Origin: Marinilabiliaceae bacterium ANBcel2
GTDB lineage: Bacteria > Bacteroidota > Bacteroidia > Bacteroidales > Marinilabiliaceae
Length of the DNA stretch: 64,000 bases
Direction of reading: 5' to 3'
Assembly (NCBI GenBank): GCA_029688995.1
Contig: JARULA010000002.1
Location: forward strand, 62,001-126,000
Below the pieces are notes generated by a model. That model had not been told where the DNA came from. It worked only from the letters and a program-made list of their open reading frames with translations, and ran no database searches. Made by a program: the position numbers and the translations under genes. Shown in pieces: positions 1 through 64,000 of the stretch. Position 1 is the stretch's first letter; each line of letters opens with the position of its first letter.

Positions 1-1
1 A

Positions 2-433
2 GCCTCTAAAATAGATTTGGACATAGACTATGGAAAAAAACCATGGGCTTTTGACATTGAGGCAGCTACGCTTGATAACGAGAATTACCGTTCAGCTAAC
101 TGGACAGGAGATTATATGCAATTAGTATTTATGTCATTAAAGCCCGGAGAGGTAATTAATTTAGAAGTTCATGAGGATCATGATCAGTTTATTCGCATTG
201 AACAAGGGAAAGCAACTGTTTGGATGGGCAAAACAGAAGATGATCTCTCTTACAAAAAAGAAGTAAAAGATGATTGGGCTATCATGATTCCGGCTGGCTA
301 TTGGCATAAAATTAAAAATGCAGGTGATGTAGATTTAAAATTGTACACCCTTTACGGTCCACCAGAACATCCTAAAGGCACATCAAACAAAACTTATGAA
401 AAGGCCAAAGAAGCCCATGAACATAACCATTAG
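2..433 (+). CDS. Cupin-domain protein, 5' end cut by window edge
   Basis: This is a small single-domain cupin (jelly-roll fold) of the mannose-6-phosphate isomerase-like kind. The frame is open to the left edge, and residues encoded before the TTG at 17 (A-S-K-I-D) fit the family, so the true start lies outside the window and the TTG is probably not used. The first cupin motif is seen as H-E-D-H-D-Q-F followed by I-E-Q-G, and the second as I-P-A-G-Y-W-H. Histidines in these two motifs normally bind a metal. The tail is histidine-rich (HEHNH). It has no signal peptide and is probably cytoplasmic. The substrate is unknown; members are often just annotated as sugar-binding or mercaptopropionate-dioxygenase-like cupins. 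Confidence 0.75.
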   Translation, partial: ASKIDLDIDYGKKPWAFDIEAATLDNENYRSANWTGDYMQLVFMSLKPGEVINLEVHEDHDQFIRIEQGKATVWMGKTEDDLSYKKEVKDDWAIMIPAGYWHKIKNAGDVDLKLYTLYGPPEHPKGTSNKTYEKAKEAHEHNH

Positions 434-451
434 AGAATATCATAAATATAG

Positions 452-485
452 AAACGGCCGGTCTCAATTGAAACCGGCCGTTTTT
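452..485 (+). terminator. Rho-independent terminator after the cupin gene
   Basis: The sequence shows an 11-base GC-rich inverted repeat (AAACGGCCGGT and ACCGGCCGTTT) around a short loop, followed by a T run. It lies 19 bases past the cupin stop and between convergent genes, so it may also help end the GH16 transcript from the other side. Confidence 0.9.
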
Positions 486-501
486 AACTCATGCTTATTG
501 T

Positions 502-3282
502 TTATGGTGTGATAGATAATTTTGATACAATACGCTCTCCATTTTCTGTAATAACTTTTACAATGTAGTAACCCGGCTCCCAGTTAGATGAGGTTACAGT
601 TACATTATTACTTTGTGAATAATTCGCTCTATAAATTAGCTGTCCGGATAAACTATATACTTTAATGGCAGATATATTATTATCAACACTTATATTAAAA
701 TATTCATTTGCCGGATTGGGAAAAATATCAACACTTGACATAGTTGTCACATCAATGTTAGTCGATTTATCAATCGAAAAATAGATATGATCAAAAATAT
801 AACCTTTCGAAGGAGAACCGGATGATGCTGCAAAAAGATTCTCCACATTGGTCAAATCAAAACTTCCTCCAACAAAATCTGAAAGGGGGACACTTACAAA
901 ATGCCATTCACCATCGCGTTCTACTTCATAGGGGTCAGAACCGGCAGAGAATTCAATAATAGCTTCATTTGAAGAAAAGTCACTCATTAACACAGAAAAA
1001 TTATCATTAAATTCTGTAGGTATTTTTATGGCAAAATTTAAATAGCCATCAACAAAATGAGATAAATCTACTCCCTCACTTGAAGCGATGCCAAAGCCAC
1101 TCCAACCATCATCGGGTGAGGAGTAAGCAAGCACTTCGTCTCCTTCATAAGGAGTTACATCTGTCATTTCTTCAAGATTATTCCATAAATAAATATGGCC
1201 TGTTGCATCATCTATTTCAAACTTTTGTGATATAAAATGATCCTCGGTGAAAACACCGTAGTAATCACTATCTATTACCCCTGATGAACCGTTATCATCG
1301 TCATTCCCATTGCCATTAGAGACTCCTACAGCAGGATTGTCAGGCTGATTGGCATCAACAGTATAAATTATATCATCAAAAGCAATAGCAGAAACAGAGC
1401 TACCCGAGGCTGCAAAAGGGATTCCAACAGCAGATAAATCAATATCAACATCATTCAAAGGAACAACTATACGATGCCATTCACCATCTCGAATCAATCC
1501 ATAGGGGTCATCACCATAATTAAAAGGAATAATGCCGACACTTTCTCCAGCACCATGTATCTCGATATTAAAATCTTCCTGAGATGTTGTTTTAACAGAA
1601 AAAGCAATTGTGCCATTTTCAAAATGAGTTAGATCATGAGCCTCATCATTATGAATTCCAAAACCCCACCAACCAGGGCCATCAACCGAAGTATAAGATA
1701 TAACCTCATACCCATCATAAGGATCACTATCAATAAACTGCAAGGTGTTTTCCCAAATATAAATATGACCTGTCACATCATCTATAGATAAATATTGAGA
1801 AATGTTTGGATTTTCGGTGAAAACACCGTAATAATCGGCAACTATACTATTATCGGGCATTTCAATAGCATCATCTCTATCCGTATTGAGATTGGGATTT
1901 TCCACTCCCTCCCCTGAAACAGAGTAATAAATATCATCCACTAAAATATTGGTAATAGATCCGCTGCTACTCCCTAACATAAAAAGATTTTCAACCCTGG
2001 AAATATCAAGACCATCATCAATCAAATCGGACAAAGGAATTGAGACCTCTTGCCATGTACCATCTCGAGTAAAACCATAAGAGTTATCTCCATAATTAAA
2101 GTTTACAGTACCTTCTGCATCATCAGCACCACCAACACCAACATAAAAATCAACATCATCATCGGTACGTAGAGCAAAATTAAGGTAACCATTAGAGAAA
2201 TGAGACATATCAATGCCGTTGAGAGTATTTATTCCAAATCCAAACCACGTGCGATTAGCAGGTGCATAAAATGCAAGAACCTCATCGCCATCATATGATG
2301 GTGCATTATCCAATGGGTAGAGAGTATTTTCCCAAATTTGAACAGAGCTTACCATATCATCAATCTGCAACTTATCATCAATAGATGGATTTTCGGTAAA
2401 AATCCCAAAATAATCCTCTTCAGGAGGATCTATGGGAGCAGTAATCTGCAACTGTCCCTCTCCTTCTCGCTGATAAATTCTCACATAATCAACGTACATT
2501 TTAGCAGGAAGAGGTGTAGTAATATCATTTGGATTAGTGATACCTGGAAAAGAGCCTCCCACAGCAAGATTTAAAATTAAATAATGAGGCCAACTTCTAA
2601 ACTCTTCTGCATCATCTCCTGTTATATCCATAGCAAAATAAGGCTCTTCCGAATCATTCAGAAACATTTCGATACGATCAGGAGTCCATTCAAGGGCAAA
2701 AGTATTATACTCATATAATGATACATCCTCGGGAGTAAGGGCATTATCACTATGCATAGCATGAGTCCCCTGATAATCCCAATGCAGCGCTCCATTAAAA
2801 GTTCTCTCCTGCTGACCATTGGCAATTCCCTCTGCATGACCAGCTTCAAGAATGTCAATCTCACCACAAGCAGGCCAACTATTTTCAACGCCAAGAGTCC
2901 AAAAAGCAGGCCACAATCCATCGGCAACTTCGGGCAATTTAATGCGTGCCTCTATCCTACCATATTTAGCAGCAACTTTACCTCTGGTATTAATTCGCCC
3001 CGAGGTAAACTGATATCCCTCATACTCCTCCTCTTTAGCAGTAATAATAAGAGCTTCATTGTCCTCATCGTCAAGACCAACCTCTACATTTTCTGAACGG
3101 TAATGTTGCAACTCCTGGTTAGCACCGGTATTCCATATCCCCTCAGAAGTTTCATAGTTCCAATAATCGGTATTGAGAGAAGAGTCTTCAAAGGTATCTT
3201 CCCAAACCAATTCATAGTTTTGAGCTAAAAGAAAACTGCTACAAAACAAAGTAGATAGAATCAATAAGTAAATTTTTTTCAT
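502..3282 (-). CDS. Secreted GH16 family endo-beta-glucanase (laminarinase-like) with three repeat modules and T9SS tail
   Basis: This is a predicted extracellular glycoside hydrolase acting on beta-1,3 or mixed beta-glucans. I chose the Met beginning MKKIYLLIL because it opens a clean signal peptide; an ATG eight codons upstream is also possible. Counting from that upstream Met, the GH16 domain spans about residues 30-280 and contains the catalytic motif GEIDILE, with nucleophile E149 and acid/base E154. Residues 298-463, 491-651 and 681-845 are three similar beta-sandwich-like modules, probably carbohydrate-binding. Residues about 858-934 are a type IX secretion sorting domain (IFPNPANEYF, G-Y-Y-I-V-K-V). 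The exact glucan is not decided by the sequence. The gene stands alone, without a SusCD pair beside it, so it is not part of an obvious polysaccharide utilisation locus here. Confidence 0.9.
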   Translation of the reverse strand: MKKIYLLILSTLFCSSFLLAQNYELVWEDTFEDSSLNTDYWNYETSEGIWNTGANQELQHYRSENVEVGLDDEDNEALIITAKEEEYEGYQFTSGRINTRGKVAAKYGRIEARIKLPEVADGLWPAFWTLGVENSWPACGEIDILEAGHAEGIANGQQERTFNGALHWDYQGTHAMHSDNALTPEDVSLYEYNTFALEWTPDRIEMFLNDSEEPYFAMDITGDDAEEFRSWPHYLILNLAVGGSFPGITNPNDITTPLPAKMYVDYVRIYQREGEGQLQITAPIDPPEEDYFGIFTENPSIDDKLQIDDMVSSVQIWENTLYPLDNAPSYDGDEVLAFYAPANRTWFGFGINTLNGIDMSHFSNGYLNFALRTDDDVDFYVGVGGADDAEGTVNFNYGDNSYGFTRDGTWQEVSIPLSDLIDDGLDISRVENLFMLGSSSGSITNILVDDIYYSVSGEGVENPNLNTDRDDAIEMPDNSIVADYYGVFTENPNISQYLSIDDVTGHIYIWENTLQFIDSDPYDGYEVISYTSVDGPGWWGFGIHNDEAHDLTHFENGTIAFSVKTTSQEDFNIEIHGAGESVGIIPFNYGDDPYGLIRDGEWHRIVVPLNDVDIDLSAVGIPFAASGSSVSAIAFDDIIYTVDANQPDNPAVGVSNGNGNDDDNGSSGVIDSDYYGVFTEDHFISQKFEIDDATGHIYLWNNLEEMTDVTPYEGDEVLAYSSPDDGWSGFGIASSEGVDLSHFVDGYLNFAIKIPTEFNDNFSVLMSDFSSNEAIIEFSAGSDPYEVERDGEWHFVSVPLSDFVGGSFDLTNVENLFAASSGSPSKGYIFDHIYFSIDKSTNIDVTTMSSVDIFPNPANEYFNISVDNNISAIKVYSLSGQLIYRANYSQSNNVTVTSSNWEPGYYIVKVITENGERIVSKLSITP
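772..2415 (-). repeat. Three tandem copies of a ~165-residue module inside the GH16 gene
   Basis: The module boundaries are roughly 2415-1918, 1836-1354 and 1266-772. Each copy opens with D-Y-(F/Y)-G-(I/V)-F-T-E and contains an I-W-E-N-T-L or L-W-N-N segment, then W-x-G-F-G-I, then G-x-x-x-F-(A/S), then R-D-G-x-W-x-x-V, and ends in a D-D/H-I-Y-(Y/F/T)-(S/T) strand. The copies are clearly diverged, which points to old duplications rather than a recent slip. The linkers carry acidic and Asn/Gly-rich stretches (for example N-G-N-D-D-D-N-G). Glycan binding is an inference from position and layout. Confidence 0.8.
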
Positions 3283-3443
3283 AGTAGATTTGATTTTTAT
3301 TATCACTTAATTATTGTGATAATTAATAGTTAAACAAATTTATTATTCGCATAACTCATGGGTTATGAATTAAGATCGAAATTACTACCCAAAATACAAA
3401 AGGCTGTAAATCAATTGCTCACAAAAAACTCACTTATTTTAAC

Positions 3444-3474
3444 TAAAAACTCATAAAAACCTCACTTTTATGAG
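3444..3474 (-). terminator. Terminator downstream of recO
   Basis: Read on the minus strand, CTCATAAAA and TTTTATGAG form a perfect 9-base stem around a 7-base loop, followed by TTTTTAG. It sits about 50 bases beyond the recO stop. The stem is AT-rich and so weaker than the other terminators in the window. The rest of the gap between the GH16 gene and recO shows only a possible -7 box (CAAATTTA, 3335-3342) for the GH16 gene. Confidence 0.65.
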
Positions 3475-3523
3475 AAATTAAAGCACTCAATTTATAAATT
3501 TCAACTAAAAAGATAACGCTATA

Positions 3524-4249
3524 TCAATGAAACAGCTCTTTTAATACAGATAAAGATTTTAGTTGAATTTTAGCAGGTTGATGCAATTTGTAAAGAAGAA
3601 TTACAGAATCAAGTAAAAGACGTCGCTGGTGAATATTTGATGCCAAACCAGGTAAGTGATCTATATCAATATCAAAAAGTCTTTTAAAATAAATAGCATC
3701 TGAAGGAGCTAAATAGTGTGGATGAAGAGGTTGTGAAGTAACAAAGCATGCTTCATAAAAATCGAAATAGGAGGTGAAATCATCACAATTATTTTGCGGT
3801 AAAAAACCCAAATAACGTGATAAATTAAAAATAAACCAGATGTGGAAATTTTCTATCCCACAACAATCTGAATCCAAAACTGAAATAGAATTTTGCAAAA
3901 ACGAAAAAAGAGATTCATCACCATTATCATTTTGCAAAACTTTCCCTAACAACTCAGTAATTAAAAATGCCTGAGCCCGTCTGGACTGTGAAAATGGAAT
4001 ACGAAATAATATTTTAACAGGTCGAAACTCTTTTATTGTTTGTATCTCTTTACGTGGATTTATGTAAACCACCATATCAACTATATTCAATGGCTGTAGC
4101 AATAAGAAGTTACTCTTTTTGTTACGACCAAAAGCGCCCTTAACCATATAGCTCTGCAGTCCTAAATCTTTACTATAAATATGCACTATAGCACTGGATT
4201 CCCCATATCTATAATGATTAAGAACAACACCCGAAGTTTTGCAAAGCAT
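3524..4249 (-). CDS. recO: DNA repair protein RecO
   Basis: RecO is the recombination mediator that works with RecR (and RecF) to load RecA onto SSB-coated single-stranded DNA and to anneal strands. The 241-residue length is typical. The first ~80 residues look like the OB fold, opening with L-C-K-T-S-G-V-V-L-N and continuing through Y-S-K-D-L-G-L and G-A-F-G-R-N-K-K-S. The rest is the helical domain with the usual R-R-A-Q-A-F-L-I-T-E segment. The four-cysteine zinc cluster of some homologues is not evident. It is a single-gene unit, divergent from the tRNA-Leu gene, with its own terminator. Confidence 0.9.
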   Translation of the reverse strand: MLCKTSGVVLNHYRYGESSAIVHIYSKDLGLQSYMVKGAFGRNKKSNFLLLQPLNIVDMVVYINPRKEIQTIKEFRPVKILFRIPFSQSRRAQAFLITELLGKVLQNDNGDESLFSFLQNSISVLDSDCCGIENFHIWFIFNLSRYLGFLPQNNCDDFTSYFDFYEACFVTSQPLHPHYLAPSDAIYFKRLFDIDIDHLPGLASNIHQRRLLLDSVILLYKLHQPAKIQLKSLSVLKELFH

Positions 4250-4271
4250 AGAACGCAGTTTATATAAAATA

Positions 4272-4279
4272 CAAAAATA
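4272..4279 (-). promoter_or_regulatory. Possible recO -7 element
   Basis: On the minus strand this reads TATTTTTG, matching the Bacteroidota TAnnTTTG box, about 23 bases before the recO start. No good TTG lies at the right distance upstream, so support is partial. It is arranged back to back with the tRNA-Leu promoter. Confidence 0.4.
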
Positions 4280-4301
4280 GTGATTTTAAATAGTTATGAT
4301 A

Positions 4302-4332
4302 TTGCATGAGAAAAAGGATTGTTTTATATTTG
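4302..4332 (+). promoter_or_regulatory. Promoter of tRNA-Leu
   Basis: TTG (4302-4304) is followed after exactly 20 bases by TATATTTG (4325-4332). This is a full match to the Bacteroidota primary sigma consensus (TTG, ~19-20 bases, TAnnTTTG). Initiation would fall near 4339, shortly before the tRNA. Confidence 0.75.
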
Positions 4333-4350
4333 CGAGCACTAAACTACCAC

Positions 4351-4434
4351 GCCCGGATGGCGGAATTGGTAGACGCGCTGGTCTCAAACACCAGTGACTT
4401 TAATGTCGTGCCGGTTCGACCCCGGCTCCGGGTA
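4351..4434 (+). tRNA. tRNA-Leu (anticodon CAA)
   Basis: This is a class II tRNA. The acceptor arms GCCCGGA and TCCGGGT pair, with discriminator A and no encoded CCA. The anticodon stem CTGGT/ACCAG encloses loop CTCAAAC with anticodon CAA at 4385-4387, which reads UUG leucine codons. A long variable arm (about 4396-4410) and a T arm GCCGG-TTCGACC-CCGGC follow. It has its own promoter and terminator. Confidence 0.97.
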
Positions 4435-4440
4435 CATTTT

Positions 4441-4482
4441 ACCAACAAAGCCTCCTGATTTTCAGGAGGCTTTGTTGGTTTT
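4441..4482 (+). terminator. Terminator of tRNA-Leu
   Basis: A perfect 18-base stem starts ACCAACAAAGCCTCC, closes on a three-T loop, and returns as GGAGGCTTTGTTGGT followed by TTTT. It begins a few bases after the tRNA, and is one of the longest stems in the window. Confidence 0.92.
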
Positions 4483-4536
4483 AAGAAGCAAAAGAACTAT
4501 TTTAACATCTCCGTTTAATTTTAAATTCATTTTTTT

Positions 4537-5382
4537 ATGCTTAAACATTTTATAACAATAGTGCTATTGCTTGCAGCGACTCTTATTTCAATAGATGCCC
4601 AACAAAACAACTCTATTACAGTCTCGTCGTTTAATCTAAGGTTTGATACTCCGGCTGATGGAGAAAATGCATGGCCTAATCGAAAAAAATTCGTTATAGA
4701 CTTAATAAGATACCATGAATTTGATATCATCGGCAGCCAGGAGGTTTTACACAATCAAGTTGAAGATCTTCTTAAAATGGATGAATTTTCACACTACGGA
4801 AAAGGGCGTGATGATGGAAAAACAGGAGGAGAACATTGTACAATATTTTTTAAAAAAGAGAGATTCAAGCTGCTTGATTCAGGTGATTTTTGGCTAAGTG
4901 AAACTCCTGAAAACCCATCTTTAGGGTGGGATGCTACTTGTTGTCATCGAATCTGCACATGGATAAAGCTTAAAGACAATATAACAGATAATAAGTTCTA
5001 TGTTTTTAATTCACATTTTGACCATCAGGGAGAAGTCGCCAGGTTAGAATCGGGAAAATTGATGCAGGAGAAAATAAATAAGATAGCAGGTTCAAGTCCT
5101 GTCATTTTCACAGGTGACTTAAATTCTGTTCCTGAAAGCAGGCAGGTTCAAATAATAACCAATAAGTTAAAAGATGCCTTTAAAGTGAGCGAGGCACCTC
5201 CATACGGTCCTGAAGGAACATTTAATGGATTTGATCTAAACGCTCAGTTAAAAAACAGGATTGATTACATTTTTCTATCAAGCCATTTTAAAGTTCAAAA
5301 ATATGCCGCTTTAACAGACTTTTTGGATGGTAGGTTCCCATCGGATCATCTTCCTGTTGTAGCAAAAATTTCATTTAAATAA
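4537..5382 (+). CDS. Secreted endonuclease/exonuclease/phosphatase (EEP) family hydrolase
   Basis: This is a 281-residue metal-dependent phosphoesterase of the DNase I/exonuclease III/inositol-phosphatase fold. Residues 1-21 form a signal peptide (hydrophobic core I-T-I-V-L-L-L-A-A-T-L), so it acts outside the cytoplasm. Family motifs appear in order: F-N-L-R (N33), S-Q-E (metal-binding E69), N-S-H-F-D-H (H160, D162), G-D-L-N-S (D194, N196), R-I-D-Y-I-F, and S-D-H-L-P-V (D270, catalytic H271). All catalytic residues look intact. Bacteroidota encode many such paralogues. Substrate could be a sugar phosphate, phospholipid head group or nucleic acid, and the sequence does not decide. It follows the tRNA terminator and precedes the protease gene by 52 bases. 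Confidence 0.85.
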   Translation: MLKHFITIVLLLAATLISIDAQQNNSITVSSFNLRFDTPADGENAWPNRKKFVIDLIRYHEFDIIGSQEVLHNQVEDLLKMDEFSHYGKGRDDGKTGGEHCTIFFKKERFKLLDSGDFWLSETPENPSLGWDATCCHRICTWIKLKDNITDNKFYVFNSHFDHQGEVARLESGKLMQEKINKIAGSSPVIFTGDLNSVPESRQVQIITNKLKDAFKVSEAPPYGPEGTFNGFDLNAQLKNRIDYIFLSSHFKVQKYAALTDFLDGRFPSDHLPVVAKISFK

Positions 5383-5434
5383 AAATTATAACACAATACG
5401 ATGTTATATATAATATTAAAAAACCAGTACTATT

Positions 5435-8272
5435 ATGAAAAGATTTTTAACCCGCTCATTTTTTATTCTATTATTTAGTTCAGTGCTTCCTGCACTTTTT
5501 AGTCAAAACCTCTCAAAGGATAAAATTCCATTACACCCCGATGTGCGTAAAGGAGTTTTAGATAACGGACTTACTTACTACGTTAAAAGTAATAGTGAAC
5601 CTGAAAATCGTGCAAGTTTTTATATTGTCCAAAATGTTGGGGCTCTTTTAGAGGAAGATCATCAGGATGGTTTAGCACACTTTGTAGAGCACATGGCTTT
5701 TAATGGTACAAAGCACTTTCCTGAAAAAGAGCTTTTAAGCACACTGGAGCGTCATGGTGTGGCATTTGGCAGAAATATTAATGCATATACATCTTATAAC
5801 GAAACGGTATATAATATAAGCGATGTGCCAATAAACCGTCCAATGCTTCTGGATACCTGCCTATTAATTCTAAAGGATTGGAGTAACGGATTATTACTAA
5901 CAGATGAAGAGATTGATCTTGAACGAGGAGTGATTTTAGAGGAGTGGCGTACACGCCGAAATGCAAACGTTCGAATGAGAGAGCAGTGGTTGCCGGTTCT
6001 TCTTAAAGACTCAAAATATGCCAAAAGAGATGTTATTGGTGATACAACTGTAATTAAGCATCACGACCCTGATGTATTGCGTGACTTTTACCATAAATGG
6101 TATAGAACCGACCTGCAGGCTGTTGTCATAATTGGTGATTTTGATGCAGAGAAAGTTGAGGAAAAGGTTATAGAAAGATTCTCTAAAATTCCTGCAGTAG
6201 AAGATGCTCCTGAGCGTCCCCTCTTTGAAATACCTGAAAAAGAGGGCACCGAATTTGTTTTAGCAACCGACCGGGAAGCTACCAATACAGTTATAAACAT
6301 CTATATCCCCAGAAGAAATTCAGATTTTGAAAAGAAAACTTTAACAGATTTACGTAACAGCTATATAGAGTCGTTATATAATAGAATGAGTCAAAACCGA
6401 ATTCAGGAAATTCTGCAACAAGGGACACCTCCATTTATAAACGGCCACTCACAAACATCTTCATTTTTAAGAGGATATGACACATACACTATTAATGTTG
6501 TAGCAAATCAGAGGGAATCAAAAAAGGGGCTTAAAAGAATATTAATTGAAACAGAAAGAATCAAACGTCATGGATTTACCCCAACAGAACTTGAAAGGGC
6601 TAAAGCCGACATATTAAGTGGTTTGGAAAGCAGGTATAATGAAAGAGATAAAATTGATAATGACACCTATGCCAGAATGTTTCAACAAAATTATCTTACA
6701 AACGCAGCAGCGCCATCAATAGAGTTTGAGTATGAATTTGCCAATAATGTTATGCAGGGAATCACTGCAGAGGAGGTTTCTGAGATGGCAAACAAATGGA
6801 TTAAAGATGATAACCGCACTATAGTAATTACAGGTCCGGAAGACGATGACCACCTTACAAAAAAAGAGGCTTTTGCTGTTATTGACAGCATAAAAGAGAT
6901 GGAGATAGAGCCATATGAGGATGAAGAGACCGTTGATGAGTTAATAACAAAAACATTGCCCGGCTCTCAAATTATAAATACTAAAAATATTGATCAGCTT
7001 GATGCTGTAGAGTGGACTTTTGAAAATGGAACAAAAGTTATATATCGCCATGCCGATTATAACAAAGATAATGTCTCTTTATATGGCTATAGTAAAGGGG
7101 GATCTTCGATATGGGATGATCAATATGTTCCAAATTTAATGCTTATAAATAACTTAATAGATTTTTACGGTGTAGGGGACTTTAGTGCAACAACTCTGCA
7201 AAGAATGTTATCAGGTAAAAACGTCTCTATCTCTCCTTTTATCAATACCTATAGAGAGGGTTTACAAGGAAGCTCTGCACCACGGGATTTTGAAACATTA
7301 ATGGAGCTGCTATATCTCTATTTTGAAGAGCCCAGATTTGACGAAGATGCGCATAATGCGATAATGGGCAGATACAGATCAACTCTTATGCAGATGCAAA
7401 ATGATCCACGTAAAATTCAAAGCGATACACTCTCATCACTACTAACAGATAATCATCTCAGAGTAAGAAAACTAGATAATTCACTTTTAGATGAGATCTC
7501 TTTAGAAGATATAGAGAATATATATAATGATCGTATTCAGGATGCAAGTGATTTTACCTTTTTTATTGTAGGTAATATTGAAAAGGAGAGAGTAAAAGAG
7601 CTCTCTAAAAAATATATTGGATCGTTAAACTCAACAAATAGAGAAGAGGAGTGGATTGACCGTGGAATAAGATTCCCAACAGGTAAGCAAGAAAATATAA
7701 TTGAACTTCCGCTTGAAGTGCCTAAAGCAACAGTTCACATCTCTTTTGCAAGCAAAACTGAATACTCTCCCTTAAATAATATGTATATGCGAACTTTAAG
7801 AGGAGTGCTTAATTTACGATATATTGATACAATACGCGAAGAAGAGGGTGGAACTTACGGCACTTCGGTCAACTGGTCACTAAACAGAAAACCTGTTGAA
7901 GAGGGGCAAATTCAAATTTCCTTTGAAACCGACCCCGACAGAGTGGATAACTTAAAACCGATAGTTTACAGAGAGATTCAACGAATTATTGAAGAAGGGC
8001 CTCGAAAAGAGGATTTTGAAAAAACTGTTGAAAATATTTTAAAAGATCGCGAACAAAATCGTCGTAGAAACGCTTTTTGGATGAATTCGCTGCAAAATTT
8101 CTATCTCAAAGAGATTAACTATGCCGATCCTGACAATTATGAAAATATTATAAAATCAATGACCCCTAAAGAATTTCAGTCTTTTGTTAAATCATTCTTT
8201 GAAAATGCAAATGTTGTAGATGTGCTATTTATTCCCGAAGATGAAGAGTTATTAGAGGGTGCCGAATTTTAA
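5435..8272 (+). CDS. M16 family zinc metalloprotease (pitrilysin-like, two-half single chain)
   Basis: This is a 945-residue peptidase of family M16 with a signal peptide (residues 1-23, ending in L-F-S-Q), so it is periplasmic or cell-surface. The inverted zinc motif H82-F-V-E85-H86 is intact, and a third ligand is likely E164 in I-D-L-E-R-G-V-I-L-E-E. The N-terminal half is the catalytic one. The C-terminal half (about 500-945) repeats the fold without the HxxEH motif and keeps the R/Y-type substrate region (E-E-G-G-T-Y-G-T-S-V). Family members degrade peptides inside a closed chamber. The gene looks complete and ends at a strong bidirectional terminator. Confidence 0.92.
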   Translation: MKRFLTRSFFILLFSSVLPALFSQNLSKDKIPLHPDVRKGVLDNGLTYYVKSNSEPENRASFYIVQNVGALLEEDHQDGLAHFVEHMAFNGTKHFPEKELLSTLERHGVAFGRNINAYTSYNETVYNISDVPINRPMLLDTCLLILKDWSNGLLLTDEEIDLERGVILEEWRTRRNANVRMREQWLPVLLKDSKYAKRDVIGDTTVIKHHDPDVLRDFYHKWYRTDLQAVVIIGDFDAEKVEEKVIERFSKIPAVEDAPERPLFEIPEKEGTEFVLATDREATNTVINIYIPRRNSDFEKKTLTDLRNSYIESLYNRMSQNRIQEILQQGTPPFINGHSQTSSFLRGYDTYTINVVANQRESKKGLKRILIETERIKRHGFTPTELERAKADILSGLESRYNERDKIDNDTYARMFQQNYLTNAAAPSIEFEYEFANNVMQGITAEEVSEMANKWIKDDNRTIVITGPEDDDHLTKKEAFAVIDSIKEMEIEPYEDEETVDELITKTLPGSQIINTKNIDQLDAVEWTFENGTKVIYRHADYNKDNVSLYGYSKGGSSIWDDQYVPNLMLINNLIDFYGVGDFSATTLQRMLSGKNVSISPFINTYREGLQGSSAPRDFETLMELLYLYFEEPRFDEDAHNAIMGRYRSTLMQMQNDPRKIQSDTLSSLLTDNHLRVRKLDNSLLDEISLEDIENIYNDRIQDASDFTFFIVGNIEKERVKELSKKYIGSLNSTNREEEWIDRGIRFPTGKQENIIELPLEVPKATVHISFASKTEYSPLNNMYMRTLRGVLNLRYIDTIREEEGGTYGTSVNWSLNRKPVEEGQIQISFETDPDRVDNLKPIVYREIQRIIEEGPRKEDFEKTVENILKDREQNRRRNAFWMNSLQNFYLKEINYADPDNYENIIKSMTPKEFQSFVKSFFENANVVDVLFIPEDEELLEGAEF

Positions 8273-8290
8273 TAATCAAATAACACTTAA

Positions 8291-8335
8291 AAAAAGACCC
8301 CCGAAACCTATTTTATGGTTTCGGGGGTCTTTTAT
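8291..8335. terminator. Bidirectional terminator between the M16 and TolC-like genes
   Basis: A 16-base perfect stem (AAAGACCCCCGAAACC with its complement) encloses an 8-base loop and is bordered by A and T runs, so it works on both strands. The M16 gene ends 5' of it and the tolC-like gene of the metal pump ends 3' of it, facing each other. Confidence 0.93.
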
Positions 8336-8342
8336 ATCATCT

Positions 8343-9587
8343 CTATAATTGTAAAAGCCATTCGCCCGACTCAAAACTCAACTCTATAATTGAATCGACA
8401 TATTCAGCTAACGTTTCATAATAATTAAGATAACTCTCATTTAAAGATCTTTGGGCTTCAAGTACTCTTAACAGACTAACCTCTCCTCTTTGATAGCTAA
8501 AAACAACGGCATCTCTTACCCGTTCAGCATCCTTTAATATCTCTTCGTCATAAAGAGTTAGTTTTTGAGAGTAGAGGCTATAATTATCCCATGCCCGCTT
8601 AACTCCTGATTCAACCTCAAGAAGAACTGAATTAAGATTTACCTCTGACTGCTTATGTGAATAGAGAGCCTGTTGGTACTCACCCCGGTTTAATCCTGAA
8701 AAGTTTAAAGGAATTACCAATCCGCCATAAAATGCTGCAAGTCCTGAGTGAGCTCCCCTTCCGGTTTCATTATGATATCCGGCAATTAAAGATATATCAG
8801 GAAGCCTCTCGGAGCGTGCAAGATTAACAGCGGCTTGAGATGTTTGCAGCTCACGCTCTGCAACCTGAATATCTGTACGGTTACTAATAGCATTTTCTCG
8901 TAAAGATAAATAGTCAGGTACATCTATCATCCATTGAGCATCATTATCTACCACTAATGAGTCTTCAGGAATACCTCCCATTAGTCTGTAGGCCTTCTCA
9001 TGAACTGATGATAGCTCAGCTTTAGCATCATATAAAGATGCGGTGAAATTACGCACTTCAAGGCGAGTTTGAACAAGATCGGTCTCTCCAATCTCTCCAG
9101 ATTCATAAAGATGCTCATTTGTTTCGAGCAACTGATTCAACTGCTCAAGAGACAAAGCTTTTCTCTCGGCTTTTCTCTGCTTTGTAGAAATTTCTACAAA
9201 AACAGTTGCTGCTTCAGCTCGTAAATAACGCAAAAAATCTTCAAGCTGGGCTTCAGCAGTATAATTTTCAAATTCAGCTTTTCGTATCCGGTTTCTCCTT
9301 TTACCAAAAAGTTCAATTGGAATTTCCAACTCAAACTCAACAGATCGAGGTACTCGATCAAACTCATCACTATCAAAGGGAGGAAACAAGATCTCCAGCT
9401 CAGGTTCTTCAAAAACTTTGGCAGCTGTAACTGCAGCAGCAGATGAAGAGACGTTATACTGCTCCTGTATATATTCCAGGTTATTACTTAAAACCTGCTG
9501 CATAAACTCTTCAAATGATATTCTGTTTACCTCCTCGGCATTCAGTGATACAAAAGGTAAAAACAATATTATCAACAATACTTTCAT
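8343..9587 (-). CDS. TolC-family outer membrane efflux protein of a CzcCBA-type pump (CzcC-like)
   Basis: This is a 414-residue outer membrane factor with a signal peptide (M-K-V-L-L-I-I-L-F-L-P-F-V-S-L-N-A). The two TolC-type repeats of long amphipathic helices are visible, with typical phrases such as A-E-R-E-L-Q-T-S-Q-A-A-V-N-L-A-R-S-E-R-L-P-D and F-S-Y-Q-R-G-E-V-S-L-L-R-V-L-E-A-Q. It is the last gene of a colinear adaptor-pump-channel set with gaps of 22-25 bases, so it should form the exit duct of the pump encoded upstream. Assignment to the metal (CzcC) branch rests on the neighbour being CzcA-like. Confidence 0.88.
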   Translation of the reverse strand: MKVLLIILFLPFVSLNAEEVNRISFEEFMQQVLSNNLEYIQEQYNVSSSAAAVTAAKVFEEPELEILFPPFDSDEFDRVPRSVEFELEIPIELFGKRRNRIRKAEFENYTAEAQLEDFLRYLRAEAATVFVEISTKQRKAERKALSLEQLNQLLETNEHLYESGEIGETDLVQTRLEVRNFTASLYDAKAELSSVHEKAYRLMGGIPEDSLVVDNDAQWMIDVPDYLSLRENAISNRTDIQVAERELQTSQAAVNLARSERLPDISLIAGYHNETGRGAHSGLAAFYGGLVIPLNFSGLNRGEYQQALYSHKQSEVNLNSVLLEVESGVKRAWDNYSLYSQKLTLYDEEILKDAERVRDAVVFSYQRGEVSLLRVLEAQRSLNESYLNYYETLAEYVDSIIELSFESGEWLLQL

Positions 9588-9609
9588 CTGTATCTAATTT
9601 AATTTAGTT

Positions 9610-12600
9610 CTATTTTTTACTGTTATATCTCTTCTCAACAAGATAATATACAACCGGTATTATAATCATAGTCAACAAAGTTGCAGAAAAGAGTCCGCCC
9701 ATTACAACTGTTGTTAATGGTCTTTGTATATCACTACCTACACCAAAAGCATAAGCTGCAGGCATCACCCCAAACAATGTGGTAAGAGCAGTAATTAAAA
9801 CCGGCCTCAACCTCATAACAGCCCCTTCAAGAACAGCTTCGCGCATTGTTAAGCCCTTCTTTTTAATAACTCTGTTAATATTACTAATTAATATCACCCC
9901 ATTTTGAACTGCCAGTCCGGACAGCGCAATAAATCCAACAATACTGGCAACATTAATAGTCATACCTCTAATTTGTAACGCTATTAATCCTCCAAGTACT
10001 GCCAACGGCAACGAGGAGATAATAATAAGCGGGTGACGAAGGGTTCCGAATTCGGCATAGAGCAATAAAAATATTAAGCCAAGTACCATAGGAACAATAA
10101 CCATTGTTCTCTTTTCGGCACGCTCTTTATTTTCGAACATTCCTCCCCACTCAATGCTATAGAGCTCAGAATCATACTCTATCTCTTGATCAATTGCATC
10201 TTGCGCTTCACGAATAAAGTGAGAAAACTCTCGTCCTCTTAAATTTAATGATACTGTAGAGTGACGACGATTCATCTCACGTGAAATAGTACTCTCTCCG
10301 GTTGTCATATTAATATCGGCAACCTGTGAAAGAGCAACCTTAGCTCCTGTCGATGAGTTTACCGTTAAATTGCCAATCTTTTCGGGTGTGTTACGTACTT
10401 CAGCCGGATAACGCAATATCATATCATATCGTCTCTCACCCATAAATATCTCTGAGACCTCACGGCCACCAAGGGCTACCTCAATAAGTTCAGAAATTTG
10501 CTGCACATTAATTCCATAACGTGCTGCTGCATCACGATCAACCTCGATTTGCATTTGTGGTAAAGGAGGCTCCTGATCTATAACCAAATCAACTGCTCCA
10601 TCAACACTATGCAAAACCTCCAGAATTTCTTCTGATATTCTGCGGGTTTCAGAAAAATCTTCTCCAAATACCTTTATTACAAGTTCACTATGAGCCCCTG
10701 CTACCTTGTCATTAACCCCATCTATCATAGGTTGAGAAAAACCTACACTCATTCCGGGAATCTTCTGCAATCGCTTATCCATCTCATCAATAAGATCAAG
10801 TTTACTACGGCGTGGTTCCCATGTATTATAAGGATTTAAGCCAACCATAGCTTCAATGTGCGAAGGGGTAAAATAGTCGGTTCCATCATCATTTCGTCCA
10901 AGCTGGGTCACAATAAAACTTACCTCGGGAAACTCTCTCACTGCCTCCCTTAAATCATAAGCCATATCACTTCCTTTCTCAAGAGAGATACCACTTGGCA
11001 ATTTTACCTGAAGCCAAATTGAACCCTCATCTATATAGGGCAAAAACTCTTTTCCTATTCTTATAAACACCGCTACTGTAAGCAAAATAGCTAAAAAACC
11101 GGGAATTATCGCATATCGTGGAAAAGCCAGCAAAAACTCCATCATCTTTCTATAACGCTGCTTAAGCCACTCAAAAGGTCTGTTTTTATATGGCTTAACA
11201 GGTTTTTTATAAGCCTGAAGCATTAATCCTGGAATAACTGCAAGGGAAAAAAGGAATGCTCCACCAAGTGCATAGGCAACTGTATATGCCATAGGTGTAA
11301 AAAAACGTGCCTCTATACGCTCAAATGCAAATAAGGGTAAATGAGCTGCAATAATTATAAGAACCGAAAAGAAGATTGGACGGGCAATACGATTTGTGCT
11401 CTCAGCAACCATCTCTTCAGTAAATTTTTTATCGGGAGACTTTTCTTGCTTACCCTGAAGCGCTTCTACAATAACAATTGCTGCATCAACCAATATTCCA
11501 AAACTTAAAGCCCCCAAAGAAAGCAGGTTGGCAGGAATATTTGTTAAATACATAAGAGCAAAAGAGACAAGCATTGCAAAGGGAATAACAATTGCAACAA
11601 TAAGAGCCGACTTAACGCTTCCTAAAAAGAAAAGCAGAATTAAAACAACCAGTCCAATACCCATAAGCAGTGTATGGGAAACGCTGCTAATAGTCTCTTC
11701 TATTAGCTCGGTACGGTCGTAATAGGGCTCAAGAGTAACATCATCGGGCAAAACTTGATTGTTTAATTCATCTACTTTATCATGAATATTCGCTAAGGTT
11801 TGTGATGGATCCTCTCCACGAAGCATAACTACAATTCCTGAAACCAGATCATTTTGATCATCTTTTCCAAGCAACCCGTTTCGCTCCATAGCTCCGAGTT
11901 TTAACTCCCCTAAATCACGAAGAAAAACAGGTGTTCCTTTAACCGAGGTTACTACAATATTACCCAAATCTTCTAACGACCTAACCAGTCCGATCCCCCG
12001 TATAATATAACCCAAATCTCCGCGAACCACTCTACCTCCCCCGGCATTAGCATTATTAATATCAACAGCCTCTATAACATCCTCCAAATCGAGATCATAT
12101 TTTAACAGCTTATCCGGATCAATTTCACAATGAAACTGCGTTGTTTCGCCACCAAAATTTACAACTTCTGCAACTCCAAAGGCTTCTCTAATTTTAGGAA
12201 TAACAACCCACTCCTGCAGCTCTCTAAGCTCTCTCTGGCAATATGTGTCTGATTGCAAGGTGTAACGGAATATTTCTCCTGTCGGACTGGTCAATGGTTC
12301 CAACTCAGAGTCGGCACCTTCGGGCAACTCTACTTCGGAAATTCTCTCCCGGGTAATTTGACGGGCAAAATAGTCATCAACCCCATCAGCAAAAACAAGA
12401 GTTATCATTGATAACCCAAATGTACTTTTTGACCTCATCACTGTCAGCCCCGGCATGCCATTTAACTCCCGCTCTAAAGGAATGGTTATCTGCTCCTCTA
12501 CAGTTTCTGCAGCATGACCGCTATATTGTGTTACCACCATAGTAGTAACATCGGCAATATCGGGATAAGCATCAATGGTTAACTGCTTCCAGGAGTAGTA

Positions 12601-12684
12601 CCCGAAAATACCTATAAAAACAAATACTCCAGCAATTATCCATCGCTTTGACAGGCAATATCTTATAAATTTCTCCAAAAACAT
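9610..12684 (-). CDS. Heavy-metal efflux RND pump, CzcA/CusA family
   Basis: This 1024-residue inner membrane proton antiporter has the full RND layout: a first membrane helix near residues 14-30, a large periplasmic loop, helices 2-6, a second periplasmic loop (about 540-850) and helices 8-12. The metal-specific helix-4 signature reads S-F-G-I-L-V-D-A-A-I-V-I-V-E (394-407), with the conserved D400 and E407. This form lies between the CusA and CzcA signatures, so the ion (Cu/Ag or Zn/Co/Ni/Cd) cannot be decided. The sequence near residues 32-43 (W-K-Q-L-T-I-D-A-Y-P-D-I) is also typical of the heavy-metal clade. It works with the adaptor upstream and the TolC-like gene downstream. Confidence 0.93.
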   Translation of the reverse strand: MFLEKFIRYCLSKRWIIAGVFVFIGIFGYYSWKQLTIDAYPDIADVTTMVVTQYSGHAAETVEEQITIPLERELNGMPGLTVMRSKSTFGLSMITLVFADGVDDYFARQITRERISEVELPEGADSELEPLTSPTGEIFRYTLQSDTYCQRELRELQEWVVIPKIREAFGVAEVVNFGGETTQFHCEIDPDKLLKYDLDLEDVIEAVDINNANAGGGRVVRGDLGYIIRGIGLVRSLEDLGNIVVTSVKGTPVFLRDLGELKLGAMERNGLLGKDDQNDLVSGIVVMLRGEDPSQTLANIHDKVDELNNQVLPDDVTLEPYYDRTELIEETISSVSHTLLMGIGLVVLILLFFLGSVKSALIVAIVIPFAMLVSFALMYLTNIPANLLSLGALSFGILVDAAIVIVEALQGKQEKSPDKKFTEEMVAESTNRIARPIFFSVLIIIAAHLPLFAFERIEARFFTPMAYTVAYALGGAFLFSLAVIPGLMLQAYKKPVKPYKNRPFEWLKQRYRKMMEFLLAFPRYAIIPGFLAILLTVAVFIRIGKEFLPYIDEGSIWLQVKLPSGISLEKGSDMAYDLREAVREFPEVSFIVTQLGRNDDGTDYFTPSHIEAMVGLNPYNTWEPRRSKLDLIDEMDKRLQKIPGMSVGFSQPMIDGVNDKVAGAHSELVIKVFGEDFSETRRISEEILEVLHSVDGAVDLVIDQEPPLPQMQIEVDRDAAARYGINVQQISELIEVALGGREVSEIFMGERRYDMILRYPAEVRNTPEKIGNLTVNSSTGAKVALSQVADINMTTGESTISREMNRRHSTVSLNLRGREFSHFIREAQDAIDQEIEYDSELYSIEWGGMFENKERAEKRTMVIVPMVLGLIFLLLYAEFGTLRHPLIIISSLPLAVLGGLIALQIRGMTINVASIVGFIALSGLAVQNGVILISNINRVIKKKGLTMREAVLEGAVMRLRPVLITALTTLFGVMPAAYAFGVGSDIQRPLTTVVMGGLFSATLLTMIIIPVVYYLVEKRYNSKK

Positions 12685-12709
12685 AATCCTATTTTTTTAT
12701 CAGCCGGTA

Positions 12710-13855
12710 CTATGGCAATAGCACAGCATTATCAACAATTACTTTTTCATCATAATTTAACCCATCCAGTATAACCAGCTTGTCATCAACCATATCACCC
12801 ACTTTAACTCTTCTTTGCTCAAAAGTATAAGGAGCCGTTTCAACATAGACATAGTTAAAGTCACGCCTTTGTAGCACTGCTTTTGAAGGCAGAACAAAGG
12901 AGTGAACTTTGGGTGACTGAAACCGCACATTTGCAAACATCCCAGGCTTCAACTTATAATCACTATTATCAAATTCTACCCTTACCTTTGCAGTTCGCGT
13001 CTCTTCATCAAGCATATCACTAACAAAAAGCACCTCTCCGCTATACTCCTCACCGGGCCATGCCGGAAAAGTAGCCTCAGCTTTGGTGCCTCTTGAAACA
13101 AATCTTATATCCTGTTCCTGAATATTTGCTGTAACCCATACATTACTCAAATCTGCAATAATCATAACAGGATCTTCGGGATCGGAAATAAATTCCCCCG
13201 GAGCTGCTGAAAGGTCAACTACACGACCTTTAACAGGAGTGCGTACTTGTAAAGGTTGTCCCAAATCACTCTTATCAATTCCCATAATATCCATGGTCAT
13301 TGTTACACCCTGCATCTCACTTTCTGCAATCTCATAAGCAGTTTGCGCCTCTTCCAACTCACGTAAAGGGGTTATACCTCTATCATGCAGCTCTTTTTTT
13401 CGGTTAAGCTCACTTGTCGCCTGTGCCAATGAGCTTCGTGCACTTATGAAACTGGTTTGAATATCAGCTATTTCAGGTGAATAAAGCTCAAAAAGAGGTT
13501 GCCCCTTTTGTACCTCTTCGCCCAGATTAACAAAAAGGCGAACAATTTTACCTCCTACCGGTGGATATATACCGGCCTTTTGTGCAGGATTTGCCTCTAC
13601 CGAAGCAGGAGCAGATATAACTCTGCTAACCTTTTGAGTTCCAACTGTTGCTATTTCAAGACTTTCTCTTACCGGCGAATCCTGAGGGATAAAAATACCT
13701 TCCTCAACTTTATAATATGGTGCCGTATCGGGCTCTTCCTCAAACTCTCTTCTAAATTGTGGAACCGCTACAATAATAATTAGCAACACCAACACTACTC
13801 CCAAAGTAATATTCCTGTTACGGCGAAGCTTTTCTGTACTCTTTTTTAAGATCAT
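12710..13855 (-). CDS. Periplasmic adaptor subunit of the metal RND pump (CzcB/CusB-like)
   Basis: This 381-residue membrane fusion protein has an N-terminal membrane anchor (about residues 16-32). It then has a barrel-sandwich/lipoyl half (P-V-G-G-K-I-V-R-L-F-V-N-L-G-E-E-V-Q-K-G), a coiled-coil hairpin around residues 125-185, the second lipoyl half, a beta-barrel domain and a membrane-proximal domain. It bridges the RND pump and the outer membrane channel. No histidine- or methionine-rich metal-binding extension is seen at the N-terminus, unlike many CzcB or CusB proteins. It is the first gene of the pump operon; the 97-base gap before it separates it from mgtE. Confidence 0.9.
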   Translation of the reverse strand: MILKKSTEKLRRNRNITLGVVLVLLIIIVAVPQFRREFEEEPDTAPYYKVEEGIFIPQDSPVRESLEIATVGTQKVSRVISAPASVEANPAQKAGIYPPVGGKIVRLFVNLGEEVQKGQPLFELYSPEIADIQTSFISARSSLAQATSELNRKKELHDRGITPLRELEEAQTAYEIAESEMQGVTMTMDIMGIDKSDLGQPLQVRTPVKGRVVDLSAAPGEFISDPEDPVMIIADLSNVWVTANIQEQDIRFVSRGTKAEATFPAWPGEEYSGEVLFVSDMLDEETRTAKVRVEFDNSDYKLKPGMFANVRFQSPKVHSFVLPSKAVLQRRDFNYVYVETAPYTFEQRRVKVGDMVDDKLVILDGLNYDEKVIVDNAVLLP

Positions 13856-13952
13856 TTCTAATAAGATTAATATGGTTTCTACTTAAATTACTTTATCAAT
13901 ATTTGATCAAAAACTATTATTACACGCTTTATTGCAAATCACTAAACCTCTT

Positions 13953-15335
13953 TTAAAAAAAGAATAGAGTTGCCATTCCAAAATAGATTAGCAATCCGGT
14001 TACATCTACAAGTGTGGTGATGGCCGGACTGGCAGCAACGGCGGGGTCTCCTCCAAACTTTTTTACAATAAGAGGTAACGAGGCTCCAATTATAGTAGAT
14101 GTTATAACCTGAATACTTAAAGCAAACGAGATGCCTGTAGCTATATAAAAGAGATTGTATGCGGCAGGTATATCAGTCTCCCATGAAAGAAAAAGAATTT
14201 TTCCAAACGCAATAACACCCAAAACAAGTGCAAGCAGTAATGATATTCTCAACTCTTTAAATATTACAAAAAACCAATTTTTTAAACTTATCTGTCCTAA
14301 AGCCATAGCCCGAATAACTACTGTGGCGGCCTGACTACCAGTATTACCACCTGTATCAGCAACCATTGGCATATATAAAGCAAGTATTATTAACGCCGAC
14401 ATTGCCTCTTCATACTTATGAATTATCATGCCCGACAGTAACCCAATAACAGCAAGTGTTGAAAGCCAAACAACCCTTTTTTTAAAATGATCTAAAACTG
14501 AAGTTTGAGCATAATTTAAAACCTCTTTACCGGGAACTATTCCCATAAATTTCTCCATATCCTCGGTCTGTTCAGCCCTTATAACATCAATAGCATCATC
14601 CTGTAAAACAATTCCAAGCAGCTGCATATCATTATTTATAATAGGAATTGCAACCAATTCATACTTCTCAATACGCTCTGCAACTACTTCTCGATCTTCA
14701 TCTATATAGGCAAAAACTAACTCCCTGTTAACTATATTTGAAACCGGAGTGGTAGGGCTGGCCAGTACAACATCTTTTAAAGAGAGTACCCCCAGTAGTT
14801 TCATATCATCATCAACTACATAAATATTGTAAAGCATCTTATTGGAAGGAGCATCACTGCGAATTTTATCAATAGCCTCACTACATGTAAGGGCCTCTTC
14901 AATGTTAGCAAAATCGGTACTCATTATACCACCCGCACTTTCAGGAGGATATGCACTCAGGTGTAATACATTTTCACGAGTGGCCTTTTTAAGATAAGGT
15001 AAAAGTGCAGTTTGATCCTCTTTTAAAAGATGTTGGAATATATCAGCTCTGGTATCTGAAGGGATATTCTCAAATATAATTGCAAACCGACGTTTACTTA
15101 CATGATGAAAAAAGTCAATAGCTCTGGCAATATCCAGTTCAGCAAATACCAACCCTTGCAAAGAAGGTTGCAAGGTTGACAAAACATCAACAGCCAGCTC
15201 ATTATCAAGATGCTGCAATATCTCTCCAACCTCGGCTACAGGCATGTTTTTTATAAACTGAAGAGCAATCTCTCTCTCATGTCCCTTAGATGCTAGCTGC
15301 TCAAGCCATCTATCAATATCCTGTACTTTTTGCAT
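13953..15335 (-). CDS. mgtE: Magnesium transporter MgtE
   Basis: MgtE is a dimeric Mg2+-gated Mg2+ channel of the inner membrane. Residues below are numbered from a TTG two codons upstream; I chose the ATG giving M-Q-K-V-Q-D-I-D as the start. The cytoplasmic N domain spans about 20-130, the paired CBS domains about 135-260, a plug helix near 262-285, and five membrane helices lie from about 290 to the C-terminus. The pore signature P-M-V-A-D-T-G-G-N-T-G-S-Q (325-337) and the ion-binding G-D-P-A-V-A-A-S-P-A segment with D432 are intact. It lies between the two-component system and the metal pump on the same strand, with its own likely promoter. Some MgtE proteins also pass Co2+ or Zn2+, which would fit the neighbours. 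Confidence 0.94.
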   Translation of the reverse strand: MQKVQDIDRWLEQLASKGHEREIALQFIKNMPVAEVGEILQHLDNELAVDVLSTLQPSLQGLVFAELDIARAIDFFHHVSKRRFAIIFENIPSDTRADIFQHLLKEDQTALLPYLKKATRENVLHLSAYPPESAGGIMSTDFANIEEALTCSEAIDKIRSDAPSNKMLYNIYVVDDDMKLLGVLSLKDVVLASPTTPVSNIVNRELVFAYIDEDREVVAERIEKYELVAIPIINNDMQLLGIVLQDDAIDVIRAEQTEDMEKFMGIVPGKEVLNYAQTSVLDHFKKRVVWLSTLAVIGLLSGMIIHKYEEAMSALIILALYMPMVADTGGNTGSQAATVVIRAMALGQISLKNWFFVIFKELRISLLLALVLGVIAFGKILFLSWETDIPAAYNLFYIATGISFALSIQVITSTIIGASLPLIVKKFGGDPAVAASPAITTLVDVTGLLIYFGMATLFFF

Positions 15336-15370
15336 AATCAAAATAGTTAAAAAATCTGTTTTTGACTATG

Positions 15371-15378
15371 CAAACTTA
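15371..15378 (-). promoter_or_regulatory. Possible mgtE -7 element
   Basis: Read on the minus strand this is TAAGTTTG, matching TAnnTTTG, about 35 bases before the mgtE start in the 119-base gap after the kinase gene. No convincing TTG lies at the expected distance, so this is a partial match. Confidence 0.4.
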
Positions 15379-15460
15379 CATGCTCCTTTTAAAGAGAGTG
15401 GTTAGAAATATTTTAAAAGAGTATTAGAAATTCATTAGAATTTTTGCTTATCCACAAAAA

Positions 15461-16837
15461 TTAAGATGTAACCAAAGGTATTGAAACAATAAATAGTGAC
15501 CCTTTATTAATTGTGCTCTCAACCACAATTGTACCATTATGAAGATTAATTATTCGTTGAGCCAGCGGTAATCCTATGCCGCTTCCCTCAGCTAAAGAGT
15601 GATTGCTCCCTCGAAAAAATGGAGTAAATATGTTTTCAATATCCTTCTCATCTATTCCGGCACCTTTATCTATAATATCAATAAAAACAGTTTTACCATC
15701 ATGCCTTAAAACAACTTCACACTTATTATCCTCACTATATTTACACCCATTCTCTATTATCTTTTCAAATGCAGTTTTTAACAGGTAGTTGTTACCATAC
15801 ACCAACAACTCCTCACTACTACTATTTAAAGTATCATCATAGCGCAAATCCACATTAAAAGAGTTAAAAAGTCTTGTAACACTATGTACTGCTTCCAAAA
15901 TAATCTCATCGCAACGAACGATTTCAAAATGAATTTCACGCGGATCATAACCAGCCTTGGCAAAATCTAACAAATTGGCCGAAAATGTTGATATGCGACG
16001 TGCATCAGAGAGTGCATTACTAATCACCTCTTTATACTCACCTGCATCTTTTTCGTTATTTAAAGCAAGATCTAACTCAGTAATAATAGCAGTGAGAGGT
16101 GTTCGTAATTCGTGAGATATATTACTAACAAACTCTTTTTGAGCATTAAAGGAGCTTTCAAGACGATCAAGCATATTATTAAAAGTATCGGCCAAAAGAG
16201 CAAGCTCATCCTTGTTGTTAGGTGAATATACTCGTAAATCGAGACTTGATGCTGATATCTTCTCAACCTTATTTATCATACGCCTTACCGGCGAAAAAGC
16301 TTTTCTTGAAAAATAGTAGCCTGTAATTACAATGATAACTATAGAGAAAATAAAGACCATTAATATTGTCCGCTTTAGGTCAGCAAGCTTACTATAACCA
16401 TATATATCATAAGATGTAGCAGTTATTACATAACTATCATCACCATATTTATAATGAACACCAATAACCTGCCAATCATTCTGGTAAAAACGGATATTAC
16501 CCTCTTCAATAATTTGGTCGATCATAGCCGGAGTCTCTTTAACATGATCAATATCTTCAGCATCATGATAGAGAAGATTAAAATACGGATCATAAATAGC
16601 CACCTCAACCTCATTTATCACCTCTATATTACTGCGATAAATTGTTTGAAGAACTGTAGAATCAACCTGAGCTATAAAAAAAAGATTGGCCTTTGTTATT
16701 GCCTCTTGCTCAAGAGCTGTATAAAACTCTTCTTCCCTGCTTTTATGAGAAGAATAATAAATTACAGATGCAAAAAACAGTAATATTGCTACAGTAATAA
16801 TCGAATAAATAAAAGTTAGTTTGACACGAATTCTCAT
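15461..16837 (-). CDS. Sensor histidine kinase (two-component system)
   Basis: This is a classical membrane-bound kinase of about 458 residues. TM1 is near residues 7-28, a periplasmic sensor lies between about 30 and 158, TM2 near 160-177, then a HAMP linker, the H box N-I-S-H243-E-L-R-T-P-L, the N box (I-I-E-N-G-C-K-Y-S), and G boxes (D-K-G-A-G-I-D, G-S-G-I-G-L-P-L). I preferred the ATG directly after an upstream TTG as the start. The kinase follows its response regulator with a 17-base gap. Position before mgtE and the metal pump suggests envelope or cation sensing, as in the CusS/ArlS-like group, but no metal-binding motif stands out in the sensor. Confidence 0.9.
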   Translation of the reverse strand: MRIRVKLTFIYSIITVAILLFFASVIYYSSHKSREEEFYTALEQEAITKANLFFIAQVDSTVLQTIYRSNIEVINEVEVAIYDPYFNLLYHDAEDIDHVKETPAMIDQIIEEGNIRFYQNDWQVIGVHYKYGDDSYVITATSYDIYGYSKLADLKRTILMVFIFSIVIIVITGYYFSRKAFSPVRRMINKVEKISASSLDLRVYSPNNKDELALLADTFNNMLDRLESSFNAQKEFVSNISHELRTPLTAIITELDLALNNEKDAGEYKEVISNALSDARRISTFSANLLDFAKAGYDPREIHFEIVRCDEIILEAVHSVTRLFNSFNVDLRYDDTLNSSSEELLVYGNNYLLKTAFEKIIENGCKYSEDNKCEVVLRHDGKTVFIDIIDKGAGIDEKDIENIFTPFFRGSNHSLAEGSGIGLPLAQRIINLHNGTIVVESTINKGSLFIVSIPLVTS

Positions 16838-16857
16838 CAACAGAGCGACTTTAATAA

Positions 16858-17541
16858 TTACTCTTTTTTTAATATAAATCCCATACCCGGACGAGTATGA
16901 ATAAGCTTACTGTGAAACTCCTTATCTACCTTTTTTCTTAAGTAGTTTATATAAACATCAATAAAATTTGTTCCTGTATCAAAATGGGTATCCCAAACAT
17001 TTTCAGCAATCTCTTTTCTAGATAAAACCCTTTCTCGATTACGAAGCATATACTCTAAAAGATTGTACTCCTTAGGGGTAAGAGATAAAGATTTACCTTC
17101 ACGTGTAATAGACTTTAAATTAGCATCTAAAACCACTCCTTCATATTCTATAACAGAGTTAGAGGTAAACTCCTTGTTTGAAAATAACTTTATAAGATTT
17201 CGTATCCTTACTTCAAGTTCTCTAAAATCAAATGGTTTTACCAGGTAGTCATCAGCTCCTGCATCAAAACCTTCAACTTTATCATCTGCAGTTCCAAGCG
17301 CTGTAAGCATAATAATGGGAATTGATGAATTTGATTTTTTAATTTCCTGACACACTTCAATACCGTTCATACCAGGCAATATAACATCAATAATTATAAG
17401 ACCATAAGATCCGCGTAATCCCAGTTTACGACCCATGTTGCCATCATAGGCAAGATCAACACTATATCCTCTATCTTCAAGTCCGCGCTTTACAAGTTGT
17501 GCAATCCTGGAATCATCCTCAATAATAAGTACTTTATGCAT
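16858..17541 (-). CDS. OmpR-family DNA-binding response regulator
   Basis: This 227-residue regulator has a receiver domain (residues 1-115) with acidic pocket E8/D9/D10, phospho-acceptor D52 in I-I-D-V-I-L-P-G-M-N-G, a conserved T/S (M-L-T-A) and K102 in V-K-P-F-D. Residues about 130-225 are the OmpR/PhoB winged helix (L-T-P-K-E-Y-N-L-L-E-Y-M-L, V-D-V-Y-I-N-Y-L-R-K-K-V-D). It is the first gene of a pair with the kinase downstream. Likely targets, inferred from position only, are the mgtE and pump operon, or the divergent kinase. Confidence 0.93.
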   Translation of the reverse strand: MHKVLIIEDDSRIAQLVKRGLEDRGYSVDLAYDGNMGRKLGLRGSYGLIIIDVILPGMNGIEVCQEIKKSNSSIPIIMLTALGTADDKVEGFDAGADDYLVKPFDFRELEVRIRNLIKLFSNKEFTSNSVIEYEGVVLDANLKSITREGKSLSLTPKEYNLLEYMLRNRERVLSRKEIAENVWDTHFDTGTNFIDVYINYLRKKVDKEFHSKLIHTRPGMGFILKKE

Positions 17542-17671
17542 ATAGTAATCTTTGACTAAAAGCTTTTAATATAAAGAAATAATATACAATATTAATATAA
17601 AACATATAAAGCTACTAATAGAATAATATCGACTATTGCGCAGAGATAAATCAATTTTTTTTGTAAATTTC

Positions 17672-17700
17672 TTGTAAAAAGTTATAAATTTCTATCTTTA
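17672..17700 (+). promoter_or_regulatory. Likely promoter of the divergent histidine kinase gene
   Basis: TTG (17672-17674), an 18-base spacer and TATCTTTA (17693-17700) resemble TTG-N-TAnnTTTG with one mismatch at the final G. It lies in the 238-base divergent gap, ~80 bases before the start codon. The rest of this gap is AT-rich with no other clear element. Confidence 0.5.
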
Positions 17701-17779
17701 AGGCATAAACATTAAAAAATAACTTTAGCCTAACCTATTTTTACCGGTTAAAATCGGTTGAAAAACACTTAACATAATA

Positions 17780-19249
17780 ATGCCTATACTCAAAACTAAT
17801 CCTACCCGGGTAATTAAAATATTAATTAAGAGACAACTTGGCCCCTCGTCGATAAATAGTGAAGGGATTAATTACTGGAGAGAGAGAATATTTCACTATT
17901 TTGCAATATTAACAGTGGTTTTAGGCACAATAGCTTATATATGTCTGGGAGGACACTTTTTTATTGCCGATAAATTTCTCTTATTTGCAATCATATCTCT
18001 TCATTTTATTATAACACTCCCAACACTACTCTTACAACAAATAGATTTTAAATATAAAACAGGGTGGATTCTCTTCACACTATTTTCGGCAGGCACAGCT
18101 CTTCTTTTTAATCCGGTAACTTTAGCTCCTGCATTAATTTTACTCTTTTGCAGCACAATTCTTGCTATAACGTTATCGGGTGCAACAACAGGCGGAGTCT
18201 ATGTTATTCTAAATATTACAGCATTAATATCTGCAGGCATATATCTATATAGCAATATTTTTAAGGAAGCTGTTTCTCCTCACCTTTCATTACAAACATA
18301 TATAAATATTTCACTACTCTTTTTTATTCTAAATATATTAGCGCTAACAACCTTAATTTCACTTATAAATGGATTAACCTTTAGCGTAAAGAAAGGGATG
18401 CGATATCAAAAAATTTTAAGAAAAGAACAAGAGCATCTCTTAATTGCAAGAAAAAAAGCAGAAGAGTCGGACAGGTTAAAAACATCATTTTTGGCAAATA
18501 TGTCACATGAGATAAGAACTCCTATGAATGCTATTATAGGATTTTCAAACCTCATATCCAATAAAAATATATCAGAAGATGAAAAAAAGAGTTTTATCTC
18601 ACTTATAAAAACAAATGCTAATAGCCTAATGTCTCTGGTAGAAGATATACTGGATATATCAAAAATGGAGAGTGGGCAGTTTGAAATAAATTATAAGCCC
18701 TCACATCTTCATAAAGCCCTGGATGAGCTTTATGACTATTTTTACCAAAAAATTGAAACAACAAAGCAAAATAATATCAATCTCTATCTAAAAAGAGGAA
18801 TCTCCAATGAAAATCTTCATCTTTTAACAGATATAGAAAGCCTTAAAAAAATATTATTCAACCTCATCGATAACTCAATAAAGTTTACATATGAGGGATA
18901 TATTGAGTTTGGATACATTCAAAAAAGAGAGGATATTATAGAATTTTATGTAAAAGATACAGGAATAGGCATACCTAAAGATAGTGAAGAGCATATTTTC
19001 GAACGTTTTTACAAATGCAGCAATAACGAAAGCAAGCTATATGAGGGAATAGGAATAGGCTTAACAATTGCACGTAACCTGGTAGAATATCTTGGTGGAA
19101 AAATATCAGTAGAGAAAGCTTCTACTAAAGGAACAACATTTAAATTCACTATTCCTTTTCATCAGGTAGCAATAAAACAAACGGCATACACACCTTCTAT
19201 TGATGTAAATGTCTCTCAAAGAATTTATCACAAAGTATATACCTACTAA
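17780..19249 (+). CDS. Orphan multi-pass membrane histidine kinase
   Basis: This is a 489-residue kinase whose N-terminal ~200 residues form about five to six membrane helices without a recognisable soluble sensor. A short coiled coil (about 207-232) leads to a dimerisation/phosphoacceptor domain with M-S-H243-E-I-R-T-P-M-N-A-I-I-G, followed by the ATPase domain (N box N-L-I-D-N-S-I-K-F, G1 D-T-G-I-G-I, F box E-R-F-Y-K, G2 G-I-G-I-G-L). This H box resembles hybrid kinases, but no receiver domain is attached and no regulator follows. It is divergent from the OmpR-type pair. The cognate regulator is unknown. A role as phosphate donor for the neighbouring regulator is possible but unproven. Confidence 0.88.
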   Translation: MPILKTNPTRVIKILIKRQLGPSSINSEGINYWRERIFHYFAILTVVLGTIAYICLGGHFFIADKFLLFAIISLHFIITLPTLLLQQIDFKYKTGWILFTLFSAGTALLFNPVTLAPALILLFCSTILAITLSGATTGGVYVILNITALISAGIYLYSNIFKEAVSPHLSLQTYINISLLFFILNILALTTLISLINGLTFSVKKGMRYQKILRKEQEHLLIARKKAEESDRLKTSFLANMSHEIRTPMNAIIGFSNLISNKNISEDEKKSFISLIKTNANSLMSLVEDILDISKMESGQFEINYKPSHLHKALDELYDYFYQKIETTKQNNINLYLKRGISNENLHLLTDIESLKKILFNLIDNSIKFTYEGYIEFGYIQKREDIIEFYVKDTGIGIPKDSEEHIFERFYKCSNNESKLYEGIGIGLTIARNLVEYLGGKISVEKASTKGTTFKFTIPFHQVAIKQTAYTPSIDVNVSQRIYHKVYTY

Positions 19250-19253
19250 ATAA

Positions 19254-19294
19254 AAATTGGGGCAGGCAGAATAGATCTGTTTGCCCCAATTTTT
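19254..19294. terminator. Bidirectional terminator between the orphan kinase and carB
   Basis: AAAATTGGGGCA and TGCCCCAATTTT form a strong stem with an inner extension (GGCAGA/TCTG), flanked by A and T runs on both sides. It ends both convergent genes. Confidence 0.9.
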
Positions 19295-19315
19295 AAATAT
19301 GAAATTGTATAGTTA

Positions 19316-22300
19316 CTAAAACCACTTTATCTCTTTATGATAATCCTGAAGACTTTTAACACTATAATTGGCTTGACGTCTCTCTTTAATACCTGAAGTA
19401 GCAGCTAAAGCTGCTGCTGTGGTAGTAATATAGAGAACATTGTGACGAATAGCACTTTTACGGATGTATGAGTCATCAAAAGAGCTCTGCTTTCCCGCAG
19501 GAGTGTTTATAACAAGATTAATATCTCCATTTTTCAAAAGGTCAACAATATTGGGGCGACCTTCATGAACCTTCATTACCTCTCGAGAGGCAATCCCTTT
19601 CTCACTAAGAAACTTTCTGGTTCCTTTTGTAGCAATAATACCAAAACCCATCTCTTTAAAGCGGGAAGCTATCTCAACAATCTCATCCTTATTTCTGTCG
19701 GCAATTGTTATTAAGACATTTCCTTCAACAGGAAGATTTAACTTTGTTGCCTCCTGAGATTTAAAAAATGCCATTCCAAAAGTATCAGCCATTCCTAAAA
19801 CCTCACCTGTTGAGAGCATCTCAGGACCAAGTACAGGGTCAACATCGGGAAACATATTAAATGGAAAAACAGCCTCTTTGACTCCAAAATGTGAAAATTG
19901 TGGTTTTTTTAGATTAAAATCGAACAATTTTTTACCCAGCATTAGCTGTGTTGCAATTTTAGCCATTGGAATATTACAGATTTTAGAAACCAAAGGCACT
20001 GTGCGCGAAGCTCTTGGGTTAGCCTCCAAAATGTACACTTCGCCCTCGAAAATTGCATACTGAATATTCATCAATCCTACAACTTTCATTTCCATTGCAA
20101 TACGACGGGTATAGTCTTCAATAGTTTTAATCTGCTCATCAGAGATCTTAACAGGCGGAATAACACAAGCAGAATCTCCGGAATGCACTCCCGCATATTC
20201 AATATGCTGCATAACAGCAGGTACGAATGCATCGGTACCATCAGCTATCGCATCTGCTTCGGCTTCAATTGCATCATTTAAAAACTTATCGATTAAAAGA
20301 GGTCGATCGGGAGAAACTTCTACAGAAGCTGCTTTAACATATTGACGTAACATCTCTTCATCAGATACTATCTTCATTCCTCTCCCGCCTAAAACATAAG
20401 AAGGTCGAACCATCAAAGGATACCCTATGCGGGATGCAATTTTAACGGCCTCCTCTTCAGTAAAAGCCATGCCGGCAGGAGGCATAGGAATATTAAGCTT
20501 CTCCATGATCATACGAAATTGATCGCGATCTTCAGCCATATCAATTGTTTCAGGAGAAGTACCAATAATTTTAACTCCATTCTCCTCCAGCTCTCGTGCA
20601 ATATTTAAAGGTGTTTGTCCTCCAAACTGACAAATAACTCCATCAGGCTTCTCTTTATTATATATACTAAGAACATCCTCTACTGTTAATGGCTCAAAAT
20701 AGAGTTTGCCGGCAGTATCATAATCAGTAGAAACAGTTTCGGGGTTACAATTAACCATTATAGACTCTGCACCCGATTCCCTTATAGAAAAAGCTGCATG
20801 CACACAGCAGTAGTCAAACTCTATACCCTGTCCTATACGATTTGGACCGCCGCCCAACACCATAATTTTTTTAGAGTTATCAACATCATCTGCTACATCT
20901 TCTCCATCTGCTCCATTATAAGTTGAGTAATAATATGCAGCATCTTCAACTCCACTTACAGGAACAGGTTCCCACGACTCTTCAATTTTAAGTTTCACCC
21001 GACGCTCTCGTACCTCCTTCTCTGGAGTATCAAATATTTTTGAAAGGTACTTATCGGCAAAGCCACTCTTTTTAGCCTCTAAAAAGAGTGAATCGGGTAA
21101 CTCTGAAAAACTATACTTTAATATTTTCTCTTCAAAATCGACAAGCTCTTTCATCTGTTCAAGAAACCATGCCTTAATAGAGGTTCTATCATGAATCATC
21201 TCTACAGTTGCGCCCTTTCTAAATGCCTCATAAATTACATATTGACGCTCACTGGAAGTGACATTAAGAGTTTGCATCAACTCATCTAAAGACAATGCAT
21301 TATAATTACGGGCAAAACCTAATCCGTAACGTCCTGTTTCAAGTGAGCGAATAGCTTTTTGAAACGCCTCCTTATAGTTACGTCCTATACTCATCACCTC
21401 TCCAACAGCCTGCATCTGAGTCCCAAGCTTATCCTGCAATCCGTCAAACTTTTCAAACGCCCACTTAGCAAATTTAACAACTACATAATCACCTCCTGGA
21501 GTATATTTATCAAGTGTGCCTTCTCGCCAGTAGGGAAGCTCATCAAGTGTTATACCACATGCAAGCATAGCAGAGATAAGTGCAATAGGAAACCCGGTAG
21601 CCTTAGATGCTAAAGCCGAAGATCTTGATGTGCGTGGATTTATCTCAATAACAACAACCCTGCCGGTTTTAGGATCATGCGCAAATTGAACATTTGTACC
21701 TCCAATAACACCTACATCCTCAACAATTCGATATGCATAATCCTGCAACTTTTTTTGAACCTCTTCTGTTATAGTAAGCATAGGAGCAGTACAGAAAGAG
21801 TCTCCTGTATGCACACCAACAGGATCAACATTTTCTATAAAACATACGGTAATCATTTTACCGCTTATATCTCTTACTACCTCAAGCTCCAACTCTTCCC
21901 ATCCAAGCACCGATTCTTCAATCAAAATTTGATCTATCATACTGGCTGCAATACCTCGTGCAGCAACAGTTCGAAGCTCCTCAACATTATATACCAGTCC
22001 GCCACCAGTACCTCCCATTGTGTAAGCAGGGCGAATAACAACTGGATATCCCAAATCCTCAGCCACTTTTTCTGCAGCTTCAATTGTAGTTACGGCAGTA
22101 CTGCGAGCCATTTCAATATTTAAAGAGGCCATCGACTTTTTAAACTCCGTACGATCTTCTCCCTTTTCAATAGCTTGTAAATTTACCCCTATTACTTCAA
22201 CGTCATATTTACTAAGTATTCCTTTTTTAGATAGATCAAGAGATAAGTTAAGTGCAGTTTGTCCTCCCAGGTTAGGAAGTAACGCATCGGGACGCTCTTT

Positions 22301-22537
22301 TTTAATTATTTCAGTAACAGCATACTCATTAAGTGGCTCAATGTACGTAAAATCAGCCATCTCAGGATCGGTCATAATAGTGGCAGGATTTGAATTGACC
22401 AGTACTATTTCATATCCAAGAGAACGTAAGGCTTTACAAGCTTGCGTACCAGAGTAATCAAATTCACAGGCCTGACCAATTACTATTGGTCCCGATCCTA
22501 TGATCAAAATTTTTTTAATATCGTCCCGTTTTGGCAT
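19316..22537 (-). CDS. carB: Carbamoyl-phosphate synthase large subunit
   Basis: CarB makes carbamoyl phosphate from bicarbonate, ammonia (channelled from CarA) and two ATP, feeding pyrimidine and arginine synthesis. The 1073-residue length is standard. Two homologous ATP-grasp halves are seen: the first with G-G-T-G-G-G-L-V and E-I-N-P-R-T-S-R, the second with G-G-R-G-M-K-I-V and E-A-N-P-R-A-S-R. The C-terminal MGS-like allosteric domain follows (about 935-1073, containing N-T-P-A-G-K). The small subunit gene is not next to it, so carA must lie elsewhere. The upstream gap shows no full promoter match. Confidence 0.97.
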   Translation of the reverse strand: MPKRDDIKKILIIGSGPIVIGQACEFDYSGTQACKALRSLGYEIVLVNSNPATIMTDPEMADFTYIEPLNEYAVTEIIKKERPDALLPNLGGQTALNLSLDLSKKGILSKYDVEVIGVNLQAIEKGEDRTEFKKSMASLNIEMARSTAVTTIEAAEKVAEDLGYPVVIRPAYTMGGTGGGLVYNVEELRTVAARGIAASMIDQILIEESVLGWEELELEVVRDISGKMITVCFIENVDPVGVHTGDSFCTAPMLTITEEVQKKLQDYAYRIVEDVGVIGGTNVQFAHDPKTGRVVVIEINPRTSRSSALASKATGFPIALISAMLACGITLDELPYWREGTLDKYTPGGDYVVVKFAKWAFEKFDGLQDKLGTQMQAVGEVMSIGRNYKEAFQKAIRSLETGRYGLGFARNYNALSLDELMQTLNVTSSERQYVIYEAFRKGATVEMIHDRTSIKAWFLEQMKELVDFEEKILKYSFSELPDSLFLEAKKSGFADKYLSKIFDTPEKEVRERRVKLKIEESWEPVPVSGVEDAAYYYSTYNGADGEDVADDVDNSKKIMVLGGGPNRIGQGIEFDYCCVHAAFSIRESGAESIMVNCNPETVSTDYDTAGKLYFEPLTVEDVLSIYNKEKPDGVICQFGGQTPLNIARELEENGVKIIGTSPETIDMAEDRDQFRMIMEKLNIPMPPAGMAFTEEEAVKIASRIGYPLMVRPSYVLGGRGMKIVSDEEMLRQYVKAASVEVSPDRPLLIDKFLNDAIEAEADAIADGTDAFVPAVMQHIEYAGVHSGDSACVIPPVKISDEQIKTIEDYTRRIAMEMKVVGLMNIQYAIFEGEVYILEANPRASRTVPLVSKICNIPMAKIATQLMLGKKLFDFNLKKPQFSHFGVKEAVFPFNMFPDVDPVLGPEMLSTGEVLGMADTFGMAFFKSQEATKLNLPVEGNVLITIADRNKDEIVEIASRFKEMGFGIIATKGTRKFLSEKGIASREVMKVHEGRPNIVDLLKNGDINLVINTPAGKQSSFDDSYIRKSAIRHNVLYITTTAAALAATSGIKERRQANYSVKSLQDYHKEIKWF

Positions 22538-22650
22538 AAATAAGTCTCTTTTTTCTGATTATCAGATATTAATTTGTAAATAAATTGGCTCAAAAACGGA
22601 TACAATATTACAAAAAATTAAGCAAAAATTTGGTGTTATAACATAGGTTA

Positions 22651-23988
22651 TTACAAAGTAAGGGGCTTTCCCTGATAAAAATCAAGAATCTTAACTCTTA
22701 AAATGTAAGAGTACTTGGCCTGTATATACTCCGATTCAGCATTCATATACTCGGTTTGAGCTACACTGTAATCAACCGGATTTACCATACCAACCTCAAA
22801 CTTTTGACGAGTATAACGAAAAGACTCTTCATAAGATTCTACTGCAGTTTTTCCTGCCTGATACTGGCGATATGCAGCTTTTGCATCGGCATAGGCTTGT
22901 TGAATCTCTTTATTTAAGTTCTGTTTTTCTGTTTTAAGCTGATATTGAGACATTTTAACATTCAAGCGAGCATTATCAATATTTGTACGAACATTAAAGT
23001 TGTTAAAAATGGGAATATTCAAGCTCAATCCAAAGTAGCTTGAGGAGTTATCCTGAAGCATTTCGCTAAAACTTCTGTGTGCTCCGGAATATCTTGTTGC
23101 ACTTGTTCCCCAACCCATATTAAAGGAGAGCTGAGGATATCTATACCCTTTAGCTATATCAACATCAAGTTCTCTTCCCTCTAAACGGTACTTTGCCGCT
23201 TCAATATGAGGCATAGAGCTAACAGCCTGGTCAAAAACAGCCGATGCCTGTAATAAATCAGCAGCAGACATATCTAATTCCTGAGGAGTCTCAATGTCAA
23301 AATTACTGGTATCATCCAAATCAAGGGCATGAGCAAGATCAAGCAGAGATAGATCAAGATTATTTTCCAGTCTGGTAACATTTAAAACCTCACTTGCAGA
23401 TAATGATCGCATCTCCAGTAAATTCCCTCTTGGAACACTCCCCGACTCAACCAGCTTTTTAGTTCGTTCAACCTGTAACTCTACCACGTCTAATTGCCGG
23501 CGTGCAGCTTCAAGAAGCTCTTTATCAAACAATATTTGCATATAAAGAGATGCAATATTTAATGCTATATCATGGTGAGCCTGCTCAATATCTTTTAATG
23601 CAGCCTGCCAGTCAAGTTTTCTACGCTCAATACTATTTTGACGGGTAAAACCTTCAAAAATAGGAGTAGTTGAAGATACATTAACATCGGTAAAACGAGT
23701 GGTAATATCACGCAACTCATAAGAGGTGTCATCACGAACACGTCCAAAACGTGTGGTAAATCCAGTGCTGGCATTTAAATTAGGATACCTTTCAGCTTTT
23801 GATTGATTATATTGATTGTGAGCAGTTTGAGCATTAACCGACTGCTGCTTTATAACCAAATTATTTTCATGAGCATACTCTATACACCTCTCTAAAGACC
23901 ACACATTATCCTCGGGAACCTCCTGTGAATAGAGACTCGGTGCAAACAAGGCCATAAAAAACAAAATTGGAAAATTTAATAATTTCAT
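22651..23988 (-). CDS. TolC-family outer membrane channel of the MacAB-like exporter
   Basis: This 445-residue outer membrane factor has a signal peptide (residues 1-21, ending Y-S-Q) and two TolC helix repeats (for example W-S-L-E-R-C-I-E-Y-A-H-E-N-N-L near the start and F-E-V-G-M-V-N-P-V-D-Y-S-V-A-Q-T-E-Y near the end). It is the last gene in a same-strand set starting with the ABC ATPase; the 80-base gap before it is the longest in the set. It should provide the outer membrane exit for the ABC exporter. Confidence 0.88.
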   Translation of the reverse strand: MKLLNFPILFFMALFAPSLYSQEVPEDNVWSLERCIEYAHENNLVIKQQSVNAQTAHNQYNQSKAERYPNLNASTGFTTRFGRVRDDTSYELRDITTRFTDVNVSSTTPIFEGFTRQNSIERRKLDWQAALKDIEQAHHDIALNIASLYMQILFDKELLEAARRQLDVVELQVERTKKLVESGSVPRGNLLEMRSLSASEVLNVTRLENNLDLSLLDLAHALDLDDTSNFDIETPQELDMSAADLLQASAVFDQAVSSMPHIEAAKYRLEGRELDVDIAKGYRYPQLSFNMGWGTSATRYSGAHRSFSEMLQDNSSSYFGLSLNIPIFNNFNVRTNIDNARLNVKMSQYQLKTEKQNLNKEIQQAYADAKAAYRQYQAGKTAVESYEESFRYTRQKFEVGMVNPVDYSVAQTEYMNAESEYIQAKYSYILRVKILDFYQGKPLTL

Positions 23989-24068
23989 TGTAATCTGTTT
24001 TAGTAAAAAAATTCTGCTATAAATAAACTAACTACGATACAAATAAAAATGTTTATATAATTTATCTA

Positions 24069-25154
24069 TTACAAATATGGAACTTTAATCTCATCTTCAG
24101 GTAAAACACCTTCAACAATCTCAATATTTATACCATCAGATAAGCCAACTTTGATCTCTCTTCTTTCAAATTTTTCATCTTCCTTTTTTACCTCCACAAA
24201 GACCTTATCTCCTTCAAACTGTAAAACACGCTCTGGTATAGCTAATACATTGTCCCTGCGATCAAGAACAATATCAGCATTAGCACTATACCCGGCACGA
24301 ACAAATACCTGATCCTGTAATGTTACATCTGCCCTTATTTCAAACTGAATAGCTCCACTCTCTTCAACACCTTTTGGAGAAATATATTCAAGCCAGGCAT
24401 CAAATGGCTTTCCACCTTCCAGAGCACCTATTGTAAGTACAAGATGCATTCCCTCATGAATCCTTCCTACTTCGGTTTCATCAACCTGTCCTTCAAATAC
24501 CATTTCGGTCATATCTGCAATCACTGCAATGGTAGTTCCTGCGTTGTACGGACTGCTTCTAATAACCGAATTACCCTCACGCACAGGAACATCAAGAATC
24601 ATCCCATCAATTGTTGAACGTATAATTGTATTTGTTTGTGCTCCCATCTGTTTTGTGACTCCCTCTTGAATAAGGTGAAGATGATTCTCAGCTGTTTTTA
24701 AATCTTCCCGGGCCGATTTAAATCGTAACTCATCCCCTTCAAAATCTGATTGGGAGATTACATCGCTTTTAAAAAGCTCTTTACTTCTCTCATAATCTCT
24801 TTTAGCATTCTCAAATTCAAGTTGAGCCTTATTGAGTCTGTTTTCTGCAGCATTAACCTCTATCATCTCAGGAATAATTTGAATTCGGGCCATTGGCTCA
24901 CCCTCTTTAATACTATCTCCTGCATCTACATATATCTCACGAATGATACCATCCTCCTGAGGTTTTATCTCAATTTCTCTACGTGGAACTACAGAGCCTG
25001 TGGCTACTGTTTTATTAACAATATCTGTCTCAAAAGGAGTTTCTGTTTCAAATTGAACCAATTCAGTTTTGGATTGATTATAGAGATAGACAAAAAGCCA
25101 AACAACCAAAAACAAAACAAACAATATACCTAACAGTTTAAAAAAACGTTTCAT
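24069..25154 (-). CDS. MacA-like periplasmic adaptor (HlyD/RND membrane fusion family)
   Basis: This 361-residue adaptor has an N-terminal membrane helix (about residues 6-25). It then has a lipoyl half (I-K-P-Q-E-D-G-I-I-R-E-I-Y-V-D-A-G-D), a coiled-coil hairpin (about 108-170) and a second lipoyl half with D-G-M-I-L-D-V-P-V-R-E-G. The beta-barrel domain (Q-V-D-E-T-E-V-G-R-I-H-E-G) completes it. It links FtsX-type ABC permeases to a TolC channel. The gene lies 32 bases after the second permease. Confidence 0.88.
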   Translation of the reverse strand: MKRFFKLLGILFVLFLVVWLFVYLYNQSKTELVQFETETPFETDIVNKTVATGSVVPRREIEIKPQEDGIIREIYVDAGDSIKEGEPMARIQIIPEMIEVNAAENRLNKAQLEFENAKRDYERSKELFKSDVISQSDFEGDELRFKSAREDLKTAENHLHLIQEGVTKQMGAQTNTIIRSTIDGMILDVPVREGNSVIRSSPYNAGTTIAVIADMTEMVFEGQVDETEVGRIHEGMHLVLTIGALEGGKPFDAWLEYISPKGVEESGAIQFEIRADVTLQDQVFVRAGYSANADIVLDRRDNVLAIPERVLQFEGDKVFVEVKKEDEKFERREIKVGLSDGINIEIVEGVLPEDEIKVPYL

Positions 25155-25186
25155 CTTTTCAATATTTAAAATTTAACTAATAATAT

Positions 25187-26464
25187 TTATTCATGTCGTA
25201 TTGCATCAATAGGCTTTACACGTACTGCTTTACGTGCGGGAATAAACCCTGCAATTAACCCTGTTACCACAAGCATAACAAGAGCAGCAAGAGCAATTCC
25301 TAAACCAACCTGTGGATCTCTTATAAAAATAAACTCATCAGGCGGTCGCTGAGAATTAATATGAGTAATAAATAGATCTGCAAAATGTATAACTAATGTG
25401 CCAAAAGCTAATCCCAAAAAACCTGCAATTGTAGTTAAAAAAACAGATTCGGTAAGAATTTGTGATACAATAGTACGCGGACGAGCACCTATAGCTCGCT
25501 GAATTCCAATCTCTTTTGTACGCTCTCGCACCACCACCAACATAATATTACTAATACCAACAGCACCAGCTATAAGAGTCCCTATACCAACAATCCATAT
25601 CAAAACAGAGATACCAATAAACATGTAGTTCATAGATCTAACAAGCTCCTGAACATTAACATGCCCCATTGCATCATCATCGGGGGCAATAAAATTATTT
25701 CTTTTAATAAGTGACATTACCCTTTCTGTAACATCCCCTACATCATATCCATCTTTAACTGTAATGCCCATATAATGAACAGTGTTACCATAATTATAAA
25801 CACGCTGCATTGTAGAAAAAGGGATATAGATATTCTCGCTCTTATTACCATCCATCTGGATATTAGGATTAGTAGGCTTAAATACACCTATAACCTGATA
25901 ATATAACCCTCCGGCTTTAATATACTCTCCAATAGGATTCTCTCCCTCATCAAAAAGCACTTCATAAACTCGCTCGCCTATAATACAAACCTTGCGACGA
26001 TTGTTTATATCAATTTGATTTATAAAGCGTCCATATATCATCTCACTGGGATCAATTCTGTTATATTCAGGATAATCACCATTAATATTAAAAGTGCCAC
26101 TATTTGTTCCACGATGTACATTATGTCCCGAAGATGATCGCCATCCACGCAGACGAGGAGCTACAACATCTATTTCAGGAATTTGCTCCTTTATCATCTC
26201 AACATCTTCGTTGGTAAAGTTCCATCTTCGTCCCTGTTGAAAGCCTTTATAAGGTTTATTTGTAACATCTGTCCAGATAAAAGCACTGTTAGTTGCAAAA
26301 CTTCTCATGCCATGGGTGATTCCATTAACTAATCCATTACTGGAGCCAGACATAACTACCAACATTAAAATGCCCCAAAAAACCCCAAATGCAGTAAGAG
26401 CACTTCTTAGCTTATTCTGCTTAATTGCTATAAATATTTCCTGCCATCTATCTTTGTCAAACAC
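25187..26464 (-). CDS. ABC transporter permease, MacB/FtsX type (second copy)
   Basis: This 425-residue permease has one membrane helix near the N-terminus (about 20-45), a large periplasmic MacB-type domain (about 50-270) and three C-terminal helices, the last ending in the typical F-I-P-A-R-K-A-V-R-V-K-P-I-D-A-I-R. The cytoplasmic loop V-R-E-R-T-K-E-I-G-I-Q-R-A-I-G-A is the ATPase contact. Translation starts at a GTG (V-F-D-K-D-R-W-Q). It resembles the preceding permease throughout, indicating a duplication, so the transporter core is probably a heterodimer. Confidence 0.9.
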   Translation of the reverse strand: MFDKDRWQEIFIAIKQNKLRSALTAFGVFWGILMLVVMSGSSNGLVNGITHGMRSFATNSAFIWTDVTNKPYKGFQQGRRWNFTNEDVEMIKEQIPEIDVVAPRLRGWRSSSGHNVHRGTNSGTFNINGDYPEYNRIDPSEMIYGRFINQIDINNRRKVCIIGERVYEVLFDEGENPIGEYIKAGGLYYQVIGVFKPTNPNIQMDGNKSENIYIPFSTMQRVYNYGNTVHYMGITVKDGYDVGDVTERVMSLIKRNNFIAPDDDAMGHVNVQELVRSMNYMFIGISVLIWIVGIGTLIAGAVGISNIMLVVVRERTKEIGIQRAIGARPRTIVSQILTESVFLTTIAGFLGLAFGTLVIHFADLFITHINSQRPPDEFIFIRDPQVGLGIALAALVMLVVTGLIAGFIPARKAVRVKPIDAIRHE

Positions 26465-26489
26465 AATTATATCTTTTTAAAGTTGAAAA

Positions 26490-27737
26490 CTACTCATCGT
26501 GAAGAGCTTCTATCGGTTTTATGGCAGCTGCTTTTTTGGCAGGAATAAAACCTGCTATCAACCCTGATATTACAAGAACAAAAGTAGCAGTAACAGCCAC
26601 CTGAAAATCAGCAGAGGGATTATGAAAATAGCTGTTAATATCGGGATTGCCTGCTGCAATAGATTGCAAAATCATATTGGCAAAATGCAACACACCCATC
26701 CCTGCCAACAAACCAAAAAATCCGGATAGAGCTGTAATAAGAAGAGACTCTGACATTACCAGCTTAATAACGCTCCAGGGAGAGGCTCCAATAGACTTGC
26801 GTATTCCTATCTCTTTAGTACGCTCTTTTACCAAAATAATCATAATATTACTCACTCCAACAATACCAGCTATAATAGTCATAATACCAATTATCCAGAT
26901 AAATATTCTAATGCCGGTAAAAACCCCTAAAACCTGTCTAAAATTTTCAAGAGTATTCCATATAAAAATAGCTCCCTGGTCAGTTTGTGAAAATCTATGA
27001 CGACGTGCAAGCAGATGCCTAACCTCTTTTTCTATAGCTCTATTCTCTTCAAGGGATTCTGAAGCAGTTGTTATTGCAAAGTTTTGAATCCGGTTGCCCT
27101 GACCAAAAACTTTTTGACCAGTTGTTATAGGCATAAAAGATTTTCGTTCATCACGCTGCATTACATCTCGAAATACACCAACAACTTTATAAGGAATTCC
27201 ACCGACTTTAATATAAGCTCCTAAAGGCTCATCCCCATCAAAAAGAGTATCCACGATAGGTTGAGAGAGCACAATAACTTTACGACTCTCTTTAATATCA
27301 ATATCATTTATAAATCTGCCTTTAATAATATCCATTTTCTCTATACCAAAAAAAGCGGGCATTACGCAAGTTATTTGATAAACACCAAAATTATCTTTAT
27401 AGGTAAGAGGAGCACTGTCATACAAATAAACGCGGCCAGAGAGGTTACTAATACCGGAAATCTCATTTTTAATTGCGGTATAATCTTCATTGGTAAACTG
27501 AATTCTTCTCCCCTCTTTATATCCTTCATGTGATTGGGTGGTTTCACCGCTATTTACCCAGATAGAGTTTGTTGCAGATCCTCTAAAATTAAATCTCATT
27601 CCATTCTCCAGTCCCTTTCCACTACCAAGAAGAATTAAAAGCATAAAAATTCCCCAGGCAACACTAAACCCAGTCATTATAGCCCTAAGTTTGTTCTGCT
27701 TTAAAACAGAAAATATTTCGGAGAGACTATCAAACAT
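26490..27737 (-). CDS. ABC transporter permease, MacB/FtsX type (first copy)
   Basis: This 415-residue permease has the same layout as its downstream partner: an N-terminal helix, a periplasmic MacB_PCD-like domain and three C-terminal helices closing with F-I-P-A-K-K-A-A-A-I-K-P-I-E-A-L-H. The contact loop reads V-K-E-R-T-K-E-I-G-I-R-K-S-I-G-A. Its start overlaps the end of the ATPase gene by 8 bases, pointing to translational coupling. The ATPase domain that is fused in E. coli MacB is a separate protein here. Confidence 0.9.
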   Translation of the reverse strand: MFDSLSEIFSVLKQNKLRAIMTGFSVAWGIFMLLILLGSGKGLENGMRFNFRGSATNSIWVNSGETTQSHEGYKEGRRIQFTNEDYTAIKNEISGISNLSGRVYLYDSAPLTYKDNFGVYQITCVMPAFFGIEKMDIIKGRFINDIDIKESRKVIVLSQPIVDTLFDGDEPLGAYIKVGGIPYKVVGVFRDVMQRDERKSFMPITTGQKVFGQGNRIQNFAITTASESLEENRAIEKEVRHLLARRHRFSQTDQGAIFIWNTLENFRQVLGVFTGIRIFIWIIGIMTIIAGIVGVSNIMIILVKERTKEIGIRKSIGASPWSVIKLVMSESLLITALSGFFGLLAGMGVLHFANMILQSIAAGNPDINSYFHNPSADFQVAVTATFVLVISGLIAGFIPAKKAAAIKPIEALHDE

Positions 27738-28437
27738 AACTTAATATCTTACTATTGACCTTATCAGATTCTATAACTCCATCACGTAACCGAATTATTC
27801 TATTTGTTTTAGAGGAGATCTCCTCTTCATGAGTAACAATAATAACAGTAATGCCAGTTTTGTTAACCTCTTTTAATATCTCCATAACCTCATTAGAGGT
27901 TTTAGAGTCGAGAGCTCCTGTAGGTTCATCGGCAAGTATAACCCTGGGCTGAGAAATAAGTGATCTTGCAATTGCAATTCTCTGTTTTTGTCCGCCTGAC
28001 AACTCTGAAGGGAGATGATGAGCCCAATCCTTTAAACCAAGCTTATCTAAATATTGAAGCGCTATCTCATTACGTTTTTTGCGATTAACATTTTGATAAT
28101 AGAGTGGAAGTGCAACATTTTCCATTGCATTTTTAAATGAAATAAGGTTAAATGACTGAAAAACAAAACCAATATATCTATTTCTATATTTAGCAGCTTT
28201 GGTCTCACTCATATCATCTATAAACATTCCATCGAGATAATAACTGCCTTTATCGTAACTATCTAAAATTCCAAGAATGTTTAACAGAGTCGATTTACCT
28301 GATCCTGAAGAGCCCATTATACTAACCATCTCCCCCTCTTTTATCTCAAGATTAAGCCCTTTTAATACATGAAGAGAATTCTCTCCGCTAAAATAGGATT
28401 TATGGAGTGATTCAATTTTTATTATACTATTCTTCAT
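27730..28437 (-). CDS. ABC transporter ATP-binding protein (LolD/MacB-type)
   Basis: This 235-residue ATPase has Walker A G-S-S-G-S-G-K-S-T (42-50), a Q loop (F-V-F-Q-S-F-N-L-I), signature L-S-G-G-Q-K-Q-R, Walker B V-I-L-A-D-E-P-T-G-A-L-D and an H-loop T-H-E. The family drives mechanotransmission by FtsX-like permeases, not transport through the membrane pore. It is the first gene of the five-gene exporter set (ATPase, two permeases, adaptor, TolC). Likely cargo includes antibiotics, peptides, lipids or toxins; nothing in the operon decides. Confidence 0.93.
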   Translation of the reverse strand: MKNSIIKIESLHKSYFSGENSLHVLKGLNLEIKEGEMVSIMGSSGSGKSTLLNILGILDSYDKGSYYLDGMFIDDMSETKAAKYRNRYIGFVFQSFNLISFKNAMENVALPLYYQNVNRKKRNEIALQYLDKLGLKDWAHHLPSELSGGQKQRIAIARSLISQPRVILADEPTGALDSKTSNEVMEILKEVNKTGITVIIVTHEEEISSKTNRIIRLRDGVIESDKVNSKILSYV

Positions 28438-28730
28438 TAAAATTTGTTTAAGTTATTGGTCAATTAAAAGTTGCAGTTTAGTTATTAATGTCACTTTTAT
28501 TATCAAAACATTTGCCAAAAAACATAAATACCTGACAATAAAGGAATTAAGAACAAAAGAAGAAAAATAAAAATTTAAAAGTGTAATAAAATATAACAGT
28601 TACTGTACGAATACGAACAATGTAATAATTACTATCTTCGTAACAACTTTTTAAAATTAAGGGAGAAAAGTTATCAATACAACAATAAAAAGAATATTTT
28701 TTTATATAATCATTACAATATAGCAGCATC
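28438..28730. other. Divergent intergenic region
   Basis: This 293-base AT-rich gap separates the exporter operon (minus) from the CPBP protease gene (plus) and must hold both promoters. TATCTTCG near 28633-28640 resembles a plus-strand -7 box with one mismatch, but no proper TTG is in place. I see no RNA gene, repeat or convincing operator. Confidence 0.5.
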
Positions 28731-29639
28731 ATGTATAAAAACTCACTCTCAACTATTAATCAACATACAAAACTTGCAATACTTCTACTATTAATAATCA
28801 TCTCTCCCATACTTATCTCAGGTATAGCTCTTTTTTTTGTAGCTGTTATAAAAGATTTAGATACGGTTTTATCCTTAACATCAGGAGAGATCTCGATAGA
28901 TACATTACGATACGCTCAAATAATTCAATCATTCTCCATCTTTATAGTACCATCAATCATTGCAGCCTGGCTCTTCTCAAAAAAGCCTCTTAGATGGTTA
29001 AAATTTAACAAGACAAATTTTTCAATTATTCTATTATCAATTATTCTAATTTTTACAGTTCAGCCCCTGGCCGGATGGCTTGCATCTATCAACAAAGAGC
29101 TAACTTTACCGGGTTTTATGGGGAGTGCCGAGGAGTGGATGGTAAAGAGTGAAAAAAGTGCCAACAATATAATAAAAGGGTTTTTAGACACCTCATCATA
29201 TAAAATTATAGCACTAAATATCTTTATGATAGCTATATTACCTGCAATCGGAGAAGAGATGTTGTTTAGAGGAGCAGTACAACCGTTAATAAACTCTATT
29301 GTAAATCAGCATCATCTTGCTGTATGGATAACAGCAATACTTTTTAGTGCAATTCATATGCAATTTTTCACTTTTGCCCCACGCCTGTTTCTGGGGGCAA
29401 TACTAGGATATCTTCTAATATATGGCAAAAGCTTATGGTATCCCATTATTGCTCACTTTATCCATAACTTTACTGCCTTATCCATGTTTTATTATATGCG
29501 CCAGAAAAACCCTGATGTTGACCCGTTAACCGAAGGAGTAAGTAATACGACTATCTTAACAGTTATAGCAACTACTCTTATTTCGATATTAATACTATAT
29601 ATAATTAAAATAAAAAGAGAATCAGTTAGTCAAAATTAA
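28731..29639 (+). CDS. CPBP-family intramembrane metalloprotease
   Basis: This 302-residue integral membrane protein of the CAAX-protease/bacteriocin-processing (Abi) family has about eight hydrophobic segments. All catalytic motifs are present: E175-E176-x-x-x-R180 (G-E-E-M-L-F-R), F-x-x-x-H209 (F-S-A-I-H) and H242-x-x-x-N246. Bacterial members cleave membrane substrates or act in peptide maturation and self-immunity. The substrate here is unknown. The gene next to it on the left is an exporter, so bacteriocin-type processing might be imagined, but no precursor peptide is seen. Its stop codon overlaps that of the opposite gene within the palindrome TTAA. Confidence 0.88.
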   Translation: MYKNSLSTINQHTKLAILLLLIIISPILISGIALFFVAVIKDLDTVLSLTSGEISIDTLRYAQIIQSFSIFIVPSIIAAWLFSKKPLRWLKFNKTNFSIILLSIILIFTVQPLAGWLASINKELTLPGFMGSAEEWMVKSEKSANNIIKGFLDTSSYKIIALNIFMIAILPAIGEEMLFRGAVQPLINSIVNQHHLAVWITAILFSAIHMQFFTFAPRLFLGAILGYLLIYGKSLWYPIIAHFIHNFTALSMFYYMRQKNPDVDPLTEGVSNTTILTVIATTLISILILYIIKIKRESVSQN

Positions 29640-30352
29640 GAGTTGTTAGAAACACAATTCTCTTTTTCGGATGGCCTGTAAACATATACAACACCATATT
29701 CGGTACACTTTTGGCGTTTTTTATCTGGTGCCATATCATTAAAATACTCCTCTACTTCATTCCATATATTAATTATAAGCTTATCAGCAGTATTGCGATA
29801 ACCGTTTACTTTATCCAAAAGCTTTGTTGCAGTCTTTAAAAGATCTTTATGAATATTATAATATTCATGAAATTTTTCAAATTTAACCCGTACCATTGCT
29901 AATGAGGGATTATAAATTCGCGTTGCAGCCCCTGTTGCCATCCTATCCTCTTCACCCTCAATCAATTGCCGCCCATGAAACAACAACTGCTGTTCGGTTC
30001 CTATCTCGGGGAGAGATCTATCATCCTTACTCAATCCGTAAAACTCTCTTATTTCGGGCTTTATTTCACCTCTTGCAATAGCCATATTAACCACCTGTAG
30101 AAAATGGGAGAAATAGATGCGTGCATTTTTAAAATGCTCATTTAACTCTTTGCCAATATGAGCCTTTCGCTCTCTGTTATGTTGATACTGCCCTAACACC
30201 TGCTCGAAATGGGGATAAAAAGATTTTAAATCAAGCAGCAGTTTTTGAGAAAATGCAAGATCAACAGGGCTAATATCACCACCCTTTATCAAGGCCGTCT
30301 TCACGGCACGTAAACGCGCCTGATCGGTATTTGGCAATCTGCGATATGGCAT
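29636..30352 (-). CDS. Uncharacterised 238-residue protein
   Basis: I do not recognise this family with certainty. The product has no signal peptide or membrane segment. It is rich in charged residues and predicted helix, and begins with M-P-Y-R-R-L-P-N-T-D-Q-A-R-L-R-A-V-K, a phrase I associate with conserved Bacteroidota hypotheticals. A Y-Y-N-I-H-K-D-L segment and the C-terminal Y-G-V-V-Y-V-Y-R-P-S-E-K (a possible beta hairpin) look conserved in style. Codon use matches its neighbours, which argues for a real native gene. It is monocistronic, with convergent and 110-base upstream gaps on its two sides. No function is assigned. Confidence 0.7.
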   Translation of the reverse strand: MPYRRLPNTDQARLRAVKTALIKGGDISPVDLAFSQKLLLDLKSFYPHFEQVLGQYQHNRERKAHIGKELNEHFKNARIYFSHFLQVVNMAIARGEIKPEIREFYGLSKDDRSLPEIGTEQQLLFHGRQLIEGEEDRMATGAATRIYNPSLAMVRVKFEKFHEYYNIHKDLLKTATKLLDKVNGYRNTADKLIINIWNEVEEYFNDMAPDKKRQKCTEYGVVYVYRPSEKENCVSNNS

Positions 30353-30463
30353 ATAAAAACTCCTATTTTTATAAAAGCGGAAATCAGCTGACTAACAATT
30401 TGAATATAGTTTGATGAAATTAGATAAAAGTTGTTACAATTCCAAAGTGATAGTCAACTATTG

Positions 30464-32002
30464 TCACAAATATATACCTTCTCCTACCCCTACAGGCAGA
30501 TCTAACCAAAACCATGCAAACAATAACACAACCCAAATAATAAAGAGAACAACTGCATAAGGAATTAAAAGAGATAATATAGTTCCTATACCGGCATCTT
30601 TATCATATTTTCTTACCCATCCAATTAGTAGTGGGAAATAGACATATAACGGACTAATACAATTTGTTATAGAGTCGCCAACACGATACATAAGTTGGAT
30701 AAATGCAGGACTATAACCTAATTGAGCAAGCATTGGAATAAAAACAGGAGCAAAAATGGCCCATTTGGCAGAGCCACTTCCAATAAAAATGTTTAAAACA
30801 GCAACTATAACCATAAAAAGGGTAAACATAACCGGGCCGGTTAATCCTGAGGCCTGCAAAAACTCAGCACCATTAATAGCTAATATTGTATCAAGACGGC
30901 TCCAACTAAATAGATTTATAAATTGCGCTACAACAAGCATTAAAACAATATATCCCGAAAGATCCTTCATACCTGATTCCATAAACTTAAGTACATTGCC
31001 CGAATTCTTAACAGAACCGGTAATCTTACCATAAACAATCCCGGGTATGGCAAAAAAGAAAAAAAGAATTGGAACCAGTCCGCGCAAAAAAGGAGAAGGC
31101 ACAATACCCCCTGTCTCCTGATTTCGTAACGGAGCATCAAAGGGAACAACAAGCATGGCAATTAAACCAATAAAAAGCAGAGCCGATAATCCTGCATACC
31201 TTAACCCCTTCCGCTCTATATCGGTTAAAGAAGGCGTCTCTCCCGGTCCGGCAATCGTTCCTTCACCCAGAGCAAAATTCTTTGTACGTGGAATAGTAAA
31301 ACGAGATGCAATAAAAGCACCACCTATACCCAACATAACCGTAGATGCTATCATAAAATACCAGTTTGCTGTAGCACTAATCTCTACAGATGAGTCAATA
31401 TGGTTAGCAGCTACCTCTGTACTAATTCCTGCAAGAAGAACATCAGTTCCGGCAATAAAAAAATTAGCTGTAAAACCAGCTGTAGCCCCGGCATACCCTG
31501 CAATTAATCCTGCAATAGGATGAAATCCCATCTGAGAAAAGATAAGAGCAGCTATAGGAGGAACTATAACAACCCCAGCATCTGAACCAATATTACCACA
31601 AGCTCCTATTATAAATATAAAAGGCAAAACAACTTTACGGGGAACAGCAAATGCCATAGTTCGCAAAGCTACAGGCAAAAGCCCGCTACGCTCTGCTACA
31701 GAAACCCCCATAAGCATAACTAAGACAAGACCAAAAGGAGCAAAATGGGCATAATTTGTCACCATCTCCTCGACAAATCGACGCAACCCTTCACCTGAAA
31801 TCAAGTTTTTTGCATAAACCGAATCTCCAGTTGCAGGATCGGTAGCACTAACACCCAAAAGAGCTGTTATGCCACTTAACAGAATAATAAAAATTGTTAT
31901 CCACACAAAAAGCAAAAAAGGGTGTGGCAATTTATTTCCTAAATCTTCAATCCATTTTAACAAACCTGTACTTTGAGCTCTCTTTTCTCTATTTTCAGAC
32001 AT
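30464..32002 (-). CDS. AbgT-family transporter
   Basis: This 512-residue membrane protein belongs to the AbgT/MtrF family, known for p-aminobenzoyl-glutamate uptake (E. coli) and sulfonamide/PABA export (Alcanivorax YdaH, Neisseria MtrF). It opens with the family phrase L-K-W-I-E-D-L-G-N-K-L-P-H-P and carries A-C-G-N-I-G-S-D-A-G-V-V-I-V-P-P, G-Y-A-G-A-T-A-G-F-T-A-N and, in the second half, F-I-G-S-G-S-A-K-W-A-I-F-A-P-V. About 9-11 helices and two re-entrant hairpins are expected. Direction of transport is not decided. It lies between two unrelated same-strand genes with separate gaps. Confidence 0.92.
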   Translation of the reverse strand: MSENREKRAQSTGLLKWIEDLGNKLPHPFLLFVWITIFIILLSGITALLGVSATDPATGDSVYAKNLISGEGLRRFVEEMVTNYAHFAPFGLVLVMLMGVSVAERSGLLPVALRTMAFAVPRKVVLPFIFIIGACGNIGSDAGVVIVPPIAALIFSQMGFHPIAGLIAGYAGATAGFTANFFIAGTDVLLAGISTEVAANHIDSSVEISATANWYFMIASTVMLGIGGAFIASRFTIPRTKNFALGEGTIAGPGETPSLTDIERKGLRYAGLSALLFIGLIAMLVVPFDAPLRNQETGGIVPSPFLRGLVPILFFFFAIPGIVYGKITGSVKNSGNVLKFMESGMKDLSGYIVLMLVVAQFINLFSWSRLDTILAINGAEFLQASGLTGPVMFTLFMVIVAVLNIFIGSGSAKWAIFAPVFIPMLAQLGYSPAFIQLMYRVGDSITNCISPLYVYFPLLIGWVRKYDKDAGIGTILSLLIPYAVVLFIIWVVLLFAWFWLDLPVGVGEGIYL

Positions 32003-32077
32003 ATTTTAATTATTGAGGGTAAAATCAGCTCAAAAATCGTAAAAAAAATAAAAATAACAAGAAATAAAATTTATATA

Positions 32078-33421
32078 TCAAAGAACTCTTTTATCTGAAA
32101 GTCCCATTCCATTTATTTTACGATATAAATCCAGAGCATAAACATCGGTCATTGATGAGACAAAATCTAAAACAGTCTGGATCTTTTTATATACAGGTGC
32201 TGAATCATCTACTCTAAACTGTTGAGGGATAAAGGGTAAAAGAAGAGATGAGTAATAGTCACCGGGATTCATCACGGCACTACAAAACTCTTTTAAAAGA
32301 GTCCCCAATATCTTGAATCCTGCTATCTCGACCTCAACAACAGAGGGGTGTACATATATTGTTTGACGACCTGCCACTTTACACTGCTCCATAGCATGAT
32401 AACTAACTGCCCCAAGTTTTTTTATAAGAGAACTGTTAAATGAGCCATTTAAAATGTTATCATGATTTTTTATAAAAATATCGGTAACCTCACCTACCAC
32501 CTTACCAATAACAAGTGCTCGCATAAAAGCAAGCAGCTCGTTTGTATCTGTAACCTCCTTTTCAACATCTTGAATTAACCTGAGCTGCGAGCTATCTTCA
32601 TGCGAATCAAAAAAAGAGAGAAACAGAGTACGGGTATCAGAAAAGGAGAGTATCCCCAACTTATGAGCATCTTCAATATCCATAAGCTGATAACAAATAT
32701 CATCGGCAGCTTCAACTAAAAAAACCAAAGGATGGCGTGCAAAAACACGTGAATCACTTTTATCTACAGGCAACCCAAGTTCATCTGCTATTTGTAAAAA
32801 AACTCTCTCCTCGGTTTTAAAATATCCATACTTTTTCTTACCTGCCATACCCGAGGGGTAAGGATACTTAATAATTGAGGCAAGTGTTGTGTAGGTAAGT
32901 CCAAAACCTCCATTTCGACGTCCGGTAAATTGATGAGTTAAAAGACGTAAAGCATTTGCATTACCTTCAAAATCGGTAAAATCGCTTACTATTTGAGCAT
33001 TATCTATTACATCGACATATTTTGCACCCTCCCCGTTTTTAAAAAAAATTGATATCGCCTTTTCACCGCTATGACCAAAAGGAGGGTTCCCCATATCATG
33101 TGCCAAACAAGCAGCTGCTGTTACTGCACCCAACTCCTCAACAAGAGGTGTTGTTACATTTAACTTCTCTTTTAAAAACTTACTAATATTATTACCCAAT
33201 GAACGTCCTACACTGGCAACCTCTAAACTGTGAGTTAAGCGATTATGAACAAATATGCTGCCCGGAAGAGGAAACACCTGTGTTTTATCCTGCATGCGCC
33301 TAAAAGGAGATGAGAATATTAACCTGTCATAATCTCTTTGAAACTGTGTGCGGTCATGCTCTGTTCGAGGTCGTACAGGTTGACCTGTTCGTTTAACTGA
33401 TAACAGCTGTTCCCAATTCAT
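32078..33421 (-). CDS. dgt: dGTP triphosphohydrolase (Dgt-type HD hydrolase)
   Basis: This 447-residue HD-domain enzyme removes triphosphate from dGTP or other dNTPs, balancing nucleotide pools. The metal-binding residues are H64 in R-L-T-H-S-L-E-V, H108-D109 in A-H-D-M-G-N-P-P-F-G-H, and the later Asp in E-A-A-D-D-I-C-Y. The N-terminal phrase R-T-E-H-D-R-T-Q-F-Q-R-D-Y-D-R-L-I-F-S-S-P-F-R is split here but typical. It follows the YgjP-like gene with only 12 bases between, so the two are probably co-transcribed. Confidence 0.94.
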   Translation of the reverse strand: MNWEQLLSVKRTGQPVRPRTEHDRTQFQRDYDRLIFSSPFRRMQDKTQVFPLPGSIFVHNRLTHSLEVASVGRSLGNNISKFLKEKLNVTTPLVEELGAVTAAACLAHDMGNPPFGHSGEKAISIFFKNGEGAKYVDVIDNAQIVSDFTDFEGNANALRLLTHQFTGRRNGGFGLTYTTLASIIKYPYPSGMAGKKKYGYFKTEERVFLQIADELGLPVDKSDSRVFARHPLVFLVEAADDICYQLMDIEDAHKLGILSFSDTRTLFLSFFDSHEDSSQLRLIQDVEKEVTDTNELLAFMRALVIGKVVGEVTDIFIKNHDNILNGSFNSSLIKKLGAVSYHAMEQCKVAGRQTIYVHPSVVEVEIAGFKILGTLLKEFCSAVMNPGDYYSSLLLPFIPQQFRVDDSAPVYKKIQTVLDFVSSMTDVYALDLYRKINGMGLSDKRVL

Positions 33422-33433
33422 TTTTATAATAAT

Positions 33434-34162
33434 TTAATATATGGTTGTACTATACTGCTTAATTTCTTCCTCATACAGGGGTGCCCTGCCATGGGTTAAC
33501 CTATTTAAAAGGACTTTAAAACCGGTTCCATGATTTTTATGTATAATGTGGCAGAGTTCATGCAACAAAACATAATCGACTAGATGGTCGGGAAGACGCA
33601 TCATATGGATATTTAAATTAATATTATCCCTTTGTGAACAGCTACCCCAACGTGTCTTCATCTTTTTTATAAATAGCCGATTATATCTTATCCCATTTTT
33701 TTTTGATAAATAGTGTACCCTTCCAGGTAGCAAACGTTTGGCTTCAATCCGCAATGCCTCTTCAATACCTAATCTGACAGCATTTTGAAAAGAGTCTGCT
33801 TTTACTGAACTTCCTTTTGGATAACAAACTTTCAAATAACCATTATTGAGCTCAACTGTAATTAAATTGCTGTTGTGAGCCCCTATCTTTAATGAAAATG
33901 TTCGAGCTTTAAAAATAGTATTCTCATCAAAAATTGTATATCTCTTTTCAACCCTATTAGCTGCCAACTCCAAATTTGTTAAGACCCACTTTTTACGTGA
34001 AATCAAAAAAGTTAGAGCCTCATCAAAAGAAGTTTGCAGAGGATAACTAACCCTGACACCTTTAATAGGTTCTATTCGAATAGAGATTCTTTTACATCTT
34101 CTATCTGTCCTGAACAGAACCTTGCCTATATCTTCAATATTAATTAAAAATGGACCCGACAT
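33434..34162 (-). CDS. YgjP-like M48-related metallopeptidase
   Basis: This 242-residue protein of the YgjP/DUF45 family (SprT-like zinc protease fold) carries H201-E-L-C-H205 with a likely third ligand H211 (H-G-T-G-F), and the family-defining R-W-G-S-C-S (171-176) that precedes N-I-N-L-N-I-H. The N-terminal half is a beta-rich domain. Bacterial members are often next to type I restriction genes, but here the downstream partner is the dGTPase. The substrate is unknown; a role in protein quality control is inference. Confidence 0.88.
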   Translation of the reverse strand: MSGPFLINIEDIGKVLFRTDRRCKRISIRIEPIKGVRVSYPLQTSFDEALTFLISRKKWVLTNLELAANRVEKRYTIFDENTIFKARTFSLKIGAHNSNLITVELNNGYLKVCYPKGSSVKADSFQNAVRLGIEEALRIEAKRLLPGRVHYLSKKNGIRYNRLFIKKMKTRWGSCSQRDNINLNIHMMRLPDHLVDYVLLHELCHIIHKNHGTGFKVLLNRLTHGRAPLYEEEIKQYSTTIY

Positions 34163-34253
34163 ACTTTAAAATTAAAAAGATGCAAATTATTAAATTCCTG
34201 CTTTATTTAATAATTGATTTTTCACAAATAATGGTGACATATTATTTTATTTT

Positions 34254-34261
34254 TACTTTTG
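34254..34261 (+). promoter_or_regulatory. Possible -7 element for the DUF6452/DUF6048 pair
   Basis: TACTTTTG matches TAnnTTTG 36 bases before the lipoprotein start. The upstream half has GTG but no TTG near the right place. Support is partial. Confidence 0.4.
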
Positions 34262-34297
34262 CACATTATAGATTGTTTTCTCTTAAAATATAATTAA

Positions 34298-34765
34298 ATG
34301 AGAGGAGTAATAAAGTGTTTAATATTCTCATTTGCAACTACTCTTTTAATCAGTTGCTCACCGAATGATATGTGCCTGTCGAATCAACACAACCTGCAGG
34401 CCGGAATCTATTCAGCCAGAGCAAAAGAAGATAAAGACTCTACTCTAACCAGCAGTACTGTTTATGGATTAGAACTTGAAGAGGATTCATTATATAGAAA
34501 TGAATCAATAAGTTATCTTTACCTTCCATTGAGTTTCTCATCAAACACCACTGCTTTTGTTATAGAAAACAACAATTTAAAAGATACAATATGGTTTAGC
34601 CACGAAAAAGAGGAGGTATATATATCAAGAGAGTGTGGATTTGCATTTAACTTTACATTAGACTCAATGTGGCACACTAAAACATTTATAGATTCTGTAG
34701 CTATAGATTATCCCTACATCAATTACGGAGAAGATATTGAAAATGCGAAAATATATATTTATTAA
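34298..34765 (+). CDS. DUF6452-like lipoprotein
   Basis: This 155-residue predicted lipoprotein has a signal peptide whose lipobox L-L-I-S-C20 is lipidated at C20. The rest looks like a small beta-rich domain. Phrases near the middle (D-T-I-W-F-S, E-V-Y-I-S-R-E-C-G-F) and the end (N-A-K-I-Y) fit the Bacteroidota family I know as DUF6452; this is by memory and not by search. It overlaps the next gene by 29 bases, so translation is coupled, and family pairs of this kind recur in the phylum. Role unknown; localisation to the periplasmic face of the outer or inner membrane is inferred. Confidence 0.75.
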   Translation: MRGVIKCLIFSFATTLLISCSPNDMCLSNQHNLQAGIYSARAKEDKDSTLTSSTVYGLELEEDSLYRNESISYLYLPLSFSSNTTAFVIENNNLKDTIWFSHEKEEVYISRECGFAFNFTLDSMWHTKTFIDSVAIDYPYINYGEDIENAKIYIY

Positions 34766-35543
34766 AATAGCTCTGCTTTTCGGATTCTGTGCAACAGGAC
34801 AGAATTTTGACCCTGAATATCAGCAGTCACCGACTAATCAGGGAATACACAATCAACATCAACAAGGATTTGGTCAAACAGATCCCCATCACCAAACTCA
34901 TGATGAAGCGGAAGAGGAGAGAGAGTACAGGGAGGAGCCTAAAGAGGAGATAATCACATACAAACAGGCCGAAGGCTTTACATTAGGGGTTAATCTTGAG
35001 GGACCAATTAATACCATATCAGATAATAAACAGACTAGCATCTCATTTAATACAAGAATCAATATTTCGGAGTATATTTTTTTTCATGGCGAAATAGGTT
35101 TCCAAAATGTAAATTTTGAAAAAAGTGAATATCACTATGATTCAAATGGCACTTTTATAAAAGCAGGTTTTGAAAATGATATACTAAAAAAGAGAGAGAG
35201 AGGATTAAATGATAACTTGTTAATTGGAATTCACTACGGTTATGCTTTTCAGCAACATGGAGCATCTCATATCAATTTTGAAAATGAATATTGGGGTGAT
35301 TACTCAAGCTCATTGAGCACATACTCTCTTGATACACATTGGATTGAATTATCTTTTGGTCCCAGAATAGAAATAGTAAAGAACTTCTATATCGGCTGGC
35401 ATCTCCATTTAAAAGCAACAATATTTACAAATAACAGATATGATTTAAACCCTTACTTTATACCTGGATATGGTAATGGGGATTCAAGTGTGAATGCAGG
35501 TTTCTCATATAAGTTAGAGTATATGATACCGTGGTCAAATTAA
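34737..35543 (+). CDS. DUF6048-like outer membrane beta-barrel protein
   Basis: This 268-residue protein has a signal peptide (about 1-21) followed by a Gln/His-rich linker and an acidic stretch (about 29-72, with H38, H41, H51, H52, H55). It then has a barrel-like domain of alternating strands (F-T-L-G-V-N-L-E-G-P and W-I-E-L-S-F-G-P-R-I-E-I). The overall pattern matches the family I recall as DUF6048. The HQ-rich linker looks unusual. It is the second gene of a tightly overlapping pair and its stop codon shares the TTAA palindrome with the HAD gene on the other strand. Function unknown; likely works with the lipoprotein. Confidence 0.75.
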   Translation: MKMRKYIFIKIALLFGFCATGQNFDPEYQQSPTNQGIHNQHQQGFGQTDPHHQTHDEAEEEREYREEPKEEIITYKQAEGFTLGVNLEGPINTISDNKQTSISFNTRINISEYIFFHGEIGFQNVNFEKSEYHYDSNGTFIKAGFENDILKKRERGLNDNLLIGIHYGYAFQQHGASHINFENEYWGDYSSSLSTYSLDTHWIELSFGPRIEIVKNFYIGWHLHLKATIFTNNRYDLNPYFIPGYGNGDSSVNAGFSYKLEYMIPWSN

Positions 35544-36343
35544 ATGTTATTTAAAGCCACCTCTTTTATAGTCTTAACAACCCCTCCACTATTATTATCA
35601 TTTTTTGTAATGTAGCTGGCTTGATTTAATAATTGCCGATGGGCATTTTTCATAGCATAATTATAAGCTCCCGTTTTCATCATCTCCAAATCATTAAGAT
35701 AGTCTCCAAAAACCATTGTCTCTTCAAACTTAATCCCATGCTTATGCTGAATTCTCTTAACTGCCTCTCCTTTATTAACCTTTAAATTTATAATATCAGC
35801 CCATTCTGGACCGGAAGCCGTTAGTTTATATCTATCCTTAACAAAATCAAAATAAGGAACGCTGTTATCTGCAGGGTTATGATAGTCATATATACTAATT
35901 TTAACAATGTTATCTTCAACTTTGGTTAAGTCATCTACAATGTTAAAGCGTCCAAAAAAGCCACTAACACCATCAACAAACCATTGAGTATCATTCTCGA
36001 TATAGGCCGATCGCTCACCACACAAAATAATCTCCATATCATTTCCTTTACGGGCGTGCGCGATTAACTCATTAACCTCTTCCCTATCCATTGGATCTGA
36101 AAAAAGAATTTCATCCCGGTAAGTAACAAAAGCTCCATTCTCTCCTACAAAGTAGATAGAATCCTTCTTTGGGGAGAAATATTTTTCAATATTATAAACC
36201 TGTCGTCCGCTTGCAACTGCAAATAAAATGTTACGTTTCTCAATCTCCTTATAAATACTCCAAAAATCTGGATCCATCTCCTTTTTATCATTAAGCAGAG
36301 TGCCATCCATATCTGTCACAATAAGCTTTATCGCCATCTTCAA
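35540..36343 (-). CDS. HAD-superfamily hydrolase, Cof type
   Basis: This 267-residue phosphatase has the first HAD motif D11-M-D13-G-T-L-L, a motif II Ser/Gly (A-S-G-R-Q), a conserved lysine in N-K-G-E-A-V, and the motif IV G-D-Y-L-N-D-L-E-M (Cof-type C2B cap). These enzymes remove phosphate from sugar or nucleotide phosphates or cofactors such as PLP and FMN. Being last in the operon after aguB (9-base gap) hints at a link to polyamine or PLP chemistry, but this is weak. Confidence 0.9.
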   Translation of the reverse strand: MKMAIKLIVTDMDGTLLNDKKEMDPDFWSIYKEIEKRNILFAVASGRQVYNIEKYFSPKKDSIYFVGENGAFVTYRDEILFSDPMDREEVNELIAHARKGNDMEIILCGERSAYIENDTQWFVDGVSGFFGRFNIVDDLTKVEDNIVKISIYDYHNPADNSVPYFDFVKDRYKLTASGPEWADIINLKVNKGEAVKRIQHKHGIKFEETMVFGDYLNDLEMMKTGAYNYAMKNAHRQLLNQASYITKNDNNSGGVVKTIKEVALNNI

Positions 36344-36352
36344 AAAATTCTT

Positions 36353-37243
36353 TTAATTATCATAACGTTTTAAAATATCCCTATACTCATCTATCCTGCG
36401 ATCTCGAAAAAAGGGCCATATACGACGTACCTCCTCGGTTCTTGCAATTGAGATCTCCTCTGTTACAACCGCATCATCATTTCCGGCAAACGCAGTAATT
36501 TCTCCCTGCTGACCACAAATAAAGCTGCCGCCCCAAAACTCTATTCCTTTAAGCTGTCCCGAAGGATCTTTTTCAAACCCGTTACGATTAACCGAAATAA
36601 CGGGAAGGGCATTTGAGATTGCATGGGCTCGTTGAGAAATAATCCATGCATCTTTCTGCCGTCTCTTCTCCTCTGTGGAGTCGTCCAAATCCCATCCTAT
36701 AGCAGTAGGGTAAATAAGTATCTCAGCACCTTTAAGAGCCATTATACGTGCTGCTTCGGGATACCACTGATCCCAACAAACAAGAACTCCCAACCTTCCA
36801 ACAGAGGTGTCGATAGGTTCAAATCCTTTATCTCCGGGAGTAAAATAGAACTTTTCATAAAAACCCGGATCATCAGGAATATGCATCTTTCGATAACTCC
36901 CAACAAGAGATCCATCACTCTCAATAACTACTGCGGTATTATGATAGAGACCCGGTGCACGTTTTTCAAAGAGAGAGAGAATTATAACCACACCTAACTC
37001 TTTTGCCAAACTACCATAATCTGATGTTGATGGTCCGGGTATTCTCTCTGCAATATCAAAATTTTCACAATTTTCACTCTGGCAAAAATAGAGACTATTA
37101 TGCAATTCGGGCAAAACAATAAGCTGAGCACCATTATTAGCAGCCTCTCGTATCCCATTTTTAAGTCGGACCACATTATCCTCTATATCACTACTATTGC
37201 TTTGTTGAACAAAAGCAGTTTTGATAATATCTTTTTCAGCCAT
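36353..37243 (-). CDS. aguB: N-carbamoylputrescine amidase (nitrilase superfamily)
   Basis: This enzyme hydrolyses N-carbamoylputrescine to putrescine, CO2 and ammonia. Counting from an upstream Met seven codons earlier, the Glu-Lys-Cys triad is E53 (V-L-P-E-L-H), K126 (Y-R-K-M-H-I-P-D) and C163 (L-V-C-W-D-Q-W-Y-P-E-A-A-R). I placed the start at M-A-E-K-D, which removes an overlap with aguA and fits the family. Directly following agmatine deiminase in the same operon supports the substrate. Together they form the agmatine route to putrescine, an alternative to ornithine decarboxylase. Confidence 0.93.
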   Translation of the reverse strand: MAEKDIIKTAFVQQSNSSDIEDNVVRLKNGIREAANNGAQLIVLPELHNSLYFCQSENCENFDIAERIPGPSTSDYGSLAKELGVVIILSLFEKRAPGLYHNTAVVIESDGSLVGSYRKMHIPDDPGFYEKFYFTPGDKGFEPIDTSVGRLGVLVCWDQWYPEAARIMALKGAEILIYPTAIGWDLDDSTEEKRRQKDAWIISQRAHAISNALPVISVNRNGFEKDPSGQLKGIEFWGGSFICGQQGEITAFAGNDDAVVTEEISIARTEEVRRIWPFFRDRRIDEYRDILKRYDN

Positions 37244-37253
37244 AATCCCTCTT

Positions 37254-38291
37254 TTAAAAAACATTACTATTTAAAGCCCCGGCAGGAATTTGCATTGTTG
37301 CACAATGAAGAGAGCCATTCTCTTGTATTAAAGGCAAACAATTAACACCTATCACCCTCCGGTTCTTAAAAACCTTTTGTAATTGATTAAGAGCAAGACT
37401 ATCAGTTTTAGATCCATACAAAGGAACTAATAGAGCGCTGTTTAAAATCAAAAAATTAGCATAGGTAGCAGGTAAGCGTTTGTCCCCATTATATACCGGT
37501 TCTGCCATAGAAAGTGGTACCAACTTAAATGGTCTGCCATTATTATCACGAAACAACTTAAGCTCCTCCTCCATCTTTTTTAATTCACTATAATGAGAAT
37601 CGTCACTATCTGTTGGCGCAACATAAGCAATTGTTTCGGGATCACAAAATCGAGCGAGGGTATCGATATGCGAATCAGTATCGTCTCCTTCAATATATCC
37701 ATGATTTAAAACCAAAACTTTACTGGCACCTAATACATCTTTAATATAATTGATTCTTTCATCAAAAGAGAGAGAGGAGTTACGATTGGCAGAATCGATA
37801 CATTTACGGGTTGTTAAAATAGTTCCCCTACCATCACTCTCTATTGATCCCCCCTCAAGAGTGAAGCCTAAATGATCCTCAATAACCGTGGCTGAAGAGA
37901 AAAAAGAGAGCTCATTTAATCTGTTAATAACAAGGTTATCTTGTTCACTTTTATACTTTAAACCCCAGCCGTTAAATTTAAAATTTGCAACAATATAACC
38001 ACTTCTACTATTTAAAGTTATGGGTCCGTAATCCCTTATCCATGTATCATCAACCTCAATAAAACAGATTATAACAGAGAGGTTTTGACTTTTTATTAAT
38101 TTTTCTGTTCTATTATCATCCGGAATTAAAAGAATAACTTTTTGAAAAAGAGTGATTTTTTTGATAATCTCTATATAACAGCTCTGAATCTGATCAAGCA
38201 TATAACTCCAATCACTCCTTTGATGTGGCCAGGCCATTAAAACTGCATCCTGATCACTCCATTCAGCAGGCAAAAATCTTTCACTTACCAT
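37254..38291 (-). CDS. aguA: Agmatine deiminase
   Basis: This 345-residue enzyme of the peptidyl-arginine deiminase superfamily turns agmatine into N-carbamoylputrescine and ammonia. Motifs seen: W-I-R-D-Y-G-P, E-G-G-S-I-E-S-D-G, H-I-D-T-L-A-R-F and the catalytic C330 in G-S-L-H-C-A-T-M-Q. The last motif differs slightly from the common G-G-x-I-H-C-x-T-Q-Q form, but the His and Cys are intact. It lies 5 bases after the DUF4268 gene and just before aguB, in a five-gene operon with a porin at the front. Confidence 0.93.
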   Translation of the reverse strand: MVSERFLPAEWSDQDAVLMAWPHQRSDWSYMLDQIQSCYIEIIKKITLFQKVILLIPDDNRTEKLIKSQNLSVIICFIEVDDTWIRDYGPITLNSRSGYIVANFKFNGWGLKYKSEQDNLVINRLNELSFFSSATVIEDHLGFTLEGGSIESDGRGTILTTRKCIDSANRNSSLSFDERINYIKDVLGASKVLVLNHGYIEGDDTDSHIDTLARFCDPETIAYVAPTDSDDSHYSELKKMEEELKLFRDNNGRPFKLVPLSMAEPVYNGDKRLPATYANFLILNSALLVPLYGSKTDSLALNQLQKVFKNRRVIGVNCLPLIQENGSLHCATMQIPAGALNSNVF

Positions 38292-38296
38292 ACCTT

Positions 38297-38761
38297 TTAC
38301 CTATTTATATCTGACTGCATATAATCCTTAACCTCTATGTATGCCTTCTCCATTTTAATCATACGATCAATTAAAAAGTAAAGCATTTGAGGCCACAACT
38401 CTTTTTTTAATATATCTCCGGGATTTTCGGTATAAACACGACATACAAGCTCTCCGGTAGGCTTTTCATATGCAAAATCCCAAATAAGCTTCTCCTCAAA
38501 AAAGCTGGCAATTATTTCCCTTACAGCATAAAGCTTTTCATAAAGCATCAATCTATGATCCTCTTTACGATGATTTATCTCTATGGCTACAATAGCCTTT
38601 CCCCGATCTACATCAAAACGCAAATCTAACCCCTTAATTCCGGTATCTCTCAATATCCAAAATTTTTTCCTCCCTTTTTGCCCTGGCAACCTGCGACTTC
38701 GATTCGACAATCTCTGCCAAAACTCTAATCTTAAAGCTTTAGCCTCCTCTTTTGAAAACAT
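38297..38761 (-). CDS. DUF4268-family protein
   Basis: This is a small soluble protein of about 154 residues matching the uncharacterised family DUF4268. I start it at an ATG directly after a TTG. Features: K-E-E-A-K-A-L-R-x-E-F-W near the start, F-W-I-L, a beta hairpin with L-D-L-R-F-D-V-D-R-G and A-I-V-A-I-E-I, and a C-terminal helical region. The spacing of D and E (D-L-R-F-D-V ... A-I-V-A-I-E-I) recalls the PD-(D/E)xK nuclease core, but without the K this is only a guess. In many genomes the domain is fused to or near nuclease or restriction genes; here it is flanked by a porin and aguA. Confidence 0.78.
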   Translation of the reverse strand: MFSKEEAKALRLEFWQRLSNRSRRLPGQKGRKKFWILRDTGIKGLDLRFDVDRGKAIVAIEINHRKEDHRLMLYEKLYAVREIIASFFEEKLIWDFAYEKPTGELVCRVYTENPGDILKKELWPQMLYFLIDRMIKMEKAYIEVKDYMQSDINR

Positions 38762-38773
38762 CAACTAAATATT

Positions 38774-39988
38774 TTAAAACAGATATTTAAATGATAAAAG
38801 CGAACGATGATTATTATAATATGAAACATCATCTCCCACTCCATAATAGTCAAACTCTTCACCCCAGCCGGCTCTACTAAAATAATACTCCAAAGTAATA
38901 TTTATATGATCTGCTAAAACATAGCGTATTCTTGGTGAAACAACAAAAAGAGACGAGAGTCCGGGATCCATAGAAAGATCATCTATTACATCAACTTCAT
39001 CTGAGCTCCCTAATCTGTTCAAATATCCGGTAAAAAAGCCGGGACGCCATGTCTCATTCATAACCTCTAAATCGCTCCACAGTGTAGCAACTTTTAAAGC
39101 TTCATATTCAGGAGAGTTGGTGCCACTGGATTCTATTACTTCACCCACACCCCCGGGTATAACATGTTCAGTTAAATTTCCTCCATATATTCCGCCTGCA
39201 CGAAATGTTAAACGGGGAAGTTGATACCTAAATGATGCCTGATAATGAGTACTCCCTATAACAGGCTGATCCTCGGTTTGTGAAATATCCTGTGGTATTG
39301 CCAAACGTTTATATCCTGCAGAGAATGTTGCAAAAGCATTCCCCTCTCCCCCAAGCTTAAGTTGAATAACAGTTTCAGGCACTTGCGCCTCTTCACTACC
39401 CTTTACAAAACCGGCAGATCGAAAATTATTCTGCTCAATTAAAGCAGCAATTATCTCAACATCTTCATTAAATCTATATGAAAATCTAAGTTGAGGATTT
39501 CTGCTTAATGGATACATTGGAACCCCCACACAAGTATTTCCTGTTTGCGGAAAATTTTCGGGTACAAAAAAGGGATGCCATGTTTGCCCTACAATAAAAG
39601 TGATATTATTATACCCCAATTGCAGATAGGCATGACGCAATCTAAAATTAGAGTCAGCAAATCGTGCATCTCCCAAAAAGTCAGCTTCTAGAACTGCCAA
39701 TGTTGAAATACCATTTACTTCAGGGCCTAAAACATTTAACCCAAAACGGGAATGAGCCGCATCAATATCAAAAGTGCCTCGGTCATTAATATCGTGATCA
39801 TTATCTTTACCGGAAGGTAACGGGTAGAGATAGATATGATCATTGCGTGCCATTCTGCTGCCACGTGTATTATGAGCAACATCTACAGCAACCATTCCAT
39901 ATATATCAACATTAAAAAGTCGATCCTGAGAAATCGATTCTGTCGCTACAAAGATTAATGCACATACAATATATAGATACTTCATCAT
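38774..39988 (-). CDS. Predicted outer membrane porin (DcaP-like)
   Basis: This 404-residue protein has a signal peptide (about 1-20) and a beta-barrel signature: alternating hydrophobic strands through the whole length and a C-terminal phenylalanine (L-L-S-F-K-Y-L-F). The opening strand V-D-I-Y-G-M-V-A-V-D-V and the barrel region G-P-E-V-N-G-I-S-T-L-A-V-L-E-A-D recall DcaP/OprP-like trimeric porins. It is the first gene of an operon leading to DUF4268, aguA, aguB and a HAD hydrolase (9-base gap). Uptake of agmatine or another small amine or acid is an inference from position. Confidence 0.78.
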   Translation of the reverse strand: MMKYLYIVCALIFVATESISQDRLFNVDIYGMVAVDVAHNTRGSRMARNDHIYLYPLPSGKDNDHDINDRGTFDIDAAHSRFGLNVLGPEVNGISTLAVLEADFLGDARFADSNFRLRHAYLQLGYNNITFIVGQTWHPFFVPENFPQTGNTCVGVPMYPLSRNPQLRFSYRFNEDVEIIAALIEQNNFRSAGFVKGSEEAQVPETVIQLKLGGEGNAFATFSAGYKRLAIPQDISQTEDQPVIGSTHYQASFRYQLPRLTFRAGGIYGGNLTEHVIPGGVGEVIESSGTNSPEYEALKVATLWSDLEVMNETWRPGFFTGYLNRLGSSDEVDVIDDLSMDPGLSSLFVVSPRIRYVLADHINITLEYYFSRAGWGEEFDYYGVGDDVSYYNNHRSLLSFKYLF

Positions 39989-40117
39989 TAAAAAGAGAGA
40001 TTCTAAAAATAAAACTTACGAAAAAACAAAAAGTAAATCAATTTGGCAAACATTTTTTCATGCAAACAATTATAATATATCTTTATAGCAACAATTACAT
40101 AAACAATATCACCTACT

Positions 40118-42859
40118 ATGAAAACTCTCTCACGTATTTTATCGGGCTACTGGCTAATGGGAGCACTTTTTATTCTATTGGCAGCTTCTATGGCTTTGGC
40201 AACTTTTATTGAAAATGATTATGGAACACATGCAGCAAAAGCTCTTGTGTATAACACAATATGGTTTGAATTTCTATTTGTTTTACTGGGAGTTAACATG
40301 CTCCTGAATCTGTTTAAACACCGAACATGGCAAAAAGGGCGAACTGCAGTTTTTATTTTCCATATCTCTTTTATAGTTATTTTAATTGGAGCTGCAATAA
40401 CCAGATATAGTGGATACGAAGGATTATTACATATAAGAGAAGGGCATAGTGCTAATGTTCTGCTATCATCTGATCCCTATATTAAAGCAACCTATATAAA
40501 TAAAGGTGATACAGCAACAAATGAAAAAATATCATATGTATGCAGTGCCAAACCCAATGAGTATCGAGCAAGGTTAAAAGCAGGAGAAAACAGAATAAAA
40601 ATAAGAAGCAGAAAATTTGTCCCAAATGCCGTGATGAGACCTGTTAGAGGCGACAGTTCGGAGCTAACACCTATCTCTCATCCCGGAGAAAATAATCACT
40701 TACCCAATGCAGTTGTTTTTGAGATAGATAAAAATGGAGAGAGTTATTACACTATTACAAAAGGACGTAGCGGCGAGCTGGGTAAACCAAGTCAACTTGA
40801 TCTTAACAATGGGATTTTAGAGATTTCATATGGAGCCAAAGAGATAAAACTTCCCTTTAATATTAAATTAAACAAGTTTACTCTTGAAAGATATCCCGGT
40901 TCACAAAGTCCATCGGGTTACAGAAGCGATATTACTTTAAAAGACAGTGAACGTGAAGTTGAAAAAGATTATAAAATTTTTATGAATAATGTTTTAAATT
41001 ACCGGGGTTATCGTTTTTTTCAAAGCTCTTATGATCAGGATGAAAAAGGAACGGTGCTTTCAGTTAACAAAGATCTGCCGGGAACAGTTGTCACCTACAT
41101 TGGATATTTTTTGATGATTTTTAGCATGCTTTGGGCTCTTATAGCAAAAAACACACGTTTTAGATTTTTAATAAACAAAGCAGGAGCTCTCCATAATAAA
41201 AGAAAAAAATTAACAACACTTTTACTTTTTGCCATTTTAACCCCGGCCTTTTCAGTTTCAGATAAAGCAATCCCGGATAAAGAAATTGCTAAAGAATTTG
41301 GATCAATAGCAGTACAGGGTAGAGATGGAAGAATTAAACCATTAAATTCACTGCATCAGGAAATAGCACTTAAACTGGTTAAACATATAACCTTTGAAGG
41401 AATGTCTGCTGACCAAATGGTTCTGGGAATGTTTACTCATCCACATGAGTGGCAAAAGAAACCTATAATAACAGTAAAAGATCCTAAGCTAAGATCAATA
41501 TTAGGCATAACAAGTGATAAAGCCTCCTTTTCCAACTTTTTTGATTCCCCGACCCACTATAAAATTCATGGATATGTAGATGCTGCTCATCGTCAAAATC
41601 CTGCACAAAGAGACAAATTTGAAGATGAACTAATAAAAGTTGATGAACAGGTAAATGTTTTCTATACTGTACAATCGGGACATCTTCACAGAATATTCCC
41701 TTCAGGCGAACTAAAAACCGAACCCTGGTACACTCCCGTACGAGATGCTAAAACATTATCACAAAAAGATAGTCTATTTGCAGCATCAGCTCTGCAAGAT
41801 TTGTTTAAAGCCGTTAGGTCAAATGAAAAAAGAGAGGCTTTTAATATAATTGATGAGATTAAAAATTTTCAAAGAGAAAATGGGGGTAAGATAATGCCTT
41901 CTACCTTGACTATAGAGCTGGAATTGCTTTATAACCGACTTGCAATATTTATGTGGTTGGCAATGTTCTATTTTATTATTGGATCAATACTTGTTTTTCT
42001 GCAATTTACTTCGTTGATAAAGCCTTCAATTAAGACCGAAAAGGTAATGAAGGGAGGATATTTTATCGTTCTCGCAGGCTTTTTATATTATAGTGCAGGA
42101 TTGGTTTTAAGATGGATAATTGCAGGACATGCCCCCTGGAGTAACGGATATGAATCTATGATCTTTACAGGCTGGTGCATTATTCTTGCAGCATTTCTTA
42201 TGGAAAGAAAAAGCTCTATGGTTATTCCTATAGCTTCACTTTTTACAGGAGTGGTATTAATGGTAGCACATTTAAGCTGGATGAATCCGCAAATAACAAA
42301 TTTGGTTCCGGTACTGCAGTCTCACTGGTTAACTCTTCACGTTTCAGTTATTATCATTGGTTATGGCTTTTTTGCTTTGGGAGCCCTCCTGGGATTTTTA
42401 AGTCTGATCATCTGCATCTTTAGAACAAAAAAGAGCAGAGAGAGGCTTAATTTAACAATAGGAGAGTTAACTTCTATTAATGAGATGTCGTTAACAGCAG
42501 GCCTCTATTTAATGACAATAGGCTCTTTCCTTGGCGGTATATGGGCTAATGAATCATGGGGACGCTACTGGGGGTGGGATCCAAAAGAGACATGGTCACT
42601 AATAACAATAATATTGTATGCGTTTATACTCCATATGAGATTTATCCCGGGTTTAAAAGGAAATATAGCTTTTAATACAGGTTCTATTATAACTTTTGGC
42701 TCTGTTATTATGACATATCTTGGTGTTAACTACTATCTTGCAGGGCTCCACTCCTATGCTGGTGGAGATCCCGTTCCCATTCCAAACTTTATCTACTATA
42801 GCGTAGCAATAATATTTGTTGTTATTATAGCTGCAAGATGGAATGAAGCGCAAAAATGA
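40118..42859 (+). CDS. Cytochrome c biogenesis protein, ResB-CcsA fusion
   Basis: This 913-residue membrane protein fuses the two system II heme-handling subunits. The first ~345 residues have ResB traits (four helices and a periplasmic domain). A hydrophilic middle region (about 375-590) contains G-R-D-G-R-I-K-P-L-N-S-L-H-Q-E, and the last ~310 residues form CcsA with the tryptophan-rich heme-binding motif W-G-R-Y-W-G-W-D-P-K-E-T-W-S. It exports and attaches heme to CxxCH apocytochromes in the periplasm, so a c-type cytochrome respiratory chain is implied. The tsaB gene follows directly. Confidence 0.9.
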   Translation: MKTLSRILSGYWLMGALFILLAASMALATFIENDYGTHAAKALVYNTIWFEFLFVLLGVNMLLNLFKHRTWQKGRTAVFIFHISFIVILIGAAITRYSGYEGLLHIREGHSANVLLSSDPYIKATYINKGDTATNEKISYVCSAKPNEYRARLKAGENRIKIRSRKFVPNAVMRPVRGDSSELTPISHPGENNHLPNAVVFEIDKNGESYYTITKGRSGELGKPSQLDLNNGILEISYGAKEIKLPFNIKLNKFTLERYPGSQSPSGYRSDITLKDSEREVEKDYKIFMNNVLNYRGYRFFQSSYDQDEKGTVLSVNKDLPGTVVTYIGYFLMIFSMLWALIAKNTRFRFLINKAGALHNKRKKLTTLLLFAILTPAFSVSDKAIPDKEIAKEFGSIAVQGRDGRIKPLNSLHQEIALKLVKHITFEGMSADQMVLGMFTHPHEWQKKPIITVKDPKLRSILGITSDKASFSNFFDSPTHYKIHGYVDAAHRQNPAQRDKFEDELIKVDEQVNVFYTVQSGHLHRIFPSGELKTEPWYTPVRDAKTLSQKDSLFAASALQDLFKAVRSNEKREAFNIIDEIKNFQRENGGKIMPSTLTIELELLYNRLAIFMWLAMFYFIIGSILVFLQFTSLIKPSIKTEKVMKGGYFIVLAGFLYYSAGLVLRWIIAGHAPWSNGYESMIFTGWCIILAAFLMERKSSMVIPIASLFTGVVLMVAHLSWMNPQITNLVPVLQSHWLTLHVSVIIIGYGFFALGALLGFLSLIICIFRTKKSRERLNLTIGELTSINEMSLTAGLYLMTIGSFLGGIWANESWGRYWGWDPKETWSLITIILYAFILHMRFIPGLKGNIAFNTGSIITFGSVIMTYLGVNYYLAGLHSYAGGDPVPIPNFIYYSVAIIFVVIIAARWNEAQK

Positions 42860-42887
42860 CTATTTTTGCAAATTCAAAAAAAATGAT

Positions 42888-43583
42888 ATGTCATTAATAT
42901 TATGCATTGAGACCTCTACGACAGTCTGTTCGGTAGCTATAGCAAAAGAGAGTAACTGCATAGCATTTAACAGATCAGATACCGGCAATGCTCACTCAGT
43001 TGTTTTAACACCACTGATTGAAAAAACTTTAAAAGAGGCCAGTATAGATCCCTCAATGTTAAGTGCAGTTGCTGTAAGTGACGGTCCGGGTTCATACACA
43101 GGATTGCGAATTGGAGTTTCTGTTACTAAAGGGTTATGCTACAGTTTAAATATTCCTGCAATTACCATAAGTTCATTAAAAATTATTGCAGCAAATGCTC
43201 TTAACAAAATAGATCCAAAAGATAAGGATGCATTAATTTGCCCATTAATGGATGCCCGAAGAATGGAAGTCTATTCAGCACTATATTCAATCAACCTTAA
43301 AGAGGTAAAAAAGATAAAAGCAGAAATAATAGATGAAAAGAGCTATAGCCACACCAATAATAAAATTTATTTTGCAGGAAATGGAGTAGATAAATGTAGA
43401 GAAGTTATACAAAGTAGAGATGTCTTTTTTTTAACAGGCATCGATCCATTAGCATCGAGTATGTGTCGCCTTGCAACTGAAAAATATGATAATAAACAGT
43501 TTGCAGACGTAGCATATTTTGAGCCATTCTATCTTAAAAATTTTATAGCAACACACTCAAAAAAATCTATTTTAAAAACTTAA
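42888..43583 (+). CDS. tsaB: tRNA N6-threonylcarbamoyladenosine biosynthesis protein TsaB
   Basis: TsaB is the scaffold partner of TsaD and TsaE in t6A37 tRNA modification. The ASKHA fold is visible: I-E-T-S-T-T-V-C-S-V-A-I-A near the start, S-D-G-P-G-S-Y-T-G-L-R-I-G and M-D-A-R-R-M-E-V-Y-S-A. I place the start at the Met before S-L-I-L-C; an ATG 15 codons earlier would overlap the ccsA end by 17 bases and adds a basic, unlikely leader. Efp follows in 14 bases. Confidence 0.92.
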   Translation: MSLILCIETSTTVCSVAIAKESNCIAFNRSDTGNAHSVVLTPLIEKTLKEASIDPSMLSAVAVSDGPGSYTGLRIGVSVTKGLCYSLNIPAITISSLKIIAANALNKIDPKDKDALICPLMDARRMEVYSALYSINLKEVKKIKAEIIDEKSYSHTNNKIYFAGNGVDKCREVIQSRDVFFLTGIDPLASSMCRLATEKYDNKQFADVAYFEPFYLKNFIATHSKKSILKT

Positions 43584-43597
43584 AAAAATAAATAACA

Positions 43598-44164
43598 ATG
43601 GCAACAACATCAGATTTTAGAAATGGAATGTGTATTGAACACAACGGGCAACTTTGGACAATTACAGAGTTTCAACATGTAAAACCGGGAAAAGGTCCTG
43701 CCTTTGTGAGAACCAAGCTAAAAAATGTCTCTACAGGAAAAGTTCTTGAAAACACTTTTACTGCAGGAGTGAAAGTTAATGAAGCTCGTGTAGAACATCG
43801 CCCCCATCAATTTTTATACAAAGATGATATGGGATATCACTTTATGAACAGTGAAAATTTTGAACAGATGAATATTCCCGAAAATTTAGTGGAATCTCCC
43901 GAACTTATGCGTGAAGGACAGGAAGTTGATCTTGTATATCATGTTGATTCTGAAACTCCGTTAATGGTAAACCTGCCGCAATTTATAATTTACGAAGTTA
44001 CCTACACAGAACCGGGAGTTAAAGGTGATACCTCGTCAACCTCATCATTAAAACCGGCAACCATAGATACCGGCAGTGAAATAATGGTACCTCTTTTTAT
44101 TGAACAGGGAGAGAAGATTAAGGTTGATACCAAAGAAAAATCGTATGTAGAAAGAGCCAAATAA
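43598..44164 (+). CDS. efp: Translation elongation factor P
   Basis: EF-P relieves ribosome stalling at polyproline. The 188-residue length and three beta-barrel domains are standard. The tip loop K-P-G-K32-G-P-A-F carries the lysine that is modified (or left unmodified) in other species; whether it is modified here depends on enzymes not in this window. The C-terminal oligonucleotide-binding domain has I-D-T-G-S-E-I-M-V-P-L-F-I. The tsaB gene is 14 bases upstream, so the two are probably one transcript. Confidence 0.96.
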   Translation: MATTSDFRNGMCIEHNGQLWTITEFQHVKPGKGPAFVRTKLKNVSTGKVLENTFTAGVKVNEARVEHRPHQFLYKDDMGYHFMNSENFEQMNIPENLVESPELMREGQEVDLVYHVDSETPLMVNLPQFIIYEVTYTEPGVKGDTSSTSSLKPATIDTGSEIMVPLFIEQGEKIKVDTKEKSYVERAK

Positions 44165-44251
44165 TAAACAAAAAGAGATATAGCCATTGGGGTTTAAACA
44201 ATTAATTCGTATTTTTAAAGATATTGATTGTTGAACCGGCGAAAACCAAAA

Positions 44252-45487
44252 ATGGTAAAAGAGATAAAAAAAAGAAAACTTAAGCTCTATAGAGACAGAC
44301 TTAATATGCTTTTGGATTTAACCCAAACCATTAATGAAGATCACAGCATTAATGAACTTTTGGGCGAATTTCGAATATTACTGCATGAGGAGCTTAATGT
44401 TGGTAAAGTTTTGGTTTTTACTCTAACCAACGGCAGATGGCAAAATGTGTTAAGTTCAGGTGTAAAGAGCATAGAGGTAAACTCTATTACTCCTGAAAAA
44501 GATCTTCTCCATATTGAGCGGATAGAAAACATCACTCTCTCGCCTCCAAAAAATCTTGAAGGTTTTGATGCTGTAATACCACTATTCCACCGATATAAAC
44601 CAATAGGATATGTTCTTATTGGTGATGTTGACGAAGAACAGGAAGGTATTAGTCCGACCATAAAACATCTTAAACTAATTCAAATAATATCAAACCTGAT
44701 TATTGTATTTGCCGAAAACAGGCGAATGCATAAAGCTCTTTTAGAACAACAGGCTATACAAAAAGAGCTTGAATTGGCATCTAAAATCCAAACCCAATTA
44801 ATTCCCGGAACAGATAATCTGCCAAAAGAGAAATCCTTATCCATATATACAATATACCACCCACACATGGATGTTGGCGGCGACTATTATGATTTTATAA
44901 AATTATCACGCAACACAATAGGATTTTGTGTTGCTGATGTTTCGGGCAAAGGTGTTTCAGCGGCTCTTTTAATGTCTAATTTTCAGGCTGTATTACGTTC
45001 GGGCTTTAAATCAAAGGTAAGTTTAAAAAAGTTAATTAACCAGTTAAATGAGCGGGTTAACGAAAACTCAAACAGCGAGAAATTTATCACGATGTTTATT
45101 GGAAAGTATAATACTAAATCAAGAAAATTAACTTATGTAAATGCCGGCCATTTACCGCCACTTTTATATAATACCAATAAAGATCATATAACATATTTAG
45201 ATAAGGGTTGTATCGGCCTCGGAATGCTGGATCTTATACCTGCCATTGAAACCGGAAAAATAACAATACCTAAAGGATCAAAATTTTTAGCCTTTACCGA
45301 CGGATTAATTGAGCTGGAGAGTGATTCTAAAGAGATTATGTCGAATGAAGATTTTATAAAAAACATAATTAAAAATAGCTACCCTTTATCTTATAATATT
45401 GAAAAAATTAAAGAGTATATAGCAAATCAAAGTTTAAAACACTCTATATTTGATGATATCTCTTTAATTGGCATAGAGTTCAATTAA
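44252..45487 (+). CDS. SpoIIE-type (PP2C) serine phosphatase with N-terminal GAF-like sensor
   Basis: This is a roughly 411-residue protein. I prefer the ATG of M-V-K-E-I-K-K over two upstream TTG codons. The first ~170 residues resemble a GAF-like sensory domain (L-L-H-E-E-L-N-V-G-K-V-L-V-F), then a coiled coil (about 180-205 of the longer frame), then the PPM phosphatase with D-V-G-G-D-Y-Y-D-F, C-V-A-D-V-S-G-K-G-V-S-A-A-L-L-M, and F-T-D-G-L-I-E-L-E, i.e. metal-binding Asp residues. Such RsbU-like enzymes dephosphorylate anti-sigma-factor antagonists. No antagonist or anti-sigma gene is adjacent. The 13-base gap to the next gene suggests co-transcription. Confidence 0.9.
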   Translation: MVKEIKKRKLKLYRDRLNMLLDLTQTINEDHSINELLGEFRILLHEELNVGKVLVFTLTNGRWQNVLSSGVKSIEVNSITPEKDLLHIERIENITLSPPKNLEGFDAVIPLFHRYKPIGYVLIGDVDEEQEGISPTIKHLKLIQIISNLIIVFAENRRMHKALLEQQAIQKELELASKIQTQLIPGTDNLPKEKSLSIYTIYHPHMDVGGDYYDFIKLSRNTIGFCVADVSGKGVSAALLMSNFQAVLRSGFKSKVSLKKLINQLNERVNENSNSEKFITMFIGKYNTKSRKLTYVNAGHLPPLLYNTNKDHITYLDKGCIGLGMLDLIPAIETGKITIPKGSKFLAFTDGLIELESDSKEIMSNEDFIKNIIKNSYPLSYNIEKIKEYIANQSLKHSIFDDISLIGIEFN

Positions 45488-45500
45488 TTATATTTTAATT

Positions 45501-45758
45501 ATGGAGTGCAGAGAAGAGTGCGGAGCATGTTGTATCGCTATTTCAATATCATCACCCATACCGGGAATGCCAAATGGTAAACCCGCCGGGGTAAAATGCA
45601 TACATTTACAGGCAGACTATAAGTGCGGAATATTTAATTCTCCCGACAGACCTGCTGTATGCAAAGGGTTTAAGCCCGAAGAGCTTTTTTGTGGTAACAG
45701 TCGTGAAGAGGCTTTAAAAATTATATCAAAACTGGAAGGAATTGAAATACCCGAGTAA
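45501..45758 (+). CDS. YkgJ-like cysteine cluster protein
   Basis: This 85-residue protein of the YkgJ (CxxxCxxCC) family opens with M-E-C-R-E-E-C-G-A-C-C. Eight cysteines (C3, C7, C10, C11, C34, C42, C54 and C64) may bind a zinc or iron-sulfur cluster. Families of this type are annotated only as possible Fe-S or zinc oxidoreductases, so no precise function is given. It lies 13 bases downstream of the phosphatase gene, and the frr gene follows after a gap with its own promoter. Confidence 0.85.
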   Translation: MECREECGACCIAISISSPIPGMPNGKPAGVKCIHLQADYKCGIFNSPDRPAVCKGFKPEELFCGNSREEALKIISKLEGIEIPE

Positions 45759-45759
45759 T

Positions 45760-45788
45760 TTGATCAATTCCCATTTTTTTTATATTTG
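45760..45788 (+). promoter_or_regulatory. Promoter of frr
   Basis: TTG (45760-45762) with an 18-base spacer and TATATTTG (45781-45788), a full match to the Bacteroidota consensus. It begins just past the ykgJ-like stop and sits about 33 bases before the frr start, so frr does not depend on the genes upstream. Confidence 0.7.
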
Positions 45789-45821
45789 TAATCAGATGTC
45801 TAATTCAATATAATCTTATCC

Positions 45822-46385
45822 ATGGAAGAAGATGTAACGTTAACAATGGAAGTAACTACCGAAAAGATGGACAAAGCAATTGAACATCTTGAACGAGAAA
45901 TCGGGAAAGTACGTGCAGGAAAGGCCAGTCCAAAAATACTAGAAACTGTATTGGTTGATTATTACGGCTCGATGACACCCTTGTCACAAGTTGCTAATAT
46001 CAACACACCCGATGCCCGAACAATTGCTGTTCAACCCTGGGAGAAATCGATGATCCCTGTTATTGAAAAAGCTATAATGGCTGCTAATTTAGGATTGAAT
46101 CCTGATAATAACGGTGAAATTATAAGAATTAATATTCCTCCCCTATCAGAGGAGAGAAGAAAAGAGCTTGTTAAACTTGTTAAAAAAATTGGAGAAGACT
46201 CACGAATAGGGATAAGAAATGCTCGTCGTGAAGCAATTGATGAGTTTAAACAATTAAAGAAAAAAGGGCTTCCCGAAGATGTGGAGAAAGATGCCGAAGA
46301 AGAGGTTCAAAAGTTAACGGATGACTATTCAAAAAAGATAGAGAAAATAATGGAAGAAAAAGAGAAGGATATTATGACTGTATAA
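45822..46385 (+). CDS. frr: Ribosome recycling factor
   Basis: RRF splits the post-termination ribosome together with EF-G. At 187 residues it has the usual length. Features: V-R-A-G-K-A-S-P in the first helix, Y-Y-G-S-M-T-P-L-S-Q-V-A-N-I, A-I-M-A-A-N-L-G-L-N-P, I-P-P-L-S-E-E-R-R-K-E-L-V-K, and the helix A-R-R-E-A-I-D-E. The pyrH gene, common upstream of frr in other bacteria, is absent here. Confidence 0.97.
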   Translation: MEEDVTLTMEVTTEKMDKAIEHLEREIGKVRAGKASPKILETVLVDYYGSMTPLSQVANINTPDARTIAVQPWEKSMIPVIEKAIMAANLGLNPDNNGEIIRINIPPLSEERRKELVKLVKKIGEDSRIGIRNARREAIDEFKQLKKKGLPEDVEKDAEEEVQKLTDDYSKKIEKIMEEKEKDIMTV

Positions 46386-46542
46386 AACAATATAAGTCAA
46401 TAGTTAACACTCTTTTTTTAAAAAAAATATTTGACAATATTTTTATTCTTAACCCACTTATCTTAAGAATATTGCTTAAGTAATTAATATAAAATTAATG
46501 TATATCTAAGAGTAATTACCAATAGCAATTAAGAAAAAAATA

Positions 46543-46581
46543 AAGGTGTGAACATATTTTTACACTACACATTCACACCTT
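46543..46581 (-). terminator. Terminator hairpin 1 between frr and tyrS (fits tyrS)
   Basis: AAGGTGTGAA and TTCACACCTT form a 10-base stem around a 19-base loop. On the minus strand the stem is followed by a T-rich run (TTTATTTTTTT), whereas the plus strand has none. It therefore best ends tyrS, although it lies further from tyrS than hairpin 2. Confidence 0.7.
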
Positions 46582-46590
46582 ACATAATCA

Positions 46591-46636
46591 AACAGCCCGG
46601 CTGAGCATTTTTAACTCAACCGGGCTGTTATTTTTT
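46591..46636 (+). terminator. Terminator hairpin 2 between frr and tyrS (fits frr)
   Basis: AACAGCCCGGCTGAG pairs with CTCAACCGGGCTGTT with one mismatch (stem 46591-46605 and 46615-46629), followed on the plus strand by TATTTTTT. The T run makes it a plus-strand terminator for frr. Confidence 0.8.
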
Positions 46637-46641
46637 ACCAA

Positions 46642-47934
46642 TTAAACAGCAACAATTAAAGAGTATCTCTTTTTACCTTTTTGTACCAAAATATACTTCT
46701 CATTTAAAAGATAGCTCATATCTACTACAAACTCTATATCAGAGACCTTCTCTTTATTAATACTAACTCCTCCACCGGTAACTGTTCTTCGGGCCTCTCC
46801 TTTAGAACCAAAAATAGTAGTGACCCCTGCTGTTAAATCCAAAATTTTTATTCCCTCTTTCAATTGATCTTTAGAAATCTCGAAAAGTGGAACACCATCA
46901 AATACCGATAACAGTGTCTTCTCATCCATCTTTTTCAACGAATCGGTAGTTCCTTTACCAAAAAGAATATTAGATGCCTCAACAGCAACCTCCCAGGATT
47001 CGCGATCATGAACCATTATTGTAACTTCCCTGGCAAGCTCTTTTTGTAAAAGCCTCATATGAGGAGCCTCTTTATGTTTATCAAGCAGTTCATCAATCTC
47101 CTTTTTCTCAAGTAAAGTAAAAATTTTTATATATTTTTCTGCATCGCTATCTGAGCAATTAAGCCAAAATTGATAAAATTCATACGGAGTGGTACGTTGG
47201 GGGTCTAACCAAACATTTCCTGCCTCGGTTTTCCCAAATTTGCCACCATCTGCCTTGGTTATTAAAGGACAGGTTAAAGCGTAAGCCTCACCCCCGGAAA
47301 TTCGCCGAATCATCTCTGTTCCGGTTGTAATATTACCCCACTGATCAGATCCGCCCATCTGTAGTTTACACCCCTCCTTATTATAGAGATGCAAAAAATC
47401 ATATCCCTGTACCAATTGATAGGTAAACTCAGTAAAAGAGAGACCTTCTTTAGAATCTCCACCTATCCGTTTCTTTACAGAATCTTTTGACATCATATAA
47501 TTGACCGTTATATGTTTTCCCACATCACGAATAAACTCCAGAAATGAGAAATCTTTCATCCAGTCATAATTATTAACCATTAATGCTCTATTGTCAGCAT
47601 CACTGTGAAAATCCAAAAAACGGCTAAGTTGATTTTTAATACTCTCCTGGTTATGCCTCAATGTTGGCTCATCAAGCAAATTCCTCTCGGATGATTTCAT
47701 AGAGGGATCACCTATCATTCCGGTAGCCCCACCAACTAAAACAACAGGACGATGACCTGCTACCTGCAAATGTTTTAACATCATAACGCTAACCAGATGT
47801 CCAATATGTAGAGAATCAGCTGTGGGATCAATTCCAACATATGCAGATGTCATCTCTTTTTGTAACTGCTCATCTGTTCCGGGCATGATATCATGTACCA
47901 TCCCCCTCCATTGTAGTTCTTCAACAAAGTTCAT
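46642..47934 (-). CDS. tyrS: Tyrosyl-tRNA synthetase
   Basis: This class I synthetase charges tRNA-Tyr. Numbered from an ATG two codons upstream, it has H45-I-G-H48 and K234-F-G-K-T instead of the common K-M-S-K-S, as is typical for this enzyme. The [10 protein letters not shown] motif is present and the C-terminal S4-type domain runs from about residue 365 (G-V-S-I-N-K-E-K-V). I chose the second Met (M-N-F-V-E-E) as the start. It is monocistronic; a possible -7 box (TATCTTTG on the minus strand, 48109-48116) lies inside the end of the gene upstream. Confidence 0.96.
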
Positions 47935-48132
47935 CTTCATTTGAAAATTAATTATTTTAATTGTTGGCCAAATAAATCACTAATTGAGTTAATCAACTAT
48001 TGATCGCAATAGCCAATTTTTTTCATGAAAGGATTTGACACTGCTTTTATGAGAAATTTATTCACTCATTAAACTTCAGTATCTATTTTAGATAACTAAA
48101 ACAGTTTGCAAAGATATAAAAAAGAGTGATTT

Positions 48133-48666
48133 CTATGATAGATAAGGAAACGACTCTTTAAACTCTTCAAGATCTAAAATAAGATGATCCATACTAATAT
48201 TTATTTTAGCAAGCACAAAAGGAACAACATCACTAACCGTTCGGTATAAAAGGGAGTTATCTGTTATATCCTCACTAAAAATTCTCTCTTTTAATCCAAC
48301 CGAATCTATAATAATCAATATCACGCCTAAAAAAAATGCAGCCTTAAATATAGCAAAGAGAGCACCTGCTATTCTGTTCAACCACCCTAAAGCAACAGCT
48401 TTCATAAGGGCATCAATTGCATTGGCGACAATATGAACTACTATAACTGCAGCAATAAAAACAATTATAAAGGAGATTGTAGAGATATAACGCTGTTTAA
48501 TAACTCCTTCTAACAAACCTGCGGCTAAATCAGAAAAAACAACTGCTGCGGCAACACCCAAAATAAGAGCTGCCAAAGATGCTAACTCTTTAACAAAGCC
48601 ATTTTTTAATCCTTTCAGGCAAAATAGAAGAAGAATAATAAGCACTACTATATCAAAAACAACCAT
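48133..48666 (-). CDS. CvpA-family membrane protein
   Basis: This 177-residue protein has four predicted membrane helices (about 3-20, 28-50, 65-85 and 105-125) and the family start V-F-D-I-V-V-L-I-I-L-L-L-F-C-L-K-G-L-K-N-G-F-V-K-E-L split across the first helix and loop. CvpA is needed for colicin V production in E. coli and for envelope homeostasis, but its molecular action is unknown. It is divergent from the GH3-like gene, with its own promoter. Confidence 0.9.
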   Translation of the reverse strand: MVVFDIVVLIILLLFCLKGLKNGFVKELASLAALILGVAAAVVFSDLAAGLLEGVIKQRYISTISFIIVFIAAVIVVHIVANAIDALMKAVALGWLNRIAGALFAIFKAAFFLGVILIIIDSVGLKERIFSEDITDNSLLYRTVSDVVPFVLAKINISMDHLILDLEEFKESFPYLS

Positions 48667-48705
48667 TTTACTATTTTGTTATAAATCATACTAAAATTAA
48701 AACAA

Positions 48706-48734
48706 CAAATTTATAACAAATATCTGTTGGACAA
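48706..48734 (-). promoter_or_regulatory. Promoter of the cvpA-like gene
   Basis: On the minus strand TTG (48734-48732) is followed after 18 bases by TAAATTTG (48713-48706), a full consensus match. The element is ~40 bases before the start codon. Confidence 0.65.
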
Positions 48735-48781
48735 AACCATACCTCGGTTAATACAAAGTGGATACATAAAACAATTTTATT

Positions 48782-48789
48782 TATATTTG
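48782..48789 (+). promoter_or_regulatory. -7 element of the GH3-like operon
   Basis: TATATTTG matches the Bacteroidota -7 box 24 bases before the GH3-like start. The -33 region has GTG rather than TTG, so the promoter is incomplete by strict consensus. Confidence 0.55.
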
Positions 48790-48813
48790 CCCAGAAAATA
48801 AAAGGAACTTTAT

Positions 48814-50325
48814 ATGCCGATTTTTAACAATATTTTTTCCTTTCTGCATTCAGGACGTCTTAATGAAATTAAGCATTTTAAGTCTAACCCGGGGGAAGTA
48901 CAGCAGGAGCAGTTTGAAAAACTTATAGCAAAAGCAAAACACACTCAAATTGGAAAAGAGTTTGAGTTCTCATCGATAAACTCGCCTGAAATATTTAAAG
49001 AGAGAGTTCCGGTAAGCGACTATGACGATATAATGCCTAAAATTATAAGGTTAAGGCAGGGAGAAAAGAATCTTTTATGGCCAGGGGAGATAAAATGGTT
49101 TGCCAAAAGTTCAGGTACTACATCCACAAGGAGCAAATTTATTCCTATATCAAAGGAGGCTCTTGAGAATTGCCATTATCAGGGAGGAAGAGATACATTA
49201 GTAATATATAACCATCTATTACCTAACAATAAGCTTTTTTCGGGTAAAACACTTACCCTTGGAGGAAGCAACCAGATAAACAGTTTTAGTAACGACTCAT
49301 TTTATGGCGATCTATCTGCTATCTTAATTGACAATCTCCCCTTTTGGACAAGCTTTGTTCGTACGCCGGGACGTGAGGTTGCTCTAATGGAAGAGTGGGA
49401 AGAAAAGTTAAAACTTATTACCGAAATTGCTGTAAAGGAGAATGTGACAGCTTTTGCCGGAGTCCCCTCCTGGTTTTTAGTTTTAATAAAAAATGTTTTA
49501 GATTATACGGGAAAAAAATGCTTAACAGAAATATGGCCCAATCTGGAGCTTTTTATTCACGGAGGTGTTAGCTTTACACCTTACAAAACACAATACGCCG
49601 ACCTTATTCCATCTTCTAAGATGAATTATATGGAGACTTATAATGCATCTGAAGGATTCTTTGCAATGCAAGACGATCTATCTGATCAGGGAATGTTATT
49701 AATGCTGGATTATGGCGTCTTTTATGAGTTTATGCCCCTTTCGGAATCTGGCAAAAAGCATCCTAAAACATATACCATAGAAGAAGTTGAAGTAGATGAG
49801 GATTATGCAATGATTATTTCAACTAACGGAGGACTGTGGAGATATCTTATAGGCGACACAGTCAGATTTGCATCTAAGTTTCCACACAAAATTGTGATCT
49901 CGGGCAGAACAAAACATTTTATCAATGCTTTTGGAGAAGAGGTTATGATTGAAAATGCAGAAAATGCTCTGGACAAGGCCTGCGAAGAGACAGGGGCAAA
50001 AATAAAAGAGTATACTGCAGCTCCGGTTTATATGGGAAGTGATGCAAAAGGGGCACATGAGTGGCTAATTGAGTTTGAAAAAGAGCCCAAAAGCAAAGAG
50101 CACTTTATAAATACTTTAGATAGCACATTAAGAGAGGTTAACAGTGATTATGATGCTAAAAGATATAAAGATTTGACACTTATTTTACCCACTCTGGTAA
50201 CTGCACGTAAAAATCTCTTTTTTGACTGGCTCAAAAAGAACAATAAACTGGGAGGGCAACATAAAGTTCCCAGATTATCAAATGATCGAAAATTTATTGA
50301 TGATATAATAAATATGAATAGATAG
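48814..50325 (+). CDS. GH3-family (auxin-responsive promoter-like) adenylating enzyme
   Basis: This 503-residue member of the ANL-like GH3 family is a putative acyl-acid amido synthetase. ATP-binding motifs are seen: F-A-K-S-S-G-T-T-S-T-R-S-K-F-I-P, Y-M-E-T-Y-N-A-S-E-G-F-F-A and Y-L-I-G-D-T-V-R-F. Plant homologues join amino acids to auxin or jasmonate, but Bacteroidota homologues have no established substrate. It begins a plus-strand run: a deoxynucleoside kinase gene starts 8 bases after its stop. Confidence 0.92.
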   Translation: MPIFNNIFSFLHSGRLNEIKHFKSNPGEVQQEQFEKLIAKAKHTQIGKEFEFSSINSPEIFKERVPVSDYDDIMPKIIRLRQGEKNLLWPGEIKWFAKSSGTTSTRSKFIPISKEALENCHYQGGRDTLVIYNHLLPNNKLFSGKTLTLGGSNQINSFSNDSFYGDLSAILIDNLPFWTSFVRTPGREVALMEEWEEKLKLITEIAVKENVTAFAGVPSWFLVLIKNVLDYTGKKCLTEIWPNLELFIHGGVSFTPYKTQYADLIPSSKMNYMETYNASEGFFAMQDDLSDQGMLLMLDYGVFYEFMPLSESGKKHPKTYTIEEVEVDEDYAMIISTNGGLWRYLIGDTVRFASKFPHKIVISGRTKHFINAFGEEVMIENAENALDKACEETGAKIKEYTAAPVYMGSDAKGAHEWLIEFEKEPKSKEHFINTLDSTLREVNSDYDAKRYKDLTLILPTLVTARKNLFFDWLKKNNKLGGQHKVPRLSNDRKFIDDIINMNR

Positions 50326-50333
50326 TTAGATAT

Positions 50334-50960
50334 ATGCATATAGCAATAGCAGGAAATATTGGATCCGGAAAAACCTCTTTAACCAGACTACTCTCTAATC
50401 ATTACGGATGGGAAGCACACTATGAGGAGGTAGAAGAAAACCCTTATCTTGCTGATTTCTATGAAGAGATGAAAAGATGGTCGTTTCATCTGCAAATTTC
50501 ATTTTTAAACAAACGATTCGAAAAAATAGTAAAAATAAGAGACTCCTCGAATACTGTTGTTCAGGACAGAACAATTTATGAAGATGCCTATATATTTGCA
50601 GCAAACCTTTTTGATATGGGATTAATGAGCAGTCGTGATTATAATACTTATCTTTCGCTATTCAATTTAATGAATAGATTAATAAAACCACCTGATCTCT
50701 TAATTTATCTACAAGCATCGGTACCTACTCTTGTAAAACAGATAGAGTTAAGGGGAAGACCTTACGAAACTTCAATCAGACTTGATTATCTAAAAAATTT
50801 GAATGAACGATACGAAGCCTGGAAAAAGAGCTATAAAAAAGGGAATATATTACAGGTTAATATTGATGAAAACGATTTTGTAAAAGATAGTACGGCTTTA
50901 AACAGAGTTTTCAACAAAATAGACGGTAAATTACATGGTTTATTTAACAATATAACTTAA
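50334..50960 (+). CDS. Deoxynucleoside kinase
   Basis: This 208-residue kinase phosphorylates deoxynucleosides (dNK/dGK/dCK fold). The P-loop is G7-N-I-G-S-G-K-T, the E-R-S-like motif is Q-D-R-T-I-Y-E-D-A, and the LID contains arginine-rich R-G-R-P-Y-E. Substrate specificity (dA, dG, dC) cannot be set by sight. Gaps of 8 and 10 bases on either side suggest it is in the same transcript as the GH3-like and DUF4271 genes. Confidence 0.9.
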   Translation: MHIAIAGNIGSGKTSLTRLLSNHYGWEAHYEEVEENPYLADFYEEMKRWSFHLQISFLNKRFEKIVKIRDSSNTVVQDRTIYEDAYIFAANLFDMGLMSSRDYNTYLSLFNLMNRLIKPPDLLIYLQASVPTLVKQIELRGRPYETSIRLDYLKNLNERYEAWKKSYKKGNILQVNIDENDFVKDSTALNRVFNKIDGKLHGLFNNIT

Positions 50961-50970
50961 CCGTTTACTG

Positions 50971-51879
50971 ATGAGCGAATTGTATCAAAATATGAGCAGT
51001 AAACTAAACCGAAATGATTCGGTTAACCTCTATCTTAAAGAGGGTAATTATCCATATACCGATTGGGATTGGCAAATATTTAAAGATGATAACCCTAAAA
51101 CAGAATATTTTACTGAGATAAGTGATGAGGTAAAGGATAGCCAAAGAATAGCTATACCTGACTCTGAAAAAAAGGGTGTTGATAGTTTAATAACAGAGAG
51201 TGAGCCAGTGTCGAAAGAGTCACAATTAAAACAAGATGAAGTGCCAGCAGATAGCTGGATCTCTTTAACTATTCTAATTGCTGTAATCTTAGTAGGGACA
51301 GCAAGAGTACTCTCTCAAAAATATTTTAAAACCATAGTGCAGATACCTCTCTTCCCAAATAGTTTAAACAAAACATCTTCAACAAATGCATCCAACTTTG
51401 CACCATCACTGTTAGCCAACTTTATATTCTATTTTAACAGTTCGGTTTTTATCTCACAAATAATAACGCTGCTGGAAAGAGATTTTTTTAATATTTCCGA
51501 TATATATATGGTGCCGGCAATATTTCTCTTTCTATTTACTCTATTTACAGCAAAAAAACTGTTATATAAAATTACAGGCTACATATTTAACACATCAAAA
51601 GAGATTAATAGCCACTTAAGCTACGTATCGGCATCAAATAAAGCTTTTGGAATATACCTGCTACCAGTTATAATCTTAATTCCATTTACTGATCATCTTA
51701 TAAGTGAACTGCTAATAAGAGGGGGAATACTAATCTTTATCATCCTATATCTTATACAGTTAGCAAGAGGAATATCTATTAATATAACTAATATTCTTTC
51801 AGGTTATTACATTATTTTGTATCTTTGTGCCCTTGAAATTTTGCCATTAGCCTTACTATATAAGGTACTGTTCGGTTAA
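50971..51879 (+). CDS. DUF4271 family membrane protein
   Basis: This 302-residue protein has a hydrophilic N-terminus of about 95 residues, acidic and rich in Glu/Asp/Lys, followed by about six membrane helices (from W-I-S-L-T-I-L-I-A-V-I-L near residue 98 onward). The family DUF4271 is uncharacterised and in Bacteroidota usually lies directly upstream of hemD, as here. No catalytic motif is evident. A link with heme synthesis or an envelope process is inferred from position only. Confidence 0.82.
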   Translation: MSELYQNMSSKLNRNDSVNLYLKEGNYPYTDWDWQIFKDDNPKTEYFTEISDEVKDSQRIAIPDSEKKGVDSLITESEPVSKESQLKQDEVPADSWISLTILIAVILVGTARVLSQKYFKTIVQIPLFPNSLNKTSSTNASNFAPSLLANFIFYFNSSVFISQIITLLERDFFNISDIYMVPAIFLFLFTLFTAKKLLYKITGYIFNTSKEINSHLSYVSASNKAFGIYLLPVIILIPFTDHLISELLIRGGILIFIILYLIQLARGISINITNILSGYYIILYLCALEILPLALLYKVLFG

Positions 51880-51923
51880 GAACAGATGTAGTTCTATTTT
51901 TGTTGAACTAAAACTGTAGCACA

Positions 51924-52670
51924 TTGAAAATCAAAAAAATTCTGGTTTCACAACCAAAGCCCAGCACGTCGAAGTCGCCTTACTTTGAACTGGCCGAAAA
52001 AAACAATGTAAAAATCGACTTTCGTCCATTCATTCAAGTTAAAGGTATTGATACAAAAGATTTTCGCAAACAAAAAATTGATATTTTAGATCACTCAGCA
52101 GTAATATTTACCAGCAGGACTGCCATTGATCACTTCTTTAGAATATGTGAAGAGACCAGAGTAAGTGTTCCTGATGATATGAAATATTTTTGCATTTCTG
52201 AGGCAACAGCATTCTATCTGCAAAAATATATTGTCTATCGAAAAAGAAAGATCTTTTACTCAACAGGAAAATTTCCCGATTTAGTTGAGATCATAAAAAA
52301 ACATAAACAGGAGACATTTCTGGTACCACTGTCAAACATCCATAAACAGGAGATCCCTGATTTGCTTGACAAAGCTAAGATAAAATATACAAAAGCAATT
52401 TTATATCGCACTGTAAGCAGTGATTTAAGTGATATAAAAGAGATTAATTACGATATGCTCGTATTTTTTAGTCCGTCAGGAATAAAATCTCTATTTCAAA
52501 ATTTTCCCGATTTTAAGCAAGATAATATAGTAATTGCATCATTCGGACCCGCAACAGCAAAGGCTGTTACAGAGGCAGGCTTAAGACTTGATCTTAAAGC
52601 ACCACTACCAAAAGCCCCCTCAATGACAGCTGCGCTAGAAATGTATATTAAAGAGCATAATAAAAAATAA
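51924..52670 (+). CDS. hemD: Uroporphyrinogen-III synthase
   Basis: This 248-residue enzyme closes and flips the D ring of hydroxymethylbilane in heme/siroheme synthesis. Sequence is usually poorly conserved; seen here are L-V-S-Q-P-K near the start, I-F-T-S-R-T-A-I-D-H, L-Y-R-T-V, F-F-S-P-S-G and F-G-P-A-T-A-K-A. Translation starts at TTG (first residues M-K-I-K-K-I-L-V-S), since no ATG is nearby. TATTTTTG at 51895-51902 resembles an internal -7 box. A terminator follows. Confidence 0.88.
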   Translation: MKIKKILVSQPKPSTSKSPYFELAEKNNVKIDFRPFIQVKGIDTKDFRKQKIDILDHSAVIFTSRTAIDHFFRICEETRVSVPDDMKYFCISEATAFYLQKYIVYRKRKIFYSTGKFPDLVEIIKKHKQETFLVPLSNIHKQEIPDLLDKAKIKYTKAILYRTVSSDLSDIKEINYDMLVFFSPSGIKSLFQNFPDFKQDNIVIASFGPATAKAVTEAGLRLDLKAPLPKAPSMTAALEMYIKEHNKK

Positions 52671-52693
52671 TAGCTAATTTTTTATTATATTAT

Positions 52694-52728
52694 AAAACAC
52701 TCCCATTAAAAATGAGGAGTGTTTTTTT
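52694..52728 (+). terminator. Terminator after hemD
   Basis: AAAACACTCC(C)ATT pairs with AATGAGGAGTGTTTT (one bulge), followed by T-run TTTT. It closes the GH3-like to hemD run, before the rnpA promoter. Confidence 0.85.
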
Positions 52729-52762
52729 ATTAATTTATTGTAAGGTATCAGATTGAAGTAAA

Positions 52763-52791
52763 TTGCAGAAAAGAATATTTACATATCTTTA
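52763..52791 (+). promoter_or_regulatory. Likely rnpA promoter
   Basis: TTG (52763-52765), an 18-base spacer and TATCTTTA (52784-52791), one mismatch at the last base from TAnnTTTG. It stands 30 bases before the rnpA start. Confidence 0.55.
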
Positions 52792-52822
52792 CCGCTAATT
52801 TTATCGGTCATAGCATACAATA

Positions 52823-53203
52823 ATGACAAATAGCAAGTTAACATTAAAAAAAGATGAGAGAATAAAGAAAAAGAGAGAGAGTGACCTCCTTTTCAAAGAG
52901 GGTAAATCGACCTTTAGTTATCCACTAAAAGCAAAATACCTGCTAATTGATCGAAATATACCTCAATATTCCGCAAAAATAATGGTCTCAGTACCTAAAA
53001 AAAAGGTAAAAAGAGCATATAAAAGAAATCTTATTAGAAGAAGAGTAAAAGAGGCGTACCGCATAAACAAGGTTCAATTAAACAAAGCGATACCCCACGA
53101 TAAAACTTTACTTATCGCATTAATCTATATAAATAATGAAGCTGAAAAGTTTGAAACAATAGAGAAAGGGGTTTTAAAACTATTTAGTAAAATAGAGCTG
53201 TAA
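52823..53203 (+). CDS. rnpA: Ribonuclease P protein component
   Basis: This 126-residue basic protein assists the RNase P RNA in tRNA 5' maturation. The RNR motif region reads A-Y-K-R-N-L-I-R-R-R-V-K-E-A-Y-R, and S-V-P-K-K-K-V-K-R-A precedes it. Next comes yidD, the usual partner, but rpmH and yidC are not adjacent. The N-terminal K/R-rich leader is long. Confidence 0.93.
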   Translation: MTNSKLTLKKDERIKKKRESDLLFKEGKSTFSYPLKAKYLLIDRNIPQYSAKIMVSVPKKKVKRAYKRNLIRRRVKEAYRINKVQLNKAIPHDKTLLIALIYINNEAEKFETIEKGVLKLFSKIEL

Positions 53204-53265
53204 ATAGATGCCAGATTACATCTTTAAAATCAATCTAACATAAACGTTTAATTTAGATAAAACAG

Positions 53266-53511
53266 ATGATAAAACTAATAAATAACGTTTTAAAAAATAT
53301 ATTAATTGCACTATTAATAGTTCCAGTTAAACTATATCAATATATAATTTCACCTATGACCGGGCCATCATGCAGATACACTCCAACCTGTTCACAATAT
53401 ACAATTGAAGCACTCAAAAAACATGGCCCGTTTAAAGGATTTTGGCTGGCAATAAAGCGTATAGTATCATGTAACCCATGGGGTGGGAGCGGTTACGACC
53501 CGGTACCATAA
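53266..53511 (+). CDS. yidD: Membrane protein insertion efficiency factor YidD
   Basis: This 81-residue amphipathic protein helps YidC-mediated membrane insertion. The family signature is present: [22 protein letters not shown] split over a hairpin, [18 protein letters not shown] and G-G-S-G-Y-D-P-V-P at the end. It lies 62 bases after rnpA, as in most bacteria. Confidence 0.94.
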
Positions 53512-53546
53512 ATAAATTAAAATAAAACAGTATAAATATTAATAGA

Positions 53547-54203
53547 ATGGTACCATTGATAGATATACACAATCACAAATCAATCACAAAAAAAGAGGTT
53601 ATATCAATCACAAATAATGAACTCTCTCATAGTGAGCCCAAAGATTTAGAAAACCAATTTTTCTCATCCGGACTGCATCCGTGGTATAATAAAACAGTGG
53701 AATCAATTAATCTTTTAAATAACATAACATCGCATAAAAACCTGTTAGCTATAGGAGAATGTGGATTAGATAAAATTAACGGTGCACCATTAAATATTCA
53801 GCAAATTATATTAAAAGAACATATCAAAATATCAGAGGCCTTGCAAAAACCACTGATTATTCATTGTGTAGGTTATTTCAATGAAATAATAGCATTAAAA
53901 AAAAGATTAAACCCATCACAAAAATGGATTATTCATGGATTTAAGGGGCATCCCCAATTAGCAAAACAGTTGTCGTCGATGGATATAATTCTCTCGTTTG
54001 GAGAGGCATTAGTTAAAGGAGATTATAAAGCAACTGCATCTTTAAATATCGTAAAAGAGAAGCTATTCTTCTTAGAGACAGACAGTAGTGATATTAACAT
54101 TGAAACTGTTTATCGTAAAGCTTCAAATGCTTTAAAAATTAAAGAGGAGGAGCTAAAAAAAATAATTAACTCAAATTTTATTTCTAATTTTACAGTTAAA
54201 TAA
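53547..54203 (+). CDS. TatD-family metal-dependent hydrolase
   Basis: This 218-residue TIM-barrel hydrolase keeps all metal ligands despite being shorter and more divergent than E. coli TatD (about 260 residues). They are H8-N-H10 (D-I-H-N-H), E71 (G-E-C-G-L-D), H106 (I-I-H-C), H130 (I-I-H-G-F) and D179 (L-E-T-D-S). Homologues have 3'-5' DNase or related activity. It overlaps no gene and precedes tcdA by 5 bases, so the two are likely co-transcribed. Confidence 0.85.
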   Translation: MVPLIDIHNHKSITKKEVISITNNELSHSEPKDLENQFFSSGLHPWYNKTVESINLLNNITSHKNLLAIGECGLDKINGAPLNIQQIILKEHIKISEALQKPLIIHCVGYFNEIIALKKRLNPSQKWIIHGFKGHPQLAKQLSSMDIILSFGEALVKGDYKATASLNIVKEKLFFLETDSSDINIETVYRKASNALKIKEEELKKIINSNFISNFTVK

Positions 54204-54208
54204 GTAAT

Positions 54209-54922
54209 ATGAGCTGGCAATCACGTACAGAGATAATCCTGGGAGTTGAAAATCTTTTAAAACTAAAAAAGTCACATATCCTGATTGCAGGAACAGGAGG
54301 AGTAGGTTCATGGGCAGCTGAAATACTTATTAGAAATGGTGTAGAGAAAATAACAATTGTTGACTCTGATAGGGTAAAACCCTCTAACAGAAACAGACAG
54401 TTACCGGCGCTAACAAGCACCGAAAACAAACCTAAAGTTGAAGTGATGAAGTCCAGATTGCTGGATATTAATCCAATGGCCAACATTATTACTCTTGAAT
54501 ATTTTTTAAAAGATGAGTTAATACCTGAACTGTTAAATGAAAAATTTGATTATGTTATAGATGCAATTGATACTCTATCACCTAAAGTATTTTTAATATA
54601 TCACAGTTTAGAAAAAAAGACTCCAATTATTTCAAGTATGGGTGCAGGTGGCAAAATAGAACCTTCTCTTGTACAGATAGATGACATTTCAAAATCTCAT
54701 AATTGTAAATTGGCAAGAATGGTTAGAAAAAGATTAACCAAACTAAAAATAAAAAAAGGATTTAATGTAGTTTACAGCCCGGAAAAAGTAAACAGCAACC
54801 ATCTAATTTTTACAAAAAATGAGCAGAATAAAAAAACAACAGTAGGGACTTTAAGTTATATGCCTGCTCTTTTTGGAATAACTGCAGCCTCAAAAGTTAT
54901 TCGTGACATCACTGATTTTTAA
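54209..54922 (+). CDS. tcdA: tRNA threonylcarbamoyladenosine dehydratase (TcdA-like, ThiF/E1 family)
   Basis: This 237-residue E1-like enzyme uses ATP to cyclise t6A37 in tRNA to ct6A. Motifs: nucleotide-binding I-A-G-T-G-G-V-G-S-W-A-A-E, D-S-D-R-V-K-P-S-N-R-N-R-Q, and D-A-I-D-T-L-S-P-K. It shares the t6A pathway with tsaB, encoded 11 kb to the left. ThiF/MoeB-type functions are less likely because the sequence has the short TcdA length and N-R-N-R-Q form. Confidence 0.9.
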   Translation: MSWQSRTEIILGVENLLKLKKSHILIAGTGGVGSWAAEILIRNGVEKITIVDSDRVKPSNRNRQLPALTSTENKPKVEVMKSRLLDINPMANIITLEYFLKDELIPELLNEKFDYVIDAIDTLSPKVFLIYHSLEKKTPIISSMGAGGKIEPSLVQIDDISKSHNCKLARMVRKRLTKLKIKKGFNVVYSPEKVNSNHLIFTKNEQNKKTTVGTLSYMPALFGITAASKVIRDITDF

Positions 54923-54988
54923 GTAATTTGAAAAGATATTACTATTTTTACATATAATTTTAACACTTTACATTAAACATACTTTATC

Positions 54989-56011
54989 ATGACTGGCGAA
55001 ATTGACTGGGAAAATCTCTCTTTTTCTTACATTAAAACAGACTATAACGTAAGATGTTACTACAGAGACGGGAAATGGGGGAAACTGGAAACAAGCTCTT
55101 CTGAAACAATTAACCTGCACATGTCTGCAACTTGTCTTCACTACGGACAGGAATCATTTGAAGGGTTAAAAGCTTTTAAAGGAAAAGATGGTAAAACAAG
55201 GATTTTCAGACTCGATGAAAATGCTCGTCGCATGCAAAATTCTGCAAAAGGCATTTTAATGGAGCCTGTCCCCGAAGAAATATTCACAGAAGCTGTAAAA
55301 AAGGCTGTTAAGTTAAATGAAAGATTTATCCCTCCATACGGAACCGGCGGGACTCTATACATTAGACCTCTCTTAATTGGATCCGGACCAAAAATAGGGG
55401 TTGCTCCATCTGATGAATATCTGTTTTTAGTTTTTGTAACTCCGGTAGGCCCATACTTTAAAGAGGGCTTTAAACCAACATCTCTCTTGATTACACGTAA
55501 GTATGACAGAGCAGCTCCGCGCGGAACCGGAAATATCAAAGTTGGCGGAAACTACGCTGCTAGTCTGCCATCAGGAAAAATGGCAGCTGAAAACGGTTAT
55601 TCAGCAGTACTGTACCTTGATAGTTGTGAAAAAAAGTATATAGATGAGTGCGGACCGGCAAACTTTTTTGGAATAAAAAACAGCACATATATAACACCTG
55701 AGTCATCTTCAATATTACCATCAATAACAAATAAAAGCTTAATGCAATTGGCAAAGGATATTGGATTAAAAACAGAAAGAAGACAAATTCCCATTGATGA
55801 GCTGGAAACCTTTGATGAGGCAGGAGCTTGCGGAACAGCCGCTGTTATTAGTCCGATCGGCAGAATTGATGACCCTGAAGAAAATAAATCATACATTTAC
55901 AGTAAGGATGGCAAGCCCGGACCGGTTTGTGAAAAACTCTTTAATAAGCTGCAGGCTATACAATATGGAGATGAAACTGATAATCACGGATGGATAACCA
56001 TTGTGGAGTAA
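54989..56011 (+). CDS. ilvE: Branched-chain amino acid aminotransferase
   Basis: This fold-type IV PLP enzyme of 340 residues catalyses the last (or first) step of Leu, Ile and Val synthesis or breakdown. The PLP lysine is K184 in G-N-I-K-V-G-G-N-Y-A. Other landmarks are H-Y-G-Q-E-S-F-E-G-L-K-A-F and Y-I-R-P-L-L-I-G-S-G. The sequence is of the long eukaryote-like BCAT (type II) kind. Possible terminator follows; typA starts beyond it. Confidence 0.92.
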   Translation: MTGEIDWENLSFSYIKTDYNVRCYYRDGKWGKLETSSSETINLHMSATCLHYGQESFEGLKAFKGKDGKTRIFRLDENARRMQNSAKGILMEPVPEEIFTEAVKKAVKLNERFIPPYGTGGTLYIRPLLIGSGPKIGVAPSDEYLFLVFVTPVGPYFKEGFKPTSLLITRKYDRAAPRGTGNIKVGGNYAASLPSGKMAAENGYSAVLYLDSCEKKYIDECGPANFFGIKNSTYITPESSSILPSITNKSLMQLAKDIGLKTERRQIPIDELETFDEAGACGTAAVISPIGRIDDPEENKSYIYSKDGKPGPVCEKLFNKLQAIQYGDETDNHGWITIVE

Positions 56012-56051
56012 ATCTTATTATTTGTTAATTGACTGGTCAATAAATAAAAAA

Positions 56052-56086
56052 AGAGGGTCGTGATAAAACTACGGCTCTCTTTTTTT
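56052..56086 (+). terminator. Terminator after the aminotransferase
   Basis: AGAGGGTCGT and ACGGCTCTCT pair over 10 bases with two wobble pairs around a short loop, followed by a run of seven T. It separates the aminotransferase from typA. Confidence 0.8.
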
Positions 56087-56088
56087 AC

Positions 56089-56096
56089 TAATTTTG
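56089..56096 (+). promoter_or_regulatory. Possible typA -7 element
   Basis: TAATTTTG matches TAnnTTTG, 20 bases before the typA start and directly after the terminator T run. No TTG stands at the right distance. Confidence 0.4.
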
Positions 56097-56116
56097 CATC
56101 CCATTAAAATTTTGGT

Positions 56117-57916
56117 ATGCAAAAGAATATAAGAAATATCGCAATAATTGCCCATGTTGATCATGGAAAAACAACTTTGGTTGACAAAATGCTCATGGCC
56201 GGAAGACTCTTTGGAGACCACAAAGATGTTGGTGAATTAATAATGGATAATAACGACCTTGAAAGAGAACGCGGAATTACCATATTATCCAAAAATGTCT
56301 CGGTTATTTGGAACAATACCAAAATTAATATTATTGATACTCCCGGTCACTCCGACTTTGGAGGTGAGGTTGAAAGGGTCTTAAATATGGCAGATGGAGT
56401 TCTTCTGCTGGTTGATGCATTTGAAGGACCTATGCCACAAACCCGCTTTGTTTTAGAAAAAGCCCTTAAACTGGGACTTAAACCCGTGGTTGTTATAAAT
56501 AAAGTTGATAAGCCCAACTGTCGCCCCGAAGAGGTACAGGAGATGGTTTTTGATCTAATGTTCAGTCTGGATGCAACAGAAGAACAGCTCGATTTTGAAA
56601 CAATCTACGGATCAGCAAGAGATGGATGGATGTCGGATGATTGGAACAGTAAGAGTGACAACATCAACTCTCTTATGGATACAATATGTAACCACATCCC
56701 TGCTCCCAAAAAGGAGGATGGATCGCCTCAAATGCTTATAACTTCGCTTGACTACAGCTCTTATGTAGGGAGAATAGCAATCGGCCGGGTAAAAAGGGGA
56801 ACTCTTAAAACAGGTATGGAGGTTGCTCTTGTAAATCGCAATGGAGATATAAAAAAGACCCGGATAAAAGAGCTGAATGTATTTAACGGATTATCACGTA
56901 CTACCGTGAGTGAGGTGCATAATGGGGAAATATGTGCAATTATCGGACTGGAAAACTTCGAGATTGGAGATTCGGTATGTGATGCTGAAAACCCTGAACC
57001 TCTTGATCCAATAGCAATAGACGAACCCACAATGAGTATGCTCTTTACTATAAACAACTCGCCATTTTTTGGTAAAGAGGGCAAATATGTTACATCTCGC
57101 CATATAAAAGAGAGGTTGGATAAAGAGCTGGAAAAAAACCTTGCATTAAGAGTAGAGCCAACCGATTCGGCTGATGCATGGAATGTTTACGGCAGAGGCG
57201 TTCTGCATCTTTCAGTTTTAATTGAAACAATGAGGCGTGAAGGATATGAATTGCAGGTAGGACAGCCTCGAGTTATAATTAAAAATATTGGTGGCGAAAA
57301 ACATGAACCTGTTGAAGAGTTATCAATAGATCTGCCTGATGAGTTCTCAGGAAAAGCTATAGAGATGATCTCAAACCGAAAGGGAGAACTTCTTTCAATG
57401 GAGCGTAAAGAAGACAGAGTACATCTTCAATTCAATATTCCCTCAAGGGGAATAATCGGAGTGAGAAATTCTTTATTAACTGCAACCTCAGGAGAAGCGG
57501 TTATGTCGCACCGTTTTATTGAATTTCAACCATGGAAAGGAGAGATTGCAAAAAGACAAAATGGTTCGCTCATAAGCATGGAGAATGGAACCTCTTTTGC
57601 CTATTCAATAGATAAATTGCAAGATAGAGGTAAATTCTTTATATTTCCACAAGAAGAGGTTTACATGGGACAAGTAGTAGGAGAAAATAGTCGTGAAGGA
57701 GATTTAACCGTTAATGTCACTAAAAGTAAAAAGCTAACAAACATGAGGGCTTCAGGTGCAGATGACAAAATGAGAATCGCTCCACCCATAGTATTTAGTC
57801 TGGAGGAGGCTCTGGAATATATTCAAGCAGATGAATATGTTGAAGTAACGCCCAAATCGATAAGATTAAGAAAAATACTCCTTTGGGAGCATGAACGAAA
57901 AAGAGGATCAAAATAA
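56117..57916 (+). CDS. typA: Translational GTPase TypA/BipA
   Basis: This 599-residue ribosome-binding GTPase has G1 A-H-V-D-H-G-K-T-T, switch I with R-G-I-T-I, G3 D-T-P-G-H, G4 N-K-V-D, then EF-G-like domains II, III, V and the C-terminal BipA domain. It assists 50S assembly and stress responses, especially in the cold. The last base of its stop codon is the first base of the next start codon (TAATG), so it is coupled to the glycosyltransferase gene. Confidence 0.96.
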   Translation: MQKNIRNIAIIAHVDHGKTTLVDKMLMAGRLFGDHKDVGELIMDNNDLERERGITILSKNVSVIWNNTKINIIDTPGHSDFGGEVERVLNMADGVLLLVDAFEGPMPQTRFVLEKALKLGLKPVVVINKVDKPNCRPEEVQEMVFDLMFSLDATEEQLDFETIYGSARDGWMSDDWNSKSDNINSLMDTICNHIPAPKKEDGSPQMLITSLDYSSYVGRIAIGRVKRGTLKTGMEVALVNRNGDIKKTRIKELNVFNGLSRTTVSEVHNGEICAIIGLENFEIGDSVCDAENPEPLDPIAIDEPTMSMLFTINNSPFFGKEGKYVTSRHIKERLDKELEKNLALRVEPTDSADAWNVYGRGVLHLSVLIETMRREGYELQVGQPRVIIKNIGGEKHEPVEELSIDLPDEFSGKAIEMISNRKGELLSMERKEDRVHLQFNIPSRGIIGVRNSLLTATSGEAVMSHRFIEFQPWKGEIAKRQNGSLISMENGTSFAYSIDKLQDRGKFFIFPQEEVYMGQVVGENSREGDLTVNVTKSKKLTNMRASGADDKMRIAPPIVFSLEEALEYIQADEYVEVTPKSIRLRKILLWEHERKRGSK

Positions 57917-58794
57917 TGATATCTGTTTGCGTCCCGGTTTATAACTACTTTATATCTTCTCTTGCATGGCAATTAAGTAAACAGGCCGAAAAAGTGAAGG
58001 AGAAAATAGAGATTATCTTTTTAGATGACGGATCCTATAACTCTATTAGCGAAAGAAACCGGAAAGTTGAAAAACTACCACATATAAAGTATTTAATCCA
58101 AAAAAACTGCGGACGCTCTATAGTTAGGAACAGACTGGCAAAAATAGCCAGGGGGGATTACATTATATTTATTGATTGTGACTGTAAAATAGATAAAAAG
58201 TTCATTTTTAACTATATAAACTATCTCTCGAATGATGTGGTGGTAGGAGGGTTAACCTACCCCGAAAAACCACAAAACCGTTACAAATTACTAAAATGGA
58301 AAAACGGAGTAAAAAGAGAGGTGAAATCAAGCCGTGTAAGGGCACAAAACCCTTATAAAAGTTTTTTATCGAGCAACTTTATGGTGAAAAAGTCGGTTTT
58401 TCAAAAAATAGAGTTTGATACAACCCTAACAAAGTACGGACATGAAGATACTCTCTTTGGAGTTGAACTAAAAAAGAGAGAAATCAAAATAGTTCATATC
58501 AATAATCCTGTAACACATATGCATATTGATACTGTAAAAGAGTTTTTAAGTAAAACCGAAAACAGTATAATAAATCTTATAGATTTATTCAAATCGAATA
58601 AAATCGAAGATGAGATAAAGCTGATTGCTACCTATAACTCTATCGTCAACTCCCCCTTAAAAAGAGTTGTAGCCTTGCTGTTAAAAATTATACACCTCCC
58701 CGTTAAAAGAGCACTATTAAAAGGAAACAGCTCTCTTTTTTTACTGGATATATATAAACTGGCAACAGTAAACAGATATTTTACCTCTCAATAA
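57916..58794 (+). CDS. Family 2 glycosyltransferase
   Basis: This 292-residue GT-A enzyme has the nucleotide-binding start I-S-V-C-V-P-V-Y-N-Y, first acidic motif F-L-D-D-G-S, second (DxD-like) motif F-I-D-C-D-C, and later G-H-E-D (catalytic base region). A signal peptide is lacking; C-terminal hydrophobic regions may associate with the membrane. The acceptor is unknown (surface polysaccharide or glycoprotein). It is coupled to typA, an unusual partner, and overlaps the PfkB gene at its 3' end by 14 bases. Confidence 0.88.
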   Translation: MISVCVPVYNYFISSLAWQLSKQAEKVKEKIEIIFLDDGSYNSISERNRKVEKLPHIKYLIQKNCGRSIVRNRLAKIARGDYIIFIDCDCKIDKKFIFNYINYLSNDVVVGGLTYPEKPQNRYKLLKWKNGVKREVKSSRVRAQNPYKSFLSSNFMVKKSVFQKIEFDTTLTKYGHEDTLFGVELKKREIKIVHINNPVTHMHIDTVKEFLSKTENSIINLIDLFKSNKIEDEIKLIATYNSIVNSPLKRVVALLLKIIHLPVKRALLKGNSSLFLLDIYKLATVNRYFTSQ

Positions 58795-59770
58795 TCTCCT
58801 CACATTTAGAGCGCAAATTGCACCAGGTATCCTTACACATCTTTGGTCCGGTAACCTCAATTACAGTAGCTGCAAGCAAAGCACCAAGGCGCCCGCAAAC
58901 TTCTAACGACTGTCTGTTTATTAATCCATATATAAATCCGGCAGCATATAGATCACCGGCTCCGGTTGTATCTATGGGTGAAGCCTCAACGGCAGAGGCA
59001 AAGACAACCTCATCGCCCATTCTAATGAGTGAACCCTCTACCCCTTTTTTTAATATAGCAACTTTAGCCATCTTACTCATAAATAGCAAAGAGTTCTCAT
59101 CATTATCTATCTTTGTAAAAGAAAATGCTTCCTGTTCATTAGCAAATAAAATATCAACATAATTATTAACTAAATTGAGTAGATACTCTCTGTTATCATC
59201 AACAACATTAAAACTTGCCAAATCAAAAGAGATTTTTACACCTTGGCTCTTTGCTAATTTTATAACCCCTTCAATTAATTGAGGGTTTTGAACAAGATAA
59301 CCTTCAACATGAAGGTAAGAGTAGCCTTCAAAAATATCTTTAGAGATATCATCAAGATTAAGATCAACTGCAGCACCCAAATGAGTAGCAAAAGTACGCT
59401 CGCCATCACCAGATATAAGCGTTATAGCTCTTCCCGAACGACCATCTCCCTTATATAAATATGGTTTAATATTAAATGCCTTTAAATCGGTGCGGAAAAA
59501 TTCCCCCCACCTATCATTACCAACTTTTCCGGTAAAAGCAGTCTCAACACCCAAATTTGCAAGTCCGTGAATAGTATTTGCAGCAGAACCTCCCGATGCT
59601 GTAGTTATCTTACCATTGCTATTAACAACTTCCAAAACCTTATCAGCTGAATTTTTATCAACTAATTGCATGCTCCCTTTTAATAGCGAAAGCTTTAAAA
59701 GTATATCATCACTATCAATATGTGCTAATATATCTACTAATGCATTACCAATTCCCAAAACCTTTCCCAT
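58781..59770 (-). CDS. PfkB-family sugar/nucleoside kinase (adenosine kinase-like)
   Basis: This 329-residue ribokinase-fold enzyme has G-G-S-A-A-N-T-I-H-G-L-A near the N-terminus and the catalytic signature D-T-T-G-A-G-D-L-Y-A-A-G-F (catalytic Asp in G-A-G-D) near the C-terminus. The sequence is typical of annotated adenosine kinase/PfkB in Bacteroidota, but the exact substrate (adenosine, ribose, fructose) is not decided by motifs. Its promoter region faces the tRNA-Asn genes; AATATTTG on the minus strand (59803-59810) is a one-mismatch -7 box. Confidence 0.88.
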   Translation of the reverse strand: MGKVLGIGNALVDILAHIDSDDILLKLSLLKGSMQLVDKNSADKVLEVVNSNGKITTASGGSAANTIHGLANLGVETAFTGKVGNDRWGEFFRTDLKAFNIKPYLYKGDGRSGRAITLISGDGERTFATHLGAAVDLNLDDISKDIFEGYSYLHVEGYLVQNPQLIEGVIKLAKSQGVKISFDLASFNVVDDNREYLLNLVNNYVDILFANEQEAFSFTKIDNDENSLLFMSKMAKVAILKKGVEGSLIRMGDEVVFASAVEASPIDTTGAGDLYAAGFIYGLINRQSLEVCGRLGALLAATVIEVTGPKMCKDTWCNLRSKCEEIIER

Positions 59771-59829
59771 AACTTAATATTTATCTTAAAATATTTAAAG
59801 TGCAAATATTAAAAAAAACATCGAAGTTG

Positions 59830-59860
59830 TTGCAAAATTAAAGTAAAGAATATACTTTTG
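59830..59860 (+). promoter_or_regulatory. Promoter of the tRNA-Asn pair
   Basis: TTG (59830-59832), 20 bases, then TACTTTTG (59853-59860), a full consensus match. Start of transcription should be near 59867, giving a leader of about 48 bases before the first tRNA. Confidence 0.75.
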
Positions 59861-59914
59861 CAGGGCATTTGAGAGATTTACGATAGGTAGAGACAATCAA
59901 AGATGCAGCAATTT

Positions 59915-59988
59915 TCCTCAGTAGCTCAGCTGGTTAGAGCGGCGGACTGTTAATCCGTAGGTCGTAGGTTCAAATCCTACCTGAGGAG
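59915..59988 (+). tRNA. tRNA-Asn (anticodon GTT), copy 1
   Basis: The acceptor arms TCCTCAG and CTGAGGA pair, with discriminator G and no encoded CCA. The anticodon stem GCGGA/TCCGT holds loop CTGTTAA with anticodon GTT at 59949-59951. A T arm GTAGG-TTCAAAT-CCTAC is intact. It is identical over 74 bases to copy 2. Confidence 0.98.
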
Positions 59989-60010
59989 CTTTCTAAAAAA
60001 AACAACACAT

Positions 60011-60084
60011 TCCTCAGTAGCTCAGCTGGTTAGAGCGGCGGACTGTTAATCCGTAGGTCGTAGGTTCAAATCCTACCTGAGGAG
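60011..60084 (+). tRNA. tRNA-Asn (anticodon GTT), copy 2
   Basis: This is a base-for-base repeat of copy 1, 96 bases downstream, with a 22-base spacer of unrelated sequence. It is followed by CTTTTTT, which may help end transcription. A recent tandem duplication or gene conversion fits. Confidence 0.98.
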
Positions 60085-60232
60085 CTTTTTTACCTCCTTT
60101 TTCTTCAAAACTGAAAGTTTTTTCAAATTCCCCATAATTATTTTTTAAATTTGAACCTGTTTTATCCGGCTGCCATATTATCTTAAGCTTTACCGGGACA
60201 CTTAAATGGTTTAAATTTTAAAAATTTTTCTT
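60085..60232. other. Gap between tRNA-Asn copy 2 and the YfhO-type gene
   Basis: 148 bases with a TAAATTTG box (60146-60153, consensus -7, no upstream TTG) that may drive the membrane protein gene. No RNA gene or repeat seen. Confidence 0.4.
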
Positions 60233-62794
60233 ATGGTGAACAGATTAAAGTCACTACTTCCCTATTTTGGAGTAACCCTTTTTTTTATCGCAATAACAGT
60301 TGCCTATTTTTGGCCGGTATTGGAAGGGAAAGGGATTGAACAGTTAGACAATACAAAAGCCATAGGTATGGCTAAAGAGTTGATCGATCACGAAAAAGAG
60401 ACAGGAGAAAAAGCTCAATGGACAAACTCTCTATTTAGTGGAATGCCGGCTTATCAAATTAGAGCTGACTCTTCAGCGAATATCTATTACCATTTAAACA
60501 ACTACTCACGCTTAGGATTACCCTATCATACGGTAGCCATAGTTTTTCTATATCTGATAGGATTTTATATCCTGCTAAAAAGTATGGGGTTTAGTCATAT
60601 ACTTAGCATTACAGGAAGTATTGCATTTGCATTTGGCTCATACAATTTTATTATAATTATAGCCGGGCATATTACTAAAGCCTATGTAATGGCACTAATG
60701 GCCCCCGTATTGGCAGGGGTTTTATACACCTTTAACAGAAACCAGTGGGCTGGCGCCCTTATCACAACCGTCGCTCTTGGAGCTAATATTGCCTACAACC
60801 ATGTGCAAATAACCTACTATCTGGCTCTATTGGTTTTAATCCTTTTGCTTACCCGACTGGTTAAAGCTATTCAAGAAAAAACAATAAAGGAGTATGGCCG
60901 ACGCATTGCAGTTTTAGCTGCAGCAGCTTTTTTAGCAATACTTCCTAATATAACAAACTTATGGACAACCTGGGAGTATGGACAGGAGAGTATAAGAGGC
61001 ACCTCCCCTATAGCAGCAGAGCAGGAAAATAAAGAGAGAAGCAGTAGTGGACTGGATCCTGATTATGCTTTTGCATGGAGTTACGGTAAAGCAGAAACTC
61101 TTACATTTTTAATTCCAAACTTTATGGGAGGCGCCTCAGAACCTATTGGAGCCAATAGTGAGCTAACGGCAAATCTTCCACAACGAGTTGCCGAGAGACT
61201 ACAACAAGAAGGTATAAATCTTGGAGAGCAGCAAAACCAATTTATAAATCAACTATCTAATGAGATAGCCGGACAGTCACAATACTGGGGGAGTAAGCCT
61301 TTTACATCCGGACCGGTATATTTGGGGGCTTTAGTATGCTTTCTGTTTGTACTATCTCTTTTCATCTATAAAGGCAAAGAAAAATGGTGGCTTCTTGGTG
61401 GCACAATACTCTCAATATTACTTGCATGGGGACACAATCTTGAGTGGTTTAATATGTTTATGTTTAACTATTTTCCACTCTATAACAAGTTTAGAACTGT
61501 TGAGATGGCTCTGGTTATAGCTTCGGTTACAATTCCTATATTAGCAGTTCTTGGATTAAACAAAATCATAAAGGAGCCCGAAATTGTAACCGAAAATAGC
61601 GGCAAATTCATGGCTGCACTGGGGTTAACAGCAGGAGTCTCTCTTATTTTCTACCTTTTCCCCAATCTACTCTCATTTATGAATGAGCATGAGATGAGTG
61701 CACTAACAGGACAACAAATGTCAAATCCTGAACAAGCAGTAATTTATGATATAATAATAAGTGAACTAAAGTTTGCTCGGATGACTCTGTTAAAGAGCGA
61801 TGCTTTTAGATCTCTTATCTTTATAGCTTTAGGAAGTGGTGGTATATGGTATTTTGCCAAAGGCAAAATAGGTGCAAAATATCTTTTACCTGCAATAGCG
61901 ATTCTCATATTAGTAGATTTATGGGGAGTTAATAAAAGGTATATAAATAATGACCATTTTGTTCCAAAAAGAGAGATAGAGCAAACTTTTACTGCGAAAG
62001 ATGCCGACCGCGATATAATGGAGGATGAAGAGTTATATTTTAGAGTATTTGCAATAAACCGAAATGCTTTTAATGAGACTAAAACAAGCTATTTTCATAA
62101 ATCAATAGGAGGATACCACGGAGCAAAACTGCAAAGATATCAGGATGTTATAGACAGATATCTGCAAACGTACCGGCAACAGCTAACATCTTTGCTACAA
62201 GAGTCTCATAACCCTTTATCAATGGAAGAGGCTCTTAGGGATATGCCTGCATTAAATATGCTTAACTCTAAATATATCATATTCCATTCAGATATGAGTC
62301 CATTACAAAACCCTTACAGAATGGGAAATGCATGGTTGGTAAATGATATAAGAACTGTATCTTCAAATCTGGAAGAGTTAAATGCAATTGAACAATTTGA
62401 TCTGCATCAAACCGCAGTAGTTCATGACGAATTTTCAAATGTGCTTCAAAATTATACAATAGGAGAAGCAGGTGGAAATATAGACCTAACTTATTACAGT
62501 CCGGACGAACTCCACTACAATGCCCAAAGCAACTCTTCACAGCTTGCACTATTTAGCGAAATATATTATCCTAAAGGATGGCGTGCCTATATAAATGGAG
62601 TAGAGGCGCCAATTGTACGTGCAAATTATCTTTTAAGGGGAGTTTTTGTTCCTGAAGGAGAGAGTGAAATAGTAATGAAGTTTGAACCGGCATCTTATAG
62701 ATGGGGAAAAACAATTGCAGCAGTAAGTTCTTTTATTATCCTATTTTTAATAGGGGGATATCTATTTAAAAGATACTATTTTAAAAAAGAGTAA
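60233..62794 (+). CDS. YfhO-like multi-pass membrane protein
   Basis: This 853-residue protein has roughly 12-13 membrane helices, mostly in residues 8-500 plus one at the C-terminus (about 824-845), around a large soluble loop (about 580-820). Sequence phrases (Y-F-W-P-V-L-E-G-K-G, N-S-L-F-S-G-M-P-A-Y-Q) match the YfhO/GT-C-like family, thought to transfer sugars from polyprenyl phosphate donors. In Bacillus YfhO glycosylates lipoteichoic acid; the Bacteroidota substrate is unknown. The gene is alone, ended by a terminator. Confidence 0.87.
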   Translation: MVNRLKSLLPYFGVTLFFIAITVAYFWPVLEGKGIEQLDNTKAIGMAKELIDHEKETGEKAQWTNSLFSGMPAYQIRADSSANIYYHLNNYSRLGLPYHTVAIVFLYLIGFYILLKSMGFSHILSITGSIAFAFGSYNFIIIIAGHITKAYVMALMAPVLAGVLYTFNRNQWAGALITTVALGANIAYNHVQITYYLALLVLILLLTRLVKAIQEKTIKEYGRRIAVLAAAAFLAILPNITNLWTTWEYGQESIRGTSPIAAEQENKERSSSGLDPDYAFAWSYGKAETLTFLIPNFMGGASEPIGANSELTANLPQRVAERLQQEGINLGEQQNQFINQLSNEIAGQSQYWGSKPFTSGPVYLGALVCFLFVLSLFIYKGKEKWWLLGGTILSILLAWGHNLEWFNMFMFNYFPLYNKFRTVEMALVIASVTIPILAVLGLNKIIKEPEIVTENSGKFMAALGLTAGVSLIFYLFPNLLSFMNEHEMSALTGQQMSNPEQAVIYDIIISELKFARMTLLKSDAFRSLIFIALGSGGIWYFAKGKIGAKYLLPAIAILILVDLWGVNKRYINNDHFVPKREIEQTFTAKDADRDIMEDEELYFRVFAINRNAFNETKTSYFHKSIGGYHGAKLQRYQDVIDRYLQTYRQQLTSLLQESHNPLSMEEALRDMPALNMLNSKYIIFHSDMSPLQNPYRMGNAWLVNDIRTVSSNLEELNAIEQFDLHQTAVVHDEFSNVLQNYTIGEAGGNIDLTYYSPDELHYNAQSNSSQLALFSEIYYPKGWRAYINGVEAPIVRANYLLRGVFVPEGESEIVMKFEPASYRWGKTIAAVSSFIILFLIGGYLFKRYYFKKE

Positions 62795-62812
62795 TATTTA
62801 AAATCTTTTACC

Positions 62813-62855
62813 AAAGATGGCTTGTTCTTTTAAAATAAAGCAAGCCATCTTTTTA
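62813..62855 (+). terminator. Terminator after the YfhO-type gene
   Basis: AAAGATGGCTTG and CAAGCCATCTTT form a 12-base stem around a 16-base loop, followed by TTTATTT on the plus strand. On the minus strand the T run is short, so it probably serves only the plus-strand gene although it touches the next gene's stop. Confidence 0.85.
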
Positions 62856-63761
62856 TTTCTCCTTTTCAACCCGTTTGGTTATAGCATTAAGCTCATTCAT
62901 AGTAATTGTTAACTCCCCTTCAGCTTTAATCAGTTTGGTTTTTATCCCTTTTAAAACCGCTTCAAGAGAATTATGGACTTTACGCAAATATATATATGAT
63001 GATTTTACTCGCCCCTCTTCAAGTTTATCAAGAATAAAACTATTCAAAAAAATATCGGTAAAACCATTAAGGCTCTCAAGATGCAGATTGAAATTGCGGT
63101 TATCTCTAACCTCACCTATCCTCGTGCGAAATAAAATAATAGAGCAGCTGGCCTTTACAAACAGGTCAAAAGCCTTATCAAGCTCTAAAGAGGTCTCGCT
63201 ATTTAGCTCAAGATCTCTAATAATCTTTTTCATTGACGAAAAATACTCTGATGCCTCCTCTCCTATTGTTACCAATTCACTAATTACAGAAAGGTCATGT
63301 TTTAAATCTCCCACCTTAAATGAAAATGGAATAATATTGTGTGCAACAGGATCATCTATATCATAAAGTTGCTTCTCATACTCCTTTTTAATGCGTTTCT
63401 CTTCAGCCTTCAATCTTTTAAGTTTAATATCTTCACCCGATAACTCTTTATAGCACTCTTCAAGACACAAAATAAGATTGCACCCGATTCGATATTTTAA
63501 GCTCAAAAAGAGAAGTAGTTGAATACGCATCTCACTACCCTTAGCAACCTTATTAACCTCATCAAATAGAGTTATCACAGATTTATCACTCATTGAGACA
63601 TCAAAGAGCAAAGTTTTTTTTAGTCGGGATTCAGCCTTTTTAACCAACTCTTTTTCACTCTTATAAATATTACGATAGTTACTATAGAGCTTCTTCTTAT
63701 ATAATCGGGAGCATATCTCTCCTCTAATCTGCAGAATAGTTTTTTGGTAATCTCCAATCAT
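62853..63761 (-). CDS. Uncharacterised 302-residue helical protein
   Basis: I do not recognise this protein. It has no signal peptide or clear membrane segment. It is basic to neutral with long charged helices and predicted coiled coil (for example E-E-K-R-I-K-K-E-Y-E-K-Q-L and the C-terminal stretch). A hydrophobic helix L-L-L-F-L-S-L-K-Y and a cluster of cysteines (C-N-L-I-L-C-L-E-E-C-Y) are notable. Codon use looks normal for the window. A full consensus promoter lies upstream, so it is expressed as its own unit. The plus-strand frame overlapping the 5' end is probably spurious. Confidence 0.7.
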   Translation of the reverse strand: MIGDYQKTILQIRGEICSRLYKKKLYSNYRNIYKSEKELVKKAESRLKKTLLFDVSMSDKSVITLFDEVNKVAKGSEMRIQLLLFLSLKYRIGCNLILCLEECYKELSGEDIKLKRLKAEEKRIKKEYEKQLYDIDDPVAHNIIPFSFKVGDLKHDLSVISELVTIGEEASEYFSSMKKIIRDLELNSETSLELDKAFDLFVKASCSIILFRTRIGEVRDNRNFNLHLESLNGFTDIFLNSFILDKLEEGRVKSSYIYLRKVHNSLEAVLKGIKTKLIKAEGELTITMNELNAITKRVEKEK

Positions 63762-63799
63762 AATAGAGTGACAAATTTTAATTTGGGTTGGTTAATCTG

Positions 63800-63830
63800 C
63801 AAATTTAAACCTTTAAAAAATGGTTGTCAA
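63800..63830 (-). promoter_or_regulatory. Promoter of the 302-residue unknown gene
   Basis: On the minus strand TTG (63830-63828), 20 bases and TAAATTTG (63807-63800) match the full Bacteroidota consensus, about 39 bases before the start. The remaining ~170 bases to the window edge show no gene I can support. Confidence 0.65.
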
Positions 63831-64000
63831 CTTATAAAAGGTTTTGATAATTTTAAAACCTGCGATGTTTTATTAAATATAAAAGAAACTTTATTGCTAT
63901 GGGAATATGACAATAAAAGGTCTTAAACCACCCAAAATATTTAACCATAATATTATATCTCTCTTTTAACCCGGGAACTATATTCTTTTTTGTTAATCCG

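Follow-up and report, generated by a model that had tools for sequence, protein, structure and literature searches.

A lipoprotein gene and an overlapping gene for a predicted outer-membrane barrel (DUF6452 and DUF6048), inherited together in Bacteroidota

Two overlapping genes of Marinilabiliaceae bacterium ANBcel2, encoding a small lipoprotein (DUF6452) and a predicted eight-stranded outer-membrane beta-barrel (DUF6048), belong to families that are inherited together, keep a conserved phase of overlap, diverge in a correlated manner and, on the lipoprotein side, retain or lose two cysteines jointly. This combination suggests that the two form a long-established, two-part unit of the outer membrane, kept in very different Bacteroidota. 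What might such a unit do? The reading that we favour, tentatively and at somewhat less than an even chance, is that the lipoprotein, stapled by a disulfide, docks on the outer loops of the barrel to form a stable complex, in which the barrel would act as its anchor or assembly partner; the physical association, the side of the membrane, the disulfide and the role are what we infer from the observations laid out below.

The locus and its overlapping genes

The window, by which we mean the whole analysed stretch of 64,000 nucleotides (contig JARULA010000002.1, positions 62,001 to 126,000), carries both open reading frames (ORFs) on the plus strand, where the first-pass annotation had placed them (Table 1), and the two families that it had named were confirmed by profile search (97.1 bits against a cut-off of 27.1 for DUF6452, and 119.1 bits against 27 for DUF6048). 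Pfam shows no families competing with these two, and searches of NCBIfam and PHROGs returned no matches to the window pair. The genome contains one DUF6452 and one DUF6048 gene. Since the neighbouring YgjP-like gene points away from the pair and the HAD hydrolase gene converges on it, the window pair is a stand-alone unit.

Table 1. Features of the DUF6452-DUF6048 locus (positions in the window)
Feature	Position	Strand	Details
Element TACTTTTG	34254..34261	+	matches the Bacteroidota -7 element TAnnTTTG; begins 44 bases 5' of the DUF6452 ATG
DUF6452 lipoprotein ORF	34298..34765	+	Pfam PF20050, E 8.5e-28; 155 aa
DUF6452 landmarks			signal peptide 1-19, lipid Cys20, second Cys26, Cys113-Gly114 motif
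Alternative TTG start of the DUF6048 gene	34737..34739	+	upstream of the ATG; yields a 29-base overlap
Two-frame overlap, 23 bases	34743..34765	+	phase conserved
DUF6048 ORF, predicted 8-stranded outer-membrane beta-barrel	34743..35543	+	Pfam PF19515, E 3.5e-34; 266 aa
His/Gln/acid-rich N-terminal linker, DUF6048 protein residues 20-75	34800..34967	+	predicted disordered, periplasmic; unconserved

Upstream of the pair, the motif TAnnTTTG, which we take to be the Bacteroidota -7 consensus, also begins 20-29 bases 5' of the first ATG in five of seven relatives, two of these five being nearly identical. A full -33/-7 match with a spacing of 16-23 was not found at 34101-34320; counting both strands, the window contains 16 instances of this fuller pattern.

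The overlap that had been reported as 29 bases long is real, because no later start in the window leaves a usable signal peptide, but that length requires the TTG at 34737, and the likelier start, the ATG at 34743 with the signal peptide MRKYIFIKIALLFGFCATG^Q, gives 23. Across the 75 pairs for which both ORFs were found on one strand, the overlap is in phase 2 (mod 3) in 74; starts were called mechanically, and the phase does not depend on these calls. The shortest possible overlap measures 11-38 bases in 66 of the 75 pairs, and under a first rule, by which 16 or more residues had to separate the start from the signal-peptide Gln, 74 had no usable start past the first stop codon. With a looser rule of 14 residues, six of the 75 could avoid overlapping, one of them being a mis-started ORF. 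Overlaps of 1 or 4 bases are described in PMC10666635 as by far the commonest and as the usual setting of termination-reinitiation, with coupling being strongly distance-dependent. The earlier step from the overlap to a coupled complex is therefore weakened, and tight translational coupling of the two genes is possible rather than established, the overlap exceeding these usual lengths; the conserved phase is nevertheless notable.

Distribution and surroundings of the pair

That the two genes are conserved together, on which the idea of a joint system had been made to depend, was borne out, with few sampled genomes having only one family. By Pfam, 84 of the 295 genomes in a sample of the order carry DUF6452 and 86 carry DUF6048, with both in 83 and one alone in 4, and the corresponding figures for 296 genomes sampled across the phylum are 44, 44, 43 and 2 (Fisher p = 1e-68 and 2e-49, respectively, with related genomes treated as independent). 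In the order sample, DUF6048 has DUF6452 immediately before it on the same strand in 82 of its 86 genomes. The pair is patchy in distribution, because 208 of the 295 order genomes and 251 of the 296 phylum genomes have neither family by Pfam. Several families of the class have it, as does the named control Bacteroides ihuae; with four family members as queries, a scan gave seven loci, which include Natronoflexus, Alkalitalea, Marinilabilia, Breznakibacter and a Marinilabiliaceae MAG. Viral contigs, scanned once with a lipoprotein pattern drawn from close relatives, yielded no confirmed relative.

Partners missed by Pfam were recovered by our own profiles in genomes G471 and G522 (locus L184 in the latter), and in G321 a weak DUF6452 adjoins a DUF6048-like ORF (own profile, E 1.1e-6). 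G190, of the phylum sample, has DUF6452 alone by Pfam, with a divergent barrel gene adjoining it (hhalign probability 89%), and in G146 a second DUF6452 copy likewise adjoins a divergent barrel gene (95.6%); the hhalign control, one unrelated ORF of the window, scored 0.8%. G538 has no DUF6452 detectable by Pfam or by our own profiles. Among the genomes of the two samples, G443 alone has its DUF6452 and DUF6048 genes on separate contigs (L194, L195). A DUF6048 match in G139 of the phylum sample (L080) was set aside as a chance hit, being below the cut-off and in a 577-aa frame where our own profiles found nothing.

Two details of position may be recorded here. The second pair of G146 (L074:4217-8203, contig C8) sits between what appear by eye to be genes for a dihydrolipoyl acyltransferase and a dihydrolipoamide dehydrogenase, an odd place for envelope genes. 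In G443, DUF6452 lies 11 bases after a peptidase-like gene.

The flanking genes vary among lineages, and no single neighbour hints at function. In families f5 and f6, presumably Weeksellaceae and Flavobacteriaceae, an RlmD-type methyltransferase gene is found just upstream in 28 of 30 loci and one ORF away in one more (one representative was scanned for these calls, and three of the 29 are divergent). Among 40 fetched Bacteroidales regions, a nitroreductase gene is immediately upstream in 16, and in 13 the order runs from DUF4199 through a family-2 glycosyltransferase and a nitroreductase to the pair (e.g. L186:8424-8966), one representative of each of these three having been scanned. A glycosyltransferase/DUF4199 pair, PG0311 and PG0312, is listed in the iron stimulon of Porphyromonas gingivalis (PMC10434189).

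Do the two proteins also diverge in step? Their divergence is correlated when that of the RlmD-type protein is held constant (partial r 0.41, 26 loci, 0 of 5000 permutations), the outliers L076, L082 and L087 having been dropped from the original 29 loci; an earlier version with all 29 (partial r 0.67) was discarded as distorted by these three RlmD outliers. Given either of two Bacteroidales neighbours, partial r was 0.55 (18 loci) and 0.51 (19 loci), with 0 of 3000 permutations in each case, and given a fourth gene it was 0.20 (16 loci, 85 of 3000 permutations). Correlated divergence thus appears to be supportive of the pair but modestly so, and shared rates could contribute to it.

The predicted barrel and its linker

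The proposed nature of the pair, a lipoprotein with a barrel, is supported. DUF6048 is predicted to form an eight-stranded barrel of the OmpA/OmpW type: the model, built from an eight-sequence alignment and confident in some parts (mean pLDDT 69.7), has eight antiparallel strands closed into a barrel, as in OmpA. Alignment of the model with VIA-align gave the N-terminal domain of OprF as a match with Z 14.4 (131 residues aligned, rmsd 2.4), followed by OmpA (13.8), OmpW (13.0), CarO (12.2) and OprG (11.9), and Foldseek placed Ail and OmpA at the top with OmpX slightly lower (E 3.5e-5 and weaker). The fold matches also include PagL (Z 11.2) and PagP (Z 10.1); an enzyme barrel of this kind is not favoured, as no His is in the majority at any of the 32 best-conserved positions, and the Ser that 57 of 75 sequences have at position 168 is replaced by Ala in the window protein.

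Conservation was scored on 77 DUF6048 sequences less the mis-started ORFs of L072 and L187. Gln20, the apparent mature N-terminus, is present in all 75 scored sequences and is probably the first residue of the mature protein, in keeping with the Bacteroidetes Q-rule of a Gln after the signal-peptide cleavage site, as given in PMC5837995. The best-conserved positions include E117, K/R140, R/K164, E202 and K/R208, which probably face inward, judging from strand alternation, together with the outer-loop motifs YW and IPG(Y/F)G. Short helices sit in loops 1 and 4 of the model, both of which are placed outside by strand order.

The first-pass annotation had also drawn attention to the linker preceding the barrel. 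Its composition is as described (residues 20-75, counted from the ATG, contain 5 His, 10 Gln and 13 Asp/Glu), but the suggested meaning, a metal-binding or surface segment, did not hold up. The linker is the least conserved part of DUF6048, with a mean score of 0.055 against 0.36-0.47 for the strands, and 67 of the 77 sequences have no linker His (3 of these 67 lack the stretch to score); in a near relative, Natronoflexus (L159/L198), about 50% identical, the site is some 12 residues long. Low conservation, scarce His and the short linker of this relative led us to reject a conserved metal site. The model falls below pLDDT 50 at residues 14-47 and 49-57, and because the linker precedes strand 1 it would face the periplasm rather than the surface. 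All this is most consistent with a His-rich, lineage-specific spacer, a local add-on.

The lipoprotein

The DUF6452 ORF of 155 aa begins with a signal peptide and has a lipobox-like LLISC20. Four residues (Cys20, Cys26, Cys113 and Gly114) are invariant in an alignment of 25 sequences (A3) and all are present in the window protein, the motif being a family feature derived in this analysis. The second cysteine usually lies 5-7 residues C-terminal to the lipid cysteine. Both non-lipid cysteines occur in 79 of 83 DUF6452 sequences and neither in two; the remaining two come from ORF calls truncated short of the N-terminus, and no sequence with both places present has just one of the two. That these cysteines are kept or lost together supports a disulfide, and Cys26 and Cys113 probably tie the folded domain to the lipid anchor. 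The two proteins in which both were lost are from Bacteroidales (L201:3138-3626 and L204:2646-3134).

Surface-exported lipoproteins carry signals described in PMC5080379 as of the types X-K-(D/E)2-X and SDDDD. In all 24 lipoproteins of f6 and all six of f5, three of the positions from +2 to +6 are acidic; in f6 the signal is mostly EKDDI (15 of 24), which fits the former type, and in f5 it is G(G/S/A)DDD, closer to the latter. Outside these two families, 18 of 51 DUF6452 proteins have at least two acidic residues in this region. The window protein has one (SPNDM), as against at least two, counted by eye, in 13 of the 14 lipobox-bearing proteins among 16 distinct SusD-like frames of the same genome, and its surface display is for this reason doubtful.

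The AlphaFold model of DUF6452 is beta-rich and weak (mean pLDDT 66.5), and nothing in Foldseek matched it at E 0.001 or better. A fold search gave five chains at Z of at least 5, the best being a pilin (Z 5.7), a result that is uninterpretable. Sequence matches of the window lipoprotein to two PRDM9 zinc-finger chains (1e-6 and 2.4e-5) cover about 30 residues around the Cys motif, with no stretch passing alone; a profile search gave no repeat of them, and they were taken as chance. A sequence search of solved structures found no convincing relative of the window pair.

How the two proteins might work together

In the model that we tentatively prefer, DUF6048 would be a small, closed, non-channel barrel of eight strands with both termini in the periplasm, and DUF6452 a beta-rich lipoprotein of about 136 residues whose folded domain would be stapled to the lipid anchor via Cys26-Cys113. 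The lipoprotein would dock on extracellular loops 3 and 4, through the YWGD and IPGYG motifs, and the barrel would act as its anchor in the membrane or its partner in assembly, in the way suggested for Bt1927/Bt1926. The model is also favoured because L3 and L4, with mean conservation of 0.39 and 0.40, are as conserved as the strands; it is weakened because L1 and L2 score lower (0.32 and 0.27), and because, on the opposite side, turns T1 and T3 are conserved as well (0.39 and 0.43) and only the long T2 is low (0.26). This makes loops 3 and 4 promising places for a partner to bind, though they contrast only in part with the periplasmic side. The single acidic residue near the lipid cysteine of the window lipoprotein, the weak DUF6452 model, genomes G443 and G538, and the six pairs that could avoid overlapping also count against the model.

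The conserved short turns T1 and T3 also speak for a different arrangement, in which the lipoprotein is never flipped to the surface but faces the periplasm and acts on the barrel from underneath, say by helping it to assemble or to stay stable. LptE acting on LptD is the model for a lipoprotein of this sort. The same co-inheritance would be expected, and the window lipoprotein has no clear export signal; we nonetheless consider this arrangement rather unlikely, given that every one of the 30 f5/f6 lipoproteins has three acidic residues between +2 and +6, and given the conservation of L3 and L4 but not of the long periplasmic turn T2.

Could the adjacency instead reflect mere operon inertia, with two unrelated envelope proteins sharing a transcript and never touching? 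Overlapping genes are hard to separate, and the partial r of only 0.20 with one control gene would suit such a view; we judge it improbable, however, since the pair persists across different settings (next to the RlmD-type gene, after DUF4199-GT2-nitroreductase, or standing alone), the divergent second copy in G146 is also paired, and few sampled genomes have one family only. An OmpW-like conduit for small hydrophobic molecules, capped by the lipoprotein as a substrate-binding lid, seems similarly improbable: the fold matches do include OmpW, OprG and CarO, and some neighbours are transport or redox genes, but OmpA matches equally well, the neighbours differ by lineage and the conserved, probably inward charges suggest a plugged barrel.

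Returning to docking on the outer loops, its boldest extension is an ancient dedicated device, in which a disulfide-stapled surface lipoprotein sits permanently on the outer loops of a plugged barrel and may aid the assembly, anchoring or flipping of surface lipoproteins. We regard this as highly improbable; if true, the device would operate in no more than a part of the phylum, as most sampled genomes are without both families.

Comparison with known systems

Gene pairs for a lipoprotein and an outer-membrane barrel are familiar in Bacteroidota from the SusCD, RagAB and BtuBG types, whose barrels are large TonB-dependent transporters. DUF6048, unlike these, has eight predicted strands and matches no plug domain; plug, TonB-receptor and SusD families gave no Pfam match in the window pair up to E 1. 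With the N-terminal barrels of OmpA and OprF it shares the predicted closed, eight-stranded form (Z 13.8-14.4), but unlike them it is partnered with a lipoprotein gene, and its chain ends after strand 8, with no Pfam match to an OmpA-like peptidoglycan-binding domain.

A barrel carrying a surface lipoprotein, as proposed here for DUF6048 and DUF6452, is also seen in BamG and BamH; BamG is described as a FadL homologue with 14 strands that resisted deletion, and BamH as an elongated two-domain protein (PMC12611786, PMC12578637). The DUF6048 model differs from this FadL/Toluene_X barrel in having eight strands, and Toluene_X gave no Pfam match in the window pair up to E 1. A place for the pair among the BAM subunits was rejected, as BamG, BamH, BamM and BamP differ in fold or size, going by their published descriptions.

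Neither DUF6452 nor DUF6048 is named in the literature searched, and the closest described analogue is Bt1927/Bt1926 of Bacteroides thetaiotaomicron, where the S-layer surface lipoprotein Bt1927 is accompanied by Bt1926, a predicted eight-stranded barrel for which a role as the outer-membrane anchor or the secretion partner of Bt1927 has been proposed (PMC12578637). Both systems are single loci for a lipoprotein and a predicted eight-stranded barrel, Bt1926 being likened to DUF6048 by description and not by sequence. Bt1927 is described as phase-variable, lattice-forming and about 100 kDa in size, whereas DUF6452 is about 15 kDa. The route by which Bacteroidota lipoproteins reach the surface is called an open question in the same source (PMC12578637). 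Lipoprotein-barrel complexes abound on the surfaces of Bacteroidota, and the tiny, nearly always paired DUF6452 and DUF6048 offer a compact model.
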